A stretch of DNA of 64,000 nucleotides from an uncultured Acidimicrobiales bacterium (GTDB lineage Bacteria > Actinomycetota > Acidimicrobiia > Acidimicrobiales > SZUA-35): positions 62,001 to 126,000 of the forward strand of contig CALIFY010000005.1 in the NCBI GenBank assembly GCA_938021675.1. Direction: 5' to 3'. The stretch's first letter is position 1, and each line of letters opens with the position of its first letter. Both the position numbers and the translations under genes were made by a program. The notes under the pieces were generated by a model, which saw nothing but the letters and a program-made list of their open reading frames with translations, was not told the DNA's origin and did no database searches. Shown here in pieces: positions 1-64,000 of the stretch.

Positions 1-1420
1 CCGGCAGTTGCAAAAGCGCCGAGCGGATTTCACCAAGCTCCATCCGGTGACCCCGAACCTTGACTTGGTCATCGGCTCTGCCGAGGAACTCAAGCAGCCC
101 ATCAGCGCTCCAGCGAGCCAGGTCGCCGGTGGCGTACATCCGACTACCGCCAATAGGGCTAAACGGGTCGGGGACAAATTGGCTAGCGGTCGCTGCCGGG
201 TTGTCGAGATACCCACGGGCTAGGCAGTCGCCGGCAATATACAGGTCGCCGGCCCGACCGACGGGAACAGGGTCGAGCCGGTTGTCGAGCACGTGGTAGC
301 GAACGTTCTGCATCGGTATTCCGTACGGAACGCTCGACCAACCATCGAGTAACGCGTCGACTCGGTGGTGGTTCGACCAGACCGTCGCCTCGGTGGCACC
401 GCCAAGGGCGACGAGTCCGGCACCCGGGTACTGAGCCCACAGGTCTTCCACGGTGGCCAGCGGTACCCAGTCTCCACTGAGGAACACCAGCCGCAGGGAG
501 GCGGACCCGGCGTCGGGCGACGGGGTGCCGAGAACTGCGGCCAGTGCTTGGGGCGCTGAATCCCAGAATGTGATCGGCTCTTGATCGATGACAGCCCGGA
601 CTCGTTCAGGGAGCCGAAGCACCTCGTCGGGCAACATTCGGATCGATGCGCCCGCGGCAAGAATCCCGAACATGTCGTAGACCGACAAGTCGAAGGCGAA
701 CGATGTGACGAAGAGCAGCCGATCGCTCTCGACGACGGCGTGTTCGCGGTTGACCCAGTCGATCAGATTCACCACCGACCGATGTTCGACCGCTACGCCT
801 TTTGGTCGACCGGTGGAGCCGGAGGTGAAGATGACGTAGGCCAGGTCTGATGGCGTGACCGATACAGGGAGCGGCGTTGACTGCCGTTGGTCAAGCTCGG
901 CCCGACCGATCAGGGTGAGAGCCGGTCCGGCTCCGTCGGGTGACGGAGCCCGTAACGGAGCCGCTGGTAGGTCTGGCACCATCAACACCGTGAGGCTGGT
1001 CGATCGATCAGCCAGGCTGAGGGCTCGACCGAGACGGTCTCGGCTAACCACGAGCACCTCGATGGCAAGCTCATCGATGAGCGACGCGATCCGGCTGTCA
1101 GGCCACCGGTGATCGAATGGCACATAGGCGGCACCGGACTTCATGATGCCGAGCAGGCTGGGCACCGCCTCGACGACGTGGTCGCTGAGTAACCCGACGA
1201 AACCGCCGGGCCCAACTCCGCTCTCGGCCAATGTTCGGGCTACCCGGTTGCTGAGATCAGCGACGTCGCGGTGCGACATCGTGTTGTCGTTTCCCACCAC
1301 CGCAGGGGCATCGCCGCGCCGGTCGGCAGCTCGATCGACCAAGTCGGTGATGAGCACGTCATCGCGATAGGGACGGTCGGTCTTGTTGACCTCGTCTGGG
1401 GTCAGGTCGGTCGTCGTCAT
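1..1420 (-). CDS. NRPS adenylation-domain protein, 3' end beyond window
   Basis: Activates an amino acid as aminoacyl-AMP for a nonribosomal peptide. The frame is open from ATG at 1420 to the left edge (about 473 residues), so the C-terminus, including any carrier domain, is not visible. Adenylation motifs appear in order: FTSGSTGRPKG (A3), FAFDLSVYDMFG (A4), LGGATEATVWS (A5), YATGDLARW (A7) and GRADDQVKVRGHRMELGEI (A8). Pocket residues read by eye are D-L-Y-D-L-S-L-V-W, close to the cysteine code DLYNLSLIW, so Cys or a related residue is a tentative guess. The N-terminus (LTPDEVNKTDRPYRDD) looks like a C-A linker, as if split from the condensation domain that ends the megasynthase gene. The start codon overlaps the carrier-protein stop (ATGA). 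Specificity is inference; the family is clear. Confidence 0.9.
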   Translation of the reverse strand, partial: MTTTDLTPDEVNKTDRPYRDDVLITDLVDRAADRRGDAPAVVGNDNTMSHRDVADLSNRVARTLAESGVGPGGFVGLLSDHVVEAVPSLLGIMKSGAAYVPFDHRWPDSRIASLIDELAIEVLVVSRDRLGRALSLADRSTSLTVLMVPDLPAAPLRAPSPDGAGPALTLIGRAELDQRQSTPLPVSVTPSDLAYVIFTSGSTGRPKGVAVEHRSVVNLIDWVNREHAVVESDRLLFVTSFAFDLSVYDMFGILAAGASIRMLPDEVLRLPERVRAVIDQEPITFWDSAPQALAAVLGTPSPDAGSASLRLVFLSGDWVPLATVEDLWAQYPGAGLVALGGATEATVWSNHHRVDALLDGWSSVPYGIPMQNVRYHVLDNRLDPVPVGRAGDLYIAGDCLARGYLDNPAATASQFVPDPFSPIGGSRMYATGDLARWSADGLLEFLGRADDQVKVRGHRMELGEIRSALLQLP

Positions 1421-1677
1421 TGGGCGCTTGGGCGGGCGGCCAGCTTGGATTCGACGAGGGCCCCGATCGCTTCGACCGTTCGAAAATTGTCGAACTCGAG
1501 ATCCTCGTTTTCCATCTGCACCCCGAACTCCGACTCTACGAAGAGCACCAGCTGCATCATGAACAAGGAGTTCACGAAGCCGAGAGCAAAGATGTCCTCA
1601 TCCGGTCGCAACTCGTGTCCGTTCAGGTTCGGGGCGATGTAGCCCACCACCCGTTCTTGTACCGATGGCTCAGCCAT
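1417..1677 (-). CDS. free-standing acyl carrier protein, FkbJ/ZmaD-like
   Basis: Small carrier protein of about 86 residues. The phosphopantetheine site is in LGFVNSLF, where Ser replaces the usual DSL context, followed by [19 protein letters not shown]. That pattern is typical of the discrete ACPs that carry glycerate-derived extender units (methoxymalonyl-, hydroxymalonyl- or aminomalonyl-ACP) in FK520, ansamitocin and zwittermicin pathways. The preferred start is ATG 1677 (MAEPSVQER), because a longer frame upstream lies inside the dehydrogenase gene. It overlaps the dehydrogenase gene by 8 bp and the adenylation gene by 4 bp, so the three are probably translationally coupled. The expected FkbH and acyl-ACP dehydrogenase partners are not in the window. 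Role inferred from motif and neighbour. Confidence 0.85.
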
Positions 1678-2545
1678 GGGTCGACTCCTCTCCATTCGTG
1701 GCCTGTAACTCGTAGTGATAAAAGCCCTGGCCTGATTTGCGTCCAAGTTGACCGGCGTCGACGAGCTTCTTCAGCAGCGGTGCCGGTCGGTATTTCGAAT
1801 CGTTGAAACTCTCGTGGAGCACCATGATCGAGTTGACGATGGTGTCGAGGCCGATGAGGTCGGCGGTTTCCAGCGGACCCATAGGGTGACCGAAGCACCC
1901 CTTGAAGATGCGATCGACATCGGATGCCGAGCAGACTTGATCCTGCACGCAGTAGGCCGCTTCGTTGATGGTGAGCATGAGCACTCGGTTCGTCACGAAC
2001 CCTGGCATGTCCTCTACTAGGACCGCCGACTTGCCCATCGCTGACAGCAACGACTCCACGGCATCGAGCGTGGCCGCGCTGGTGTGATACCCCCGGATCA
2101 ACTCCACGGTGTCAATCAGGGGCACCGGATTCATGAAGTGGATTCCCACCACTCTGTCGACCCGTTCGGTTACCGACGCCAATCTGGTGATGGAGATCGC
2201 CGACGTGTTGGCTGCCAGCACGATGTCGTCTCGGCAGATCTCATCGAGGCGGCGGTAGATCCCGGCCTTCGTCTCGAAGTCCTCGGTCACGTTCTCTATG
2301 ACGATGTCGACGTCGGCTACCCCAGCGAGGTCGACCGAAACGTCGAGCCGGCCCGGTTCGGACGGTGTGTCGTTCGCCCCGTACAGCCGATGAAGCCGTT
2401 CGTCCCTCGCAAGCTGCTCCGGGGCGGCCTTCAGCTGCTCCTCGTCGTGGTCTACCAGCACCACATCGAAACCGGTCCTTACCAACGCATGTGCCAGGCT
2501 CCGTCCGATAGTCCCTGCACCGATTACTCCCGCCGTTTTGATCAT
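1670..2545 (-). CDS. 3-hydroxyacyl-CoA dehydrogenase family (FkbK-like)
   Basis: NAD-dependent dehydrogenase of 291 residues. The N-terminal Rossmann motif is GVIGAGTIG (residues 6-14), then [20 protein letters not shown] and [10 protein letters not shown], and a C-terminal helical domain with [11 protein letters not shown] and [16 protein letters not shown], as in 3-hydroxybutyryl-CoA dehydrogenases. In catabolism this family oxidises 3-hydroxyacyl-CoA. Here it sits between exporter genes and a discrete carrier protein in a PKS/NRPS operon, which matches FkbK/ZmaG-type enzymes that oxidise glyceryl-ACP on the way to hydroxy- or methoxymalonyl-ACP. The start is ATG 2545, 15 bp after the exporter stop. 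The family call is secure; the biosynthetic role is inferred from context. Confidence 0.88.
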
Positions 2546-2560
2546 GATCTCCGTGGTCTC

Positions 2561-4315
2561 CTATTCGTCTCGTCGCCAGATCTCGGCAAGGTCATCGCAG
2601 GTGTCGAGCCCGTTGGTCAGGCTCCCGGCGAAGACCACTCGTCCTTCGGCCAGCACCGCGACCTGGTCGGCTCGTTCAAGAGCGGCCCGACGGTGTGACA
2701 CGGCGAGGCACGTCGCTCCGTCGTCGAGCAGGCGGTCCCACACCTGACGCTCCGTTCGACTGTCGAGCGCCGAGGACAGGTCGTCGACCACGAGGAGTCC
2801 CGGCGATCGAGCCAACATCCGGGCCGCGGCGACGCGCTGGACCTGCCCTCCAGACAATCGCGACCCGCGACGTCCCACCGTGGTCGCCAGGCGATCGGAG
2901 AGTCGTTCCACGTCGTGGTCGAGGGCGGTCCGGGCCAGCACCGGTTGCAGTGCGTCGTCGTCGAGTCCGAGACCGAGCAGGATGTTGTCCCGCAACGAAA
3001 TGCTCAGCAGGGTTGGCACCTGCGGTGTGTATGCACACCGGGGAGGGAGGAACCAATCGCCGGGTTCGTCGACCGTTCGACCGTTCCATCGAATCTCGCC
3101 AGCGGTCAAGGGAAGGAGCCCGAGCATGGCCCGCAGCAGCGTGCTCTTTCCCGCTCCCACCCGACCGGTTATCACGGTCAGGGTGTTGGCATCGATCGTC
3201 AGAGATACCTCGTGAACGCCATGGCTCGTTCCGGGGTACAACGCGGTTGCGCCGTTGATACTCACCTGCTCCAACGGCTCGGCTAGTGGTGGCACCGCCT
3301 CGACCGGGATCTCCCGATTCGATCGGAGGTCCAGTGGGCGGGCCCGGTGCAGTGCGTCGTCGTCGGTATCGGTCAGTTCACCGAGGCGCTGCCACGCCAC
3401 GTTGGACTGCCGGGCCACGGTGAGGGCGTAGCCGTAATGGATCAATGAATCGCTGATGACCGGTAAGAAGTAGATGAACAGCGCCAACTGGCCGAGGCTC
3501 ATGGTTCCGTCGATCAACGAACCGGCAGCCAACACCAGCGTGCTCCCCACGCTGATAAGCGCGATGTTGTCCATCAACGACGACATGAGCACCTCGTCGA
3601 ACAACTTCTCCCTGAGCACGGTCCGCCGGCGGACAGCACTCAGCTCCTCCAGCCGACGGCGGATCCTCGTCTCGGCCTGCCCAACCTGTATGGCCTGGAT
3701 CGATGAGAACGACTCGGTCAGTATCTCCGAAACCCGGGCGTCGGCCTGGCGGCTCGACGCCCGGAACCGTTCGAGCCGGCTCCCGAACTGATTGACCAGA
3801 ACGGCGGCGGCAACGATGGGAATGAAGACACCGACCGTGACGACGGAGTTGACCGAGGCCAGGAGCACGACGACACCAACCATGAGGACAATATCGCCGA
3901 CGGTAAGAAGGGCGAAGCTGAGAAAGCGGCCGATCAGGTCGGCGTCGGCGCTCAGCCGGCTCAGCGCGTCGCCTCGGGACAATCGCAGAGGCTCGGCCGC
4001 CGGTCGCCCCAGCAGATGGCTCAGCCCGTTTGCCCGGAGGAGCGAACTGGAAGAGAAGCTGCAGGTCGCCTCGAACCAGATTGCCGTCAACAGGATGACG
4101 AGCCGCCCGGCCGCCGCCGCCACCAGAAGGGCGACCAATAGCCATACCGTCGAGCTGAGGGTCTGCGCCTCGTCGAGACGGTCGAACAGCTGCCAAATGA
4201 GAAGCCCGGGGACGAACTGGATGGCGGTACGCCCGATTTGCAAAACGAGAGACGTGGCGAACAGCGCCGGCCGCCTGGCCAAAAGAGCGATGAGCGCCCC
4301 GACAAACGACGTCAT
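2561..4315 (-). CDS. ABC exporter half-transporter, degenerate NBD subunit
   Basis: Membrane exporter subunit of 584 residues with an N-terminal transmembrane region (about 1-330) and a C-terminal ATPase. Walker A is GRVGAGKST, the signature LSGGQ, and Walker B LLVVDDLSSALD followed by H-loop SHRR. The residue after the Walker B Asp is Asp, not the usual catalytic Glu, as expected for the degenerate site of heterodimeric exporters such as TM287/288. The partner gene directly upstream carries the Glu. The start overlaps the partner stop (ATGA at 4315-4312). Within this PKS/NRPS operon the pair probably exports the product. Substrate unknown. Confidence 0.9.
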   Translation of the reverse strand: MTSFVGALIALLARRPALFATSLVLQIGRTAIQFVPGLLIWQLFDRLDEAQTLSSTVWLLVALLVAAAAGRLVILLTAIWFEATCSFSSSSLLRANGLSHLLGRPAAEPLRLSRGDALSRLSADADLIGRFLSFALLTVGDIVLMVGVVVLLASVNSVVTVGVFIPIVAAAVLVNQFGSRLERFRASSRQADARVSEILTESFSSIQAIQVGQAETRIRRRLEELSAVRRRTVLREKLFDEVLMSSLMDNIALISVGSTLVLAAGSLIDGTMSLGQLALFIYFLPVISDSLIHYGYALTVARQSNVAWQRLGELTDTDDDALHRARPLDLRSNREIPVEAVPPLAEPLEQVSINGATALYPGTSHGVHEVSLTIDANTLTVITGRVGAGKSTLLRAMLGLLPLTAGEIRWNGRTVDEPGDWFLPPRCAYTPQVPTLLSISLRDNILLGLGLDDDALQPVLARTALDHDVERLSDRLATTVGRRGSRLSGGQVQRVAAARMLARSPGLLVVDDLSSALDSRTERQVWDRLLDDGATCLAVSHRRAALERADQVAVLAEGRVVFAGSLTNGLDTCDDLAEIWRRDE

Positions 4316-6045
4316 GAGTCACCGGCCAGGGAGAGCTGGAGCAGCTGTTCGAGCTCCGAGCCGGCCCGAGTCGAGAGCTCACCGTACGTTCCCGACTCGA
4401 TCACCCTGCCAGATTCGATCACCACTACCTTGTCTGCCCGCGCCACCGTCTCGAGCCGGTGGGCGATCAACAACGCGGTCCGCCCGTGCAGGAGGGCGTC
4501 GACTGCTCGTTCGATCGTGCGTTGTGTGATGGGATCGAGGCGGGAGGAGGCTTCGTCGAGAATCACCACCGACGGGTCTCTCACCAGCACCCGGGCCAAG
4601 GCCAGGAGCTGGGCTTCTCCCGCCGATAGATCCGACCCTTCGATTTCGGTCTCAAGCCCGGCCGGTTGGGACGCCAACCACTGCTCAAGCCCAAGCTCGG
4701 CCAGGGCAGTCTCGAGCTTGTCGTCGCCGATCGTGGCGTCGAACATGGTGAGGTTGTCACGCAAAGAGCCGTGGAGCAGCTCTACGTCCTGGGTTACGAA
4801 ACCGATCTCAGCCCTGAACTCCTCGAGGCGGAACTCTCGAAGGTCGCTCCCATCGAATCGAACCGAGCCGGAGGTCGGATCGTAGAAGCGAAACAACAGT
4901 TTGGCGATGGTCGACTTGCCCCCTCCGGTACGGCCAACGACAGCGGTAACGGTGCCCGGCTCCATATCGAACGAAACGCCATCGAGGACGACGGTGTCCG
5001 CCAGGTACTGGAAAGAGACATCATCAAAGCAGACGGCCGGCGGACCCGTGGTCACAAGTTGACGGTGACCATCTGACATGGCCGAGGTGGTCTCCACGAG
5101 TTCGCGTACCCGACCGATGCTGGCCGCCGCCCGCTGGAAATCGCCCAGCTGGTCGGTGATCCGACGCAGGTTCTCCGAAACCAGTCCGGTGAGGCTGAGG
5201 ATCATGAAGATCGTGCCGAACGTGATGACCCCGATCGAGAAGAGGTATGCGCCGATCGAGAACGACACCACCGTGCCGAGAACAAACACGGCGGCGATGC
5301 TGCCGATAAAGGCCCGGAAAAACAATGAGGCTCGCCGCCCTCGTTCCAGAAGCAAACCCAATGCCCGCTGATGAAGTTCGTCGACGAATCGGCGAGCGCC
5401 ATTGGGAACGAGGTCTTCCCGTGCCCGAAGTACCTCTTCCCAAAACCCGGATGCTTCGGCGACGGCTTGCCGGGACGCTTGCATAGCCGGCACCGCCGAA
5501 CCTTGGAAACGGATGAGGAGCACCAAGGCCGCCAACACATAGGTGAGAAGGATCAGCCCGACCCGCCAATCCTCGGTGAAGAGCACCACGACGACCCCGA
5601 CCAGGAGTAGCCCGTTTGCCAGTATCTGGATCACGAACTGGCTGAAGAAGTTGGCCATATCTGCGACGTCGCCATCGATACGCTCGACCATTTCCCCCGG
5701 CGATCGATCGTCGTGAAAGCCGAGGTCGAGGCCGAGGCAGTGGAGGGTGAGATCAGAGCGCAGGGCGTTGGTGGCCGTCCAACCGACGTCCTCGGTGAGG
5801 TAGGTCCCAACCGCGTAGAAAAGCTGGCTCACCACGATCACGCTGATGAACCACACCCCCTGCGCGGTGGCCGAACCCTCGGCGTCACCTCGGACGATAT
5901 CGACGAACGATCGCAGGAAGTAAGGACCCGAGAGCTGCAGGGCCAGCGAGACGATGAGGAAGAGGGCCAACACGACAACCCGACCTCGTTGTGGTCGGAG
6001 ATATCGACCCAGGAGGGTCCAATAGGAACCAAAGGCGCTAGTCAC
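4312..6045 (-). CDS. ABC exporter half-transporter, canonical NBD subunit
   Basis: Partner exporter subunit of 577 residues. The transmembrane part (about 1-310) contains ALRSDLTLHCLGLDLGFH and the coupling segment SPGEMVERIDGDV. The ATPase has Walker A GRTGGGKST, signature LSAGEAQ (not LSGGQ), Walker B VVILDEASSRLD with catalytic Glu, and H-loop AHR. With the next gene this gives one competent ATP site (its Glu with the partner's LSGGQ) and one degenerate site. GTG 6045 was chosen as start because the megasynthase stop TAG (6040-6038) lies just inside it and the upstream extension only reads through that gene out of frame. Probably exports the cluster product. Confidence 0.9.
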   Translation of the reverse strand: MTSAFGSYWTLLGRYLRPQRGRVVVLALFLIVSLALQLSGPYFLRSFVDIVRGDAEGSATAQGVWFISVIVVSQLFYAVGTYLTEDVGWTATNALRSDLTLHCLGLDLGFHDDRSPGEMVERIDGDVADMANFFSQFVIQILANGLLLVGVVVVLFTEDWRVGLILLTYVLAALVLLIRFQGSAVPAMQASRQAVAEASGFWEEVLRAREDLVPNGARRFVDELHQRALGLLLERGRRASLFFRAFIGSIAAVFVLGTVVSFSIGAYLFSIGVITFGTIFMILSLTGLVSENLRRITDQLGDFQRAAASIGRVRELVETTSAMSDGHRQLVTTGPPAVCFDDVSFQYLADTVVLDGVSFDMEPGTVTAVVGRTGGGKSTIAKLLFRFYDPTSGSVRFDGSDLREFRLEEFRAEIGFVTQDVELLHGSLRDNLTMFDATIGDDKLETALAELGLEQWLASQPAGLETEIEGSDLSAGEAQLLALARVLVRDPSVVILDEASSRLDPITQRTIERAVDALLHGRTALLIAHRLETVARADKVVVIESGRVIESGTYGELSTRAGSELEQLLQLSLAGDS

Positions 6046-9000
6046 CGGCCGCCGTTCTCTCCGAAGCCAACCGGGCGGCCAGGGCCCGCTGCAGACTGCT
6101 CGGTTGTTGCGACCGATCGACCGGTGCCGTCGATCTTGCCGAGGCTGCGGCCAACACGCTCTCGACGTCGATGTCATGGCTGCCGGTGGCTGACGCGACG
6201 ACGGCCTGAAAGGCGTCAGCTACCGCTGCCGCTCGGGCTGGGCTCACCAGCCGAGGGTCATGGGTGACCCGAAACAGTGTGTCGTCACCATCGGGCCGAC
6301 CGAACAAACTGAGTTCGGTCTGGGGTGTCTGCAACGCTGGCGGCAAAAATCGAGTGAACTGAAAAGTGGTTCGGTAGAAGGGGTTTCGTCCGGCCCGCCG
6401 CGGCGGGTTCACCACCTCGACGACCCGGGAGAACGGCAACTTTGCGTGTCCGTAAGCCTCTAACGCGCTGCTGGCGACAGCTTGGGCCAGCGCGCCCATC
6501 TGTCGATGGCCCGCCGAGGTAACTCGAACGGCCACGAGGTTTACTAGCAACCCGACGACGCCCTCCAAGTCGCGATGCTCCCGTCCGGCGTGAGCCACAC
6601 CGATCACCATGTCGTCCTCCGCGGTTACGGCGGTGATGGTGGCGACGAGCGACGACAGGTAGAACGAGCTGGGGGTAATGGCCAGATCCCGACAGGTAGC
6701 CGACACCATCGAGGTCAGTTCCGGTCCGAGGCGGAACTCTCGGTAGTCGACAACCGGAGCGCTGGGATGGTCGATGTCGGCCAACCCGACGTCTGGCAAC
6801 GGGCCGCCCAGGTGTTCCTGCCAGAACGCTTCGCTGCCCGCGGCGTCGTCGCTGTTGAGCCATCGGTGCTCAGCCCGAACAGCATCGGCGAAGCCAACCG
6901 CCAACGGGTCAAGAGGCGGAATCGCGCCGTTACTCAGCGCCTGGTAGGCGGCCATGAGTTCCTGATGAACAATGGCCATGCTGAGGCCGTCGGCCACCAG
7001 GTGATGGAGGTTCACCAGCACGCATGAGCGGTCGGAACCAAGCCGATACAGGTGTACCCGCAGCGTCGGTGAGGCAAGATCGAGCTCGACCTGCGCTTCC
7101 CGCTCGATCATCTCCCGTGCGGTGCGTTCGGGGTCTGCGGCTTCCACGTCGTGAACGGCGACTCGACATCGGTGGTCGGGCAGAATCTGTTGCCAGACAC
7201 CGCCCCGGTCCTCCCCGAAGCAGATGCGAAGGGCATCGTGTCGGGCCACGATGGCATCGACGGCTTTTTGAAGCGCGGCAGCGTCGATGCGTTGGTCGAT
7301 CATGTCCCACGCTGGAAGGTTCAGATTCCCACCTCCCTCGACGTGTTGCAGCTGCCAGAGGGCAACCTGGCCTCCGGTTAGCGGGAGTCGACGCTGGTCG
7401 GCCGATGACGGTGACCCGTCGGCTGGGTCGGCGTCGCCGAGGTGTACCTCGCCCGACGATTCGAGGTGGCGGGCCAACCCCTCTACCGTTAAGTGCTGGA
7501 ACATGTCGGCCATGGTCAGCTCTCGGCCGGTGGCGGCTCTGATGCCATTGGCGATCCGCAGTGCGATGAGGGAGTCGCCCCCGACATCGAACAGGGTGGC
7601 TGTTACATCGAGTTCGTCTAGGCCTAGTTCAGCGGCCCAGGCTGCGGCCAGCCGACGTTCGAGGTCGGTGTACTCGCCGTCGCCGCCGGTGAGGTCGACC
7701 TCGACCAAGGGAGTCGATGGATCGGCCGCTTGCTGATCTGTGGTCTCGGTTTGAGCTTGACGTCTGAGTCCTCGAACCAGCGACTCGGGTAGCCGGATCA
7801 TCGACGTCTCGACGAAAGCGTCCAGCATGGAGCGATCGATGGAGCGGAGACGAGCGGTGTTGAGGCGACCGACGATCAGCTGAGGCCCGGGTTGATCCAT
7901 GACCACATCGAGCTGCCGGGTGGCATCGGCCACCGAGATAGACCGGAAGAAGCCCTGATCGGCGGCTACCCCGAAGGTGTCGGCCATCCCCGTGCCGAGC
8001 CAATCTGTCCAATTGATCGACAAGGTGGAAAGACCACGAGCGGTTCGATCGGCAGCGTAGGCGTCAAGGAACATGTTGGCCGCGGTGTAGTCGCTCTGTC
8101 CGACGGTGCTCCACAGGGCGACCGTCGAGCTGAACAGGATCGTTCGGTCGGGTGGGTCGTCGGCCATCGTCGTGTCGAGCACCAATGTGCCAACGGTCTT
8201 TGGCGACATCGTCGTGTCGAAGTCCACATGGTCTTTTCGAAAGATGAAGCCATCGCCGGCCACTCCGGCGGCGTGGACCACGTCGGTCACCCGCCCGACC
8301 TCGGCCCGAACGGTGGCCACCGTCGCGGCCATCGCTTCGAGGTCGGTTACATCGGCCTGAAGGTAGCGCACCTCGTTGCCGGCTTCTTTCAGCTCGGCGA
8401 TGACCGCCCGTAGGTCAGAGACGGCACCCTTTGCGACCGGTTCGGGGACCGGTCGGCGGCCGAGCAACACTATGGCCGCCGTCGGGTGAGTGGTGGTCAC
8501 CCAACGAGCGACCGCCTGTCCAAGACCTCCGCTACCCCCAGTAATGAGATAGACCCGACGGGCCGACGGTGCCCTAGTCTCAGCGGTGTCCGACCGATCA
8601 CCCGCAGTGTGTTCAACCGTAGTGTTGGCATAAGGAGTGTGTTCAAAAGAAGAGTGTTCGGGCTCGTCGGTGGAGGCAGCTCGAGGGGTCAGTTCTGGAG
8701 CCAGCCGCTGTTCACCCCGGAGCGCCACCCACGGCAGTCCGTCGGTTGCCAACGCCTCATCGACAACCCGGGCGGCATCGATGGCTTCGCCTCGATCGAT
8801 GAGACCGACGGTGACATGGTCGAGTTCGTGGCCTATCGCCTTGGCGACACCGAGTACGGCGGCGGCGGCCGGTCGGACCCGTTCACCCTTTTTGGTAGCG
8901 GCCGCCGACGGGGTGACAACCACCAAGCGGATGTCGTCGGGTGGGCGAGCCGCCATGGCTTTTGCCAGGAAGAATACACCGGCGGCACCGGTCGCCAGAT

Positions 9001-12000
9001 CGCGGCTCACCGCATCGACCGTGTCGTCCGATCGGCATCGGCTGGGATCGAGATAGACGACTACCGGCGGCACGGTGCCGAGCGAGTCGAGTACTGTGGC
9101 CAACCCCACTTCGGTGACCGGTTTCGGTCCGAGGATGCTCGTGGTCACCTGCCAACCCCGGGACCGGAACTCAGCCTCCACCGGCCCGACGTCGACGCCA
9201 GATCCGAGTACCAACACCTCAGCGGGGGGCAACCGAACCGACGCGAGCGAACCGCAGTTCCGCCACTGGAGCGAATGGATCACCTCGTCGGAAGCCAGCT
9301 CGTTGACCAACCTCGACGGGTTGTGAACCCGCTTGGCGGTGAATCCGCTGATCTCAAGCACCGGCTCGCCTGCGTCGTCGACGACGAGTACGTCGAGCTT
9401 CCGTAGCTCGGGCCCGAACGAGGCGGACCCGTGAGGAGACATAACACTCCAACTGCGCGCCGGCAACGGATGATGCACGACGATTCGCTCGTAGGCCAGA
9501 GGGAGGAAGAAGTCGTCGGCATCCTCGAGGGCAGCTCGATCGGTGTCCTCGTCGAGGACGGCGAATTCCCCGAACCCGGTGACCACATCGAGGATCGCCG
9601 GGTGAAGGGCAAACGTGTCGAGGTCGTCGAGATATTCGGTGGGAAGCTCGACCCGGCCAAGGGCTCGCTTGGGACCGATATGAATCCGCCGCAGACTGCC
9701 GGTCCAACGTCCCCCGAAGTCCATCACCTCGTGCTCGGCTTGGAGCCGACCGGCGTCGAGCTCGGCCCGGTTGCAACGGACCTGCTCTTCACCAAGATCG
9801 ATAGGCGCCGGTTTGACCGGCCGATCGAATCCCAACGAACCGGTTGCATGCTCAATCCAGTCGCCGCTCTCCGGTCCATCGGTTCGACTGGCGATCGAGA
9901 AGTCGAGCCGACCATCGGCGCTGTCCCGAACCGTCGTGTGAACCGTCCGCCGTTCGCCGTCACGGACCAGCATGGGGATGGAAAAGGTTACGTCAGCCAG
10001 TTCGGTAACCGAGCGGGAAGCGTATGCCTCCCCCGCCGCTCGGGCCATCTCGATCAACGCCGTCCCCGGCAGCAACGCCTCGTCAGCCATGCGATGTTCG
10101 CGGAGGATCCAGCTGGTGTCGAGCGACATCGTGGTGCCGAACACCGCCCGGTCGACGGTGGTCACCAACTCGGCATCGAGCAGCGGGTTCGGGTGCTGTT
10201 TTGCACCGACGGCCGCGGTGGCCGGCCTCTGTGGGTCGATCCAGTAGCGGCTTCGCTCGAATGGGTACGTGGGAGCCGGGACCGGCCGTCGTTGGTCTGG
10301 CAGGATGTTCGACCAGTCGAGAGCGACTCCCGACAACCACAGCTGGCCGATGGCCCGGGCCACACGTTCGTGATCGGTGGCCGTCTCGGCGACGTCGGGC
10401 AGGGTGCTCACGATGCGCTGAGGGTCCTGCAGCGACCGTCGGCACGAAACGGGCAGGCCGTGACCGGACCCGATCTCCAGCACCGTTGCCTCGGTGTCCG
10501 AAGTTAGACATCGCAAGCCGTCTGCCAGCTGTACCGGAGCTCGCAGGTGGCGGGACCAGAAGGTCGGGCTGGTAGCCTCATCGGCGCTCATCCACGTGCC
10601 GGTCACGGTGGAGACGATGGGCAACTTCGGCGGCCGAAGCTCGCATTGGGCTACCGCGGATTCAAATTGGGCCAGCACCGGGTCCAGAAGGGAGCTGTGC
10701 AGACTTCGGTTGGTCGCCAGCCGCTCGACGGAGATCGAACGACCCGTCGTCGATAGATCCTCGATCAAGGTTTCGACGTCGGCTACCGGCCCCGAGATCA
10801 CGCAGCTAGTCGCTCCTTCGTCGACGGCCACCGAGATCGATGGGGGCAGAAGGTCAGCGGCGTCGGTTGTCGCGATGCCGAGTCGAGCCATAGCTCCGGG
10901 TGCTGTCGCCTGTATCAGCTCTTCCCGTCGGGCCACCACGGCCACCACATCGCTCAGGTCGAATACGCCGGCCACACTGGCCGCCAGCAACTCTCCAAGA
11001 CCATGGCCCATCAGGAATCCGGCCTCGACCCCCCGCTGTCGCCACATCTCGACCAGGGCGAACTCGAGGGCGAAGGCGGCTGCGTGGTCGAGATCGGTCG
11101 GCCTCGCCGAGTGGTCGTTGGTGGTGTCGTTGCGGTCCGGTCCAAGGATGTCGAGCCGTAGGTCGCGGCCGTTGTGCTGACGAAACAGTGCCGCGCACTC
11201 GTCGAGGGCCTGGTGGAATGCAGCATCATCGCCGTAGAGGCCGTCGACCGACCCCGGGCGTAGCGATCCCCGACCAGCGAATAGCATCGCTACCGATGAG
11301 CCAGACGCTGGACGTCGGCCGGTAAGTACCAACGTCGGGTCGCGACGAGCTAGCCGGTCTGCAGCCATCGACGGAGTGGAAGCCACGACGATCCGGCCGT
11401 ACTCGAATGCCTTCCGCCCGGTAGCGGCGGTGGCGACCAAATCGGCCAACGGCTGACCGTCGTCAACCGCTTCGAGGTGATCGACCCATCGATCGGTTGC
11501 GGTATCCAAACCGCTTGGGGTGCGGGCCGAGACAACGATCGGCAACGGCCTGACCGCGTCGTTACACGGCGGCGTGTTCGAGGTTGGCGCCTCCTCGATG
11601 ATCACGTGAGCGTTGGTCCCCCCAAAGCCAAACGAGCTGACGCCGGCCCGGCGCGGCATATCGCTGGCCGGCCACCGCTCAAGCTCGTTGTTTACGCGGA
11701 ACGGCGTCGTGTCAAAATCGATGTCGACGTTGGGGTCCCGATAGTGGAGAGTGGGCGGGATCTCGCCGTGCTGAAGCGACAGGAGTACTTTCAGTAGCCC
11801 AGCCATACCCGCCGCGGCGTCGAGGTGACCGACGTTTGATTTCACCGAACCCAAGCGGCAGAACCCTACATCGTCGCCATAGGGCCGGAACGCCCGACTC
11901 AGGGCTTGAACTTCGATCGAATCGCCGATCTGGGTGCCGCTGCCGTGAGCCTCGATAAATCCAACCGACCGGGCATCAAGGTCGGCCGCCGACAGGGCGT

Positions 12001-12883
12001 CGAGGACGACCGAGGCCTGGCCTTGAATACTCGGGGCGGTGAAGCTGGCCTTTTGAGCACCGTCGTTGTTTACCGCCGACCCGATGATCAGGCCGCGGAT
12101 CGGGTCGCCGGCGACGATGGCATCGTCGGCACGCTTGAGAATGACGGCGCCGACTCCGTTGCCGAACACCGTGCCCGAAGTGGAACGATCGAATGGTCGG
12201 CAGTGGCCGTCGGCGCTGAGGATTCCATCTTGTTGGTACAAATAGCCGACGCCGGGAGGCACCTTGAAGGCCGAGGCACCAGCGATAGCGACGTCGCACT
12301 CGTATGAGAGCAGGCTCTGGCAGGCTAGGTGAACGGCGACCAACGAGGTTGAACATGCCGTATGAACCGGGAAGCTCGGTCCGGTGAGGTTGAGCTTGTA
12401 CGAGACTCGGGTGGCCAGAAAGCCAAGCTCCAGGCCGATGCCGACATTAGCTTCGCGAATCCTACGCCCCTCGTCGAGGTTGCTAAAAATGTTTGGAAGG
12501 TAGGCCGTCGTGCTGGCTCCGCCGAATACTCCCACCCGTGCGTCAACCGAGTCGGGAACGACGGCCGCGTCTTCTAACGCCTCCCACACCACCTCCAGAA
12601 ACACCCGGTGCTGAGGGTCCATGATCTCCGCCTCGCGGCTTGGATATCCGAAAAACCCAGCGTCGAACTGGTCGAGTCCTTCCAAACGGGCGCCGACCTT
12701 GACGTAATTCTCGTTCCTCAACGTTGCCTCTGGCACACCGGCCTGACGCAACTCGTCGTCACTCAGCTGGGCAATCGTCTCGACTCCACCGCGCAGGTTG
12801 GACCAGAACTCCGCCAGCGAGGGCGCGCCAGGGAAGCGTCCTGCGGCACCGACGATGGCTATTTGGCCATCACGCTCGGACAT
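6038..12883 (-). CDS. hybrid polyketide synthase-NRPS: KS-AT-DH-KR-ACP-C
   Basis: Megasynthase of 2281 residues that would extend, reduce and dehydrate a polyketide chain, then condense it with an amino acid. Domains: KS (1-430; Cys177 in HTACSTSL, His313, His353), AT-like (445-870), DH (895-1185; His930, Asp1099), KR (1200-1690; GGSGGLG at 1449-1455, Ser1586, Tyr1599), ACP (1738-1810; Ser1771 in GGDSL), and C (1832-2250; HHLVADG at 1960-1966). The AT motif GHSxG reads GHGLG with Gly628 (codon GGT) where the catalytic Ser should be, and the entry motif is AGRGSL rather than GQGSQ; His729 is kept. The module may therefore depend on another acyl source. It ends after the C domain with no adenylation domain; the A gene lies four genes downstream. 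No thioesterase seen. Confidence 0.95.
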   Translation of the reverse strand: MSERDGQIAIVGAAGRFPGAPSLAEFWSNLRGGVETIAQLSDDELRQAGVPEATLRNENYVKVGARLEGLDQFDAGFFGYPSREAEIMDPQHRVFLEVVWEALEDAAVVPDSVDARVGVFGGASTTAYLPNIFSNLDEGRRIREANVGIGLELGFLATRVSYKLNLTGPSFPVHTACSTSLVAVHLACQSLLSYECDVAIAGASAFKVPPGVGYLYQQDGILSADGHCRPFDRSTSGTVFGNGVGAVILKRADDAIVAGDPIRGLIIGSAVNNDGAQKASFTAPSIQGQASVVLDALSAADLDARSVGFIEAHGSGTQIGDSIEVQALSRAFRPYGDDVGFCRLGSVKSNVGHLDAAAGMAGLLKVLLSLQHGEIPPTLHYRDPNVDIDFDTTPFRVNNELERWPASDMPRRAGVSSFGFGGTNAHVIIEEAPTSNTPPCNDAVRPLPIVVSARTPSGLDTATDRWVDHLEAVDDGQPLADLVATAATGRKAFEYGRIVVASTPSMAADRLARRDPTLVLTGRRPASGSSVAMLFAGRGSLRPGSVDGLYGDDAAFHQALDECAALFRQHNGRDLRLDILGPDRNDTTNDHSARPTDLDHAAAFALEFALVEMWRQRGVEAGFLMGHGLGELLAASVAGVFDLSDVVAVVARREELIQATAPGAMARLGIATTDAADLLPPSISVAVDEGATSCVISGPVADVETLIEDLSTTGRSISVERLATNRSLHSSLLDPVLAQFESAVAQCELRPPKLPIVSTVTGTWMSADEATSPTFWSRHLRAPVQLADGLRCLTSDTEATVLEIGSGHGLPVSCRRSLQDPQRIVSTLPDVAETATDHERVARAIGQLWLSGVALDWSNILPDQRRPVPAPTYPFERSRYWIDPQRPATAAVGAKQHPNPLLDAELVTTVDRAVFGTTMSLDTSWILREHRMADEALLPGTALIEMARAAGEAYASRSVTELADVTFSIPMLVRDGERRTVHTTVRDSADGRLDFSIASRTDGPESGDWIEHATGSLGFDRPVKPAPIDLGEEQVRCNRAELDAGRLQAEHEVMDFGGRWTGSLRRIHIGPKRALGRVELPTEYLDDLDTFALHPAILDVVTGFGEFAVLDEDTDRAALEDADDFFLPLAYERIVVHHPLPARSWSVMSPHGSASFGPELRKLDVLVVDDAGEPVLEISGFTAKRVHNPSRLVNELASDEVIHSLQWRNCGSLASVRLPPAEVLVLGSGVDVGPVEAEFRSRGWQVTTSILGPKPVTEVGLATVLDSLGTVPPVVVYLDPSRCRSDDTVDAVSRDLATGAAGVFFLAKAMAARPPDDIRLVVVTPSAAATKKGERVRPAAAAVLGVAKAIGHELDHVTVGLIDRGEAIDAARVVDEALATDGLPWVALRGEQRLAPELTPRAASTDEPEHSSFEHTPYANTTVEHTAGDRSDTAETRAPSARRVYLITGGSGGLGQAVARWVTTTHPTAAIVLLGRRPVPEPVAKGAVSDLRAVIAELKEAGNEVRYLQADVTDLEAMAATVATVRAEVGRVTDVVHAAGVAGDGFIFRKDHVDFDTTMSPKTVGTLVLDTTMADDPPDRTILFSSTVALWSTVGQSDYTAANMFLDAYAADRTARGLSTLSINWTDWLGTGMADTFGVAADQGFFRSISVADATRQLDVVMDQPGPQLIVGRLNTARLRSIDRSMLDAFVETSMIRLPESLVRGLRRQAQTETTDQQAADPSTPLVEVDLTGGDGEYTDLERRLAAAWAAELGLDELDVTATLFDVGGDSLIALRIANGIRAATGRELTMADMFQHLTVEGLARHLESSGEVHLGDADPADGSPSSADQRRLPLTGGQVALWQLQHVEGGGNLNLPAWDMIDQRIDAAALQKAVDAIVARHDALRICFGEDRGGVWQQILPDHRCRVAVHDVEAADPERTAREMIEREAQVELDLASPTLRVHLYRLGSDRSCVLVNLHHLVADGLSMAIVHQELMAAYQALSNGAIPPLDPLAVGFADAVRAEHRWLNSDDAAGSEAFWQEHLGGPLPDVGLADIDHPSAPVVDYREFRLGPELTSMVSATCRDLAITPSSFYLSSLVATITAVTAEDDMVIGVAHAGREHRDLEGVVGLLVNLVAVRVTSAGHRQMGALAQAVASSALEAYGHAKLPFSRVVEVVNPPRRAGRNPFYRTTFQFTRFLPPALQTPQTELSLFGRPDGDDTLFRVTHDPRLVSPARAAAVADAFQAVVASATGSHDIDVESVLAAASARSTAPVDRSQQPSSLQRALAARLASERTAAGD

Positions 12884-12990
12884 CAGCTATGCCGTCGACA
12901 AGTCGGAAACGCCGGACCAGGCACCCCCGGATATGGCCGGACAGCAGCGACGTGTTGCATGACCCTCTTGGGCATCGGCGTCAAGGACGC

Positions 12991-13257
12991 TCAGGATGCC
13001 AAGGAATCGAGCTTGCGGTCTCCGGACCCGTCATCGAGCGCTTGGCGAAGCGACTTGGGTCTCATGTCGGTCCAATGCTCCTCGATCCACTGCAGACAGT
13101 CGCTTCGGGAACCAGCGTCCCCCACTATCTCCCAGCCATCGGGAATTTCGAGCTCAACGAGCCATATGGAGTATTGATCTTCGTCGTTACGAACAACCTG
13201 ATATTGGCGGTCATCCACACCGTCATTATTCTCGTTTTCCGAGAAACCCGAAGACAC
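12991..13257 (-). CDS. MbtH-like NRPS chaperone
   Basis: Protein of 88 residues with the MbtH core: YQVVRNDEDQYSIW, then IPDGWEIVG, CLQWIEEHWTDMRP and SLRQAL. MbtH proteins bind NRPS adenylation domains and help them fold or work. This one is the first gene of the minus-strand biosynthetic operon, 107 bp before the megasynthase, and would serve the adenylation protein at the far end. GTG 13257 is supported by GGAG seven bases upstream. The 274-bp stretch between it and the next gene is fairly AT-rich and probably holds the operon promoter, but no convincing -35/-10 pair could be placed. Confidence 0.93.
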   Translation of the reverse strand: MSSGFSENENNDGVDDRQYQVVRNDEDQYSIWLVELEIPDGWEIVGDAGSRSDCLQWIEEHWTDMRPKSLRQALDDGSGDRKLDSLAS

Positions 13258-13531
13258 TCTTTAGCTCCATCCGGTAGTAGTTTTGTTGGCCAGGTGAGAC
13301 TATTGACACAGTCGGCGCTCCTATATTGGGAGAAACTCGAAACCGCACCAAAGAAGCCTTCCAGGAAAGCCTTGGTTTGTGCCCGCATCAGCAACGGTAG
13401 AACGGTTTGGTCAGGCTGTCCACCCAAAGAGGTCACACTTCCGGGCATTTTCCCGCAATTCGAGGAACTTACCCACACAATTCTTTTGTTTTTGATTTGA
13501 ACTGTTAGTACCCAGACCCAACCGGGTTTTG

Positions 13532-15040
13532 TCAGATCTGTCGGCCAGCGGCCGCGACGATTTCGAGAAGCCTCAGATCGTTGCCGCTCTCGAATCCGCC
13601 GCCGGTGACGAATCGATGCACATCATGTGCGCCGATGGCCAATCGGAGGAAGGCGTGATCGGGTCCACCGACCGGTCGGCCGAGCGAGACTCGATCGAAT
13701 CCATCGAAGCCGCCATGGCGAACTCCGACCAGCTGCGCATGGAGAGATTGAAGCGCGCTGAGATCCAACACTTCTCGATTGGCGCCGTCGACTTGCAACG
13801 AAACGATTGACCGGACGCTGCGATCCGGCTGCGGGGCGAGACCCAAACCTTCGATCGAGGCTGTCGCCTCATCAATCGTCCGACGCCAGCGGGCGACAAC
13901 CGCCTCACAGCGTGCAGGGTCCAACGACCGGTGCCGTTCCATAGCGTCGAGGGCTACCGCCCATCGAGCATGCAAGCCGACATTGATGAGGTTTGGCAAG
14001 CGATCGCGGAGACGGGGAACGCTCCGAGCCGCGTCATAGCGGGAGAATATCGACGCTGCTGGCATGGCCGAGGTAGGTACGGAATAGGCGAGCCGACCGG
14101 TGAGCTGCGTCGGCACAATCAACGCCCCACAGAACGGCGGCGCCTGGAAGAACTTGCTTCCGGTGATCATGACCATGACACCCATCTCAACCAGCGGAGC
14201 GATCGCCGCCGGATCCGCCCGCATCTGGCAGGCGTCGACCACCCAGAGAACCTCGTCGGATGGAGCAGCCGCTGAAACGACAGCGTGTACATCATCGAGT
14301 AACCCAGTCTTGGAGCCGAGCGTGAGATAGACGATCAGCGGCTGACCGTTCCGACGACAAGCGATCGCTGAGCCGATGGCTTCGGCGGCATCGATCACCT
14401 CCCCGGCCGAGTCGCGTGCCGCCACCGGATTGACCTCAACGTCGGCCGCTATCCCAATGCGCTCCCCCTTGGGTATCGGTCGATCGAACTGGTTGACGGC
14501 CGAATGGAACCGGGCCTGTGCCGCCAGTCGTGAACCGGTGCCTATCTCTTCCCAGCATGTCGCGTGGACCGCTGGCGGGCACCCGGGCCAAAGCGAATCG
14601 GCGAACAGCAACGGCCAGTAGGTCAGGTCGCTACCGGAGGGACCAAAGAACACATCGGCAATGCCATCGACCCCAAGTACGGCCGAGAGTCTGCGGGCAT
14701 GCGAGGTTACCGCCGAAGCAAAGCCACCACGCATCTTGGGCTCAATCAAACACCCACCTTGTCCCGGCATCTGGAGACCGACATCGTTCAGAAATCGGGA
14801 CGCCACATCGCGGCCGCGGTCGTCGAGTATCCCCACCGTGCAGCTTCCACGATCAAAGACGCCGTCGGACTTGAGTGGGTTAACTCCAAAGTGGTTGGTA
14901 CCGGTATCGGGGTCTAGCCATGCTCGCTCGCCTGACCCGGTGGTTAACGTGTGCAGCGCTCGGTCGGCGGACACTAGTCGACTCGACCACGACTCGTTGT
15001 TATCAGAATGGCACTCCGGCTTTGGTGCTTTTGGGGCCAA
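13532..15040 (-). CDS. PLP-dependent aminotransferase class V-like protein
   Basis: Protein of about 502 residues with a fold-type I PLP pattern: WVVDACQMRAD (PLP-ring Asp), then MVMITGSKFFQAPPFCGAL, whose Lys after GS should bind PLP. The N-terminal half (TTGSGERAWLDPDTGTNHFG, DVFFGPSGSDLTYWP) fits the cysteine-desulfurase/aminotransferase class V family, but I do not recognise a specific reaction. It lies upstream of the MbtH gene on the same strand and may belong to the biosynthetic cluster. The start is uncertain: the frame opens with TTG at 15040, and a GTG near 14974 would also suit the homology. Confidence 0.7.
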   Translation of the reverse strand: MAPKAPKPECHSDNNESWSSRLVSADRALHTLTTGSGERAWLDPDTGTNHFGVNPLKSDGVFDRGSCTVGILDDRGRDVASRFLNDVGLQMPGQGGCLIEPKMRGGFASAVTSHARRLSAVLGVDGIADVFFGPSGSDLTYWPLLFADSLWPGCPPAVHATCWEEIGTGSRLAAQARFHSAVNQFDRPIPKGERIGIAADVEVNPVAARDSAGEVIDAAEAIGSAIACRRNGQPLIVYLTLGSKTGLLDDVHAVVSAAAPSDEVLWVVDACQMRADPAAIAPLVEMGVMVMITGSKFFQAPPFCGALIVPTQLTGRLAYSVPTSAMPAASIFSRYDAARSVPRLRDRLPNLINVGLHARWAVALDAMERHRSLDPARCEAVVARWRRTIDEATASIEGLGLAPQPDRSVRSIVSLQVDGANREVLDLSALQSLHAQLVGVRHGGFDGFDRVSLGRPVGGPDHAFLRLAIGAHDVHRFVTGGGFESGNDLRLLEIVAAAGRQI

Positions 15041-15169
15041 ATTTCACTCGCTTGTCGCGATCTTCGGGGTGTTTATACCACAAGTCTCTCACCCAAATAT
15101 GGCTTGAGCTACTACGGTTGATCACCGGTCACACTGACCTTACCTTGACATAGTAGAGTCTGTAGGGAC

Positions 15170-16237
15170 ATGAGAGAGCTCAACCGCGATGCCGTAAAGA
15201 GGCTCAGCTTCAAGGTCTGGACCTACAAGATGGGCGAGCAGGTCTCACTCATGATTTACCTCGGTGACCGGCTCGGCCTGTACGAAGCCTTGGCTGGGTC
15301 CGGCGCCATGGAATCGAAAGAGGTTGCCGACAAAGGCGAATTGAACGAGAGGTTTGTCCGCGAATGGCTACTCGGCCAAGCGGCCGCCGGCCTTATCGAT
15401 CGGCATGGTGATGGGCGTTTTGAACTCACCGACGTTCAAGCGGCCGTCCTGGTCGACGAAGACCACTCGCTCGACTTCGCCGCCGGAGCATTCCTCGGTG
15501 GCATCGACCGAGCGGTGCTCGACAAGATCGAGCAATCGTTCCGGACCGGCATTGGCGTCACCTACGAAGAACAAGGTCCGAGCGCCGCCGCCGGCCTTGC
15601 TCGGATGATCGCACCTTGGTCACGATTGGCGTTGATCCCCGTCGTGCTCCCAGCGATGAGCGGCGTGCTTCCCAAACTAGAGACCGGAGCATCGGTTGTG
15701 GATGTCGGTTGCGGCGGAGGAATCGTGCTCACGACTCTGGCTGAGGCATTTCCTAACAGCCGGTTCGTCGGCTACGACCCGAGCCCTGCCGCCATCGATC
15801 TGGCACGCCAACGCGCTGATGAGATCGGCCTTGGCAACATCGACTGGGTTGTCGCTGGTGGTGAGGATCTGCCGGCGAGCAACGACGTGGACCTCATTAT
15901 CACCTTTGACTGCATGCACGACATGCCGTTTCCCGGCCGTACCGCCGCCGCCATTCGACAAGCGATCGCCGACGACGGTACCTGGCTGCTGAAAGATATT
16001 CGATCGACCGGTGATTTCGTGAGCGACAGGCGAAACCCGCTGCTGGCGATGTTCTACGGGTTCTCGATCACGTCGTGCTTGCAGTCCTCATTGTCGGATC
16101 CCGATGGCGACGGGCTTGGTACTCTCGGGCTGCACGCCTCGGCCGCCCGGACCCTGACCGAGGCGGCAGGATTCTCACGATTCGTGACCCACGATTTAGA
16201 CGATCCGGCCAACCTCTACTACGAGATTCAGGTCTGA
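15170..16237 (+). CDS. class I SAM-dependent methyltransferase with winged-helix N-domain (Rv2258c-like)
   Basis: Protein of 355 residues. The N-terminal 110 residues (MGEQVSLMIYLGDRLGLYEAL, FVREWLLGQAAAGLI, FELTD) form the helix-turn-helix dimer domain seen in Rv2258c and O-methyltransferase-like proteins. The C-terminal half has SAM motif I VVDVGCGGG and the acidic GYDPS end of strand 2. It may methylate a small molecule. It is divergent from the PLP enzyme gene with 129 bp between them and may be part of the biosynthetic cluster. A TAGAGT at 15154-15159 lies 10 bp before the ATG, so a leaderless transcript is possible. The stop overlaps the convergent sulfatase by 10 bp. Substrate unknown. 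Confidence 0.82.
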   Translation: MRELNRDAVKRLSFKVWTYKMGEQVSLMIYLGDRLGLYEALAGSGAMESKEVADKGELNERFVREWLLGQAAAGLIDRHGDGRFELTDVQAAVLVDEDHSLDFAAGAFLGGIDRAVLDKIEQSFRTGIGVTYEEQGPSAAAGLARMIAPWSRLALIPVVLPAMSGVLPKLETGASVVDVGCGGGIVLTTLAEAFPNSRFVGYDPSPAAIDLARQRADEIGLGNIDWVVAGGEDLPASNDVDLIITFDCMHDMPFPGRTAAAIRQAIADDGTWLLKDIRSTGDFVSDRRNPLLAMFYGFSITSCLQSSLSDPDGDGLGTLGLHASAARTLTEAAGFSRFVTHDLDDPANLYYEIQV

Positions 16238-17829
16238 GTCGACCCGGCAGGCGGTAGGTCGATAGTGACCGGTTCCATCCTGGTCCGGTCATCAGCGGTA
16301 ATCATGGCATCGACCATGGCGTTCAGCATCTCCCCCTTGGCCCCCTCAGCGGTGTCGACGCCATACAAATTCGTCAACTCGTCGGGGTCGGCGGCCAGAT
16401 CGTAGAGACCGGTGTAGCCATTGCTGTCCTTGGTCAGCCGGTGCTGGCCACCGATCAGGGTCCTGGTACTCGCAGGCATCCCGATTGCACCGGATTTCTC
16501 GCCAAAGTCGTCCTCGATCAACACGTGGTCCCGTACCGTCACTGAAGGGTCGGCCAGGATGGGGGCCAAGCTGTACCCCTGCATCCCTTGGAACGCCGAG
16601 ACACCACACAAGTCCAGCACGGTGTGCGGCAGGTCGATGCTCGATGCCAGTGACTCGGTCCGGTTGGGAGCTGCCCCGGGGGCATTGATCACCACCGGTA
16701 CCCGGAGGCAGCCCTGGAAGTGCATGGCGCCCTTCAGTATCAGGCCGTGGTCTCCCATCATGTCGCCATGATCGCTGGTGAACACGATGACGGTGTCGTC
16801 CCCGATGCCGAGACGGTCGAGCGACTCGACCAGCTGTCCGACCCCATGATCTATGGCCTCAATCATCCCAAAGGTACCGGCGATCGCTGCCCTGACCTGG
16901 CCTGGAGTAGGCCCAAAGGATCTGACGAACGGCGCCGCCGGGTCGAGCGGCTGGCTCCGGATGGCGGTCAGATGCGCAGGCCAGTGCTCCCCCGGGTCTT
17001 CATAGGTTGCCGGAAGCTCGATGTCATTCGGGTCGTGACGATCAAGCCATTGAGCGGGCGGTGAGATCGGATGGTGTGGATCGGGATAGGAACACCATGC
17101 CATCCACGGTTGCTCAGCAGCCGATGCCTCCTCGATAAAGGCAACCGTGCGTTCGGTGACAAAGGTCGTGGAGTACGCCTCGTTAGGAAACGGCGCTGGA
17201 TATATCTGCCACCACTCATCGGAGCGCCGAGGCAGGTCAAAAGCCGGGTCGAGGCCGCATCGGAGCAACTCGTGCGACACACCCTTGTCACGGGCCCACT
17301 GGTAGTGGTGCCCGCCGCTCCACGCCCCATGCCCGATCGTCAGCTCGATGTGGTCGAATCCGTAGAAGTCGTCGGGATCGACGTGCTCGCCGGCTTCGTA
17401 ACGCTCTTGGTGTTCAATCGAATCCCACGCTGGCGGGTGCGGGCTGAACAACCCTGGGTCAAGACCACTCATCCGCACCGCCTCCCGGCTCATCCCATGC
17501 TGAAGATGAGACTTACCGATCAGCGCTGTCCGATAACCGGACCTTCGAAGCTGAGCGACGAAGGTGTTGGCGCTCGGATCGAGCGACCGATCGTTGAAGA
17601 TGACGCCGTGAGCTGACGGCATGCGCCCCGTCATAATCGTCGACCGGTTCGGCATGCATACCGGGTTGGCGACGTACGCCCGCTCGAACACGGTGCCGCC
17701 AGCGGCGATCGAATCGATGTGGGGGGTGCGAACCACTCGATTGCCGGCGAAGCCGAGATGATCAGCGCGGAGCTGATCACAGATGATGAACAAAACGTTC
17801 GGTTGGCGGTCGTTCGTCGTGCCGGTCAA
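16228..17829 (-). CDS. type I sulfatase (formylglycine-dependent)
   Basis: Alkaline-phosphatase-superfamily sulfatase of 533 residues. PNVLFIICDQLRADHLG supplies metal-binding Asp18, and CMPNRSTIMTGR (Cys58-x-Pro-x-Arg62) is the sulfatase signature whose Cys is converted to formylglycine. FTSDHGDMMGDHG supplies further metal ligands. No signal peptide is seen, so it is probably cytoplasmic and hydrolyses an imported sulfate ester. The start is TTG 17829, 38 bp after the oligopeptide-type ATPase gene, so it is the last gene of the transporter operon. That coupling suggests the imported solute is sulfated. No formylglycine-generating or anaerobic sulfatase-maturing enzyme is in the window. Substrate unknown. 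Confidence 0.92.
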   Translation of the reverse strand: MTGTTNDRQPNVLFIICDQLRADHLGFAGNRVVRTPHIDSIAAGGTVFERAYVANPVCMPNRSTIMTGRMPSAHGVIFNDRSLDPSANTFVAQLRRSGYRTALIGKSHLQHGMSREAVRMSGLDPGLFSPHPPAWDSIEHQERYEAGEHVDPDDFYGFDHIELTIGHGAWSGGHHYQWARDKGVSHELLRCGLDPAFDLPRRSDEWWQIYPAPFPNEAYSTTFVTERTVAFIEEASAAEQPWMAWCSYPDPHHPISPPAQWLDRHDPNDIELPATYEDPGEHWPAHLTAIRSQPLDPAAPFVRSFGPTPGQVRAAIAGTFGMIEAIDHGVGQLVESLDRLGIGDDTVIVFTSDHGDMMGDHGLILKGAMHFQGCLRVPVVINAPGAAPNRTESLASSIDLPHTVLDLCGVSAFQGMQGYSLAPILADPSVTVRDHVLIEDDFGEKSGAIGMPASTRTLIGGQHRLTKDSNGYTGLYDLAADPDELTNLYGVDTAEGAKGEMLNAMVDAMITADDRTRMEPVTIDLPPAGSTQT

Positions 17830-17867
17830 CGAAGGGGCTCCATTCAGTAGGGTCGTATCGAGAAGGG

Positions 17868-18710
17868 TTACGTCTCAACCGCAGTGGATGTGGTGTGTCG
17901 GTGGCGTAATCGCCGAACCGTGGGATCGGGAACCGGAACCGCCTGGAGTAGCGCCTGGGTGTACCGGTGCTTCGGAGATCCACAGATCGTTTCGCTGTTG
18001 CCGTGCTCGACGATCTCCCCCAGCTTCATCACCGCGACCTCATCACAGAGATGCCGAACCACGGCCAGATCGTGGGCGATAAACAGATAGGACACGCCCG
18101 TATCGTCTCGAAGATCGGCGAGCAGATTGATCACCTGCGCCTGCGTTGCAACGTCCAGTGCGCTGACCGCCTCGTCGAGCACGATCAAGCTCGGATGGGG
18201 GGCCAAGGCGCGGGCAATCGAGACACGCTGGGCCATGCCGCCCGACAACGACGCCGGACGGCGATCCAGGATTCTGCTCGGCAGTTGCACCTGATCGAGC
18301 AGTTCCTCCGAGCGTTGCCGCATCTCGACCCGATCTTTCATGCCGTTGAGGCGGCGGAGCGGCTCAGCGATGATCTCGCCCACGGACATGGCCGGATTGA
18401 GTGAGGCGATCGGGTTCTGGAACACCGCCTGGACCGTTGCGCGAAAGTCGCGGGCCTTCAACGTCGAGAGTTCTTTCCCCGAGATCGATATCGAGCCATG
18501 AGTCGGTTTCTGCTGGCCGAGCACACACCGTCCAAGCGTCGTCTTTCCCGAACCCGATTCGCCGACAAGCCCGAACGCCTGACCCTTGCCGATCTCGATC
18601 GTGGCCGCAGAGACGGCCCGAACCACCGGACGGCGTCGAGCAAAATGCCCTCGGTGAAACTCGACCGTCACGTCGTCTACGAAGAGCAGCGCCTCGCTGG
18701 CGGTGGTCAA
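17868..18710 (-). CDS. oligopeptide/dipeptide-type ABC transporter ATPase (DppF-like)
   Basis: Cytoplasmic ATPase that energises solute uptake. It contains Walker [29 protein letters not shown] (Q-loop), signature LSGGMAQR, Walker B LIVLDEAVSALD and H-loop AHDLAVV, and the C-terminal GSPKHRYTQALLQAVP common to OppF/DppF. It is the second ATPase of the system; the first is fused to a permease in the preceding gene. I prefer the TTG at 18710, which overlaps the upstream stop as TTGA and gives about 280 residues; an ATG at 18761 would add 17 residues that lack family character. Confidence 0.9.
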   Translation of the reverse strand: MTTASEALLFVDDVTVEFHRGHFARRRPVVRAVSAATIEIGKGQAFGLVGESGSGKTTLGRCVLGQQKPTHGSISISGKELSTLKARDFRATVQAVFQNPIASLNPAMSVGEIIAEPLRRLNGMKDRVEMRQRSEELLDQVQLPSRILDRRPASLSGGMAQRVSIARALAPHPSLIVLDEAVSALDVATQAQVINLLADLRDDTGVSYLFIAHDLAVVRHLCDEVAVMKLGEIVEHGNSETICGSPKHRYTQALLQAVPVPDPTVRRLRHRHTTSTAVET

Positions 18711-20656
18711 GACGAGCTCACGGTAGGACTCCCATCGGGACTCCCGTTGGGGTTGATACAACGCACTATCCGACCAGCGCTTGGCAGCGAGAGCAGCGGC
18801 GGCGGTGCTTCACTGCACCGGGCGACCGACACCGAACAGCGGTCGACGAATCGACACCCGGGAGAGTTGTCGCTGGGACTCGCCACCCGGCCAGGGATCG
18901 TGACGAGCTTCTTCTGAGCCTTGTCGACCAGCGGGACGCTTCCGAGCAGCGCTCGGGTGTATGGGTGTCGCGGGTTGGCGAAGGTCTCAAACACTTCGCC
19001 TGTCTCGATCGCCTGGCCGGCGTACATCACGACGGCCCGATCGGCGATCTCTGCCACCACGCCGAGGTCGTGGGTGATGAATAGCATCGCCATCCCCGAC
19101 TCCTCGGACGCTTGCACCAACAACTCGAGTACTTGCTTTTGCGTGGTGACGTCGAGCGCGGTGGTCGGCTCGTCGGCGATCAGAAGATCGGGTTCGGCCG
19201 CCAGAGCGATCGAAATCATGACACGCTGGGCCATGCCGCCGGAAAACTGATGGGGGTAGTCGGCGAGGCGGTTTCGGGGGTTGGGGATCCCTACTCGGCT
19301 CAGTAGCTCGGCGGCGTGGTCGCGAGCCTGTGCCTTGTTCATTCCGAGGTGGCTACGAAGCGGTTCAGCCAGTTGGTATCCGATGGTGAGTGACGGGTTG
19401 AGCGACGACATCGGATCCTGAAAGATCATCGACAGATGAGCACCTCGAATCGATCGTAACTCGTCGTCGGTGCTCCCCACGAGTTCGTCGCCCTTGAACA
19501 GGATGCTCGAGCGACCGACAATGTTGACCTGTCGTGGCAACAACCCGGCGATTGCGGTGGCTGACAACGTCTTACCCGAGCCGCTCTCACCGACCAATGC
19601 CACCACGTCACCAGCCGACACGTCGAAAGAAAGATCTCGTACCGCGAGAGCAGGCCCGACCGCTGTCGGTACCTCGATGTCGAGATGCCGAACCTGGAGG
19701 AGCGCGTCGGATAGCGAGTAGACCGCCTCGAACGCCTCGCCTGAAACGCCCGTCGTGTCCGAATCGACTGAAGCCGCCGGACGCACAGGGGCAAACTCAG
19801 CCGGCGGAACGACGGGGGGCGACGACGCAGGATCCTCGGCCAGAACATCCCGCAGCCGGTCGCCGAGCGTGTTGAACGCTAGGACCGTCAGGGTTATGGC
19901 CAGCCCCGGCGGCCAAGGCAGCCACCCACTCTGGGATTGGTTGAGACGAGCTTCTCGCAACATGGTGCCCCACGTGGCATTCGGTGGTTGTACACCAAGC
20001 CCGAGAAAGCTGAGGCCAGCCTCGATAAGGAGGACAGCGGCAAACGAGATACTGACCTGGATAATCAACGGCCCGGCGATGTTGGGCAGGAGATAGCTGC
20101 GAAGTACGCGGATAGTCGGCGCTCCACTAAGGCGAGCCGCCTCGATGAACGGCTCTTCGCGGGTCGACAACACCGAGCCTCTTGTCAGGCGAATAAACCG
20201 TAGGGAGAACAAGAAGCCAACGGCGAACATCGCATTCGTAATGCCTGGGCCAAGCACGGCCACGATGGCGAACGCCAGGATCAAACCGGGAAGCGAGAAG
20301 ATCGCGTCGACGATGCGCATGGCGATCCGGTCCCACCAGCCGCCGAGGTACCCGACGGCAAGGCCGATCGGGACGCCGAGAGCCAACCCGATACCGACCG
20401 CCTGAACGCCGGCCAGCAACGCAACGCTCGTCGCGTCGATAAGACGGGAGAGCGTGTCACGGCCGAGTTCGTCGGTTCCAAACGGATGACGGAAACTCGG
20501 CCCCTCGAACAGGGCAAGGAAATCGGCCTCGTTCGGATCGTACGGGGTTATCCAATCGCCGAACACGGCGGCGAACACCAGGAGCGTCAGCCATGACGCA
20601 GGAATCAGTCCGGATGGGTGCCTCACCAGACGACGAATGACCGAACGTCGGGTCAT
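18707..20656 (-). CDS. fused DppC permease and DppD ATPase
   Basis: Protein of 649 residues that joins two usually separate subunits of a peptide/opine/nickel-type importer. Residues 1-290 are a DppC-type permease ([15 protein letters not shown], five or six hydrophobic spans, EAARLSGA coupling loop). A Pro/Ala/Glu-rich linker of about 50 residues follows, and residues 345-649 are a DppD-type ATPase ([49 protein letters not shown]). The C-terminal CRFVDRC...RC motif is the OppD/DppD cysteine cluster. The start ATG 20656 overlaps the DppB stop (ATGA). An in-frame extension upstream only runs through DppB out of frame. The same operon has a separate DppF. Confidence 0.92.
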
Positions 20657-21597
20657 TGCACACGTACCCTCGGGTCGAATGCGGCGTAGGACAAGTCGAT
20701 CACGATGTTCACCACGATGACGACGACCGCGGTAAACATGACGACACCCTGGATCACTGGAATATCTTGCTCGATCACGGCCCGAATCAGTTGGCCTCCG
20801 ATCCCAGGGATACCGAAGACTTGTTCGACAACGACGGCACCACCCAACATCACCGAGACCTGGAAACCCAAAACCGTTGCGACCGGAGTGAACGCATTCT
20901 TCAGTGCGTGGACCACCACAACTCGCCGGAACGACATTCCTTTGGATCTCGCGGTGCGGATGTAGGGGCGGTCGAGCACCTCCAGCAAACCCCCTCGCAT
21001 CTGGCGAGCGATAACGGCTGCTGATCCGATGCCCAGGGCGATCCCGGGGAGAATCAGGCTCTTTACCCATTCGACCGGGTCCTCGGCAAACGGTGTATAC
21101 CCAACCGCCGGAAGCCACTTGGTACGGACTCCTACCCAATAGGCCAGCAGAATGCCGATCCAGAAGTTGGGTACAGCCAGGCCGGTAGCGGTGACGAGCG
21201 ACAGCATCCGATCCATCCACCGTCCGTACCGAAGGGCAGCCCAGATGCCGGTCGGAATGCCGAGCAGTACTGCCACCGTCAGCCCTGCGATTGCAACCGA
21301 CAGAGTCACGGGAATCCGTTCAGTCAAGGTGTCGGTGACCGAACGCCCGGTTAGGGGCGAAGTTCCGAAGTCGCCGGACAGCGCGTTGCCGGCCCACGTG
21401 AAGTACTGCGTGACCAACGGCTTGTCGAGCCCGAGCGCACGGTCGAGTTCTGCGACCGCTTCGGGGTTCGCGCCATCTCCCAGGATCGTCTCCGATGCCG
21501 ATCCTGGCATGAGATGCACAAGGGCAAATGCCAGGATCGACACGAGGACAAGGAGAGGGAGGGCCGCCACCAAACGGTAGGCAACGGTCCTACCCAT
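20653..21597 (-). CDS. ABC transporter permease (DppB-like)
   Basis: Inner-membrane permease of 314 residues with the DppB/OppB layout. The N-terminal span is LVAALPLLVLVSILAFALVHLMPG, followed by the extracytoplasmic loop with LDKPLVTQYFTW, further spans, and the cytoplasmic coupling segment YIRTARSKGMSFRRVV; it ends FDPRVRVQ. It pairs with the fused permease-ATPase encoded downstream (4-bp overlap) and starts 1 nt inside the binding-protein stop (TGATG). Its specificity depends on the binding protein and is not evident from sequence. Confidence 0.93.
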   Translation of the reverse strand: MGRTVAYRLVAALPLLVLVSILAFALVHLMPGSASETILGDGANPEAVAELDRALGLDKPLVTQYFTWAGNALSGDFGTSPLTGRSVTDTLTERIPVTLSVAIAGLTVAVLLGIPTGIWAALRYGRWMDRMLSLVTATGLAVPNFWIGILLAYWVGVRTKWLPAVGYTPFAEDPVEWVKSLILPGIALGIGSAAVIARQMRGGLLEVLDRPYIRTARSKGMSFRRVVVVHALKNAFTPVATVLGFQVSVMLGGAVVVEQVFGIPGIGGQLIRAVIEQDIPVIQGVVMFTAVVVIVVNIVIDLSYAAFDPRVRVQ

Positions 21598-23240
21598 CAG
21601 TCAGCCAGCGTCAGTTCACGCAGGTTGACTCCGAGGACACGACGTTCGAGTCCTTCCAGACTGGGATAGCTTTCAGCGTCGTACGCAACGATCGAAGGAT
21701 TGGTATGGATCGGCACGATCCATGCACCCCCATAGGCCAGATCGAGCATCTCATGATAGCCCTCGGCGGACGCCGCTTCGTCGGTAGCTGCAGCTGCCGC
21801 ATCGCGGGCGTCATCAAGACCATCGATGGTGGCCCCTGAGGGGTTGGCCGGCGCCGTCGGGGCGAAGTACCGGCCGTACACCTGGTCGGGGTGGGCGTCG
21901 GGCGTCGGCGCCTGACCGACGAGCGACTCGAATGACTGGATGGCAGCGACGTCACCTCCCGGTGCGGTTTCGCTGATCTCCAAGGTGACTCCGATATCGG
22001 CGAAGAACTGTTGGAGCACCTGCGCTCCGACGCTAAACGGTCCCCACGCAGCGGTCGGGATCACCAAATCGGTGACGCCGGCCTCTTCTAGGAGCTCTTT
22101 GGATCGTTCTGGATCGTACTCGAAGCCCTCAAAGTCATCGACATAGAAGGGGGAATCGGAGGCAAACAGCTGATCGGCTGGAGCTCCCCTACCCTGGTTT
22201 ACCGCTTCGGTCCACACATCGCGATCGATGGCATGGGCTAAGGCTTGACGCACCCTCTCGTCACCAAGTTCTGGCAGCGTCTCACCGCCAACGTCGCTGA
22301 CGACGAACACCATCACGTTGGCCAGGGTCTCCGCAATGGCGAACCCGGCATCCTCGGCTGCCGCGACCTGTCCGGCACGCAACGTTACTGCATCGGCTTC
22401 GCCCGTCGTGAGGGCGTTTATCCGAGCGGAATCGTCGGGGAGCGTGATGTATTCGATACCTTCTAGGCCTTGCTGACTCGGATCCCAGAAGTCCGGATTC
22501 GGTGTGAGCACGACGCGGTCCTCGGTGTTGCTTTCAAGCATGTACGGTCCGGTACCGGCCGGTGTTCCCGCCGCCACGTCTTCGGGGGCCACGTTGGGGC
22601 TCAACATAAGGCCAGGCATGAGTCCAAGGTTGGTGAGGAGGTCGGGATCGGGCTGTGACAATGCGAAGGTTACTTCGGTTGGAGACTCAACGACGACCTC
22701 ATCGATAGTGCCGAGAACCAGAGCATTGATCCCAGGGTTGGACTGCACTTTCTCGACGTTGTATTTCACTGCCTCAGCATCGAACGGTGTGCCGTCGTGG
22801 AAGGTGACTCCCTCCCGGAGCGTGAACCGAGCTTCGGTTGCGGAAATCTCCCACTCCGTGGCCAAGCCCTCAACGATCGAGCCATCCGGCGCGGTGTTCA
22901 CCAGCCCGTCGTAGACAGCTTGATAGTAGGTCATGACGGCGTTGCGACCGTCGAGGTGAGGATCCCAGCCCGGAGGCGCTAGTTCGGCCGAAAAGCGAAA
23001 TACTCCATTCGGGCTTGCCTGTTCTTCTGTGCCTTCGTCGGTCCCTTCTTCGGTGCCATCGCTGTCGGCGTCTTCGGCACCTTCATCGCTGTCTGAGTCC
23101 GACTCTTCGACAGCCGTTGTTTCCTCTGTGTCGGTCGATGAGCTGTCTTCGGTTGCGTCATCGCCACCGCAGGCAGCAGCAACCATCACCAACCCAAAAA
23201 ACAATGCGATCAACTTACACACGCCGGTGGCCTGTCCCAT
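21597..23240 (-). CDS. lipoprotein solute-binding protein, family 5
   Basis: Extracytoplasmic binding protein of 547 residues. The signal peptide ends in a lipobox VAAAC (about residues 20-24), so it should be lipid-anchored. About 45 residues of Asp/Glu/Ser/Thr-rich linker follow, then the SBP_bac_5 domain (PHLDGRNAVMTYYQAVYDGLV, FTLREGVTFHDGTPFDAEAVKYNVEK, VRQALAHAIDRD). ATG 23240 is preceded by a strong GGGGGAGAGG ribosome site; upstream codons in frame look non-coding. First gene of the uptake operon. A motif 41 bp upstream (23281-23298) resembles one in front of the neighbouring catabolic operon, suggesting common control. Ligand unknown. Confidence 0.93.
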   Translation of the reverse strand: MGQATGVCKLIALFFGLVMVAAACGGDDATEDSSSTDTEETTAVEESDSDSDEGAEDADSDGTEEGTDEGTEEQASPNGVFRFSAELAPPGWDPHLDGRNAVMTYYQAVYDGLVNTAPDGSIVEGLATEWEISATEARFTLREGVTFHDGTPFDAEAVKYNVEKVQSNPGINALVLGTIDEVVVESPTEVTFALSQPDPDLLTNLGLMPGLMLSPNVAPEDVAAGTPAGTGPYMLESNTEDRVVLTPNPDFWDPSQQGLEGIEYITLPDDSARINALTTGEADAVTLRAGQVAAAEDAGFAIAETLANVMVFVVSDVGGETLPELGDERVRQALAHAIDRDVWTEAVNQGRGAPADQLFASDSPFYVDDFEGFEYDPERSKELLEEAGVTDLVIPTAAWGPFSVGAQVLQQFFADIGVTLEISETAPGGDVAAIQSFESLVGQAPTPDAHPDQVYGRYFAPTAPANPSGATIDGLDDARDAAAAATDEAASAEGYHEMLDLAYGGAWIVPIHTNPSIVAYDAESYPSLEGLERRVLGVNLRELTLAD

Positions 23241-23280
23241 GCGCCTCTCCCCCTGTTGGTGTCCACTCCGTAGCACACAC

Positions 23281-23298
23281 TGTCTCATCTAATGGTAC
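23281..23298. promoter_or_regulatory. putative regulator site upstream of binding-protein operon
   Basis: TGTCTCATCTAATGGTAC matches 14 of 18 bases of TGTCTCGCTTAACGGTAC in the divergent promoter at 27505-27522, and all four differences are transitions. It lies 41 bp upstream of the binding-protein ATG. The IclR regulator at 28337 is the nearest candidate to bind both. The match is seen directly; the regulator assignment is inference. Confidence 0.45.
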
Positions 23299-23476
23299 GA
23301 CACCTGCGGTAGATCGGCAAGTGACATTTCCATTCCCCATACCAACAACAACAACGACCGCCATAATCGATCGACTGCAAACAACCTACGACACGGCCAC
23401 CAAAATCCAAGGAGACATCGACGGCACCAACAGGTGTTCGGTGGCAACACTTGCGCGCCGCCGAACCGAGACCCGA

Positions 23477-23743
23477 TCAACCCCAGCTGAGAACGTGCCG
23501 CAGGGGTTTGTTTGGAGCGATAATGATGGCGCCTTCTTCGGGACAATCCATCTCGCACAACCGGCAAAGCATGCAATCTTCCCAATACGTGGCTTCAAGC
23601 CATTTCGTCTCCGGACTGATCCGCAGGACATCAACCGGGCACGACTTAATGCAGATTCCACAATTCGTGCATTCGTCGTAATCGATCTCAACAACGCTGT
23701 GAGGCGGCTTGACAGCGTCAACCGGCGGTGGTCTGCGAGGCAT
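23477..23743 (-). CDS. 2[4Fe-4S] ferredoxin-type protein
   Basis: Small iron-sulfur protein of 88 residues with two complete cluster motifs: CTNCGICIKSCP and CMLCRLCEMDCP. ATG 23743 has an excellent AAGGAGG ribosome site; a longer reading frame exists but begins inside the flavoprotein gene. It overlaps the flavoprotein stop by 26 bp, so the two are almost certainly partners, with the ferredoxin passing electrons to or from FAD as AprB does for AprA. The paired layout is known from APS reductase and related oxidoreductases; the actual reaction is not evident. Confidence 0.9.
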   Translation of the reverse strand: MPRRPPPVDAVKPPHSVVEIDYDECTNCGICIKSCPVDVLRISPETKWLEATYWEDCMLCRLCEMDCPEEGAIIIAPNKPLRHVLSWG

Positions 23744-25445
23744 TCCCGTCCTCCTTCTGTTCGAGTCCAAGGTGTTCGGCTTCGCCCGGAATTCGCCATT
23801 CATAACGATCTGTGTACGGTATCGACGGATCGGGGCGCCACTCGTGGGGGACCGATTCTGTCTCTAACGCCATCTGGCCGCCCTTCTCCTGGATTAACAC
23901 CCAGGCCAGCCATTCGTCATCGCGGTATGGATAGTCCTCGCGATAGTGACAACCACGGCTCTCGGTTCGATGCATACCGGCCCGCAGGCGCATTTCGGCG
24001 TTGAGTACCATGTTGTTCAGCTCATGCACGAGTTGCAGCTCGTGCGGATCGTTGGCGAAGGCCTTTGGCAGCAGATGGTCCCGCAAGAACTCGACCATCG
24101 TGAGCGTCGCAGCCAAACGATCGTGATGCTTCACCATCAGCACGTAATACGGCATCATGTAGTTCTGGAGCACGGAAATGAGCCAACGGGCTGAGAAGCC
24201 ACCGGTACGCAACGACGGCGCCAGTATTTCTTCACGCAGACGCCCCAGATCGCTCTCCGGTAACTCCACGTCGCTCACGGTCGCCGCGTACTCGGCGGCG
24301 GCCGTTCCCGCTCGGGCCCCAGTCACGGCGCAGTTTGCCGACGACAACCCCATCGCTGCGTAGACGGCTCCGCTAGCCATCGTGCCCAACGCGTCACCGG
24401 CGGCGTAGAGCCCGGGCACTCCAGACCATCCCTGCATATCTCGGGCCCACACCCCTTCGGCTTTGTGAATCGACATGCCGGCCGCACCGCCACCGAGACG
24501 TTCCCTCGGCTTCATTCCCTGGCGATCGGGCTCAAACATCACCGGTGCGTTTCCGGCGTGAGCCTCGAACTCCAACTCAAGAAACAGCGTTCCCCGTTGA
24601 GGCACGACGTCGCCGTTGGCGTTGACCAAACGACCCTGAGGTGGTCCGAGCTCGTCGAGCGAACGACCACCGAACTTGAATCTCCAGTCGAAATTGGCGG
24701 GGTGCTCAGCATCTGTGGTGTGGGGATCCATGAACTCTTTTCCGGTGATCGACGCCCCGGCCCGATAGGCCATGGCATCACCATCGCCGGTGAGCATATG
24801 GATCGGCCAGTGTGGGCCCTTCATCCCGCTGGCACCTGTGGCGAGCACCACAGACTTGCACTTGAAGACTGTCAGCTTGTAACTCTTGACTCCAAAGCCG
24901 ACCGCTCCGACGATCCGGCCGTCGGCCATGATCAAGTCGTAGATCATCCGCCGATAGACGATTTGAATCCCCCGCTGCTTGGCTTGCTCGCGCAGCGTGT
25001 TTGGAATCGAGCCCGGCTCCATGAATAGCGATTTCGTAGTACCAAGCTGGTTTTCGCGGCGGTAGAGAGTCCCGTCCTCTTCCGTGGCAAATTCGACGCC
25101 CCAATCGAGCAGCTCGGTGTAGCGATCGTGAGAATCAACCAAACCCGCTTCGGTCCAATCGCGATGGTTGAGGTACTCCCCCGTCCTGGCGATCATGTCG
25201 AGCCAGGTGTCGAGATCATCTCCCCACTCAGGATTGAATACCAAGAAGCTGTCGACGTAGGGCGACTGACCTGACCGGCTCATGAAGCCCTTGTCGACGA
25301 TGACCGCGTTGGCCCCCGCATCGTGGGCCTTGATCGCGGCAAAGCCACCAGCGATTCCCCCACCGATGACGAGCACGTCACACTCGATCACTCGGTCCTG
25401 GCTTTGTATCACTTGCGCCCCCATTCGGATGATTCCGACCGGCAC
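23718..25445 (-). CDS. FAD-dependent oxidoreductase, fumarate reductase/APS reductase flavoprotein family
   Basis: Flavoprotein of about 575 residues. The N-terminal dinucleotide motif is CDVLVIGGGIAGGFAAIKA, with VVLATGASG in the middle and GLYAAGDALGTMASGAVYAAMGLSSANC near residue 350, the FAD-closing motif of the succinate dehydrogenase/fumarate reductase/AprA family. It would oxidise or reduce a small organic acid or similar substrate, exchanging electrons with the ferredoxin encoded just after it. The start is GTG 25445, 1 bp beyond the SDR stop; ATG 25424 is an alternative. AprA-like in architecture, but shorter than typical APS reductase, so I do not assign that activity. Confidence 0.85.
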   Translation of the reverse strand: MPVGIIRMGAQVIQSQDRVIECDVLVIGGGIAGGFAAIKAHDAGANAVIVDKGFMSRSGQSPYVDSFLVFNPEWGDDLDTWLDMIARTGEYLNHRDWTEAGLVDSHDRYTELLDWGVEFATEEDGTLYRRENQLGTTKSLFMEPGSIPNTLREQAKQRGIQIVYRRMIYDLIMADGRIVGAVGFGVKSYKLTVFKCKSVVLATGASGMKGPHWPIHMLTGDGDAMAYRAGASITGKEFMDPHTTDAEHPANFDWRFKFGGRSLDELGPPQGRLVNANGDVVPQRGTLFLELEFEAHAGNAPVMFEPDRQGMKPRERLGGGAAGMSIHKAEGVWARDMQGWSGVPGLYAAGDALGTMASGAVYAAMGLSSANCAVTGARAGTAAAEYAATVSDVELPESDLGRLREEILAPSLRTGGFSARWLISVLQNYMMPYYVLMVKHHDRLAATLTMVEFLRDHLLPKAFANDPHELQLVHELNNMVLNAEMRLRAGMHRTESRGCHYREDYPYRDDEWLAWVLIQEKGGQMALETESVPHEWRPDPSIPYTDRYEWRIPGEAEHLGLEQKEDGNASQTTAG

Positions 25446-25446
25446 G

Positions 25447-26241
25447 TCACCCGGCGGTGTAACCGCCGTCGAGATGGATGATGGCGCCGGTCATGAAGTC
25501 AGATCCACTGGAAGCCAAGAGCTGTACGACGCCGTGGAAGTCCTCGGGTTCGCCAAGCCTTCCGGCGGGAATTCGATTCAAAATAGCGGACCGAACGGCA
25601 GGACCATGACCCTCATCACTGTACATCCATGCGGTCAGGTCAGAGCGGAACACCGTGGGTGCTATGGCGTTGACCTGAATACCGTCCGCTCCCCATTCGC
25701 AGGCCAACGACTTGGTTATGAGGTCGATGGCGGCCTTCGACGGGCAGTAGGCACTGTAGTTTGCGAGTCCGAGCGTCGCCCGGGCTGATGACATTAGGAT
25801 CACTTTTCCGCCGCGGCCCTGTTCGAGCATCTGACGCCCGACCGCCCGACAGAGCAGCCAGGTCTGCCGAACATTGACGTCCATCACGGCATCCCAATCC
25901 GCCACATCCTGCTCGACGATCGGCGCCACGAGGTTTGTTCCGGAACCCGAGACCAGGATGTCCAGGCCGCCCCCGAACTCGACCGCGGCCGACACGATGC
26001 TGTCGACGTCATCTTCGGCGGACGGGCGCAGGTTGACCTGATGAACATTGCCACCATTGTTACCAATCGCCTTGCCGACCTCGGCCAGCTTCTCACCATT
26101 TCCGCCGACCAACGTTACGTTGGCGCCCGCTCCCGCGAGCGCCCGAGCCGCTTCGGCTCCGAAGGCGCCCGTTGCGCCGGTGACAACGGCGGACTTGCCG
26201 GTCAGATCGAATACCTGTCCGGGGGTAGGAAGACCGGTCAT
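25447..26241 (-). CDS. short-chain dehydrogenase/reductase
   Basis: NAD(P)-dependent SDR of 264 residues. It has TGATGAFG (cofactor loop), then SGSGTN in place of the common NNAG, MSSARA with catalytic Ser, and YCPSKAA with Tyr-x3-Lys, ending GAIIHLDGGYTAG. ATG 26241 overlaps the cupin stop (ATGA). Third gene of the cyclase operon; it likely interconverts a hydroxyl and keto group of the same substrate the cyclase-family hydrolase and flavoprotein act on. Substrate not evident. Confidence 0.9.
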   Translation of the reverse strand: MTGLPTPGQVFDLTGKSAVVTGATGAFGAEAARALAGAGANVTLVGGNGEKLAEVGKAIGNNGGNVHQVNLRPSAEDDVDSIVSAAVEFGGGLDILVSGSGTNLVAPIVEQDVADWDAVMDVNVRQTWLLCRAVGRQMLEQGRGGKVILMSSARATLGLANYSAYCPSKAAIDLITKSLACEWGADGIQVNAIAPTVFRSDLTAWMYSDEGHGPAVRSAILNRIPAGRLGEPEDFHGVVQLLASSGSDFMTGAIIHLDGGYTAG

Positions 26242-26606
26242 CGCTCGACCCCTTCCGGATATGGCATAACTACCACCATCGATGCCACATGGTTGCTGCG
26301 GTTCTCGACCGATCTCGCTTCGTTGGCCGGGATATGGCATGAGTCGTGACAGCCGAGTGTCACCTCGTCATCGTCGGTGATCACGGTGAGCTCACCGGCG
26401 GTGACGACGTACACCTTTTCCAGAGGCGTTGCCTCGTGGGTGCAGCCGCCGCCAGGAAGGAAGTGCGACATTCCTACCCAGAAGTTCTCGCTGGCTGATG
26501 CATCGAACCCTTGTAGTCGGAACGAGGCACACCCTGTGTGGTTCGGGGCCTCGTAGCCGTCGACGTCGGCGAATCGGTTTACCTTCACTGTGCCCTCACT
26601 CCTCAT
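26238..26606 (-). CDS. small cupin-domain protein
   Basis: Single-domain cupin of 122 residues. SHFLPGGGCTHEATPLEKVYVVTAGELTV carries the first cupin motif (G-x5-H-x-H-like, here with one His and Glu), and CHDSCHIPANEARSVENRSNHVASMVVV carries the second. It could be a metal-dependent isomerase, a dioxygenase or a ligand-binding protein. ATG 26606 overlaps the cyclase stop (ATGA); a longer frame upstream belongs to the cyclase gene out of frame. Function not assignable beyond the fold. Confidence 0.82.
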   Translation of the reverse strand: MRSEGTVKVNRFADVDGYEAPNHTGCASFRLQGFDASASENFWVGMSHFLPGGGCTHEATPLEKVYVVTAGELTVITDDDEVTLGCHDSCHIPANEARSVENRSNHVASMVVVMPYPEGVER

Positions 26607-27460
26607 TCCTGAGCCGTGCCCGGTTCGACCCGAAAGTCGCCGGTCGGGTCGAGCATGGCGACGAGCCGGATAATGCAGCCGTCGCCTTTGACCCACCGCC
26701 AGGGGAAGGCGGCGAAGGTGACGCGTTTGCCGGTAACCGCATCGATATCGCCCCCGACGTTTTCGAAACCGATGATCCCGTTGCTGAGCAGGTGCCGGTG
26801 GCATGGCTCCCATAGGGGGAAGTCCTCGAGAACGTCGCGCCCGGTCTCCTGCTTGTACTCCTCACATGCCCACGGAAGCAGGCCATCGGGCGCTCCCGGG
26901 CCGTGGGGGGCGATCGCTGTTGCGAGTGGGTGGTCGAGGGCCTGGGTGTCGGTGCCGACGGCCTTAACCCCTCGTTCGACGAACCATTCCCCGGCTTCTT
27001 CGTAAAAACCCGGTGAGTAGGCGTAGTAGGCGGAGTTGTCGCCATACGTGTGGTGCCATCCGGTGTTGACGATGACGATGTCGCCGGGGCGAATCTCAGG
27101 ATCTGCAGCGTCGAGGTCTTCGGCGGTGATTTTCTCCCATTTGCCTTTCGGCATGTCGACCACCACGCCAGTGCCAAAGAAGCAGTGCAACGGCACCTCG
27201 TCGAGAAACGGTGTGTTCTCAACGACGTGGGCCGGGACATCGACATGCGTCGTCGAGTGCATCACCGTTGTGATCTTTTGGGTGAGCACCCGTGATTTCG
27301 CCATGTAGTGCACCCGCTCGATAACCGGGTCTTCGAAGTAGGGCCAATTGGCAACGCCGTGACCCCACGGGATGCTGAGGTCATAGAACTCAAGCCCAGT
27401 CTCATTGCTGGGAAACGTGAATTCGTCGTAGCTGGTCGAGATCCTGTCACCAATAGCCAC
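26603..27460 (-). CDS. cyclase-family metal hydrolase (kynurenine formamidase-like)
   Basis: Protein of 285 residues. It contains HSTTHVDVPAHV (the HxGTHxDxPxH metal site with Thr for Gly), DIVIVNTGWH and GVKAVGTDTQALDHP, the pattern of the cyclase/arylformamidase (KynB-like) family, which hydrolyses amides or lactones. GTG 27460 is chosen because GGAG stands seven bases upstream (rest of leader AGAAGGAGTCCTCTC); the frame before it is intergenic. First gene of a five-gene operon with cupin, SDR, flavoprotein and ferredoxin. The 78-bp gap to the divergent SDR gene holds two inverted repeats. Substrate unknown. Confidence 0.88.
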   Translation of the reverse strand: MAIGDRISTSYDEFTFPSNETGLEFYDLSIPWGHGVANWPYFEDPVIERVHYMAKSRVLTQKITTVMHSTTHVDVPAHVVENTPFLDEVPLHCFFGTGVVVDMPKGKWEKITAEDLDAADPEIRPGDIVIVNTGWHHTYGDNSAYYAYSPGFYEEAGEWFVERGVKAVGTDTQALDHPLATAIAPHGPGAPDGLLPWACEEYKQETGRDVLEDFPLWEPCHRHLLSNGIIGFENVGGDIDAVTGKRVTFAAFPWRWVKGDGCIIRLVAMLDPTGDFRVEPGTAQE

Positions 27461-27482
27461 GAGAGGACTCCTTCTGGTAATC

Positions 27483-27523
27483 GTGTTCACTATGTGGAAC
27501 ACTGTGTCTCGCTTAACGGTACA
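27483..27523. promoter_or_regulatory. divergent operator region with two inverted repeats
   Basis: Between the divergent cyclase and SDR genes lies GTGTTC-N8-GAACAC at 27483-27502, a perfect 6-bp inverted repeat. Next to it at 27505-27523 is the imperfect palindrome TGTCTCGCTTAACGGTACA, whose core recurs upstream of the binding-protein operon (23281-23298). These are probable binding sites for the IclR protein encoded at 28337 or another regulator. Repeats are seen directly; binding is inferred. Confidence 0.55.
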
Positions 27524-27538
27524 TCGGAGGACTGGGCA

Positions 27539-28306
27539 GTGCAAGGACGAAACGTTGTCATCACCGGTGCTGGACGAGGCATCGGCGCCGGGATCGCCAC
27601 CGCTTTCGCCGCGGCCGGAGCCAAAGTTGTTCTGGCAGCCCGCAGCGCCGATCAGCTCGACTCGGTTCGAAACCGAATCGTCGCCACCGGTGGCCAGGCA
27701 TGGTCCGTACCGTGCGACATCAGTTCCGACCGCGACGTGGAGCGACTGGCCTCCGAGGCCACCGGCCTAGCCGGAGGCCCGATCGACACGCTCATCAACA
27801 ACGCCGGTGTCTACAAGTCGGCCCGATTCGAGGATCACACCACCGCCGATTGGCAGCAGATCATGGACGTCAACGTTGTGGCCACGGTGCGAGTCACCAA
27901 GGCTTTTCTTGACGACTTGCTAGCCGCGGAACGGTCCCGACTCATCTTTCTCGCCTCGATTGCCGGGAAAAAGCCGAGTTTCGGGCAGGCCGCCTACAAC
28001 GCGTCCAAACACGCGCAACTGGCGCTCACGCGTTGTCTGGCGCTGGAGTATGGAGGGACCGGGCTGCGGGTGAACGCCATTTGTCCAGGATTCACCAAGA
28101 CCGACCTCATCGATGTGGACACCATCGCTCAAACCCAAGGCGTGACGCCGGAGACCGCCTGGGCGAGCATCGAGTCGGCCTCGGCCATAGGTCGAACGGT
28201 GACCATCGAGGAAATCGCTGCGCTGGCGCTGTACCTTGCAAGTGACGCTGCCGATGGGATGAACGGTCAAAGCATCGCGATCGACGGCGGTATCAGCTAT
28301 GTCTGA
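27539..28306 (+). CDS. short-chain dehydrogenase/reductase
   Basis: Classical SDR of 255 residues: GAGRGIGAGIATAFA (cofactor), NNAGVYKS, LASIAGKKPSF with catalytic Ser, YNASKHA with Tyr-x3-Lys, and the end MNGQSIAIDGGISYV. GTG 27539 is preceded by GGAGG at 27526-27530; the frame reads further upstream, but that part lies in the divergent promoter and cyclase gene. It precedes the IclR gene by 30 bp, so the two are probably cotranscribed. Likely an alcohol or ketone dehydrogenase step of the same pathway as the divergent operon. Confidence 0.9.
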   Translation: MQGRNVVITGAGRGIGAGIATAFAAAGAKVVLAARSADQLDSVRNRIVATGGQAWSVPCDISSDRDVERLASEATGLAGGPIDTLINNAGVYKSARFEDHTTADWQQIMDVNVVATVRVTKAFLDDLLAAERSRLIFLASIAGKKPSFGQAAYNASKHAQLALTRCLALEYGGTGLRVNAICPGFTKTDLIDVDTIAQTQGVTPETAWASIESASAIGRTVTIEEIAALALYLASDAADGMNGQSIAIDGGISYV

Positions 28307-28336
28307 GACCTTCTTACGAACCAGGACTGAACGAGC

Positions 28337-29089
28337 ATGAGCCAAGTCGTACGCAGGTGCGCGGCGATTCTGCGATCGCTCGAAAGTCATCCCGCCGGCT
28401 TGTCGGTCGGTGCGATCGCTTCCGATGTCGGTCTTCCACGGTCAACCGTGTATCGGCTACTGAAATCGCTTGAGGCGGAGCACCTCATCGCCAGCTCATC
28501 GGAGCAAGGCGGTTTTCGACTTGGTCCCGCACTCATCCACCTCTCGACGTCGGCAAGTGCTTGGCTCGTCGACGCAACACACGATCACCTCGTAGACCTC
28601 TCGAACCAGATCGAAGAAACGGTCGACTTGGCGGTACTTGCCGGCGCCCAGGTCCACTTCGTCGATCACATTTCCGGCCCTCACCCGCTGCAAGCGGCAT
28701 CAGAGATTGGGCTCGCCTTTCCACTTCATTGCACCGCCAATGGGAAGGCACTTCTCGCCGACATGAAGAACGCCCAAGTCGAGATACTCATGAAGGATCG
28801 GCTTGAGGCGCTCACACCGAACACGATCACCGACATGCGCACTCTGCTCGACGAACTTGAAACGGTCAGATCATCGGGCATCGCGTTCGATCGCGAGGAG
28901 CACAATGTCGGCATCAGCGCGGTCGGGGTCAAGCTTGACAACCCCTATGGGCTCAGCGTTGCCGTGTCGATCCCGGTACCGACCAGCAGGTTCATGGACC
29001 GGAAAGACGAGGTCATCATCGCGCTGACGGCTGGACACAAGCTCATCGAAGCCAGCATTGCGAACTCCGCCCCGATCGCCGATGAGTGA
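28337..29089 (+). CDS. IclR-family transcriptional regulator
   Basis: Regulator of 250 residues. The N-terminal winged helix-turn-helix is LSVGAIASDVGLPRSTVYRLLKSLEAEHLI, followed by the IclR effector domain (VHFVDHISGPHPLQAASEIG, PLHCTANGKALLA, SGIAFDREEHNVGISAVGV). IclR proteins bind small aromatic or carboxylic effectors and often control nearby catabolic operons. Its neighbours suggest it controls the divergent cyclase/SDR promoter and, through a shared motif, the binding-protein operon 4 kb away. A separate IclR lies at 53849. Confidence 0.93.
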   Translation: MSQVVRRCAAILRSLESHPAGLSVGAIASDVGLPRSTVYRLLKSLEAEHLIASSSEQGGFRLGPALIHLSTSASAWLVDATHDHLVDLSNQIEETVDLAVLAGAQVHFVDHISGPHPLQAASEIGLAFPLHCTANGKALLADMKNAQVEILMKDRLEALTPNTITDMRTLLDELETVRSSGIAFDREEHNVGISAVGVKLDNPYGLSVAVSIPVPTSRFMDRKDEVIIALTAGHKLIEASIANSAPIADE

Positions 29090-29208
29090 ACCACCCGGCG
29101 CCCGGTCGGGAACACTTGACAAGCCCTAGCCGGGATTCGGAACTCGTTCCCTCCGATGCTCATGCCCCATGGTGGACAAGCCTGAGGTTGACGACGCGGT
29201 CCGTCGAT

Positions 29209-29250
29209 GTTACTTTCCTACTTAGTTAATTAAAGACTATGTGAAGTAAC
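29209..29250. promoter_or_regulatory. AT-rich operator/promoter of the ArsR-SRPBCC pair
   Basis: Perfect 7-bp inverted repeat GTTACTT-N28-AAGTAAC, with TTAATTAA near its centre (29225-29232), in a strikingly AT-rich patch 39-80 bp upstream of the ArsR start. ArsR-type repressors usually bind such dyads over their own promoters. Position and symmetry are seen directly; autoregulation is inferred. Confidence 0.5.
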
Positions 29251-29288
29251 GGACGTGGTCTCGGTGATAGCACGTAGATGGAAACTCG

Positions 29289-29639
29289 ATGACGGTCGAT
29301 GACTCTCGACTCGATGAGACTTTCGCCGCCCTGGCTAACTCAACACGGCGGGCGATCCTGGCCCGTTTGGCCGAAGGGGAAGCGAGCGTCAATGATCTCG
29401 CCGAACCCTTCGACTTGACCCTCCCGGCGATTTCTAAGCACATCAAGGTGCTGGAGCAAGCTGGGCTGATCACGCGCCGCCGACGAGCACAGTTTCGGCC
29501 ATGCACGATCGCCGCCGCTCCACTGGCCGAAGTAGCTGATTGGGCCGAGCAGTACCGACACATCTGGGACCATCGGTTCGACCGGATGAGTGACTACGTC
29601 CAAGACCTACAAGACACTCGACACAAGAAAGAGGCATGA
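29289..29639 (+). CDS. ArsR-family transcriptional regulator
   Basis: Winged-helix regulator of 116 residues. The core DETFAALANSTRRAILARLAEGEASVNDLAEPFDLTLPAISKHIKVLEQAGLI is typical of ArsR proteins paired with AHSA1/SRPBCC genes. No cysteine metal-binding motif (ELCVCDL) is present, so metal sensing is unlikely. Followed after 3 bp by the SRPBCC gene. An AT-rich dyad upstream is a likely autoregulatory operator. Confidence 0.92.
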   Translation: MTVDDSRLDETFAALANSTRRAILARLAEGEASVNDLAEPFDLTLPAISKHIKVLEQAGLITRRRRAQFRPCTIAAAPLAEVADWAEQYRHIWDHRFDRMSDYVQDLQDTRHKKEA

Positions 29640-29642
29640 TTG

Positions 29643-30128
29643 ATGACCGAAACCAAGGACGTCCAAATCGAACGAGTTTTCGACGCTCCCATCTACCTGA
29701 TCTGGGCGATGTGGACCGAGGCCGAGCATTTCTCCAACTGGTATGGCCCTATGGGCGCCAAAATTCCGAAAGCGGACATGGACGTCCAGGTCGGCGGCCG
29801 CCGACACATAGGTATGGAGATGGAAACCCCCGATGGACCGATGCAGATGTTCTTCGTTGGCGAGTACGTCGAGATCGTCCCCATGACTCGCCTCGTGTAC
29901 ACCGAGAGCATGGCCGACGCCGACGGCGTTGCGATGACCGCCGAACAGATGGGCATGCCGGCCGGCGCGTCGATGGAAACCTCCGTCGTGGTCGAACTGG
30001 CGGACCTTGGCGAACAAACGAAGATGGTCATGACACACATCGGCGTTCCCGCCGACTCTCCAGGTGGACAGGGTTGGGCCATGGCGATCAAGAAGATGGA
30101 AACCCGAGTCGCCGAACTCAGCGGCTGA
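29643..30128 (+). CDS. SRPBCC / AHSA1-domain protein
   Basis: Protein of 161 residues with the AHSA1-like START fold: VQIERVFDAPIYLIWAMWTEAEHFSNWYGP at the N-terminus, GEYVEIVPMTRLVYTE in the middle and GWAMAIKKMETRV as C-terminal helix. Such proteins form a hydrophobic pocket for an unknown ligand and are nearly always cotranscribed with an ArsR regulator, as here. ATG 29643 is used; a TTG directly before it is also in frame. The 234 bp that follow contain a GC hairpin (CCCACC/GGTGGG at 30205-30220) without a T-run and no recognisable gene. Confidence 0.9.
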   Translation: MTETKDVQIERVFDAPIYLIWAMWTEAEHFSNWYGPMGAKIPKADMDVQVGGRRHIGMEMETPDGPMQMFFVGEYVEIVPMTRLVYTESMADADGVAMTAEQMGMPAGASMETSVVVELADLGEQTKMVMTHIGVPADSPGGQGWAMAIKKMETRVAELSG

Positions 30129-30362
30129 CCGGGGCCATCTGCGATCGACAATCCACGTCGGCGCCTCGACAACCGAGAACCGATGGCGAAGCTGGCTGGG
30201 CTCACCCACCGTTGGGTGGGCCGCCACTTCGTGTGTTCTCGGCGACCCGTGCTTCCCACCACTCCGGCCGTAGATTCCGCTAACGCTTCCTCAACATCGG
30301 CTCCTTGCGGCCGAACGTCCTGATAGGCAGTCAGGCTTGTTCTCGCAGAGGGACTTCAGAGT

Positions 30363-33300
30363 ATGCGCGTGTCACTACGACGGATCGCTCCGATCGCGGC
30401 CGGTTTGGCGTTGCTGTCAACGGTGCTGGTGACCGACAGCGGTTTCCTCCCTCCGGCCGGTGCGGACGGAGCGCCGGTTACAGGATCGTTCTTCATCGAC
30501 TTTGACCGCGACGGCATGATCGACCCTGGAGAACGCGTGTTACCCGGCGATCCGTTGCTGCCACCGGATGGCATCACGGTCACGGCCTACGATGTCGACA
30601 ACACCGGTGCGGCGTGTTCGACGACCGATGTCGCCTACTCGTGCGACGTGTCGACACTGACCGGAACGTCGTTTCGGTTGGAGTTCACGCTTTCGGCGGC
30701 CGACGCCGCCGCCGGGTACGCCGAGACGTTCCGCGGGCCGGACTCGGCCTCCAGCGTTCAGTTCATCAACGCCGGCGAGACGGCCGACTTCGGCATCGTG
30801 CCACCATCGCAATGCCCGACCGACGGCGAAGGGTTCGGCGGCAACCCGAATTCGTCGGAAGGAAAGGTCTGGACGACCTGCTACGTGAGCGGCCTCCGAA
30901 CGGCGGGCGGAGCCCAAGATGTGGTGGTTGGTCTCAACTACGACCGGTCCGGGGCCATCGAGAAAATCGGCTACAAAAACGGCGGAACGGCAGCCGATAA
31001 CACCACCGACCCGGCCGAAGACGAACTCGGCGCGTTGTGGGGTGTGGCTTACGACGAGTGGAACAGCGTCCTGTTCTCCAGTGCAGTCCTCAAACGCCAC
31101 GTCGATCTCGGCTCGGAAGGGTTAGACGGCCTCTACTGGCTGGCCTACCCATCTGGTGAGTGGCAGTCGGTAAGTCTCGGTGATCTCGGTGGTTCGGCGT
31201 TCGGTCCCGACCCGGTCGGCCGAGACCTCCCCGCCGTCCCGACCGACCCAAGCTACGACACGGCCGTCTACCCTCGGGTCGGCAAGTCGGGCATCGGCGA
31301 TATCGATCTGGCCCCGGACGGCCGGACATTGGCCGTCACAAACCTCGAAGCGAAAGCCGTGGCTGTCTACGACGTCACCAACGCAGTAGGCGGCACCGAC
31401 CCCACCTACCTTCGTGAGTGGCCAATCGCCAACCCGGGATGCCCCGACGGCGCCAACCCGAACGACTATCAGCCCTGGGCCCTGACGGTAATCGACCCGA
31501 CGACGGCCTACGTTGGCATTACCTGCACCGCCGAAAACGCCCCCGGGCCCAACGAGCATCTACTCATGGAAGCTCACATGGTGCAACTCGATCTGACCAC
31601 CGGTGCCCAGACCGGTCTCGTGGTCATTCCGCTCGACTACGTGCACGGCTGCGGCGACACATACCTGAACGCCTGCGACGGCTCGCTGACGCTGCCGGAC
31701 GGGAGCACGGTCAACAATCCGACCGTCGCCAACTGGCACGGCTGGCGGCCGAACTTCGAGCCGGAGGATCTCGGCTACCGGGCCGATGCCGACGTCTACA
31801 TCGTCAATCACGCCCAGCCACTTTTCTCCGATATCGAGATCGACGATGACGGATCGCTGACCCTCGGTTTCGCCGATCGGTTCGCCATGCAGATGGGCTG
31901 GTGGAACTACGCTCCCGATCCGCTCGATCCGGCCTACGCCTATCAGACAACCGGAGGCGAGAACACCACGCTCTACCAGCCCGACCTGGCGGGCGAGATC
32001 CTCCGCGTCTGCAACACGACCGGCGATCCGACCAACGTGATGTGGGTCTTCGAGGGGCTTCCGGGCTGCGCGGTCAACGCCACCGATACCTCGGGCCTCG
32101 ACCCGACCGTTCGAGGCGGGTTCCACAACGGCCCGTTCGCCAGCGGCGAGTTCTACCCGAATGAACTACACTCCCCAGGCTTCCTTGTCCACAACGAGAC
32201 GGCTCAGGGTGGTTTGTACAACCGGCCGTTCTCCGATGAGATCCTGACCACCGCCATGGATCCGACCGACTTCAACGAGTTCGGGTTTGAATTCTTCAGC
32301 AACATCGACGGCTCGGCCGACTCGTTCAGCCTCACCGGCGGCGATATCTCGGCCGACCCTCAGGGGCTTCAGGCCAAGGGGGCGTCGCTCGGTGACGTCG
32401 AGGGCTGCTTCATCCCCATCGAAATCGGCGATTTTGTTTGGCTCGACCTCGACCGGGACGGCATCCAGGATCCCGGTGAGACACCGCTGGCCGGGGTGAC
32501 GGTGACCATCACCGGACCCGGGCTACCGGCCGGTGGCGTGACGACGATGACCGATGCCAACGGCAACTGGGTCTTCGATTCGGGTCACGGGATCACCCAC
32601 GGAACGACCTACACGGTCACTATCGACGTCTCCAGCAACACCACCCCGCTCCCCGGCTCGTTCACCAACACCGACCTTTCCGAAACGACAGCCGACAACG
32701 GGACCAACGACCTCCACGACTCCGACGTCACGGGCGGGACGATCACCGTCGCAACCGGGGACCCGGGGGTCAACGATCACAGCTTCGATGCCGGCTATGT
32801 ACTGCCGGTGACCTGGGATGTGGCGCTCCGCAAGACGGTCGACTCCGCCAGCCTCGATATCGACAACCGGACCGTGACCTTCGACATCGAGGTCTTCAAC
32901 CAGAGCACCGCCCCAATCCACGATTTCGAGGTCACCGACTACCTGGACGGCTCCGTATGGCAAGGTTTCGATACCGGGGTGAACGGCGATGGCACCACCA
33001 CCGGCGATCAGCTTCTCGACTTTTCATGGGACGCCGCCGATGTACTCAACCCGGTGGTGTCGATCGACGGTGTGCTTCCACCAGATGAGTCGGTCAGCAT
33101 CCCCGTCACCGTGACCTGGGTGGACCCACTCCCGGTCGGGACCACCGAGTTGGCCAACTGGGCCGAGATTTCCAACTTCGATGATGACGGCGACGACTCG
33201 AACGGCAACGCCGCCGACGGCGCCTTGATCGACGTCGACTCGACACCGGACAACACCAACGGGATCGATGGATCACAGGGTGCCGGGGAGGATCCGGCCG

Positions 33301-36300
33301 CCGATCACGTCGACGACGAGATCGACGAGGACGGAACGGCCGGCGGCGACGAAGACGACCACGACGTGGCCTCGGTGACCTGGCATGACCTGACGCTGAT
33401 AAAGACCCGGAGCGCCGGCCAGGACTACATCGTCGACCTATCGGCCACCCCGCCGACGATCTCGTTCGACATCACGGTCAAGAACCAGGGCCTCGGTGAT
33501 GCCACCGGGATTGAGGTCACCGACTACCTCCCGGCGGGCACCGTCTACGACTCGGCCGTCGTGCCGGCGGGCGTGACCGACAACTCCGACGGCACGTTCG
33601 TCATCGATGCCCTCGCCACCGGCGACGAGGCGACCATCACCCTGGTGCTGGAGATCACCGATGTGAACGAGCCCGAGTTCGTCAATGGGGCTGAGATCAG
33701 CGCCTTTCTCGACGCCGGCGGTCAGGTCGTGCCCGACATCGACTCCACACCGGACGACAGCGACGGTGATGGAATCATCCTGAACCCTCTCGACCCGGAC
33801 GACGATCGGAACAGCCACAACGACATCGACTACGACTCGGATTCCGACGGAAACGTACATGAAATGTCCGATGTCGACGAGGACGATCACGACGTCGAGG
33901 TGGTTGTCGCAGGCTACGACCAGGCGTTGCAAAAGACGATCAACGCCGTGTCCGCACCGCTATTTCCCGGCGGCACGGTCACGTTCGATCTGACCGTGAC
34001 CAACCAGGGAGCGCCGGTCGAGCGGCTGGAAATCGCCGACTACATCGACCCCGCCTTGTTCGAGGCCATCACCATCGATGCGACCACCAATGCGCCGGGG
34101 ACGGCGACCGGCACCGCAACCAACCCCTTCGGCTACACGTGGTCCGGCGACGGCACCGTGACCCCGTCGGTCCTCATCGTCCCGACGACCCCCGGCGACA
34201 CCCTGGCACCGGGCGAAACCGTCGTCGTTCCGTTGACGTTGACCGTGTCGCCGACCTGGGACGGGTCAGACCTGGAGAACTGGGCCGAGATCTCCCTCTT
34301 CGACGACAACGGCGACTCGGGTGACGGTGATTCCGCCCAAGCCGGTACCGGCACCCAGCTCGTCGACGTCGACTCGACACCGGACGCCGTCGATGGCAGT
34401 GACGGGTCGCAGGGTCCGGGCGAAGACCCGGCGGCCGATCACATCGACGATGAGATCGCCGAGAACGGCACCTCAGGCGGTGATGAGGACGACCATGACG
34501 TGGCATCGATCCCCATCTACGATGTCGCCCTCATCAAAGACCTCGGCGCCGGTCAGGCATACATTCTGGACCTTTCGACAACCCCGCTTCAAGCGAGGTT
34601 CACCATCACGGTGAAAAACCAGGGGAATCATCCGGTCACCAATGTCGGGGTAACCGAGCACGCTCCGACCGGCACCACGGTGAACGGCGCTGTCACCGAC
34701 GGCCTGTTGCCTTCCGGGGTGACCCGGACCGGGAACGTCTTCACCATCGCCGGACCGATGGCACCGGGGGATGTCGTCAGCTTCGATGTCGTGCTCGACG
34801 TCAGCGACCTGACCGCCGGTCCGTACCTCAACGAGGCGGAGATTTCGGCCGTGGCCGACGCGCTCGGCGCCCCGGTCACCGATATCGATTCCATCGTCGA
34901 TGGGGCTCAGGGCAACGACTTGGTGGCTCCGAACCCAACCGATCCTGACAATCCGGACAACTCACATGACGATGTCGACAATGACCGCAGCCCGACGGGC
35001 ATCCCGTTGTCGACGCCGGATGACGACGACGATCATGGCCAGGAAGCGGTCGATCTCCCCTTCGACCAAGCACTGCGAAAGACGATCGACCTCAGCCAGC
35101 CGGCGTTGGTCGACGGCGTCCAGGTCGGGGATCTGATCACCTTCGACCTGACCATCGTCAACCAGGGTCGAGCGGTTCAGACTCTCGTCGTCGACGACGA
35201 TGTCCAGGCCGGTTTGAGTTACGACCAGTTGGACAACCCGGGTGGCACCGTCACCGACGACGGTGATCTCGACTCGTTGGCCTATTCCTGGGGACCCGGC
35301 CCGACGGTCACCATCACCGGCGATGCGCTCGACCTCGGCGAATCGATCACCATCCCGGTCGCCCTCACTGTCGACGCCGCCTGGACAGGCGGTGCGCTGA
35401 GTAACTGGGCGGAGATCTCAAACTTCGACGACGATCAGTCGAGCGCCAACGGCAATAGTGCAGACGGAACCCTCGTCGATGTTGATTCGACACCGGACTC
35501 GACCAACGGGAACGATGGATCGCAAGGCCCGGGCGAAGATCCCGCCGTCGACCACGTCGATGACGAAATCGACGAGGACGGCACCGCCGGTGGCGACGAG
35601 GATGATCACGACGTGGCCATCTTGCCCGTCTGGGACCTGTCGCTCATCAAGACTCTGGCCGCCGGTCAGGGTCCGACCGTCGACTTGTCGGTCACCCCAC
35701 CGACGGTCAGCTTCGATATCACCGTCGTCAATCAGGGGTCGGAGCCCGCATACACCATCGGCGTCACCGACTATCTTCCGGCGGGCACAACGTACGATTC
35801 GTCTGTGGCCCCCTCGGGGGTGACCGACGATGGGGGTGGCTTGTTCACCATCGACCAGCTCGACCCGGGCGACGACGTGTCGTTCACCGTCACGTTGGAA
35901 GTCACAAACCTGGCCATCGACTCCTTCCTCAATACCGCCGAAATCGACTCGTTCGACGACGACGCCGACACGTCCAACACCATCCCGGACTGGGTGGTGG
36001 ACGTCGACTCGGTTCCAGACGACGATGACGACGATGACGTCATCGACCACGACGAACTCGACTACGACCCCGACGACGACAACAACCTGAACGAGTCGAC
36101 CACCGGAGACGAGGATGACCATGACATCGAGTTGGTGACGCTGCCATTCGATCAGGCGTTGCGAAAAACCCTGGCCGCCGCCCCTGCCCCGCCGGACACC
36201 CTTTTCCCGGGTGGGGCGGTGACGTTCGATATCGAGATCTTCAATCAAGGCCGGTCGATTGAGACCGTGGCGGTCACCGACTACATCGACACCACGCTGT

Positions 36301-39300
36301 GGACCGTGTTCGACACATCGGCAAACGACACCGCCTTCACCCCGGTGACCGGCGGGACGGCGACCGCCGCATACCAGTACCGTTGGACCGGGTCCGGTGC
36401 CGCCCCGGTGGCCGAAATCGTACCGGTGACGGCAGGCGACACGCTGGCCCAGGGCGAGTCGGTGGTGATCCAGATCACCCTGATCGTGGCCGACTACTGG
36501 GATGGGAGTTCCGACCTGGTCAACCTGTCCGAGATCTCGAACTTCGATGACGATCCGACCGCCCCGGGCGACGCGGCCTCCGGCGCCCTGGCCGATGAGG
36601 ACTCGACGCCGGACACCGTCAACGACGAGTACGACCCCGATGATCCGATCAACGACGCCCTGGTCGACAACGAGATCGACGGTGCGGGCGGTGACGAGGA
36701 CGACCACGACATCGCCTCGTTGCCCGGCTACTACGACCTGGCGTTGATCAACACGTTGTCTCCCGGCCAGAACTTCTCCATCGCCCCGGTGGTTGGACAG
36801 ACGGTCGGTTTCGACGTGACGGTCAAGAACCAGGGCACGCTGACAGCCTTCGACATCGGCGTTACCGATGTCCCTCCGACAGGGATGAGCTACGGTCCCG
36901 CAGGCTCAATGCCGACCCAGACCAACACCGGCACCGCGGTGACGGTGACCGACAACGGCGATGGCACGTTCACCATCAGCGAGCTCGGCCCCGGTGAGTG
37001 GGTCGTCATCCCGGTAGTACTGACCTTGGATGATGTGACCCCCGAAGACTTCGTCAACGGCGCCGAGATCACGGTGTTCGACGACGGTGATCTTACGACC
37101 GGTACCTCCGACGACGTTGACGGCCCCCGGGATATCGACTCGGTGCCGAACACCGACCCCACCGACGACGCCACCGACACCGGCGACGGTATAGACCCGG
37201 CAGGCAACGACGACCGCAACAGTCACAACGACATCGATGTCGACCGCGACGGCGACAACAACCCGATCGCCACCCCGGGCGACGAGGACGATCACGACAC
37301 CGAGGTCGTCGTTCTTCACTACGACCTCGCGGTTCGCAAGACCATCGATCCGGCCGCCACCACCTTCCCCCCTGTACCCGGCGACACGGTGACGTTTCTG
37401 ATAGAGGTCATCAACCAGGGCCGGACCGTCGAACAGATCGAACTCGTCGACTATGTCGACTCGGTCTGGGGTGATTTCGATCCAACCATCAACCCGGACG
37501 GGACCACCGGTGGTAGTTCGACGCTGCCGTATTCCTGGAACGCCACCGATCCGGCGAACCCTGTGGTCACCGTCGACGGCGCTGTCGCCCTCGACGATTC
37601 GGTGACCGTGCCCGTCCGCTTCACCATTCCCGCTAACCCTGCTGCTCTGACGACGAACCGGGTCGAAATCTCAGCGTTCGACAACGATGGCAACCCGGCG
37701 ACGCCGGCTCCGGCCGATATCGATTCGACGCCGGACACCATCGACGACGATCCGGTAACCGACGATGAAGTCGAAGAAAACGTCGGCACGGGCGACACGT
37801 CGGGTGACGGTGTTGTCGACGAGGACGACCACGACCAAGCTCAGCTACTCCTACTCGACCTGGCGCTCCGAAACGTACTCGACCCGTCCACCCCACTTCC
37901 AGCCGTCACCGGCGAACCGGTGACGTTCCTGATCGAGGTCATCAATCAAGGATCGGTCCCGGCCCGAGATATTACCGTGGCCGACTACGTCGACCAATCG
38001 ATGTGGGCAGCGTTTGACGTGGCTCGGAACCCTGCCGGTGTCACCAGCGGCGACCGAGCTCTCAGCTACAGCTGGGCCGCGGCCGGGACGGACGGCACGC
38101 TGACCATCGACGGAATCATCGACCCGGGTGAGACGGTCATCGTCCCGGTAACCCTCACCGTTTCTGCGGGGGCCGATCTAGAATCACTTCAGAACACGGC
38201 GGAGATCAGCGGTGCCGTCGCCACCGGCGAAACCGGAGAAGAGTTGTTCCACGCCGACGGCTCGCCCATCGTCGACGTCGACTCGACCCCCGATACCACC
38301 AACGATGACACGACGGTCGATGACGAGGTCGGCAACGCCGGAGGCGATGAGGACGATCACGACATCGCTCTTGTGGCCGCCCCCACCTACAGCCTCGGCA
38401 ACCAGGTGTGGTTTGACGAGGACAACGACGGCACGTTCGATACCGGTGAAACACCCATCGCCGACGTCTGGGTCGAGCTGTTCGCCGACGCCGACGGAGA
38501 CGGGCAGCCCGACGACACCGACGGCGATGGCGTGATCACATCAGCCGACGCGGTGGCCACAACAGGTACCGACCCCGACGGCCTGTACCTGTTTACCGAT
38601 CTTCCCGCCGGAGACTACATCGTTGGCATACCGCCCATGGAATGGGATGTCGACGGACCGTTGTACGCCATGTTGTCGTCGGATCCGACCGCCACGGACC
38701 CCAACGACGATGTCGACGGCGACGACAACGGAGCGCCGGGAGACCATGGCTACGTCTGGTCCGGAGTCGTTACGCTCGATGATTCCGAACCGACCAGCGA
38801 AGATCCGGACAATGACCCGGGGTCTAGTGACGTGGTTTCGAACCTGACCATCGACTTCGGGTTCTGGCGACCTAACTTCGACCTGGCCCTTACCAAGCGA
38901 CTGGCGAACGGCACAGACCCAGCCTCGGTCGAACTCGGATCGATCGTCGTTTGGTCGATCGAAGTAGTCAACCAAGGCGACGTCCGGGCGGTCGACGCCG
39001 AAGTGATCGATTACCTGCCAGATGGACTAGAGCTAGCCGACAGCGCCTGGATCGCGACCGACGTTGGGGTCACTCGGGTAATCGCTGGCCCGATCGAGCC
39101 GGGCGAGACGTCCGCTATCACGCTGGCTACCAAGATCACCGGTGAGGGCGTAATCGAGAATCCAGCCGAGATCGCGTCGGCGACACCGATCAATGCCCGA
39201 GGCGACACCCTGACCATGCCAAACGGACAGATCTTGCCTGACATCGACTCGGTGGCCGATGCCCTGAACGACGGAACCGATACCGCTGACGGCGAGGACG

Positions 39301-39476
39301 ACCACGACGTGGCCGCCCTCACGGTTAGCCGCTCCGGCGCCGGTGGTATGCCGACGTTAGCCTTTACTGGCGGACGGGCTCGCACTCTTCTGGCGGTGGC
39401 GATTGTGCTCTTGGCTGCCGGCCTCGCCGCAGTCATCGGCGTCCGAAACGGTCGCCAACGAACCGTCAAAATCTAG
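30363..39476 (+). CDS. giant secreted, sortase-anchored DUF11/SdrD-B repeat protein
   Basis: Cell-surface protein of 3037 residues. A signal peptide (about 1-38, Arg-rich start, hydrophobic core, PPAGADGA) is followed by an SdrD-B-like domain (FFIDFDRDGMIDPGE) and a roughly 580-residue region of unknown fold ending near residue 680. An SdrD-B domain (about 690-815, DFVWLDLDRDGIQDPGE) comes next, then ten DUF11-type beta-sandwich repeats (about 817-2670), another SdrD-B domain (NQVWFDEDNDGTFDTGE), an eleventh DUF11 unit, and a C-terminal LAFTGG motif with hydrophobic span and Arg/Lys tail. LAxTG is the class E sortase signal. Repeats are joined by Asp-rich segments ending GDEDDHD that may bind calcium. 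Very acidic overall. It may act in adhesion or as surface coat. No sortase gene in the window. Confidence 0.95.
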   Translation: MRVSLRRIAPIAAGLALLSTVLVTDSGFLPPAGADGAPVTGSFFIDFDRDGMIDPGERVLPGDPLLPPDGITVTAYDVDNTGAACSTTDVAYSCDVSTLTGTSFRLEFTLSAADAAAGYAETFRGPDSASSVQFINAGETADFGIVPPSQCPTDGEGFGGNPNSSEGKVWTTCYVSGLRTAGGAQDVVVGLNYDRSGAIEKIGYKNGGTAADNTTDPAEDELGALWGVAYDEWNSVLFSSAVLKRHVDLGSEGLDGLYWLAYPSGEWQSVSLGDLGGSAFGPDPVGRDLPAVPTDPSYDTAVYPRVGKSGIGDIDLAPDGRTLAVTNLEAKAVAVYDVTNAVGGTDPTYLREWPIANPGCPDGANPNDYQPWALTVIDPTTAYVGITCTAENAPGPNEHLLMEAHMVQLDLTTGAQTGLVVIPLDYVHGCGDTYLNACDGSLTLPDGSTVNNPTVANWHGWRPNFEPEDLGYRADADVYIVNHAQPLFSDIEIDDDGSLTLGFADRFAMQMGWWNYAPDPLDPAYAYQTTGGENTTLYQPDLAGEILRVCNTTGDPTNVMWVFEGLPGCAVNATDTSGLDPTVRGGFHNGPFASGEFYPNELHSPGFLVHNETAQGGLYNRPFSDEILTTAMDPTDFNEFGFEFFSNIDGSADSFSLTGGDISADPQGLQAKGASLGDVEGCFIPIEIGDFVWLDLDRDGIQDPGETPLAGVTVTITGPGLPAGGVTTMTDANGNWVFDSGHGITHGTTYTVTIDVSSNTTPLPGSFTNTDLSETTADNGTNDLHDSDVTGGTITVATGDPGVNDHSFDAGYVLPVTWDVALRKTVDSASLDIDNRTVTFDIEVFNQSTAPIHDFEVTDYLDGSVWQGFDTGVNGDGTTTGDQLLDFSWDAADVLNPVVSIDGVLPPDESVSIPVTVTWVDPLPVGTTELANWAEISNFDDDGDDSNGNAADGALIDVDSTPDNTNGIDGSQGAGEDPAADHVDDEIDEDGTAGGDEDDHDVASVTWHDLTLIKTRSAGQDYIVDLSATPPTISFDITVKNQGLGDATGIEVTDYLPAGTVYDSAVVPAGVTDNSDGTFVIDALATGDEATITLVLEITDVNEPEFVNGAEISAFLDAGGQVVPDIDSTPDDSDGDGIILNPLDPDDDRNSHNDIDYDSDSDGNVHEMSDVDEDDHDVEVVVAGYDQALQKTINAVSAPLFPGGTVTFDLTVTNQGAPVERLEIADYIDPALFEAITIDATTNAPGTATGTATNPFGYTWSGDGTVTPSVLIVPTTPGDTLAPGETVVVPLTLTVSPTWDGSDLENWAEISLFDDNGDSGDGDSAQAGTGTQLVDVDSTPDAVDGSDGSQGPGEDPAADHIDDEIAENGTSGGDEDDHDVASIPIYDVALIKDLGAGQAYILDLSTTPLQARFTITVKNQGNHPVTNVGVTEHAPTGTTVNGAVTDGLLPSGVTRTGNVFTIAGPMAPGDVVSFDVVLDVSDLTAGPYLNEAEISAVADALGAPVTDIDSIVDGAQGNDLVAPNPTDPDNPDNSHDDVDNDRSPTGIPLSTPDDDDDHGQEAVDLPFDQALRKTIDLSQPALVDGVQVGDLITFDLTIVNQGRAVQTLVVDDDVQAGLSYDQLDNPGGTVTDDGDLDSLAYSWGPGPTVTITGDALDLGESITIPVALTVDAAWTGGALSNWAEISNFDDDQSSANGNSADGTLVDVDSTPDSTNGNDGSQGPGEDPAVDHVDDEIDEDGTAGGDEDDHDVAILPVWDLSLIKTLAAGQGPTVDLSVTPPTVSFDITVVNQGSEPAYTIGVTDYLPAGTTYDSSVAPSGVTDDGGGLFTIDQLDPGDDVSFTVTLEVTNLAIDSFLNTAEIDSFDDDADTSNTIPDWVVDVDSVPDDDDDDDVIDHDELDYDPDDDNNLNESTTGDEDDHDIELVTLPFDQALRKTLAAAPAPPDTLFPGGAVTFDIEIFNQGRSIETVAVTDYIDTTLWTVFDTSANDTAFTPVTGGTATAAYQYRWTGSGAAPVAEIVPVTAGDTLAQGESVVIQITLIVADYWDGSSDLVNLSEISNFDDDPTAPGDAASGALADEDSTPDTVNDEYDPDDPINDALVDNEIDGAGGDEDDHDIASLPGYYDLALINTLSPGQNFSIAPVVGQTVGFDVTVKNQGTLTAFDIGVTDVPPTGMSYGPAGSMPTQTNTGTAVTVTDNGDGTFTISELGPGEWVVIPVVLTLDDVTPEDFVNGAEITVFDDGDLTTGTSDDVDGPRDIDSVPNTDPTDDATDTGDGIDPAGNDDRNSHNDIDVDRDGDNNPIATPGDEDDHDTEVVVLHYDLAVRKTIDPAATTFPPVPGDTVTFLIEVINQGRTVEQIELVDYVDSVWGDFDPTINPDGTTGGSSTLPYSWNATDPANPVVTVDGAVALDDSVTVPVRFTIPANPAALTTNRVEISAFDNDGNPATPAPADIDSTPDTIDDDPVTDDEVEENVGTGDTSGDGVVDEDDHDQAQLLLLDLALRNVLDPSTPLPAVTGEPVTFLIEVINQGSVPARDITVADYVDQSMWAAFDVARNPAGVTSGDRALSYSWAAAGTDGTLTIDGIIDPGETVIVPVTLTVSAGADLESLQNTAEISGAVATGETGEELFHADGSPIVDVDSTPDTTNDDTTVDDEVGNAGGDEDDHDIALVAAPTYSLGNQVWFDEDNDGTFDTGETPIADVWVELFADADGDGQPDDTDGDGVITSADAVATTGTDPDGLYLFTDLPAGDYIVGIPPMEWDVDGPLYAMLSSDPTATDPNDDVDGDDNGAPGDHGYVWSGVVTLDDSEPTSEDPDNDPGSSDVVSNLTIDFGFWRPNFDLALTKRLANGTDPASVELGSIVVWSIEVVNQGDVRAVDAEVIDYLPDGLELADSAWIATDVGVTRVIAGPIEPGETSAITLATKITGEGVIENPAEIASATPINARGDTLTMPNGQILPDIDSVADALNDGTDTADGEDDHDVAALTVSRSGAGGMPTLAFTGGRARTLLAVAIVLLAAGLAAVIGVRNGRQRTVKI
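32812..38370 (+). repeat. ten tandem DUF11 units in an alternating A-B pattern
   Basis: Unit ends, marked by the EDDHD-like tail, fall near 33372, 33900, 34505, 35045, 35620, 36131, 36716, 37304, 37842 and 38370. Odd units begin with D-x-AL-x-KT and share NQG followed by a DYID-like sequence. Even units 2-8 begin DL-x-LIK/N, share AGQ or PGQ near the start, and most have TDYLPAGT. This gives four A-B dyads followed by two A-like units. Boundaries are approximate. Confidence 0.85.
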
Positions 39477-39496
39477 AGCCGGCCGGGCCAGGCGGG

Positions 39497-40087
39497 ATGA
39501 TCAGACTCCAATCCCTTCTCGACGAGATACGGGCCTGTACCACCTGCGTCGATGTGTTACCCGAGGGACCGCGACCGATCGTTCAGGCCGGCGCAACGGC
39601 CCGGGTGGTCCTGATCGGCCAGGCTCCGGGCCGAGCCGTTCATCGCTCCGGAATCGCCTGGGACGATCCGAGCGGCCGCCGGCTCCGTTCCTGGCTCGGC
39701 CTCACCGACCGCCAGTTTTACGATCGACACGCGGTGGCCATTGTGCCGATGGGGTTCTGTTATCCCGGCACCAGGCCGTCCGGTGACCTCCCCCCTCGCC
39801 CCGAATGTGCACCGCAGTGGCATGAGCGCCTCTTCGCGGAGCTGCCAGACGACCGGCTGGTGTTGCTGATCGGTGCCCACGCACAAGCTCGGTATTTGCC
39901 CGAACGCGAAGCGACGCTGACCGCCACCGTCCGCAAGTGGGCCAGCCACCTTCCGGACACTGCGGTCCTCCCCCATCCGTCCCCCCGCAATAGCCGATGG
40001 TTGGCCGCTAACCCATGGTTCGAGAGCGATGCCGTTCCGGCCATTCGAGCGAGGGTGGCCGAAGTCATCGGCGGCGACTCCGAATAG
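39497..40087 (+). CDS. uracil-DNA glycosylase-superfamily protein with four-Cys cluster
   Basis: Protein of 196 residues. It has CxxC at Cys14/Cys17, the active-site loop GQAPGRAVHRSGIAWDDPSG at 41-60, Cys88 in GFCYPG, Cys104 in PECAPQW, and the DNA-intercalation-type motif LPHPSPRNSRW near 160. The four cysteines match the [4Fe-4S] ligands of family 4 UDGs, though GEAPG reads GQAPG. Probably removes uracil from DNA in base excision repair; a related but non-glycosylase role is possible given the Gln. Starts 20 bp after the giant gene and is unrelated to it in function. Confidence 0.85.
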   Translation: MIRLQSLLDEIRACTTCVDVLPEGPRPIVQAGATARVVLIGQAPGRAVHRSGIAWDDPSGRRLRSWLGLTDRQFYDRHAVAIVPMGFCYPGTRPSGDLPPRPECAPQWHERLFAELPDDRLVLLIGAHAQARYLPEREATLTATVRKWASHLPDTAVLPHPSPRNSRWLAANPWFESDAVPAIRARVAEVIGGDSE

Positions 40088-40196
40088 GTCGAATCCATAG
40101 CAGCCCCCAGATGTGTGCCAACTGCACGGTCGGCAGAATACGGTCTCGGTTCTTCGTTCGAACCGACCGAACGCTCTGTCGTGGCAACGACAAGGA

Positions 40197-40589
40197 TCAG
40201 GGTCGGTCGATGTCGACCCTGGCTTCGTATACCGACGCAATGCCGAGCCGTGGACCACCATCGGGTGCCAACACCTCGACGGCTCGTCGCCGGTACCCAG
40301 GCCCCTCGAACCAATCGAGTTGCTCCCAGCGCCGTTCCAACTCGTCGGACACCAACACTCGTACCGGCACGTCTGGGCCGTTCTCGTCGAGGCGAAGGGC
40401 CGGGTAACCGGTGAGGCCCCGCCACGTGCCGTGGTATCGGTGTCCGCGAACCCGACCGTCTATCCAACTCCCATCGATATCGGCGAGTACGTGATGGTTC
40501 GATTCGCCTGGGGCCAGGGTGCCGTAGACGGCGAGTGCTGTGGCCGGTTCGAAGCTATCGATGCGGTCGCCAACGGGTCCGTCGCTCAC
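40197..40589 (-). CDS. gamma-glutamylcyclotransferase-like (AIG2/GGCT fold) protein
   Basis: Protein of 130 residues. The glycine loop AVYGTLAPGESNHH and the acidic residue in LDWFEGPGYRRR are the two conserved features of the GGCT/AIG2 fold, with Glu as the likely catalytic base. Family members release 5-oxoproline from gamma-glutamyl amines or peptides. Convergent with the glycosylase gene and divergent from the exporter pair. The specific substrate is not predictable. Confidence 0.85.
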   Translation of the reverse strand: MSDGPVGDRIDSFEPATALAVYGTLAPGESNHHVLADIDGSWIDGRVRGHRYHGTWRGLTGYPALRLDENGPDVPVRVLVSDELERRWEQLDWFEGPGYRRRAVEVLAPDGGPRLGIASVYEARVDIDRP

Positions 40590-40690
40590 CGCTCGACCCT
40601 AACGGTGGTGATATCTCGTCGGGCGCCGATAGAGGACTCCCGCCAAGAAACTCGGCGACCCGGTTCGAAACTCGACACTACGGTGGTCGG

Positions 40691-42463
40691 ATGGACCATG
40701 CCCGGCGCGATCATTGGCGAGCGCTTGTTGGCCTGATCACTCCCAAAAAGGGCGCTGTCGCCATCATGGGCCTCCTGCTCACGGTGTCCGGCATTCTTCC
40801 TCTCGTCGGCCCAATCCTGGTCGCGGTCTTCATCGATGCTGCCATCGAGGGGTCGAGCACCGACCAGCTCACCGGTCTGGCCATCGTCTACATCGGCCTG
40901 GCCATCGTTGGCCAGGGGCTCGCAGTCGTTGTGGCTTGGACCGCCACCGACTTGGCCTGGCGGGTCACGAACGACCTGCGATCCGATCTCACCTCCCACG
41001 TCCTTGGCCTTGATCTCGCCTTCCATCGTCGCACCAGCCCGGGAGAGCTGGTCAGCCGGGTAGATGGTGACGTCACCGCACTGAGCGATTTCATCGCCCG
41101 ATTTTTAGTTAAGGCTCTGGTTGCTGCGGTGACCTCGGTCGGACTCATTGTCGTTCTCACGGTGCAAGATTGGCGCGTCGGGCTCTCGTTCGCCGCCTAC
41201 CTTGCCCTCGCGGTGCTCGTCGTCTACTCCCTTCGAAACTTGGCCGTCGATGAGGCTGCCAGCGAACAGGCGGCAACCGGTCGGATGTTCGGAGAGATCG
41301 AAGAACGACTGGCCGGTTCCGATGACCTTCGCTCCAATGGTGGCGGAAGCCACGCTCTGGCAACTTTTCAGGCAGCCAGCGCCCGGGTACTCCAGGCGAC
41401 CTTGCTCCGGGAACGCCAGGGCGTTGGTCTGTGGATCATCTCAAACGTTGTCTTCGTCGTCGGCGGCATCGCGGCGCTGATCCTCGACGCCGCGCTCCTT
41501 CGCCGAGGGTCGATCTCGCTGGGAACGGCATACCTGATTTTTCAGTACACCCAAATACTGCGCCAACCGCTGGAGCAACTGGCCGACGAAACCGAGCGCG
41601 TGCAGCGGGCAGCGGGTGGCATGATCCGCACGCTCGACCTTCTTCGGGAACGGTCGGCTCTACCCGACACCGGAACCTCGACGCTGCCATCTGGACCGCT
41701 CGACCTTCGCATCGCCAACCTCCGATTCGAGTATCGCGATGAAGCTAACCCTCAGCCTGTCATCGACGGGCTGACAATCGATCTGGCAGCGGGACGAAGC
41801 ATCGGCGTCGTGGGCCGAACGGGCAGTGGTAAGACGACGTTGGCCCGCCTCATCCTGAGACTCATCGACCCCACATCGGGAACGATCGAACTTGGCGGGG
41901 TGCGTCTAGCCGACCTTCCATTGGCTGAGCTCCGAAACCGGTGCGGGGTTGTCTCCCAGGACGTCCATCTGTTCGGAGCCTCCATCCGAGACAACCTGAC
42001 GTTGTTCGACTCCTCAATCGACGATGACACGCTGCATCACGCGATCGGCCAGCTGGGGTTGACGGAGTGGATAGCCGTCCATCCCGATGGGCTCGACACG
42101 ATGCTCGGACCGGGAGGTTCGGGCGTTTCCGCCGGCGAGGGTCAGCTCATCGCCCTGACCCGCCTTTTCCTCCGAGACCCCGACTTTGTGTTGCTCGACG
42201 AAGCATCGTCGCGAATCGACCCCCAGACCGAGCGGCGGGTGATCGCGGCCGTCGATCGGCTGCTCGATGGCAGAACCGCCGTCGTCATCGCCCATCGTCT
42301 CAGCACTATCGAACGACTCGACGAGGTGCTAATCCTCTCGTCGGGCCATGCGGTGGAACACGGCGAAACAGTTGTTCTCCGGGCCGACCCGACGAGCCAC
42401 TACGCCCGGTTACTGGCCATCGGCGCCGATGCCACCATCGATGATGTCGAGGCACCTTCATGA
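40691..42463 (+). CDS. ABC exporter half-transporter, canonical NBD subunit
   Basis: Exporter subunit of 590 residues. ATG 40691 (MDHARRDHW) is used because the frame upstream overlaps the divergent gene. The transmembrane region (about 1-320) includes DLRSDLTSHVLGLDLAFH and SPGELVSRVDGDV, clearly related to the subunit at 4312-6045. ATPase: Walker A GRTGSGKTT, signature VSAGEGQ, Walker B FVLLDEASSRIDP with Glu, H-loop AHR. It forms a heterodimer with the next gene (ATGA overlap). Substrate unknown. Confidence 0.92.
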   Translation: MDHARRDHWRALVGLITPKKGAVAIMGLLLTVSGILPLVGPILVAVFIDAAIEGSSTDQLTGLAIVYIGLAIVGQGLAVVVAWTATDLAWRVTNDLRSDLTSHVLGLDLAFHRRTSPGELVSRVDGDVTALSDFIARFLVKALVAAVTSVGLIVVLTVQDWRVGLSFAAYLALAVLVVYSLRNLAVDEAASEQAATGRMFGEIEERLAGSDDLRSNGGGSHALATFQAASARVLQATLLRERQGVGLWIISNVVFVVGGIAALILDAALLRRGSISLGTAYLIFQYTQILRQPLEQLADETERVQRAAGGMIRTLDLLRERSALPDTGTSTLPSGPLDLRIANLRFEYRDEANPQPVIDGLTIDLAAGRSIGVVGRTGSGKTTLARLILRLIDPTSGTIELGGVRLADLPLAELRNRCGVVSQDVHLFGASIRDNLTLFDSSIDDDTLHHAIGQLGLTEWIAVHPDGLDTMLGPGGSGVSAGEGQLIALTRLFLRDPDFVLLDEASSRIDPQTERRVIAAVDRLLDGRTAVVIAHRLSTIERLDEVLILSSGHAVEHGETVVLRADPTSHYARLLAIGADATIDDVEAPS

Positions 42464-44199
42464 CCGACGTCAACACAAAAGTAGACGCCGGCACAGAGAC
42501 CGAGGGGGCGGAGCCCCTGGCCTGCTCCGGGGCGAGACGCTTAGACGTGCCGGTCTTTGAGGCCGGCTGGCGAGTCGGTACCTTCCGGCTGCGGTTGTGG
42601 GTGGCGACCTGGTTGAGCTGGTTGACGTTCTTTGTACTCCCCCTCATCGCTGGATGGCTCAACAAACTGGCGTTTGATGCCCTCGAACGCAGCGGGTCGA
42701 TCCGCACGGTGCTGATCGGTATCGGCGTAACGGAGGCGGCCCGATGGGTCGTGTTCGCCGGCGCAATCTGGTTCGTCGTCCGGTGGTGGCAGGCCGGACT
42801 AACGATGCTGCGGACCAACATGCTCGACGCTCAGACGATCAGCGGCGGACCGAGAAAGGCACCGCAATCGGTCGGTCCAGCCGAGGCGATCTCGTCATTC
42901 CAAGATGATGCCCGAGACCTGTTGCTGTGGACCGACTCGTGGCTCGACGGGCTGGGTTTCGCCGGCTACGCCATCGGGGCGCTGACGATCATGGCCTCGA
43001 TCGAGCCACGAGCTGCACTCGTCGCCATCGCACCCTTGGTGATCATCACCGCGATCGTGGTTCGGCTCCGCCCGAAGATCTATCTCGCCAACGAGGCGGA
43101 CCGAGACGCCACCGGGATCATCACCGGATTCCTCGGAGAAGCCTTCGCCGGCACCCTGGCGTTCAAGTTGGCCGGTAAAGAGCGGGCGGCGATCGCTCGC
43201 CTCGATCAACACACCGAGCGCCGACGACTCACGGCGGTACGGGCCGTCACACTCGAAGAGACAGTTGTCGGTCTCGCGTCGGCAACCCGTGAACTCACCG
43301 TCGGCCTTATGCTTCTGGTTCTCGTTCCGCGGGTCCGCGCCGGCGACACCAGCGTCGGCGACCTCGCCCTTTTTGTAACCTACGCAGCGACGCTCGGCGA
43401 CGTTCCCCGGTACATCGCCCGGGTAATTACGGCCCGAGAACAGGCACGAGTGGCGATTGAACGGATGGCGCGACTCATCGCACCCGAACGCATCAGCGAT
43501 CTTTGGTCCGACACCGAAGTAACGATCGAGGGTTCGGAACAGCCGCGGGTTCGGTCGGCCGACCGAGGGCGAGACCGCCTCGATCGCATCTCCGTGCGGG
43601 GCCTTACCGCGATACATGGCCCCGGTGGCGGCGGGGTGCAAGACATCGATTTCGACATATGTCGAGGAGAGTTCGTCGTCGTCACCGGCCGGGTCGGGGC
43701 GGGCAAATCGACCCTACTTCGGGCTCTCATCGGTCTCGACACGATCCAGGCCGGCACGGTCTGCTGGAATGGCGAGGAGATCGAGGATCTCGGCGCCTGG
43801 TTCGTACCACCAAATGCTGCATTCCTCCCCCAGGTGCCGCAGCTGTTCAGTGAGACACTCACCGAGAACATCACGCTTGGCCGACCCTCAGATCGTCTTG
43901 ATGAGGTCATCCAGACGGCGACGTTGGGCCCCGACCTGGCGCAAATGCCCGATGGTCTCGCCACGACCATCGGCGCTCGTGGTCTGCGACTGTCGGGGGG
44001 TCAAGCTCAGCGTGTCGCGACGGCTCGCAGCTTGCTCACCGGTCCCGAACTCCTCATCGTCGACGATCTATCGAGTGCCCTCGACGTGGAGACTGAGCGC
44101 ACTCTTTGGCAGCAGGTGAGAAAAGATCGCACCACGGTGCTCGCTGTGTCACATCGGCCATTCGTCATCCGAATGGCCGACCAGATCATCGAACTGTAG
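42460..44199 (+). CDS. ABC exporter half-transporter, degenerate NBD subunit
   Basis: Exporter subunit of 579 residues with a roughly 30-residue polar N-terminal extension, transmembrane region to about 340, and ATPase with Walker A GRVGAGKST, signature LSGGQAQR, Walker B LLIVDDLSSALD and H-loop SHRP. Asp replaces the catalytic Glu after Walker B, so the pair should have one degenerate ATP site. The closest relative in the window is the subunit at 2561-4315, which has the same VDDLSSALD. The gene ends 80 bp before the Tn3-type element; nothing is seen in that gap. Confidence 0.92.
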   Translation: MTDVNTKVDAGTETEGAEPLACSGARRLDVPVFEAGWRVGTFRLRLWVATWLSWLTFFVLPLIAGWLNKLAFDALERSGSIRTVLIGIGVTEAARWVVFAGAIWFVVRWWQAGLTMLRTNMLDAQTISGGPRKAPQSVGPAEAISSFQDDARDLLLWTDSWLDGLGFAGYAIGALTIMASIEPRAALVAIAPLVIITAIVVRLRPKIYLANEADRDATGIITGFLGEAFAGTLAFKLAGKERAAIARLDQHTERRRLTAVRAVTLEETVVGLASATRELTVGLMLLVLVPRVRAGDTSVGDLALFVTYAATLGDVPRYIARVITAREQARVAIERMARLIAPERISDLWSDTEVTIEGSEQPRVRSADRGRDRLDRISVRGLTAIHGPGGGGVQDIDFDICRGEFVVVTGRVGAGKSTLLRALIGLDTIQAGTVCWNGEEIEDLGAWFVPPNAAFLPQVPQLFSETLTENITLGRPSDRLDEVIQTATLGPDLAQMPDGLATTIGARGLRLSGGQAQRVATARSLLTGPELLIVDDLSSALDVETERTLWQQVRKDRTTVLAVSHRPFVIRMADQIIEL

Positions 44200-44279
44200 T
44201 GCCGGAACCATCGCCACTTAGGGGAATCGGGACGAGGATCGGCGCCGTGACGGTAGCGTCAGTCCTGCATTGCCCAGAC

Positions 44280-44317
44280 GGGGTACCCGTAGTAATGGAC
44301 AGGATCCAACGCTTCAG
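44280..44317 (+). repeat. left terminal inverted repeat of Tn3-type element
   Basis: Starts GGGGTACCCGTAGTA and continues through GGATCCAACGCTTCAG. It matches the right repeat except for a short stretch after the first 11 bases, including one base of length difference. The transposase stump stop codon (44316-44314) lies inside this repeat. Preceded by the target duplication CAGAC. Confidence 0.92.
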
Positions 44318-44574
44318 GTTCGTAGGGGTCGGAGTTGGCCCTCAGCTGGTGGGTCGATGTTGTGGAAGTCGTACCGTCCATAGACGTTCACGTGTTCATG
44401 ACTCGCCGGGGATAGGCGGCGGAGGTGCTGGTCGCTGATGTGGTGGCCGTTGGCGGTGAGATGGTCGATCGCTGCGGTTATGTAGACGGTGTTCCAGGCG
44501 ATGATGGCGTTGGTTAGCAGGGTGAGGCATTCGCCTTGTAGATCCTGGTCGTTGGTGTCTCGTCGATGGATCAT
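44314..44574 (-). pseudogene. C-terminal remnant of Tn3-family transposase
   Basis: About 86 codons remain: a stretch with CLTLLTNAIIAWNTVYI, then LRRLSPASHEHVNVYGRYDF and the end GQLRPLRT. This is the conserved C-terminus of Tn3 TnpA (canonical LTNAVVxWNTVY, LSPLxxEHINxLGRYxF, LRPLR). Homology stops near 44574, where an unrelated plus-strand fragment begins, so all catalytic residues except those in this tail are lost. Orientation, with its end in the terminal repeat, is as in intact Tn3 elements. Confidence 0.88.
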
Positions 44575-44710
44575 TAGCCCCGACGGAGACGTCCTCGCCG
44601 TCACCGGACCCGACAACCCGATCACAACCCTCTCCCTCGACCTGGAAGCCGCCGAAAGCGCCAAGGACACCTACCCCCGCTACGCCCTCTGGACACAACG
44701 TTGGAAATAG
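44575..44710 (+). pseudogene. fragment of an unidentified gene, possibly a carbon-nitrogen hydrolase C-terminus
   Basis: The open stretch reads SPDGDVLAVTGPDNPI then SLDLEAAESAKDTYPRY and ends WTQRWK-stop. A terminal strand with DGxVLA followed by LDLEAAxxAK is typical of nitrilase-family C-termini, but the match is short and I am not sure. It has no start and joins the transposase stump abruptly. The following 280 bp (44711-44991) show a further start-less open stretch without recognisable family. Confidence 0.4.
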
Positions 44711-44968
44711 CGGTCACCAGATCGAAGAGCACATCGACAACCCTGCCAACCTAGCGAGCGAGATCGGCACCCTCAATCAGTTGGTCACTGTCTCCATCCA
44801 AGCCGTAATCCCGGGCGGCACCGCTCCGGTCCGCGTGACACTAACGGCGCTAGAGCGACCCAACCGCTCGGTATTCCTTGGCGGCACGCTCGGGCCGATA
44901 CGAGCGGGCCGCCGTGGGCCGGGATCGTGATTCTGGGCGAGTGCCGCACAGCTGCATTGCCATCGAAC

Positions 44969-44996
44969 GTCATACGTTGTACCTTGAACGTATGAC
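44969..44996. promoter_or_regulatory. operator of the toxin-antitoxin operon
   Basis: Perfect 10-bp inverted repeat GTCATACGTT-N8-AACGTATGAC. The right arm contains the antitoxin start codon (ATG 44992). Ribbon-helix-helix antitoxins commonly bind such a dyad to repress their own operon. Binding here would cover the start region; if transcription starts just upstream, the message could be leaderless. Confidence 0.7.
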
Positions 44997-45243
44997 AATG
45001 ATCAGTTTCCGGGTCGACGACGATGAGGCCACGGCCGCCCAGCGATGGGCCGATGAGCTTGGTATCGACAAATCCGAACTGCTTCGCGATGCACTTCACC
45101 GGCACCTGACCCGACTCGCTACCGAACACGACGCCGAGAAGTGGCTGGACGCTCCTCTCACCAAGGACGAGTCAGCCATCGGCCAAATCGCCGAGTGGGG
45201 ACCCGCCGAAGACTGGTCGGATTGGGCCGATGCAACAGGGTGA
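44992..45243 (+). CDS. ribbon-helix-helix antitoxin
   Basis: Protein of 83 residues with ISFRVDDDEATAAQRWADELGIDKSELLRDALHRHLTRL, a ribbon-helix-helix DNA-binding domain, followed by an acidic Trp-rich tail (EWGPAEDWSDWADATG) that would wrap the toxin. ATG 44992 falls in the operator arm; ATG 44998 is an alternative. It overlaps the toxin gene by 14 bp. Passenger of the Tn3-type element. Confidence 0.85.
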   Translation: MTMISFRVDDDEATAAQRWADELGIDKSELLRDALHRHLTRLATEHDAEKWLDAPLTKDESAIGQIAEWGPAEDWSDWADATG

Positions 45244-45535
45244 AGTCTGGTTCGCAGAAACACCAGGCGGCGACCGCCCCGTGTTGGTTCTCACCCGCGA
45301 CCCCGTGGCTGATCGAATCGGGTCGGTTGTGGTCGCAGCCATCACCCGGACGGTCCGCGATCTTGTGTCTGAGCTCGCGCTGACACCTGACGACGGAGTT
45401 CCGACGGACTGCGTCGTCAACTTCGACAACATCCACACGATTCCTCGTACCGCCTTTAGGCGACAGGTCACCAAGCTCGAGGCACCTCGACGTGCCCAAG
45501 CCTGCCAAGTACTTCGCGACGCCACCGGTTGCTAG
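45230..45535 (+). CDS. MazF/PemK-type toxin (endoribonuclease)
   Basis: Protein of 101 residues with the PemK/MazF pattern: QQGEVWFAETPGGDRPVLVLTRD at the N-terminus (GEVW and RPVLVL strands), VVVAAITRTVRDLVSE, CVVNFDNIHTIPRTAFRRQVTKL and the closing helix. Family members cut mRNA. The usual sequence context RG-DIW...RPVLV is present in diverged form. Overlap with the antitoxin implies coupled translation. Probably maintains the mobile element or its host replicon. Confidence 0.88.
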   Translation: MQQGEVWFAETPGGDRPVLVLTRDPVADRIGSVVVAAITRTVRDLVSELALTPDDGVPTDCVVNFDNIHTIPRTAFRRQVTKLEAPRRAQACQVLRDATGC

Positions 45536-45667
45536 CACAGCGCGAACCCGCCCGATAATCGCGACCCCGAACGCCACGGTTCGCGTCACAGAACCGGCGA
45601 GGTAAGTCGCCTCGTCTCGACCGGCACCCGCCTCGTAATCACGCACATCGGGGCCTACTGACGAACG

Positions 45668-45706
45668 CTGAAGCGTTGGATCCTGTCCATTTGCGACGGG
45701 TACCCC
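45668..45706 (-). repeat. right terminal inverted repeat of Tn3-type element
   Basis: Reverse complement reads GGGGTACCCGTCGCAAATGG then continues with the same 23 bases as the left repeat to GCTTCAG. Followed on the plus strand by CAGAC, the second copy of the 5-bp target duplication. Confidence 0.92.
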
Positions 45707-45762
45707 CAGACCGAGATTGGTTGTGCCGCGTTGGCTGGCGCCAAGGCCAATCCGCTTTCCGG

Positions 45763-46584
45763 CTAGTTCAGGAGACCCGAGAGTAGAAACTCAACCCGTC
45801 GGTTGGTCGAGCGACCTTCGGGCGAGTCGTTCGAGGCGATCGGCTCGGTCTCGCCGCGGCCTTCCACCTTAAGCCGAGCCTGAACAACGCCCCTGGCAGT
45901 GATTTCGGCTGCGACCGCTTCAGCTCGGTCGAGCGAGAGTTTGGCGTTGGCCTCTTCTTCGCCTCGATCGTCGGTGTGGCCGGTCACCGACAGGGTGGCG
46001 TCGGGTTGGGCGACCATCAGCTGGACTGCCAGGTCGATGAGCGGTTCATACTCGGGGGCCACTTGGGCAGTGCCGGACACGAACTGAACGGTCTCAGAAA
46101 CATTCAGCGAAACCGGTTGATTCGGATCGAAAAACGCTTGATCGCTGATCTCAAAGTTGTTGATGACCCGATCAACCCCGAGCGCTTGTTGGGCGGCGTC
46201 CTCGATTCGACGCGAGGTCGCCTCGTCGGGCACCGAACCCTCCAGGTACATTTTGTCCTCAGAGATCACGAATCGCTGTGTCGGCTCGTTGGCTGCGGTC
46301 ACCTCCGCTATCGGCTCGGCGTCGGCCAGAAGCGAGGAGATAACGGGCCAACCGGCCACCAATGCCAACACCAGTCCTACGACGGCAAGGGTGCGAAAGA
46401 GGAGATTGCTGCCGTCGGAAAGTTCCTCAACCACCGGCTCCGGCATCACCGGAGCGGAGTTCGCTACCAGAGATTCATCGAAAAAGCCCGCCTTGGAAAC
46501 CGGAGCCCGAGCATCGCTCAAATCGGGTATCGCAGTGTGGTCGAAAGAGATCCGTTCCGCTACCCAACCATCGCTAAATCCCAT
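45763..46584 (-). CDS. BON- and OmpA-domain membrane protein
   Basis: Protein of 273 residues. A cytoplasmic N-terminus of about 60 residues, a single span (LLFRTLAVVGLVLALVAGWPVISSLL), a BON-like segment (MYLEGSVPDEATSRRIEDAAQQALG), then an OmpA C-terminal domain (LNVSETVQFVSGTAQVAPEYEPL, VTGHTDDRGEEEANAKLSLDRAEAV, VEGRGETEPIASNDSPEGRSTNRRVEF) that would bind peptidoglycan. It starts 2 bp after the FHA-gene stop, so the two form an operon. The native site just beyond its stop is where the Tn3-type element landed. Confidence 0.9.
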   Translation of the reverse strand: MGFSDGWVAERISFDHTAIPDLSDARAPVSKAGFFDESLVANSAPVMPEPVVEELSDGSNLLFRTLAVVGLVLALVAGWPVISSLLADAEPIAEVTAANEPTQRFVISEDKMYLEGSVPDEATSRRIEDAAQQALGVDRVINNFEISDQAFFDPNQPVSLNVSETVQFVSGTAQVAPEYEPLIDLAVQLMVAQPDATLSVTGHTDDRGEEEANAKLSLDRAEAVAAEITARGVVQARLKVEGRGETEPIASNDSPEGRSTNRRVEFLLSGLLN

Positions 46585-46586
46585 CG

Positions 46587-47798
46587 TTACTGCCCACTGG
46601 CCGACGAGTAGTGCGAAATTAGCAACGACCGTTCGACCGCAACAGCGTTGGCCAATCCGATAGCGCTCATCTCAACAACGTCAGCGTTGTGGCCGCCGAT
46701 GGTGCGGTCTGTAAACGTCGCGCCTTGTGAAGAAATTTCCAGCACCGCACCGACGGCGTCGGGCACGTCCGCCGCGGTGTCGTACATGACTACCGTTCCG
46801 GATCGTGTCACCGGATCTGGCCGTTTTTGGTCGACTACCGTCACCGACAACTTTTGAGACTCTGCAGCCTTTTTGTGCGGCATGTCAACCAGCCAGCTCC
46901 ACGCCCCCGAATTTCCAGCGCTGTCGACCGTGACACCGAGACAAGTCGGGGCGCTTTGAGCAACGAGGCTGATGGCGATCCACGTCGCCACAGCCCGACA
47001 ATGATCGCGGGCTCCGACCAGCGCCAACGACGATTTGGCCAAGTCGATCGATACGGGAGCGCCGGGCAAACGGCCATAGATCTCTTCCGCCGCTTCCCTA
47101 GTCGTCTGATTGGCATTCGCTAACTCGACCGGCAACGGGTAGGCAGTGTCGGACATTCCGAGCAGTACATGACCAAATCGGGCGTCTTCGGCCACTACAT
47201 CAAACAACCGATTTTCCGATATCCGGTTGTGGACCTCTACCGGGCCGCGAAGATCCGTCCACAGTTGCTTTGCCGCCCGCTCACGACCCTTGGCTACCCA
47301 GTCGAGGATCTGTTGGTCGACGTGACGGCCTTTTTCTGGAGTCGGCATCGGGGGATGGGGCTCGGCCGCCGTCGACGTTCGGGACGTGCCCCAACGCCCC
47401 TCGGGGTGCAGCCCAAACCTATTGTGACCGATGGTAATGACCTGTCCGAGCCTCATCGGTTGTGGTCCAAGAACCTCCTCTCCATCCAACAGCACCCCGG
47501 TCGAAGGCGGGTAGAGAACAACCGCCCCGTCGGGATCGATGGTCAATCCGAATTGAGGATCATGAGGTTTGCCGGTATCGAACATGATCGACGCCGACGA
47601 TCGACCAAACCGGTAGGAGCCGGAGCTGAGCGACACCGAGCCGCCGGACTGCAACCCGCTTAGGTGTTCAAGAACCAATGCCGGTCCGTAGCTGGACACC
47701 TCGGCAGAGTTCTCCACCTCAAGCAAGTCGCCAAGGCTGTCCCCCAGTTGGGACTGGATGGACTGCAGACTTGCGGCAATGTCTGGTCGCACGCTCAC
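46587..47798 (-). CDS. FHA-domain protein with FtsK/EccC-like C-terminal region
   Basis: Protein of 403 residues. An FHA domain lies at about 50-135 (GSYRFGRSSAS, LTIDPDGAVVLY, GVLLDGEEVL), giving phosphothreonine recognition. The part after residue 180 resembles the N-terminal half of FtsK/SpoIIIE-type ATPases of secretion systems (LWTDLRGPVEVHNRI, HVLLGMSDTAYPLPVEL, SSLALVGARDHCRAVATWI), but the Walker A Gly-Lys-Thr/Ser is missing (VGARDHCRA), so it is probably not an ATPase. May be a phospho-dependent scaffold at the envelope with the OmpA partner. Confidence 0.75.
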   Translation of the reverse strand: MSVRPDIAASLQSIQSQLGDSLGDLLEVENSAEVSSYGPALVLEHLSGLQSGGSVSLSSGSYRFGRSSASIMFDTGKPHDPQFGLTIDPDGAVVLYPPSTGVLLDGEEVLGPQPMRLGQVITIGHNRFGLHPEGRWGTSRTSTAAEPHPPMPTPEKGRHVDQQILDWVAKGRERAAKQLWTDLRGPVEVHNRISENRLFDVVAEDARFGHVLLGMSDTAYPLPVELANANQTTREAAEEIYGRLPGAPVSIDLAKSSLALVGARDHCRAVATWIAISLVAQSAPTCLGVTVDSAGNSGAWSWLVDMPHKKAAESQKLSVTVVDQKRPDPVTRSGTVVMYDTAADVPDAVGAVLEISSQGATFTDRTIGGHNADVVEMSAIGLANAVAVERSLLISHYSSASGQ

Positions 47799-47987
47799 CT
47801 GACCAATATCGGAGCGCGATCGCCCCGACTAAAGGTCAACACTCGCGTAGTTCGTCGCGATCGACCACCGCCCTTAGCAAGCCGTGCGTATCCGGAGGAA
47901 TAGTTAGTTCTCTGGTTGACAACCAGCGCATTTGGCCGCCAAAGGGTCGAACCTCTGATCGGTAGGCGTTTCTGGCAGAATAGCTAC

Positions 47988-48614
47988 ATGGTCTCCGACG
48001 TCATACCACCGTCCGATGATGCCGTGGACCTGAGCGCACCACGCCGTCGGGCCCTTGCGCTGGCCTGGCTTACCGTCGTGTGGAACGTGGTTGAGGCCGT
48101 GGTAGCCATCGCTGCCGGCCGAGCCGCCGGCTCTCTTGCGTTGCTCGGGTTCGGGCTCGATTCGTCGATCGAAGTGGCATCGGCCTTGGTCATTATTTGG
48201 CAGTTCTCTGGCCGTGACGACGATCGAGAACACCGAGCGCTGCGCTTGATCGCCCTGAGTTTCTTCGCCCTAGGCGCATATGTGGGCGGGCAATCCGTCC
48301 TCGACATTGTGGTCCGCAGCGAACCTGATGCGTCGGCTGTCGGCATCGTTCTGGCCGCCCTCTCACTCACCGTTATGCCGATCCTGGCCGTCGCCAAGCG
48401 CCGCACCGCCCGCCGTCTCGGATCGGTGACGGTGGCTGCGGACAGTCAGCAGACCATGTTGTGCACGTATCTGTCTGCAGTGTTGTTGGTCGGATTGGTG
48501 TTGAACGCCACCCTCGGGTGGTGGTGGGCTGACCCCATCGCTGCGCTGGTCATCGGCGTGTTGGCCATACGTGAGGGTCGACAGGTCTGGCAGGGGCAAC
48601 ACTGTTGTGAATAA
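47988..48614 (+). CDS. cation-transporter-like membrane protein (CDF/TMEM163-type)
   Basis: Membrane protein of 208 residues with five or six predicted spans. ALAWLTVVWNVVEAVVAI and GFGLDSSIEVASALVIIWQF resemble the first metal-binding helices of cation diffusion facilitators, with DSSIE in place of HxxxD; LRLIALSFFALGAYVGGQSVL and WWWADPIAALVIGVLAIREG are later helices. May export zinc or another divalent metal. ATG 47988 is used. It is divergent from the FHA gene and convergent with soxR. Confidence 0.75.
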   Translation: MVSDVIPPSDDAVDLSAPRRRALALAWLTVVWNVVEAVVAIAAGRAAGSLALLGFGLDSSIEVASALVIIWQFSGRDDDREHRALRLIALSFFALGAYVGGQSVLDIVVRSEPDASAVGIVLAALSLTVMPILAVAKRRTARRLGSVTVAADSQQTMLCTYLSAVLLVGLVLNATLGWWWADPIAALVIGVLAIREGRQVWQGQHCCE

Positions 48615-48668
48615 CGGCACTTTTGTCGGTTGCCGGTGTCTACCTCATCGAGCGGTTTGCGATTCGCG

Positions 48669-49100
48669 CTATACCCAGGATCGCGGGCCGGGTCCGGACG
48701 TTCCCTTGCGGTCGTCGGGATTGGCAATCCAACAGGCCTTGAACGACAGGCACCCACACCCGATGCATTCTGTCAGGCCTTGCCTAAGGCGTTGCAGTTC
48801 GGCTGCTCGCTGATCGATTCGGGCCAACCATTTGCTCGACAGCTCGTGCCAGTCTTCAGGGCCCGGAGTGCGGCCTTCCGGCAGTTTCCCTAGCTCCTCT
48901 CCTATCTCGTCTAGGGTCAACCCGATCCGCTGGGCAAAGATGATGAAGGCGATTCGTCGCAACACCGAACGGTGATAGCGCCGGTGTCCCGAACCGGCCC
49001 GTTCGGATACAACCAGGCCTTTCTCCTCGTAAAACCGGAGCGCCGACGACGCCACCCCGCTTCGTTTCGAAACCTCTCCAATAGTCAGTACTGACTCCAT
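48669..49100 (-). CDS. soxR: SoxR redox-sensing MerR-family activator
   Basis: Regulator of 143 residues. The MerR-type DNA-binding domain is LTIGEVSKRSGVASSALRFYEEKGLV and RRYHRSVLRRIAFI, followed by a dimer helix and the [2Fe-2S] motif CIGCGCLSFKAC near residues 98-109, diagnostic of SoxR. Oxidation of the cluster by redox-cycling compounds activates target promoters. ATG 49100 is chosen over upstream codons because they fall in the divergent promoter. A SoxR box at 49132-49147 lies in front of the divergent SDR gene, its probable target. Confidence 0.95.
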   Translation of the reverse strand: MESVLTIGEVSKRSGVASSALRFYEEKGLVVSERAGSGHRRYHRSVLRRIAFIIFAQRIGLTLDEIGEELGKLPEGRTPGPEDWHELSSKWLARIDQRAAELQRLRQGLTECIGCGCLSFKACWIANPDDRKGTSGPGPRSWV

Positions 49101-49126
49101 GCGTCTGAGCTTAGACAAGATTCTTG

Positions 49127-49157
49127 TTGTGTTCAAGTTCACTTGAACTTGTAGTGT
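49127..49157 (+). promoter_or_regulatory. SoxR-box promoter for the SDR-QueA operon
   Basis: TTCAAGTTCACTTGAA at 49132-49147 is a near-perfect palindrome and matches the Escherichia coli SoxR box core (TCAAGTTAACTTGA). A possible -35 TTGTGT (49127-49132) and -10 TAGTGT (49152-49157) are 19 bp apart, the long spacer typical of MerR-family promoters. The -10 lies 7 bp before the ATG at 49165, suggesting a leaderless or nearly leaderless message. Confidence 0.8.
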
Positions 49158-49164
49158 CCAACTC

Positions 49165-49917
49165 ATGACAGAAACACAATCAGCAATCGACCAGAATCAC
49201 CAACTTGGTGGCCTTCGAGTCGCCATCACCGGCGGCACATCTGGCCTCGGCCTGGCCCTCGTCAGGCTGCTCACGGCCAGAGGGGCGAGCGTTGCGTTCG
49301 TCGCCCGCACCGAACACGACGTGGTTCGCGTCGCCGAAGAGACCGGGGCGACTGGCATCGTGGGCGACGTCGGCCACAAGCGCGACATCCACTCCATAGC
49401 CCTCCAGATCACTGGCAACCTGGGTGGACTCGACGTCCTAATCAACAATGCGTCAAGCCTTGGACCAGTTCCTCTCTCGCATCTCGCCGACACCGACTGT
49501 GAAGCGCTCGAGGAAGCGCTTCAGGTCAACGTGCTTGGCCCGTTCCGGCTCACCAAGGCAGTGTTCGGCGCACTTGCCGCCGCGGCCCGTCAAGGTTCGA
49601 CGGCGACCGTCGTGAACGTCACCAGCGATGCCGCTGTGCGGGCCTACCCCGGCTGGGGAGCGTATGGAGCGAGCAAAGCCGCCCTGCGACATATGACAAA
49701 CATCTGGGATGAAGAGGCAAAGAGGCTCGGTATCCGATTGGTCGCGGTCGATCCGGGAGACATGGACACGCCGCTGCACACCCTCGCCGACCCCGACGCT
49801 GATCCCGCCTCCCTCAAAGACCCGGAGGACTCTGCCATCGAAGTGGTCGCCGCTATTGCTACAGCCCGAACGGTCGGTGCCGTCGCGACGGCCGCATCGG
49901 ATCGGGTCGTGTCATGA
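49165..49917 (+). CDS. short-chain dehydrogenase, probable SoxR target
   Basis: SDR of 250 residues: ITGGTSGLGLALVRLL (cofactor), INNASSLGP, VVNVTSDAAVRAY with catalytic Ser, YGASKAAL with Tyr-x3-Lys. It lies directly downstream of the SoxR-box promoter, so it is probably induced by redox-active agents; SoxR targets in actinobacteria are often oxidoreductases that detoxify quinones or aldehydes. ATGA-type overlap with the QueA-like gene. Substrate unknown. Confidence 0.9.
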   Translation: MTETQSAIDQNHQLGGLRVAITGGTSGLGLALVRLLTARGASVAFVARTEHDVVRVAEETGATGIVGDVGHKRDIHSIALQITGNLGGLDVLINNASSLGPVPLSHLADTDCEALEEALQVNVLGPFRLTKAVFGALAAAARQGSTATVVNVTSDAAVRAYPGWGAYGASKAALRHMTNIWDEEAKRLGIRLVAVDPGDMDTPLHTLADPDADPASLKDPEDSAIEVVAAIATARTVGAVATAASDRVVS

Positions 49918-50996
49918 TCGCCGCAAGCTCACCCAACCGTAGGGCTGGCAAACTGCTGGCCGTCTCGGCCGACGGTCGAATCCAACACGTTGCGCGATCG
50001 AACATCGCCTCACTCTTCAGCCCACGTGACCTCGTGGTCGCCAACGATGCGGCCACCATTCCCAGCAGCCTCCACGGTAGGCATGAACCTACGGCGTCTC
50101 CGATCGAAATCCGATTGGCCGGTTTCGTGAACCCCGATGACCGCACCCGATATCTGGCGGTGGCGTTCGGCGCCGGCGACCATCGAACCGTGACCGAGGA
50201 CCGCCCTCCTCCGCCCCCGCTTACCGCCGGAGACCGTTTGATTCTCGGCCCGGTAGTAGCGGTGGTCGAACGTTTGATTGGGCACCCGAGGTTGCTTCAA
50301 GTCCAATTCCTGGGTAGCCCGGTTCAGGTCTTGGCGGGATTGGCCCGCCACGGAAAACCGACCCAGTACGCCCACGTCCCGGATCGACTCGCGCTGTGGG
50401 ATGTCTGGACCAACATCGCTTCGATACCGTTTGCATTCGAGGCACCATCGGCCGGCTTCGCGTTGGACTGGCGTTCGCTCACGACCTGGCAGGAACGGGG
50501 CATCCAATTCGCCACGCTCACCCACGCAGCCGGAATCTCATCGACCGGAGATCCGGTTCTGGACGAACGGCTGCCGTTCGACGAGCCATACGTGATCCCA
50601 GACCGAACGGCGGAAGCGATCGCTAACACGAAGCGGCGGGGAGGAGCCGTGATCGCCATCGGCACTACGGTGACTCGAGCGCTGGAGTCGGCGGCTCGCT
50701 CCGACGGCACGGTGCGAAACGGCATCGGAGTGGCGACGGGCCGCATCGGGCCGAGCACGCCGATCCAGGTGGTGGACATGATTCTTTCCGGAGTCCACGA
50801 ACCGGGCGAAAGCCATTTCGAACTCTTACGGGCGTTCACCAGTGACTCCACGCTCCATCGCCTACACAACGCGGCGACCAACGAGCAGCTCCAAACCCAT
50901 GAATTCGGCGACTCGCTGCTCATTGAACGCCGTGACCGGCGACCGGTGCCTTCGTCGGCCGATCTCGACCGGAACGTGCTCACCAAGTATGAATGA
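49914..50996 (+). CDS. QueA-like S-adenosylmethionine:tRNA ribosyltransferase-isomerase homologue
   Basis: Protein of 360 residues. RAGKLLAV and LVVANDAATIPSSLHG match the QueA N-terminal (SRLLVL, LVVNDTRVIPARL) segments. The C-terminal half keeps HPRLLQVQF, FEAPSAGF (cf. APTAGLHF), GGAVIAIGTTVTRALESAA and LLRAFTSDSTL. The usual FDYxLPxELIAxxP beginning is absent and several motifs are diverged, so it may not make queuosine. It is probably cotranscribed with the SoxR-controlled SDR, an odd setting for tRNA modification. No other queuosine gene is nearby. Confidence 0.82.
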   Translation: MIAASSPNRRAGKLLAVSADGRIQHVARSNIASLFSPRDLVVANDAATIPSSLHGRHEPTASPIEIRLAGFVNPDDRTRYLAVAFGAGDHRTVTEDRPPPPPLTAGDRLILGPVVAVVERLIGHPRLLQVQFLGSPVQVLAGLARHGKPTQYAHVPDRLALWDVWTNIASIPFAFEAPSAGFALDWRSLTTWQERGIQFATLTHAAGISSTGDPVLDERLPFDEPYVIPDRTAEAIANTKRRGGAVIAIGTTVTRALESAARSDGTVRNGIGVATGRIGPSTPIQVVDMILSGVHEPGESHFELLRAFTSDSTLHRLHNAATNEQLQTHEFGDSLLIERRDRRPVPSSADLDRNVLTKYE

Positions 50997-50999
50997 CAC

Positions 51000-51728
51000 A
51001 TGGCAATGGTCGATCACAACATCGTCGAGATGCCCGAAGATCCTGCGATTGGGGCCATGCCGCCATACCGCCGTTTGGTCGAGTGGGTCCGGGCCGAAAC
51101 TGAAGGCCTAACCACCGACCAACTCGACTTCGACAACACCGACCCAGACAAGGAATGGATGTGGTGGTCGATCCGCCGCCAGATCTCCCATATCGCATGG
51201 GACGCGCTCGTATTCGCCCATCGTCGGTGCGGCCACCTGCTGTGGCCTGATGGCAACCAACCCCAACCGATCGTGTGGAACCATCATCACCTCGGACCGA
51301 ACATGAAATACGACCGCATGCTCGACGAGGACCTCTATTGGCGGGTCTTCGACCTCATCGCCAAGATGGAGATCGGCATCGGCTGGCTGGAACGGGTGGT
51401 GGACGGCCAAACGATTGAACAACTCCGAGCCGAGATGACCAGCATTCGAGGCACCGAATTTTGGTCCTACGTCATCACTACTCTTCCTCGAGGGGCCGGC
51501 GTCGACCCGGACCAGCCCGGTTTCATTCGTTACGACCTCGAAGGTTCCTTGTGGATGGTCTTCTATGAACAGCTGGCCCATATCCGCACCATTCAACGGC
51601 TGAAGACGGTGCAAGGAGTTGCCCCCACCGTCGAATTGCCTCGGGTCGGGTACCTTCGCCTTCCCGAGTACTGGGGCGATACGGACGCCAACGGGCCATC
51701 GATGGCACGTATCGACACCGGCGAATGA
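51000..51728 (+). CDS. DinB-superfamily-like protein
   Basis: Protein of 242 residues that looks like the DinB/YfiT four-helix bundle, a fold with three metal-binding His: WWSIRRQISHIAWDALVFAHRR in the first helices and WMVFYEQLAHIRTIQRLK near the end. Such proteins include metal-dependent thiol transferases and stress proteins. It starts 3 bp after the QueA-like stop, so it is likely the third gene of the SoxR-controlled operon. The 151 bp that follow show no gene. Fold call is tentative. Confidence 0.55.
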   Translation: MAMVDHNIVEMPEDPAIGAMPPYRRLVEWVRAETEGLTTDQLDFDNTDPDKEWMWWSIRRQISHIAWDALVFAHRRCGHLLWPDGNQPQPIVWNHHHLGPNMKYDRMLDEDLYWRVFDLIAKMEIGIGWLERVVDGQTIEQLRAEMTSIRGTEFWSYVITTLPRGAGVDPDQPGFIRYDLEGSLWMVFYEQLAHIRTIQRLKTVQGVAPTVELPRVGYLRLPEYWGDTDANGPSMARIDTGE

Positions 51729-51879
51729 CACGACCCCCAACCTTCGACGACCGCGTCGGTTTCATGAGTATCGATGTCACCACGGGGATGATCGATCTAC
51801 CTCATCGACGAAGCACTGCGGTCAGGTTGGCGTGGTGTCAGGCTTGTCGACAGTCGCTGGAAAGGGTAAACCTTCTTGA

Positions 51880-52329
51880 ATGACCGAATCGGTTTCGCTG
51901 CTTATCCTCGACTTCGACGGCGTCTGTGTCCGCGGGTTCAGCGAACAAGTTTCCGGCAACCCCGGAGTATCACTCGCCGAGCTCGCACGACCAGAGATCG
52001 AGGCACTCGTGGTGACGGCTCAAAACCGCGGCGCCATCACTGTCGTGCTCAGCAATGAGATCAGCGAATCGTGGTCGGCCGACGTTCCGGTTCTCGGCAT
52101 GGTCGAACACGTCGTCAACTGCGCCGACAACGGCATCCTCAAACCCGACCGACGGGCATTTCAGAGATGCCTTTCCCTAACCGGATGTCGCGCCGGTCAA
52201 GCACTCGTCGTCGACGATCGGTCCGACAACATCACGGTTGCGCAGTCGCTCGGTATGCACTCGGTGCTCTTCGACCCGTCGAATCCGACGGCCAGCATCG
52301 CCGAACTCCATCGCAAGCTCCTGAGCTGA
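51880..52329 (+). CDS. HAD-superfamily hydrolase, capless
   Basis: Protein of 149 residues with four HAD motifs: LLILDFDGVCV (nucleophile and acid Asp), TVVLSNE, ILKPDRRAF (Lys) and ALVVDDRSDN. Only about 30 residues separate motif I from motif II, so the cap domain is missing or minimal; such enzymes act on exposed or large phosphates. It overlaps the hydratase start by 1 nt and so belongs to the aromatic-degradation island. Resembles the larger HAD at 53090, suggesting related roles. Confidence 0.82.
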   Translation: MTESVSLLILDFDGVCVRGFSEQVSGNPGVSLAELARPEIEALVVTAQNRGAITVVLSNEISESWSADVPVLGMVEHVVNCADNGILKPDRRAFQRCLSLTGCRAGQALVVDDRSDNITVAQSLGMHSVLFDPSNPTASIAELHRKLLS

Positions 52330-53093
52330 TGAACGCTGAAGCTCTCGCCCGCCAGCTCTTCGATGCGGCAACGACCGCTACGCCAGTTGAACTTCTTACC
52401 GATCGATATCCCGATATCGATTGGGGTGTTGCACGTTCAATCGCACGGGAAACCGACCGGCTTCGACGGGCCGACGGCCAAACTCAAATCGGGTGGAAGC
52501 TCGGGTGGACCTCAGAAGCGATGCGCGCCGCCCTAGGCATCGATCGCCCGAACTGGGGCACCCTATGGCAGTCGCAGTGCGCCGGGGAGACGGTCGAGCT
52601 GCGACGATTCATCCACCCAAAGCTCGAACCCGAGTTCGTCTGGCGAGCGGGCTCAGACCTCGACGGTCCAAACATCACCGCCTCCGACGTGCATGACGCC
52701 GGCGGCGAGTGGGCGCTTGGGATCGAAGTGGTCGACCCACGGTTCCCATCGTTCGAATTCGACGCGCTCGACAACACCGCAGACAACTCGTCAAGCGCGG
52801 CGATCTGTGTTGGCACGTTCATTGACGTCGACTCGCCATCGGCGCTCGATCACCGAGAGGTTCACTTCAGCGACGGCAGCCAGACCCGAACTGGTCTCGG
52901 CAGCCAGGCCATGGGCTCACCGGCCGAAGCGGTCGCCTGGCTGGTCCGGTCCCTGACCGAAGAAGGCCTCGCCGTCCGGAGGGGAGATCTCGTGTTCACC
53001 GGAGGTATCACGGCCCCCTTCGACGCCGTCAGCGATCGAACCTACGAGGTGGCTTCTCAAGACATGGTCGGTGTGAACATTCGGTTCATCTAA
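52329..53093 (+). CDS. MhpD-family 2-keto-4-pentenoate hydratase/decarboxylase (copy 1)
   Basis: Protein of 254 residues of the fumarylacetoacetate-hydrolase-like MhpD/DmpH family: IGWKLGWTSEAM, HPKLEPEFVW with metal-binding Glu, ALGIEVVDPRF, DNSSSAA, and GDLVFTGGITAPF. Family members hydrate 2-oxopent-4-enoate or decarboxylate 4-oxalocrotonate in meta-cleavage pathways. ATG 52329 shares a base with the HAD stop. One of three such paralogues in the window; it is convergent with the HAD gene (4-bp overlap). Confidence 0.88.
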   Translation: MNAEALARQLFDAATTATPVELLTDRYPDIDWGVARSIARETDRLRRADGQTQIGWKLGWTSEAMRAALGIDRPNWGTLWQSQCAGETVELRRFIHPKLEPEFVWRAGSDLDGPNITASDVHDAGGEWALGIEVVDPRFPSFEFDALDNTADNSSSAAICVGTFIDVDSPSALDHREVHFSDGSQTRTGLGSQAMGSPAEAVAWLVRSLTEEGLAVRRGDLVFTGGITAPFDAVSDRTYEVASQDMVGVNIRFI

Positions 53094-53758
53094 CCCACCG
53101 ACAGCCCCAACCGGTCCCCCACACCGGACCACGAATCTTCAGCGTTGGCGATATCGAACCACATCGCATCGAGCCCACAGGCCAACGCACCCTCTACATT
53201 TCGGGGTTGGTCATCGACGAACAGCATTCGGTCAAGTGACACGCCAGTCATCTCCGCGGCCCGAAGAAAGGCTCGCGGATCTGGCTTGAGAACCTTCGTG
53301 TCTGAACAGTCGACGATGTGATCCATCTTCTGCAGAAACGGAATCCTGAGCTCCCACTCCGGCCCATGAAAGTCGCGCATGTCGTTCGTGAGCACCGAGA
53401 CGCCATAGCCGGCCGCCAACGCGGCATCAGCAGTCCTCTGTGCAGCTGGACGAACGAGGTCGGGGGTTGGAGGGTCGTACAACATCGACATGTACTCGCT
53501 GCGAGTCATTGGCCGGTTGGCTCTCCGACCTACTTCTTCGGCCCGCACCGTCCAATAGTCGCGCTCGGTGATGCCATCGCCAGCAATCATTCGCTGCCAC
53601 AGTTCGTCGGTCGACGGGTCGAGTGGACCAAGCCAGGTAAGGGTGCCCTCGGGGAGATCGAGAAGCTGCTCGGTCTTGTGATGTAACTCGACGGGATTGA
53701 GAAGGCAAACTCCACCGAAGTCGAGCAGAAGTAGATCATAGGATCGGGAGGCAGACAT
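53090..53758 (-). CDS. HAD-superfamily hydrolase (epoxide-hydrolase-N/HAD-IA type)
   Basis: Protein of 222 residues: LLLLDFGGVCLL (nucleophile Asp, second Asp replaced by Gly as is common in this subgroup), cap helices, VSVLTND, VLKPDPRAF, MLFVDDQPRNV. Probably a phosphatase or dehalogenase-like hydrolase of a small substrate. ATG 53758 is used; a GTG at 53797 is also in frame. A palindrome that matches the IclR operator lies 44 bp upstream of the ATG, suggesting it belongs to the same regulon as the dioxygenase operon. Confidence 0.85.
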   Translation of the reverse strand: MSASRSYDLLLLDFGGVCLLNPVELHHKTEQLLDLPEGTLTWLGPLDPSTDELWQRMIAGDGITERDYWTVRAEEVGRRANRPMTRSEYMSMLYDPPTPDLVRPAAQRTADAALAAGYGVSVLTNDMRDFHGPEWELRIPFLQKMDHIVDCSDTKVLKPDPRAFLRAAEMTGVSLDRMLFVDDQPRNVEGALACGLDAMWFDIANAEDSWSGVGDRLGLSVG

Positions 53759-53801
53759 CGGGAGACACGCTACGCACGCACCGGAGCGGACCGACACGAC
53801 G

Positions 53802-53818
53802 ATCCCGCATAGCGGGAC
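53802..53818. promoter_or_regulatory. IclR-type operator upstream of HAD gene
   Basis: ATCCCGCATAGCGGGAC contains the perfect dyad TCCCGC-ATA-GCGGGA (53803-53817). It is nearly identical in sequence and length to the palindrome at 54638-54654 on the other side of the IclR gene. It lies between the IclR stop and the HAD start. Confidence 0.7.
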
Positions 53819-53848
53819 ATCAACCGGAACTTGCTCCCACGCTCGTAC

Positions 53849-54628
53849 CTAGCCGGACCAACCCATCTGTTTCGACACCGTTCGGGCTAACACCATCACC
53901 GCATCGGAGAATGCCACCCGATTCTCGTCCATTCGATCGGTTGGGCCGGCCAGACTCAACGCTGCCACGGCATCGCCGGTGCCATCGCGAATTGGTGCCG
54001 CCACCGAAACAACGCCGAGCATGCTTTCCTGCCGGTTCTCGGCGAACCCCCGTCGCCTCGTAACGAGCAGCTCCTCCCGCAGCTTCGTGATATCGGTAAT
54101 CGAGTGTTGGGTTGTAGCGTCGAGCGTCCAACCCTTCAATAGCTGGTCACGTTGTTGCCGGCCAACAAAGGCCATGATGGCTTTCCCCGAACTGGTCCGG
54201 TGGGCCGGAACCCGCCGTCCCAACGCGGCGAAAAAGCGCAAGGTCGTTGGACTGTCAAGGCGCTCGACATACACGACCTCACGACCGTCGAGTACCCCAA
54301 CCTGGACGGTCTGACCGGTGCGGGACCGCAGTTCGGTCATCGATACCAGCACCGCCTCGTGCAGTGACCGTTGCTTCGGCATGGCCGCAGCCATATCGAA
54401 GACGGAGAGACCGAGCCGGTACCGGCCTGAGTCGGCGTCCTGATCGAGCACACCCTCATCGGCCAGTGTGCTCAACAACCGGTGCACGGTCGACGTCGAC
54501 AACGACAGATGCTTGGAAAGATCGGCCACGCCCCAGGTGAGGTGTTGCGACGAGAACGACTTCAACACCCGAGCCGCGTTGGCCACCGAGGTCAGGCGAT
54601 TCTTCGACACCCCACCAACGTAAACCAA
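53849..54628 (-). CDS. IclR-family transcriptional regulator
   Basis: Regulator of up to 259 residues. The winged helix-turn-helix is ADLSKHLSLSTSTVHRLLSTLADEGVL, followed by the IclR effector domain (VQVGVLDGREVVYVERLDS, PAHRTSSGKAIMAF, RRRGFAENRQESMLGVVSVAAPI). The start is TTG 54628 or GTG 54610. It is divergent from the extradiol dioxygenase operon, with a 17-bp palindrome in the gap, so it most likely controls that operon in response to an aromatic effector. Confidence 0.92.
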   Translation of the reverse strand: MVYVGGVSKNRLTSVANAARVLKSFSSQHLTWGVADLSKHLSLSTSTVHRLLSTLADEGVLDQDADSGRYRLGLSVFDMAAAMPKQRSLHEAVLVSMTELRSRTGQTVQVGVLDGREVVYVERLDSPTTLRFFAALGRRVPAHRTSSGKAIMAFVGRQQRDQLLKGWTLDATTQHSITDITKLREELLVTRRRGFAENRQESMLGVVSVAAPIRDGTGDAVAALSLAGPTDRMDENRVAFSDAVMVLARTVSKQMGWSG

Positions 54629-54637
54629 CCCGCTCTC

Positions 54638-54654
54638 ATCCCGCTATACGGGAT
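54638..54654. promoter_or_regulatory. IclR-type operator in divergent dioxygenase promoter
   Basis: ATCCCGCTATACGGGAT: perfect 6-bp arms ATCCCG/CGGGAT around CTATA, in the 66-bp gap between iclR and the first dioxygenase gene. With the copy at 53802 it defines a consensus ATCCCGC-N4-CGGGA. A/T-centred palindromes of this size are typical IclR-family sites. Confidence 0.75.
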
Positions 54655-54694
54655 ACGACTTCCGCTGATGTGACGCACGACATATCTTGCCCCC

Positions 54695-55603
54695 ATGGGG
54701 ATCTTGCGGCTCAGTCACGTCGACATCACCGTCACTGACCTTGAGCTGGCGGCCGCCTACTACACCCAGGTGGTTGGCCTTGAAATCACAGAGCGGAAAG
54801 ACGACCGCGTGTTCTTCAAGTGCTGGGACGAACGAGACCACCACTGCCTCGCCGTCCGCCACGACACCAGGGTCGGCCTAGATCGTTTCGCATTCAAGGT
54901 TGAACATGCCGACGACCTCGACCACTTCGAGAGCCGCATCGAATCGGCAGGTTACCCGGTCGAGCGGGTAGCCGATGACCAGGAGGTCGGCCAAGGCGAG
55001 TCGATTCGCTTCGTTCTGCCGTCCGGCCAACAGATGGAACTCGTCGCCGACGTGCACAAGGTGGGCGGTAAAATGCCGCTCATCAATCCCCCGCCAATCC
55101 CTCAGGGACTCGTGGGAATCGCCCCACCAAGAATCGATCACATGCTCGTGCACGCCGAGGAGGTCCCGGTCGTCGCCGCGTTCTTCCAAGACGTCCTCGA
55201 CTTTCGCCTGACCGAGCAGCTACTCAATGGGCAAGGCCATCAAACGATCGCGTTTCTTGAGCGGTCGGCCAAGCCGCACGACATCGCCTTCGTGCAGGGC
55301 CCAAACGGAGCGTTACACCACTTCTCGTTCTGGCTAGACGATTGGGATCACATCCGGCGGGCCGCCGACATCCTCGCCTACAACGGGGTCACTATCGACG
55401 TGGGCCCCACTCGTCACGGCTTGACCCGCGGCAACACGATCTACTTTTTTGATCCAATGGGAACCCGAAACGAGGTGTTCACCGGCGGGTATCGCCCCGA
55501 TCCCGACTTCCCCACCATTACCTGGACCAACGAGCAGGAGGGCCGCGCTGTCTTCTACTACGAAGGCGTCCTCAACCAACGGTTCGCGACGGTACACACA
55601 TGA
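54695..55603 (+). CDS. extradiol ring-cleavage dioxygenase (catechol 2,3-dioxygenase-like), copy A
   Basis: Vicinal-oxygen-chelate dioxygenase of 302 residues with two VOC modules. The C-terminal module holds the Fe(II) site: His149 (RIDHMLVH), His208/209 (ALHHFSFW) and Glu260 (RNEVFTGGY), with His241 and Tyr250 in the positions of the second-shell residues of XylE-type enzymes. It should open a catechol ring next to the hydroxyls to give a yellow semialdehyde. First gene of the operon behind the IclR operator. Substrate range unknown. Confidence 0.92.
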   Translation: MGILRLSHVDITVTDLELAAAYYTQVVGLEITERKDDRVFFKCWDERDHHCLAVRHDTRVGLDRFAFKVEHADDLDHFESRIESAGYPVERVADDQEVGQGESIRFVLPSGQQMELVADVHKVGGKMPLINPPPIPQGLVGIAPPRIDHMLVHAEEVPVVAAFFQDVLDFRLTEQLLNGQGHQTIAFLERSAKPHDIAFVQGPNGALHHFSFWLDDWDHIRRAADILAYNGVTIDVGPTRHGLTRGNTIYFFDPMGTRNEVFTGGYRPDPDFPTITWTNEQEGRAVFYYEGVLNQRFATVHT

Positions 55604-56520
55604 GTTCTGAAGGAATTCTTCGTCTCTCGCATGCTGAGGTTCGAGTGCCCGATCTTCAGCTCGCTACGGCCTACTACGCCGAAGTCGTCGGTCTGGTGGT
55701 GACGTCGTCCAGTACCGATCGCACATACCTCAAGGGTTGGGACGAACATCAGCACCATTCGCTGATCCTGACCGAAGCTCCCACCTACGGCCTCAACAGT
55801 CTGGCCTTCAAAGTGGTGGAGCTGGCCGAACTCAACCGCCTTGCCGAGCGGGTCGAGGCTACGGGCATCAAGACCGAACGATTCGCCGAACGACAGCTGA
55901 ACCCGGCATCGGGAACCGTGGTTCGATTCACCGCACCGAGCGGGCACATCATCGATCTCGAACATGGGCAGGCCCAGGTCGGAAACGGCCTTGCCCTAAT
56001 CAACCCGCCTCCGGCACCCGACGGGCTGAAGGGCATGCGCCCACCGCGAATCGACCACATCTTCTTGCTGTGTGAGGACGTCGATGGCATCACCGACTTT
56101 TTCCGCCACGTGCTCGAATTTCGTTTGACCGAGCAGATCTTGGCCGACGACGGCCATCAGCTCACCACCTTCCTCGAACGCACCCACACCCCACACGACA
56201 TCGCGTTCCTCACCGGACCCGACGGTGGCTTCCACCACCTGGCGTACTGGGTCGACGAGTGGAACGACCTTCGTGTGGCCGCCGATACCTGCGCGTATCA
56301 CGGAGTCAGCATCGATGCCGGGCCGACCCGTCACGGGGCGACCAGAGGATGTGGTCTCTACTTCTTCGATCCCGCTGGGAATCGAAACGAGGTCTACACC
56401 GGCGGTTACTGGTTCGACCCTGACGATGAGCCAACCACCTGGACCGAATCCGAAATGGGTCGCGCCATCTTCACCTACAAGGGGCAAGTGGACCCAGGAT
56501 TCATGTCGGTGCACTCATGA
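55600..56520 (+). CDS. extradiol ring-cleavage dioxygenase (catechol 2,3-dioxygenase-like), copy B
   Basis: Second VOC extradiol dioxygenase, 306 residues, clearly a paralogue of the gene before it (same RLTEQ, PHDIAF, GPTRHG, YFFDP segments). Ligands are His153, His212/213 and Glu264, almost the numbering of XylE (153, 214, 265). Start overlaps copy A stop by 4 bp. Two tandem copies may form a hetero-oligomer, or they may act on different catechols (for example phosphorylated or substituted). Both appear intact. Confidence 0.92.
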   Translation: MSSEGILRLSHAEVRVPDLQLATAYYAEVVGLVVTSSSTDRTYLKGWDEHQHHSLILTEAPTYGLNSLAFKVVELAELNRLAERVEATGIKTERFAERQLNPASGTVVRFTAPSGHIIDLEHGQAQVGNGLALINPPPAPDGLKGMRPPRIDHIFLLCEDVDGITDFFRHVLEFRLTEQILADDGHQLTTFLERTHTPHDIAFLTGPDGGFHHLAYWVDEWNDLRVAADTCAYHGVSIDAGPTRHGATRGCGLYFFDPAGNRNEVYTGGYWFDPDDEPTTWTESEMGRAIFTYKGQVDPGFMSVHS

Positions 56521-57611
56521 ACGACCCGCCGGATACCAGCCAAGCTGCAGACACCGACCGTCACGGCGCGCCGCTCTACTTGGCGAAGTATCGAGAGAGT
56601 GTAAAACAGGGTCAGTCCAACGGCGACGCCTCCGCCGGCGACGAGCCTCTGTACCTACAGCGCTTCCGGGAGCAGCATCGTGCTGGAACCGATTCGGACG
56701 TACCGCTCTTCCAACGGGCCACGCTGGCAACACAACAGGCGCTCACCGAATCCAACCGAAACAAGGAGATCGCTCCCCCGCCGGGGATACCTCGCGGGTT
56801 GCGAAACGACGTCTACCTCATCCGACACGGCGAAACCCAGGGCTATTCAACCGATTCGGGTCTCACCCCTCAAGGGGTCTGGCAGGCTCACACATGGGGC
56901 CAGACGCTGGCCCGTCGAATTCAGAGCGGCGAGACCGTCGTGTTCCGCCACGCCGCCACGAACCGGGCCACGGAAACCGCCGAGCAGATCCATCGCGGGT
57001 TGCTCGATGGGCTAGCTCAGTACGAAAGGGACATCACGATCCATGAGCCGGAGGTTGCCGACGAATTCCGCAACTTCCAGTTCGTGTCACCCGATGGACT
57101 CAAGGACGTCACCGCAGCCTTCCGCGAGTACAGCGCGACCCTCGAAGGTTTCGAGCGCTCAGCGGCCAGAGACCGCCCGAAATGGGTTGTCGAGATGGAC
57201 CGTTTCTGGCGAACCCAGCAAGGAGGCGGCGACCCTATCCAGCATTGGCTCACCATTCCCATGATGCACTTTGAACCACCGGCGATGACGGTTCGACGGT
57301 TCTGGGCCGGCATCATCCGGCTCTCAGATGAGTTCCCTGGAGCCCGCCTGGCCATCGCGTCTCACTCCGGTTGCATCCGGGCCTTTGCGGTCAACGCGCT
57401 CGGCTACGATCCCGGCGAACCGTACAACGCCGAACACGTCCGCGTAAAGCTACTCAGCGATGACGAACACACGGTCAACGGGCGCGATGCGACCGTGGCC
57501 TACCGCAACCGCGTCGAATCGATAAAGGTCCCGGCAATCGACCAACTCCCAACATGGCAAGTCGACGACCAATGGTCCGGGTTCACCGACGAGGATGCAA
57601 GAGGTGTGTGA
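56517..57611 (+). CDS. histidine phosphatase (phosphoglycerate-mutase-like) with novel N-terminal repeat
   Basis: Protein of 364 residues. The phosphatase domain starts at about 100 with VYLIRHGETQG (catalytic His in RHG), keeps FRHAATNRATETA (Arg), and has the second catalytic His in IASHSGCIRAFAVNALGY. The first 95 residues contain a short motif repeated: PLYLAKYRE, PLYLQRFRE and a weaker PLFQRA. Within an operon that also encodes a phosphotransferase and an oxygenase, it could remove a phosphate placed on the aromatic substrate. It overlaps its neighbour upstream (ATGA). Role is inference; family is clear. Confidence 0.85.
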   Translation: MNDPPDTSQAADTDRHGAPLYLAKYRESVKQGQSNGDASAGDEPLYLQRFREQHRAGTDSDVPLFQRATLATQQALTESNRNKEIAPPPGIPRGLRNDVYLIRHGETQGYSTDSGLTPQGVWQAHTWGQTLARRIQSGETVVFRHAATNRATETAEQIHRGLLDGLAQYERDITIHEPEVADEFRNFQFVSPDGLKDVTAAFREYSATLEGFERSAARDRPKWVVEMDRFWRTQQGGGDPIQHWLTIPMMHFEPPAMTVRRFWAGIIRLSDEFPGARLAIASHSGCIRAFAVNALGYDPGEPYNAEHVRVKLLSDDEHTVNGRDATVAYRNRVESIKVPAIDQLPTWQVDDQWSGFTDEDARGV

Positions 57612-57687
57612 GTCGTGTCCGATCGTCGACTGGGAGCACGAACTTCCAACCGTCCGCTACTTCACCGCAACAAAGGTTGACGCTGAA

Positions 57688-58764
57688 ATGACCGAACACA
57701 TCGTCTGGTTCGATCGGTACGAACCAGCCCACAAGCCCTTCGTCGGCGGTAAGAACGCCAGCCTCGGCGAAATGATGATGGCCGAGCTTCCCGTTCCCCC
57801 AGGGTTCGCGGTGACGACCGTTGCCTACGACCAGATCTGGCAGGACGCTCAGCTGGTGACACAAGTCAACGATCTACTGCGGGCCATCGACCACGACGAC
57901 CACGCAGGTAACCGGGTCATCTCCGACCAAATTCGAACTCTCATCGAGGCGGCGCCGATCCCTCCCGAGGTAGCCGACGATGTACGCCAAGCGTACGCCG
58001 CGCTGTGCACGCATTGTGGCATCGACGATGTCCCCGTAGCGGTGCGCTCCTCGGCTACTGCTGAGGACATGCCCGACGCGTCATTCGCTGGCCAGCAGGA
58101 CACGTTCCTGTGGATCGTCGGCGCCGATGCCGTTCTGGAAAACCTGCGGAAGTGCTGGTCATCGATCTTTACCGACCGAGCCATCGCCTACCGCCACTCC
58201 ATGGGATACCTCCACCAATCGATCGCGATGAGCGTCGGCATCCAGAAGATGATCGACCCCATCTCGTCGGGCGTCGCCTTCACGCTCAACCCCACAAACG
58301 GCGACCGTTCCCAGGTGGCAATCGATGCGTCCTGGGGATTGGGGGAGGCCGTAGTCTCCGGCGAAGTCACACCGGACAACTTCTTAGTCGACAAAGTCTT
58401 GCGGGAAGTTATCGAACGCAAGATCAGCGACAAAGGTGTGGAGTACTGCCTCACCGACGACGGTGTTGTCGAGAAGCTCGAGGTGACCGGGGCTCGACGG
58501 AAAAGGCCGGCGGTTACCGACGACGATCTGACCGCGATCGCCATCCTCGCTCGCCGGGCGGAAAAACATTACGGCTGTCCACAAGATGTCGAGTGGGCTC
58601 TCGACAAACACCTTCCACCGGGTGAGAACGTTGTCATGCTGCAAAGCCGCCCTGAAACCGTGTGGTCGCAAAAGCCGAAGACGCCCATCACGACCGACGG
58701 ATACGACCCGATGAAGTCGATCGTCTCGACGCTCATGACACCGCTCAACAACAAGACCGACTAA
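57688..58764 (+). CDS. PEP-synthase-like ATP-binding subunit (phenylphosphate synthase / CreHI type)
   Basis: ATP-grasp subunit of 358 residues equal to the N-terminal part of PEP synthase: VGGKNASLGEM, VAVRSSATAEDMPDASFAGQQDTFL, RAIAYRHSMGYLHQSIAMSVGIQKMI, SSGVAFTLNP, SWGLGEAVVSGEVTPDNF and MLQSRPETVW at the end. It stops before the swivelling His domain, which is a separate gene next door. Such split two-chain forms are known for phenylphosphate synthase of Thauera and the p-cresol-phosphorylating CreHI of Corynebacterium. ATG 57688 starts at the family N-terminus; ATG 57595 would add 31 residues and overlap the phosphatase gene. Confidence 0.85.
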   Translation: MTEHIVWFDRYEPAHKPFVGGKNASLGEMMMAELPVPPGFAVTTVAYDQIWQDAQLVTQVNDLLRAIDHDDHAGNRVISDQIRTLIEAAPIPPEVADDVRQAYAALCTHCGIDDVPVAVRSSATAEDMPDASFAGQQDTFLWIVGADAVLENLRKCWSSIFTDRAIAYRHSMGYLHQSIAMSVGIQKMIDPISSGVAFTLNPTNGDRSQVAIDASWGLGEAVVSGEVTPDNFLVDKVLREVIERKISDKGVEYCLTDDGVVEKLEVTGARRKRPAVTDDDLTAIAILARRAEKHYGCPQDVEWALDKHLPPGENVVMLQSRPETVWSQKPKTPITTDGYDPMKSIVSTLMTPLNNKTD

Positions 58765-58836
58765 CGAACATCAAACCGAACAAAGAAACGAAGTAGGAAC
58801 CAATACCGGCGCAGACCGGCATCAGGGGGAATGACG

Positions 58837-60627
58837 ATGAACAACAGCTTTCCAAGTCCATTCGAAATCGAGGGCCCAGACGGAGTCGAAGGATGGGAGG
58901 AGCTCTACCCGTACTCGTCATCGTTTAGCGAATATCGCAAGGACTACGAGGACAACCGCTTCTGGTTTTGGGACTCGATGCACTGGGGGAAGGCCCTTAC
59001 CCCTTGGGACGCGACCTTCATGGAGGCCGCCCTCGCTGCGTTGAGCCAGATGAACAGCCGCCACTACCGAATCCCCCCAGCGGATGGCGTCGACTTCCGC
59101 ATCCTCTACGGCTACGCGTTCCTTTCCCCCGTCGGCGTCGACCCGTCACAGATCGAAGCTCGGGTTCCGCAGTTCATGGAGCGGGCCGGTCACTACTTCG
59201 GCAACTGGGATTCGCTCTACGACAACTGGCTCAACAAGGTGAAGACCACCATCGAAGAGATCGAATCGATCAACTTCGACCCGCTTCCGGAAATGGAAGA
59301 CCTCGAAGTCATCACCGGAGGCTCGGCCATCGGATCCGGTGCGACGCTGATGAGCGAATACAACCGTTTCAAAGACCTGATCATGCAAGCCTGGCAATTC
59401 CACTTCGAGTTTCTCAACCTCGGCTACGCCGCCTACCTCGACTTCTTCGGCTTCTGCAAGGAAGCCTTCCCATCGATCCCCGACCTCGGCATCGCCAAGA
59501 TGGTCGCCGGCGTTGAAGTCGACCTCTTCCGTCCAAATGAAGAGCTCAAAAAGTTGGCTCAGAAAGCTGTCGACCTCGGCGTCGCCCGCAACTTCGACGA
59601 TCCGGACAACGTCACACTCGACGGCGAAGGTGGTGCCCAATGGCAGGCAGCATGGGATGAGGCCAAGGACCCATGGTTCAACTTCACGTCGGGCAACGGC
59701 TTCTACCACTTCGACAAGATCTGGGTCGAGAACCCGGATATTCCGTACACCTTTATTAGGGACTACATCGCCCGCATCGAAGCCGGCGAAGATATCAGCC
59801 GTCCGATCGACGCAATCCGTGAAGAGCGCGACCGTGTGGTGAGCGAGTACCGAGACCTCCTCGGTTCGGATGAAGACCGTGAGGCCTTCGACGGCAAACT
59901 CGGTCTGGCCCGCGTGGTCTTCCCTTACGTCGAGAACCACAACTTCTACATCGAGCATTGGACCATGTCGGTGGTTTGGCGCAAACTCAAAGAGCTCGGC
60001 GCCACGCTGGAGAAGGATGGCCTTCTGGCCTCCGCCGACGATCTACTGTTCATCCGCCGTGATGAGGTAAACGAGGTCTTGTGGGACTACTACGCCAACT
60101 GGGCGGTCAACGCACCGACGGCCTCGGCAGCTCACTGGGGGCCGATCATCGATCGTCGTCGTGCCATCCACGCCAAACTCGATGGGTGGCAGGCACCGAA
60201 GGCTCTCGGTGCACCTCCCGAGGTCATCACCGAGCCGTTCACCATCATGCTTTGGGGTATCACCTCAGAGTCGGTGAACAACTGGCTGGGTTCGGACGGT
60301 GACGCCGAGAACGAACTCACCGGCATGGCGGCCTCCCCGGGAACCGTCGAGGGAGTCGCTCGGATAATCAATAGCCCTGAGGAGGTCAACGATCTCCAAC
60401 AAGACGAGATCCTCGTGGCCCCGATCACCGCTCCGAGCTGGGCACCGGTGTTCCCAAAAATCCAGGCCTGTGTCACCGACATCGGCGGCATGATGAGCCA
60501 CGCGGCCATTGTTTGTCGTGAATACGGTGTTCCAGCCGTCACCGGAACCGGCTTCGGTACCGACAAGATCAAGACCGGCGACCGAATCCGAGTCGACGGG
60601 TCGTCGGGCAAGGTCACGATCCTTTAG
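58837..60627 (+). CDS. PEP-synthase-like phospho-histidine/substrate subunit (phenylphosphate synthase / CreHI type)
   Basis: Subunit of 596 residues. The N-terminal 490 residues are a helical domain without generic motifs (FWFWDSMHWGKALTPWD, FHFEFLNLGYAAYLDFFGFC, YVENHNFYIEHW). The C-terminal 100 residues are the PEP-utilising swivel domain with GGMMSHAAIVCREYGVPAVTGTG, where His555 would carry the phosphoryl group from the ATP-grasp subunit to the acceptor. Length and order match the larger subunit of phenylphosphate synthase. ATG 58837 is better spaced from AGGGGGA than the ATG at 58831. No UbiD-type phenylphosphate carboxylase is visible. Confidence 0.85.
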   Translation: MNNSFPSPFEIEGPDGVEGWEELYPYSSSFSEYRKDYEDNRFWFWDSMHWGKALTPWDATFMEAALAALSQMNSRHYRIPPADGVDFRILYGYAFLSPVGVDPSQIEARVPQFMERAGHYFGNWDSLYDNWLNKVKTTIEEIESINFDPLPEMEDLEVITGGSAIGSGATLMSEYNRFKDLIMQAWQFHFEFLNLGYAAYLDFFGFCKEAFPSIPDLGIAKMVAGVEVDLFRPNEELKKLAQKAVDLGVARNFDDPDNVTLDGEGGAQWQAAWDEAKDPWFNFTSGNGFYHFDKIWVENPDIPYTFIRDYIARIEAGEDISRPIDAIREERDRVVSEYRDLLGSDEDREAFDGKLGLARVVFPYVENHNFYIEHWTMSVVWRKLKELGATLEKDGLLASADDLLFIRRDEVNEVLWDYYANWAVNAPTASAAHWGPIIDRRRAIHAKLDGWQAPKALGAPPEVITEPFTIMLWGITSESVNNWLGSDGDAENELTGMAASPGTVEGVARIINSPEEVNDLQQDEILVAPITAPSWAPVFPKIQACVTDIGGMMSHAAIVCREYGVPAVTGTGFGTDKIKTGDRIRVDGSSGKVTIL

Positions 60628-60695
60628 CACCATCGAGCGTCCACCAACTGCCGGACGCTCACATCCTTCTCCCCATCTCACATTAGGAGCATGTG

Positions 60696-61958
60696 ATGCT
60701 TACACAGGAACAGAACGACGCACTCACGCAGGTGGGCCCCGGAACGCCTATGGGCGCGGTGCTACGCAACTACTGGTACCCGGTGGCCTTTACCCGAGAA
60801 CTCGACGAGTTCCCGGTCAAGCGAACCCGCGTGCTCGGCGAAGACTTCGCGGTGTTCAAGACCGAAGACGGCGACTACGGCATCGTCGACGAGAAGTGTC
60901 CTCATCGTGGTGCATCTCTGGTGTACGGCATCGTCGACGGCAACGGGATTCGCTGCGGCTACCACGGTTGGAAGTTCGCTACCAACGGCGACTGTCTTGA
61001 GATTCTCGCCGAACCTGACTCGTCACCGAAGTTCCGCGCCGATTGCGGCGTGCGGTCGGGCGAAGCCCAAGAGCTTGGCGGCTTGGTGTGGGCCTACGTC
61101 GGCGATGGTCCGGCTCCCGAACTTCCTCGATACGAGGCCTACACGATGCACGGCCATCGCGATATGGGGCACGCGGTGCTTCCCTGCAACTGGCTGCAGA
61201 TCATGGAGAACGCGGTCGATCCGTACCACGTCGAAGCATTGCACGGGAACTACTTCGAGTTCATCGCCGCCCAGACCGGCATGGAGATGCCCGGTTCCTT
61301 CGGTGGCAACAAGCATGAGAAGGTGGCGTTCGATCCGTTCGAGCACGGCATCATCAAACGTCGCCTGCTCGTCGGTCAAGACGAGAACTCCGACGACTGG
61401 AAGATCGGCCATCCGCTCGTCTTTCCGTACAAGATGTGGGTCGGCGGCAACGGCGTCTACCAAATGCAGATTCGCGTGCCGGTCGACGACACCCACACCA
61501 ACGTCATCTTCTATACGGTGCACGCGCCTGAGGGGGCCAACCTTCCGAAGCAGGTTCACACGACCGATTACCCAATCGAGTGGATGAACGACGACGGCAC
61601 CTTCATCGTCGACTACATCGAGGGTCAGGACATCATGGCCTGGGTAACCCAGGGAGAGGTGGCCGACCGCACGAAAGAGAAGATAACCAAGAGCGACGTC
61701 GGCGTCGTCGCCTGCCGCCGAATGTTCCGGGAAGCGATGGAAGCGGTAGCCGGAGGAAAGGATCCGATCGCCGTGGTACGCGAGCCTCACGAGGTCATCA
61801 AGCTACCCCTGGAACGCTCGAAGTTCGGCCGTGGCGCCGAGTTCGCAAGCGATTGGATCGACAACGGGTCGATGCGTTACAGCCCGATCGCTCAAGAGAT
61901 GAAGCAGCTGCACATCGATGCCGCCAAGGCTCGGGAAAGCCTCACGGAAACACAATGA
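60696..61958 (+). CDS. Rieske non-haem iron aromatic oxygenase, alpha subunit
   Basis: Oxygenase of 420 residues. The Rieske [2Fe-2S] ligands are Cys68-x-His70 and Cys87-x2-His90 (CPHRGASLVYG, RCGYHGWKF); mononuclear iron ligands His178 and His183 with bridging Asp175 are in ENAVDPYHVEALHG. A third carboxylate is likely in EGQDIMAW. Architecture is like phthalate-type oxygenases, so it needs a separate reductase, which is not in the window. ATG 60696 follows AGGAG by six bases. It lies directly after the phosphotransferase genes and would hydroxylate the aromatic substrate before ring cleavage. Confidence 0.93.
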   Translation: MLTQEQNDALTQVGPGTPMGAVLRNYWYPVAFTRELDEFPVKRTRVLGEDFAVFKTEDGDYGIVDEKCPHRGASLVYGIVDGNGIRCGYHGWKFATNGDCLEILAEPDSSPKFRADCGVRSGEAQELGGLVWAYVGDGPAPELPRYEAYTMHGHRDMGHAVLPCNWLQIMENAVDPYHVEALHGNYFEFIAAQTGMEMPGSFGGNKHEKVAFDPFEHGIIKRRLLVGQDENSDDWKIGHPLVFPYKMWVGGNGVYQMQIRVPVDDTHTNVIFYTVHAPEGANLPKQVHTTDYPIEWMNDDGTFIVDYIEGQDIMAWVTQGEVADRTKEKITKSDVGVVACRRMFREAMEAVAGGKDPIAVVREPHEVIKLPLERSKFGRGAEFASDWIDNGSMRYSPIAQEMKQLHIDAAKARESLTETQ

Positions 61959-62734
61959 CGATCGACCACGGCTATTGGGCCGACTACCTTCTTTCCGCTG
62001 CCGACGAGCGCAAGGAGGTCCAGGCCATCACGAAGCAAGTCGACGAACTGTCGACCGATGATGCATACGCCATCCAAGCGGCGCTACTCGAAAAGCAGCT
62101 TGGCCGAGGTGACGCGCTGGCCGGAGCCAAGCTCGGCCTCACCTCCAGAGCAAAACAGGAGCAGATGGGTGTCGACGAGCCGGTCTACGGGTGGGTGCCG
62201 AAGAGTTCCATCATCACCGACGGCGTCGCTCCGCTCGGCGAGTTGATCCACCCCCGATGCGAGCCCGAACTGGTCTTCATCCTCGGGGAGGACCTGGCCG
62301 GCCCGGCCGTAACCGCCGACGATGTCCTCGATGCAACGAGCACGGTCGTGGGCGGCATCGAAGTGATCGACTCCCGGTATGAAGCGTTCAGCTTCACACT
62401 GACCGATGTGATCGCCGACAACACCTCCGCCGCCCGCGTCGTCATCGGCGATGACGGCACCGCGCCACGCGACACCGATCTCACCACCCTCGGGTGTGTG
62501 TTCGAGGTTGACGGCGAGATCACCGGAACCGCCACCGGGGCTGCGTTGCTCGGCGACCCCGCGGCATGTGTCGCGCTTCTCGCAAACCACCTAGGAAAGC
62601 ACGGTCAGAAACTCTCGGCCGGCTGGCTCGTCATGGCCGGCGCGGCGACCGATGCCCGACCGCTTGCCGAGGGCACGATGGCAACGGCGCGATACAGCCA
62701 CCTTGGCTCGGTTACCGTCACCGGGAAGGCCTGA
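61955..62734 (+). CDS. MhpD-family 2-keto-4-pentenoate hydratase/4-oxalocrotonate decarboxylase (copy 2)
   Basis: Protein of 259 residues: GAKLGLTSRAKQEQMGVDEPVYGWV, HPRCEPELVFIL with metal-ligand Glu, GGIEVIDSRYEAF, DNTSAARVVIG, GDPAACVALLANHLG. In meta-cleavage pathways DmpE-type hydratases and DmpH-type decarboxylases share this fold and form a complex; with copy 3 nearby, one probably does each job. The motif GDPAACVALLAN resembles decarboxylase-type sequences, but I cannot decide. ATG overlaps the Rieske stop (ATGA). Confidence 0.88.
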   Translation: MTIDHGYWADYLLSAADERKEVQAITKQVDELSTDDAYAIQAALLEKQLGRGDALAGAKLGLTSRAKQEQMGVDEPVYGWVPKSSIITDGVAPLGELIHPRCEPELVFILGEDLAGPAVTADDVLDATSTVVGGIEVIDSRYEAFSFTLTDVIADNTSAARVVIGDDGTAPRDTDLTTLGCVFEVDGEITGTATGAALLGDPAACVALLANHLGKHGQKLSAGWLVMAGAATDARPLAEGTMATARYSHLGSVTVTGKA

Positions 62735-62735
62735 C

Positions 62736-62966
62736 ATGCCGCTGGTACACGTACACATGGCCGAAGGGCGGGATCCGGCCGCAAAGAAGGCGCTCATGGA
62801 TGCCATCACCGATGCGATGCATCAACACGTCGGTGCGCCCCGTGAATCGGTTCGGGTATGGATCAACGAATTCCCGAATACGAACTTCATGGCCGGTGGA
62901 GAACTCCTGAAAGACAAACAAGAGCGATTGGCCCGCGAACGCTCCGAGGCGGAAGGCGACCGGTAG
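62736..62966 (+). CDS. 4-oxalocrotonate tautomerase
   Basis: Tautomerase of 76 residues (75 after Met removal). Every catalytic residue of 4-OT is at its classic number counted after Met removal: Pro1, Arg11, Arg39 and Phe50. It isomerises 2-hydroxymuconate to the 2-oxo-3-enoate form, the step before decarboxylation. The C-terminus has about 13 extra charged residues compared with the usual 62-residue enzyme. It lies between the two hydratase/decarboxylase genes, 1 bp after the first and sharing a base with the start of the second. Confidence 0.93.
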   Translation: MPLVHVHMAEGRDPAAKKALMDAITDAMHQHVGAPRESVRVWINEFPNTNFMAGGELLKDKQERLARERSEAEGDR

Positions 62967-63766
62967 TGGCGGATCAACAAAAAATCGAAGCGGCGGCGGC
63001 GCAACTACGTGCTGCGGCTTCATCGGGCCAAGCGTGTCCGCCGATCCGCGAGACCCTCGGCACCGAGACCGATCTCGATGTCGGCTATGCCGTCCAGGAG
63101 ATCAACACCAACCTGGCGATCGCCAACGGCCGTCGGGTCACCGGTCGCAAGATCGGAATCACCTCGAAGGCCGTCATGGAACAGGTCGGCGTCGACCAGC
63201 CCGATTTCGGGACGTTGTTTGTCGACATGGAGTACGGCGACGGCGTTGCAATCGAGGCCGGTCGACTCATGCAACCGCGTGCCGAGGGTGAGGTGGCGTT
63301 AGTTCTCGAACACGACCTCGACCACGGCGAGCACAGCTTTAACGACATCATCAAAGCCACCGCCTACGCGCTCCCGTCGATCGAGATCGTCGACAGCCGG
63401 ATCGTCGACTGGAACATCCGAATCGTCGACACCATCGGTGACAACGCCAGCTGCGGTCTCTACGTGCTCGGCGGTAAACCGGTGACCCTTCGAGACGTCG
63501 ACCTGCGCAAAATCCCGATGCGAATGGACATCGACGGCGAGACCGCCTCGACCGGCGAAGGTGCAGCTTGCCTGGGGCACCCCCTCAACGCCGCCCGATG
63601 GCTGGCAAACGTTATGTCGCAGCGAGGCACACCCCTTCGCTCCGGCGACCTCGTGATGACCGGCGCCCTCGGACCGATGAAACCGATAGCGGCGGGAAGT
63701 TCCGTCGTCTGCGACTTTGGCCCGCTTGGCACCGTCACAACCTACGTAGAGCAGGACGAATCATGA
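62966..63766 (+). CDS. MhpD-family 2-keto-4-pentenoate hydratase/4-oxalocrotonate decarboxylase (copy 3)
   Basis: Protein of 266 residues: GRKIGITSKAVMEQVGVDQPDFGTLF, QPRAEGEVALVL with metal-ligand Glu, SIEIVDSRI, DNASCGLYVLG, GHPLNAARWLANVM, GDLVMTGALGP. The sequence VTGRKIGITSKAVMEQVGVDQPDFG is typical of 2-oxopent-4-enoate hydratases. GTG 62966 shares a base with the tautomerase stop. It should turn 2-oxopent-4-enoate into 4-hydroxy-2-oxovalerate for the aldolase. Confidence 0.9.
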   Translation: MADQQKIEAAAAQLRAAASSGQACPPIRETLGTETDLDVGYAVQEINTNLAIANGRRVTGRKIGITSKAVMEQVGVDQPDFGTLFVDMEYGDGVAIEAGRLMQPRAEGEVALVLEHDLDHGEHSFNDIIKATAYALPSIEIVDSRIVDWNIRIVDTIGDNASCGLYVLGGKPVTLRDVDLRKIPMRMDIDGETASTGEGAACLGHPLNAARWLANVMSQRGTPLRSGDLVMTGALGPMKPIAAGSSVVCDFGPLGTVTTYVEQDES

Positions 63767-64000
63767 AGACCGCCATCGTCGGCTCGGGTAACATCGCCAC
63801 CGACTTGCTCCTCAAGTCGATGCAATCGTCGGACACCGTCGATGTCGTGGCGATGTGCGGAATCGACTCGAACTCCGACGGGCTCGCTCGGGCAAAAAAT
63901 CTCGGCATAGCCACCACTTCTGAAGGAATCGACGCCCTGGTGACTATGGCAGAGTTCGCCGACGTCAGGCTCGTGTTCGACGCCACCTCGGCCGGCGCCC
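63763..64000 (+). CDS. acetaldehyde dehydrogenase (acylating), 5' part only
   Basis: First 79 residues, cut by the right edge. MKTAIVGSGNIATDLLLK is the N-terminal NAD-binding motif of MhpF/DmpF, followed by VDVVAMCGIDSNSDGLARAKNLGIATTSEG and VRLVFDATSAGA, the spacing typical of this family. It converts acetaldehyde from the aldolase to acetyl-CoA. ATG overlaps the hydratase stop (ATGA). The catalytic Cys and the partner aldolase would lie beyond the window. Confidence 0.9.
   Translation, partial: MKTAIVGSGNIATDLLLKSMQSSDTVDVVAMCGIDSNSDGLARAKNLGIATTSEGIDALVTMAEFADVRLVFDATSAGA

Follow-up and report, generated by a model that had tools for sequence, protein, structure and literature searches.

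The usual view is that aerobic bacteria attack phenols directly, by means of phenol hydroxylases. The 4-cresol pathway of Corynebacterium glutamicum, which employs the two-component dikinase CreHI, reportedly phosphorylates the phenol, oxidizes it in air at the methyl group, and then dephosphorylates it. Clusters of the Cre plan also occur in Rhodococcus, alphaproteobacteria and Bacteroidota, and Cre-type clusters carry a P450, a ferredoxin and reductase, an HD-domain protein, an SDR and an aldehyde dehydrogenase. A two-component kinase that makes an aryl phosphate is likewise found in the anaerobic phenylphosphate synthase/carboxylase systems of Thauera, Aromatoleum and Azoarcus. The HpeHI/AcvAB hydroxyphenylethanone pathway combines a two-component kinase with a phosphatase, and the enzyme that follows the kinase requires the phosphorylated intermediate.

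The window analyzed here, a stretch of 64,000 nucleotides from an uncultured Acidimicrobiales bacterium, carries a + strand operon in which a split kinase, belonging to a group that neighbors the Cre-type enzymes, is encoded together with two catechol 2,3-dioxygenases, a histidine phosphatase, a Rieske oxygenase and the lower meta pathway. The operon seems likely to specify an aerobic route for phenol or a 4-alkylphenol, in which phosphorylation would be followed by Rieske hydroxylation of the aryl phosphate, dephosphorylation and meta-cleavage.

Gene content and layout of the operon

Just upstream of the first dioxygenase gene, and divergent from the operon, lies a gene for an IclR-type regulator (53849..54628, - strand; Pfam IclR_C 1.2e-40 plus HTH_IclR), which occupies the same place in many relatives. 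The tandem dioxygenase paralogues, C23O_A (54695..55603) and C23O_B (55600..56520), both exceed the NCBIfam catechol 2,3-dioxygenase cut-off (TIGR03211; 361.8 and 330.1 bits versus 320.2), and their His-His-Glu metal sites are intact. The histidine phosphatase (branch 1; 56517..57611; PF00300 5.8e-13) has a poorly ordered N-terminal tail, and its RHGE motif and His283 are invariant in all 18 aligned sequences. Its predicted structure (mean pLDDT 73) is closest to PhoE phosphatase (Z 15.3); the model resembles many phosphatases; it says nothing about the substrate. Next come the ATP-grasp (PPDK_N) subunit of the dikinase, which is HpeI/CreI/PpsB-like (57604..58764; PF01326 1e-110), the phospho-His (swivel)/substrate subunit, which is HpeH/CreH/PpsA-like (58831..60627; NF006150 843 bits, cut-off 650), and the phthalate-dioxygenase-like Rieske oxygenase alpha subunit (60693..61958; PF00355 1.8e-19).

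The lower pathway begins with a DmpH-like 4-oxalocrotonate (2-oxo-3-hexenedioate) decarboxylase (61955..62734; TIGR03218 9.3e-74, below the equivalog cut-off), a 4-oxalocrotonate tautomerase (62736..62966; NF002571 63 bits, cut-off 55) and a DmpE-like 2-oxopent-4-enoate hydratase (62963..63766; NF008461 3.1e-95, below cut-off). The acetaldehyde dehydrogenase gene (63763..64683; Pfam AcetDehyd-dimer 2e-59) crosses the window's end at 64000 and was completed from the genome contig, on which a DmpG-like aldolase follows (64680-65699 in window numbering; DmpG_comm 2.2e-32). All of these genes are on the + strand. Pfam and NCBIfam profiles thus recovered every gene that the sequence-only reading had placed in a single operon with the phosphatase, split kinase, Rieske oxygenase and two dioxygenases. 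Its lower meta pathway is also present and extends beyond the window to the end of the aldolase gene, although no hydroxymuconic-semialdehyde dehydrogenase was recognized in the window operon.

Elsewhere in the genome, the best semialdehyde dehydrogenase candidate (C37) reaches 494 bits, short of the 693-bit cut-off, and the same family was matched in 13 of 14 control genomes. A dehydrogenase cluster occurs in 6 of 36 Rieske-type loci of relatives; the one member scanned scored best as hydroxymuconic-semialdehyde dehydrogenase, below the cut-off. The window operon contains no Rieske reductase or ferredoxin. The genome has no match to HpaB, a search that did not extend to other flavin phenol hydroxylases. 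The genome does have a diiron monooxygenase pair on a separate contig (C58), not identified as a phenol hydroxylase; given this pair, other phenol oxidation in this organism cannot be excluded.

The two-chain kinase and its inherited partners

The proposed division of a PEP-synthase-like kinase into two chains agrees with the Pfam domains, PF01326 in one chain and PF00391 in the other; these were the only domains found, and the C-terminal PEP/pyruvate-binding domain is absent from both chains. The ATP-grasp gene had been given a start at 57688, which is probably internal. A GTG at 57604, with which the gene would overlap the phosphatase gene, is favored because the in-frame N-terminal extension is conserved in many relatives. 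The swivel motif, TDIGGMMSH, has Met at the position of the regulatory Thr of PEP synthase and Ser before the His. It satisfies the criterion of the two-component phenolic dikinases (PpsAB/CreHI/HpeHI), a T/SxxGGxxxH motif without the regulatory Thr. For CreH and PpsA, too, a Ser before the His is reported by Dexter et al. (PMC12167813).

In the kinase tree the large subunit clusters beside the P450-linked Cre-type kinases. Support for the Rieske-linked group is only 84, and the tree includes 74 of 104 rows, with the P450-type rows thinned and L035, L052 and L122 omitted. Five alignment positions separate the Rieske group from the Cre group. At position 59, Trp occurs in the Rieske group and in the two haloarchaeal rows shown, and Phe in the Cre, Ppc and Hpe rows; since Trp is confined to two lineages, it was given no weight. 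The best reading of these features is a phenolic dikinase of the PpsAB/CreHI/HpeHI kind, the phosphorylation of a phenol itself being inferred.

The search for the same gene set in other genomes, which the sequence-only reading had proposed, showed that it recurs. This kinase and this Rieske protein are found together in 55 fetched loci, of which 40 also have both dioxygenases and the phosphatase and 13 offer too little upstream DNA. In the other two, both from Kineosporia, the dioxygenases and phosphatase form a separate unit and the kinase and Rieske genes remain adjacent; this split, which keeps the dioxygenases with the phosphatase, agrees with dephosphorylation as the step immediately ahead of ring cleavage. 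Among 396 genomes of the phylum, all 12 with a close Rieske relative (at least 54% identity) also carry the kinase and phosphatase, the reverse of the consistent absence of the kinase from syntenic clusters that would have refuted the proposal. In the best 80 of 325 kinase loci, a Rieske gene adjoins the kinase in 35 and one more locus is cut off; the other 44 are Cre-type, with a P450 nearby in 43 and an HD protein in 43, two plasmid loci being left out of these tallies. Across 198 genomes of the class, 14 kinases exceed the cut-off, and 11 of them have the Rieske gene alongside. The phylum sample has 28 kinase places, and for 10 of them the queries used recognized no partner. In the whole-genome searches, scoring was limited to the few best candidates of each genome.

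Over 37 loci, the pairwise divergences of the core genes, six in number, correlate with one another at r 0.74 to 0.91. In comparisons with three relatives, dN/dS lies between 0.03 and 0.13 in 19 of 24 cases, the remaining five being saturated and giving no value. The retention of these genes together in many genomes and the low dN/dS indicate that the gene set is more than a chance assembly. Haloarchaeal plasmids with a full-length kinase relative pair it with a two-subunit Rieske oxygenase in four of four cases. Across the two genome samples, the set, to which the proposed pathway would assign a function, is present in nine family-level groups. The two collections may overlap in species; no two of the compared Rieske proteins end identically. 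Much of the Rieske-kinase group comes from metagenome bins and its carriers are mostly uncultured bacteria. The loci in cultured strains, Nocardioides agariphilus KCTC 19276 and two Kineosporia strains, make the proposal testable.

The Rieske oxygenase and the proposed pathway

The Rieske alpha subunit retains both the CxH..CxxH cluster and the 2-His-1-Asp iron site; residues C69, H71, C88, H91, D176, H179, H184 and D313 are invariant in all 25 aligned sequences. Among proteins of solved structure, phthalate and isophthalate dioxygenases are its closest relatives, both in sequence and in predicted fold. The model matches phthalate dioxygenase 7v25 with Z 31.4 and isophthalate dioxygenase with Z 29.8, compared with 23.1 for guaiacol O-demethylase 7qwt, and the sequence match to the phthalate group has an E value of 1e-47 versus 3e-16 for dicamba O-demethylase. 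Carbazole, dicamba and other Rieske matches rank below the phthalate group in the fold list. Rieske families missing from that list are not excluded, and the model has weak stretches. Profiles matched within the catalytic part are LigXa_C (7.3e-17) and, weakly, VanA_C.

Two arginines reportedly bind phthalate in 7fjl, and the sequence alignment revealed no Arg counterpart of either in the window protein. A search for a phosphate-specific signature in the Rieske protein also found none, the conserved basic residues being largely common to relatives without a neighboring kinase. The conserved K-[RH]-R and DDWxIGHP-like stretches occur slightly changed in Caballeronia and Peribacillus proteins (41-47% identity). 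These relatives have no such kinase in the adjoining stretches and no full-length kinase on the same plasmids (chromosomes were not covered). They adjoin a Gfo/Idh oxidoreductase that is possibly a dihydrodiol dehydrogenase; neither a Gfo/Idh oxidoreductase nor a dihydrodiol dehydrogenase was recognized in the window operon. In one genome of the phylum (G414, locus L209), a 46% identical Rieske protein lies by a distant extradiol dioxygenase, and the kinase is absent from that stretch.

In the proposed pathway, the split dikinase would pass a phosphate from ATP via phospho-histidine onto the phenol oxygen. The Rieske oxygenase, served by a reductase encoded elsewhere, would take the aryl phosphate as its true substrate and add an ortho hydroxyl group; an aryl phosphate is a dianion, like the phthalates oxidized by the closest solved relatives. 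The histidine phosphatase would then strip the phosphate to give catechol or a 4-alkylcatechol, the catechol 2,3-dioxygenases would cleave the ring, and the tautomerase, decarboxylase, hydratase, aldolase and acetaldehyde dehydrogenase would complete the meta pathway. The sequence-only reading likewise had the ring phosphorylated, oxidized, dephosphorylated and cleaved. Gene content, co-inheritance and kinase grouping, which sequence comparison establishes along with the intact catalytic motifs, support this scheme; the chemistry remains inferred, no assayed enzyme of the clade having been found. This applies to the identity of the phenol, to the phosphate being in place when the ring is oxygenated, to the position of hydroxylation and to the sequence of the steps.

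The O-demethylase families LigXa_C and VanA_C leave some room for a different role of the Rieske protein. In this case the kinase would phosphorylate guaiacol or a 4-alkylguaiacol, the Rieske enzyme would take the methoxy group off the resulting aryl phosphate, releasing formaldehyde, and the phosphatase would set the catechol free. The predicted structural match to guaiacol O-demethylase is compatible with this role, as is the acceptance of methoxylated phenols by the acetovanillone kinase HpeHI, described in PMC12167813. The role is nonetheless unlikely, if still a genuine possibility, because the phthalate and isophthalate dioxygenases are clearly closer in both structure and sequence and no formaldehyde-handling gene was recognized in the operon. 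The Rieske enzyme might instead 1,2-dioxygenate the phosphate-bearing carbon, with the product shedding its phosphate spontaneously to yield catechol and the phosphatase merely clearing dead-end esters. Aniline dioxygenases lose nitrogen from their product in a comparable way, the same fold list includes carbazole dioxygenases, whose attack is adjacent to a heteroatom, and no dihydrodiol dehydrogenase was recognized in the operon. Against such a minor role, every one of the 12 sampled genomes with the close Rieske has the phosphatase, and its gene comes immediately after those of the dioxygenases, which points to a step that cannot be skipped; spontaneous loss is accordingly judged improbable.

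That the kinase and the Rieske oxygenase serve different substrates that both reach catechol, for instance an aromatic acid for the Rieske enzyme and another phenol for the kinase, is very unlikely. The closest solved Rieske relatives do act on aromatic acids, at 41-48% identity there are relatives that lack a nearby kinase, one of which lies by the distant extradiol dioxygenase, and two dioxygenase paralogues could handle two catechols. However, the kinase and Rieske genes stay adjacent even where the remaining cluster has moved, all 12 sampled genomes that have a close Rieske have the kinase as well, and a kinase without an oxygenase would give no catechol. Pyruvate is an end product of the pathway and the kinase subunits match parts of PEP synthase models, so that an ordinary PEP synthase returning meta-pathway pyruvate to PEP also had to be considered. 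It is scarcely credible and was rejected on account of the missing PEP/pyruvate-binding domain, the swivel motif without regulatory Thr, and the tree position among aromatic-cluster kinases; on the same sequence evidence, the finding of a true pyruvate/PEP enzyme that would have overturned the initial proposal was not made.

Hydroxylation of an aryl phosphate within one pathway, as preferred here, invites a broader and more tentative idea, for which the evidence falls a little short of even support. A class of Rieske oxygenases may use aryl phosphates as true substrates, the phosphate serving as an anionic handle by which an unreactive, neutral phenol becomes a dianion fit for binding and ring hydroxylation by a phthalate-dioxygenase-like enzyme. 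The strategy would have at least two origins, one in Actinomycetota, where the Rieske oxygenase has a single subunit, and one in haloarchaea, where a distantly related Rieske oxygenase has two. Glutamylation, which prepares aniline for oxidation, is a parallel to such a handle. Rieske hydroxylation of phosphorylated phenols, to which the window operon points, would widen the known substrate range of Rieske oxygenases. It would also bear on why such pathways begin with phosphorylation, a question posed by Dexter et al. (PMC12167813).

Comparison with known systems

No published pathway joining a kinase, a Rieske oxygenase, a phosphatase and ring cleavage was found in the open-licence PMC literature, seen mostly as titles and abstract openings, and the earlier statement that no described pathway with exactly this set is known met with no counterexample there. 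PMC7438803, which matches in wording, describes markers only in the part available. The neighboring genes bear out the contrast that had been drawn with both the carboxylase and the P450 clusters. In the anaerobic phenol route, phenylphosphate carboxylase acts next, whereas the absence of a UbiD gene, first noted for the window, holds genome-wide (no PF01977 match in a 95% complete genome; positives in 9 of 14 control genomes); that route was rejected on this ground, and the oxygenases of the operon need oxygen. The HpeHI/AcvAB pathway proceeds with a biotin carboxylase and has a NagD/HAD-like phosphatase; no biotin-dependent carboxylase of the HpeCBA kind is among the window operon genes.

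The dmp/xyl meta pathway has the same catechol 2,3-dioxygenase, tautomerase, decarboxylase, hydratase, aldolase and acetaldehyde dehydrogenase, together with a semialdehyde dehydrogenase that the window operon lacks. Its upper pathway is a phenol hydroxylase or toluate dioxygenase, in place of which the window operon has the kinase and Rieske oxygenase. The phthalate and isophthalate dioxygenases nearest to the Rieske protein are those of Comamonas testosteroni KF1; identity to them is about 30% or less, and the predicted substrate differs in being an aryl phosphate. The window operon has neither a P450 nor an HD protein, and a Cre-type P450 pathway was rejected on that account. The places of the Cre partners are taken by the Rieske oxygenase, the histidine phosphatase and the catechol 2,3-dioxygenases, an arrangement that suggests the ring as the site of attack. 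Phosphorylated phenols are otherwise carboxylated or oxidized on the side chain by a P450; the operon points to a third fate, in which a Rieske oxygenase hydroxylates the ring.

Operon layout and the predicted lower pathway

The operon lies on contig C5 of the source genome, which is 4.45 Mb in size and 95% complete. An IclR gene (53849-54628, minus strand) is divergent from it and is followed by eleven plus-strand genes that overlap or are separated by short gaps. These encode, in order, two tandem catechol 2,3-dioxygenases (C23O_A and C23O_B), a histidine phosphatase, the ATP-grasp and phospho-His subunits of a two-chain kinase, a Rieske oxygenase alpha subunit, a DmpH-like decarboxylase, a tautomerase, a DmpE-like hydratase, an acetaldehyde dehydrogenase and a DmpG-like aldolase, the last two extending past the window end. 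Beyond the IclR gene, the region 51880-53797 encodes HAD-type proteins and a DmpH-like protein; of the fetched loci, 15 contain the HAD family again and many have DmpH-like genes.

Because both dioxygenases exceed the NCBIfam catechol 2,3-dioxygenase cut-off, the upper pathway probably yields catechol or a closely related compound. By inference from what is known of the pathway, the presence of a tautomerase and a decarboxylase indicates the dehydrogenase branch, with an aldehyde as the ring-cleavage product, which fits an unsubstituted or 4-substituted catechol. No semialdehyde dehydrogenase is present in the window operon. A dehydrogenase family occurs in 6 of 36 Rieske-type loci, and the single member scanned (locus L005) matched hydroxymuconic-semialdehyde dehydrogenase best, below the cut-off and level with HpaE; a candidate on contig C37 of the source genome is also below the cut-off. 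The name of the organism carrying locus L022, 'Candidatus Aldehydirespirator catecholifindens', suggests that others have noticed catechol use, and is not mentioned in any open-licence paper found. Another contig of the source genome (locus L140, 8532-15809) carries a diiron monooxygenase pair, an alcohol dehydrogenase and a chaperonin (Cpn60) gene, a group resembling a propane monooxygenase operon.

Co-inheritance of the kinase, Rieske oxygenase and phosphatase

The sequence-only reading, which proposed that the ring is phosphorylated, oxidised, dephosphorylated and cleaved, called for a search for the same gene set elsewhere; kinase and Rieske genes occur together in 55 fetched loci. C23O_A, C23O_B, the phosphatase and the ATP-grasp gene are also present in 40 of these, including one (L036) with these four genes on the opposite strand some 8 kb off, and the upstream DNA is too short to judge in 13. 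In the other two, from Kineosporia, the dioxygenases and phosphatase are not near the kinase; both genomes have C23O_A, C23O_B and the phosphatase grouped apart from it, the phosphatase staying with the dioxygenases even where the kinase lies elsewhere. In one of them the contig with this unit has the length of the kinase's contig, so the two probably share one contig and lie some 14 kb apart.

Among the best 80 of 325 stretches with large-subunit relatives, a Rieske gene adjoins in 35, one stretch is truncated, and the remaining 44 belong to Cre-type (P450-linked) clusters, with a P450 nearby in 43 of the 44 and an HD protein likewise in 43; the closest loci with named records in this set are from uncultured Acidimicrobiales. 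A sample of 198 genomes of the class yielded 14 kinases above the cut-off, 11 of them with an adjacent Rieske gene (the window's own counted), two beside a phenylphosphate carboxylase beta-like gene and one beside neither. Across 396 genomes of the phylum the kinase (E up to 1e-100) was detected at 28 places in 23 genomes: 11 have an adjacent Rieske gene, six are Hpe-type, ten have no partner recognised by the queries used, and at one the contig ends after the kinase, with a Rieske fragment on another contig of that genome. A Rieske protein of at least 54% identity was found in 12 of the 396 genomes, all 12 of which have both kinase and histidine phosphatase; three further genomes have a Rieske protein at 41-48% and no kinase at the 1e-100 threshold. 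The phosphatase was found in 13 genomes, the thirteenth (G486) having both dioxygenases, the phosphatase and the ATP-grasp gene consecutively, a broken or badly assembled large subunit and no close Rieske protein found.

The divergences of the six core genes across 37 loci correlate (r 0.74 to 0.91). Of 24 dN/dS comparisons, 19 yielded a value, and these range from 0.03 to 0.13. Co-occurrence counts are not independent events, as the genomes share ancestry. One Rieske-type locus (L027) comes from a bin labelled Acidobacteriota, for which transfer and binning error are both possible.

Proposed ring oxidation and loss of the phosphate

The residues that ligate the Rieske cluster and iron, as identified by known motifs, are unchanged in 25 of 25 aligned sequences. 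Among solved proteins the Rieske enzyme comes closest to phthalate dioxygenase (9.6e-48), then to a putative phthalate 4,5-dioxygenase (1.4e-45) and then to isophthalate dioxygenase (1.6e-38). A structure model (25 sequences, mean pLDDT 80, pTM 0.85) superposes on phthalate dioxygenase with Z 31.4 and rmsd 3.4 over 337 aligned residues, followed by isophthalate dioxygenase (Z 29.8), NdmA (24.6), dicamba monooxygenase (24.1), carbazole dioxygenase (23.8) and guaiacol O-demethylase (23.1). The best relatives use aryl dianions, a class to which a phosphate ester also belongs. The parallel is no more than suggestive, since most of the conserved basic residues also occur in relatives without a neighbouring kinase. 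Such a relative on a Peribacillus plasmid accompanies a Gfo/Idh oxidoreductase, a class II aldolase, a ferredoxin and a dioxygenase annotated for catechol metabolism; those of Caballeronia are near a Gfo/Idh oxidoreductase, with a ferredoxin-type reductase in the one scanned.

Phosphorylation of a phenol, ring hydroxylation by the Rieske enzyme, dephosphorylation and meta-cleavage remain inferred in both substrate and chemistry, with no activity, substrate, induction or intermediate data behind them. Kinase and Rieske enzyme might instead act on different substrates. In genome G414 of the phylum, the gene for a 46% identical Rieske protein has a distant extradiol dioxygenase gene and an IclR gene as neighbours (L209, 8012-14151) and no kinase in the stretch; hence the wider Rieske group works without phosphorylation too. 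This locus slightly raises the odds of two substrates and slightly lowers those of the phosphorylation route just described. No dihydrodiol dehydrogenase was recognised in the window operon, an absence that fits either monohydroxylation or phosphate loss during rearomatisation. Extradiol cleavage requires two free hydroxyls, so the simplest role for the phosphatase is immediately ahead of the dioxygenase. Given this role, spontaneous phosphate loss after 1,2-dioxygenation is less favoured than hydroxylation followed by dephosphorylation, but is not excluded.

The phosphatase RHGE motif and His283 are unchanged in all 18 aligned sequences. Structural matches to the modelled core include PhoE and other phosphatases, at Z 15.3 or lower. 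Its N-terminal tail (56517-56800), modelled with low confidence, contains two similar motifs, APLYLAKYRE and PLYLQRFRE, each modelled as a short helix; P19, Y21, P44, Y46, F50 and R51 are unchanged in all 18 sequences, and the tail is possibly a docking peptide.

Kinase lineage and partners in known systems

One kinase chain is a PPDK_N protein and the other a PEP-utilizer protein (NCBIfam NF006150, 843 bits against a cut-off of 650); a domain search found no PEP/pyruvate-binding domain in either. The swivel motif is TDIGGMMSH. According to Dexter et al. (2025, PMC12167813), phenolic kinases have T/SxxGGxxxH with the regulatory threonine replaced by methionine, serine precedes the histidine in CreH and PpsA, and HpeH activity is abolished by His to Gln. 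An in-frame extension of the ATP-grasp subunit (57604-57688) begins with M/V-C-x-x-C-P; this paired-cysteine tail is seen in many Rieske-type relatives and absent from the Cre-type rows shown and from some Rieske-type loci (L034, L036, L127 to L132).

In a midpoint-rooted tree of 74 large subunits, all 45 Rieske-linked rows form one group with a single further row (L009), whose 3.7 kb contig stops before a Rieske gene could appear. The P450-linked group (18 rows, SH-aLRT 100) is its neighbour; beyond are UbiD- and Hpe-linked rows, then haloarchaeal rows on a long branch. The exact branching order is not firm, because support is only 84 both for the Rieske-group branch and for that uniting it with the P450 group, and because of the midpoint root.

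Ten plasmid records have a relative spanning at least 80% of the large subunit, four of them haloarchaeal (Natribaculum luteum and longum, Natrinema and Haladaptatus; L120, L122, L123, L124). In each of these four, genes for a two-subunit Rieske dioxygenase, an aldehyde dehydrogenase and a metallophosphoesterase lie close to the distant two-chain kinase. This pairing looks independent of the window's, because the Rieske proteins align over 193 residues at 28% identity and the kinases form a long separate branch.

No open-licence paper was found that describes this gene set, and the word 'Rieske' does not occur in the available text of three papers on related kinases (PMC12167813, PMC13101465, PMC9618137). 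In two members of the class (L134, L136), a kinase of this family adjoins a phenylphosphate carboxylase beta-like gene, with no Rieske gene in its place. Among reference kinases, whose neighbours were taken from annotated plasmids, that of Rhodococcus is accompanied by a P450, an HD protein, an SDR, a ferredoxin, a reductase and an aldehyde dehydrogenase, that of Azoarcus by phenylphosphate carboxylase, and that of Rhizobium by biotin carboxylase and a HAD hydrolase.
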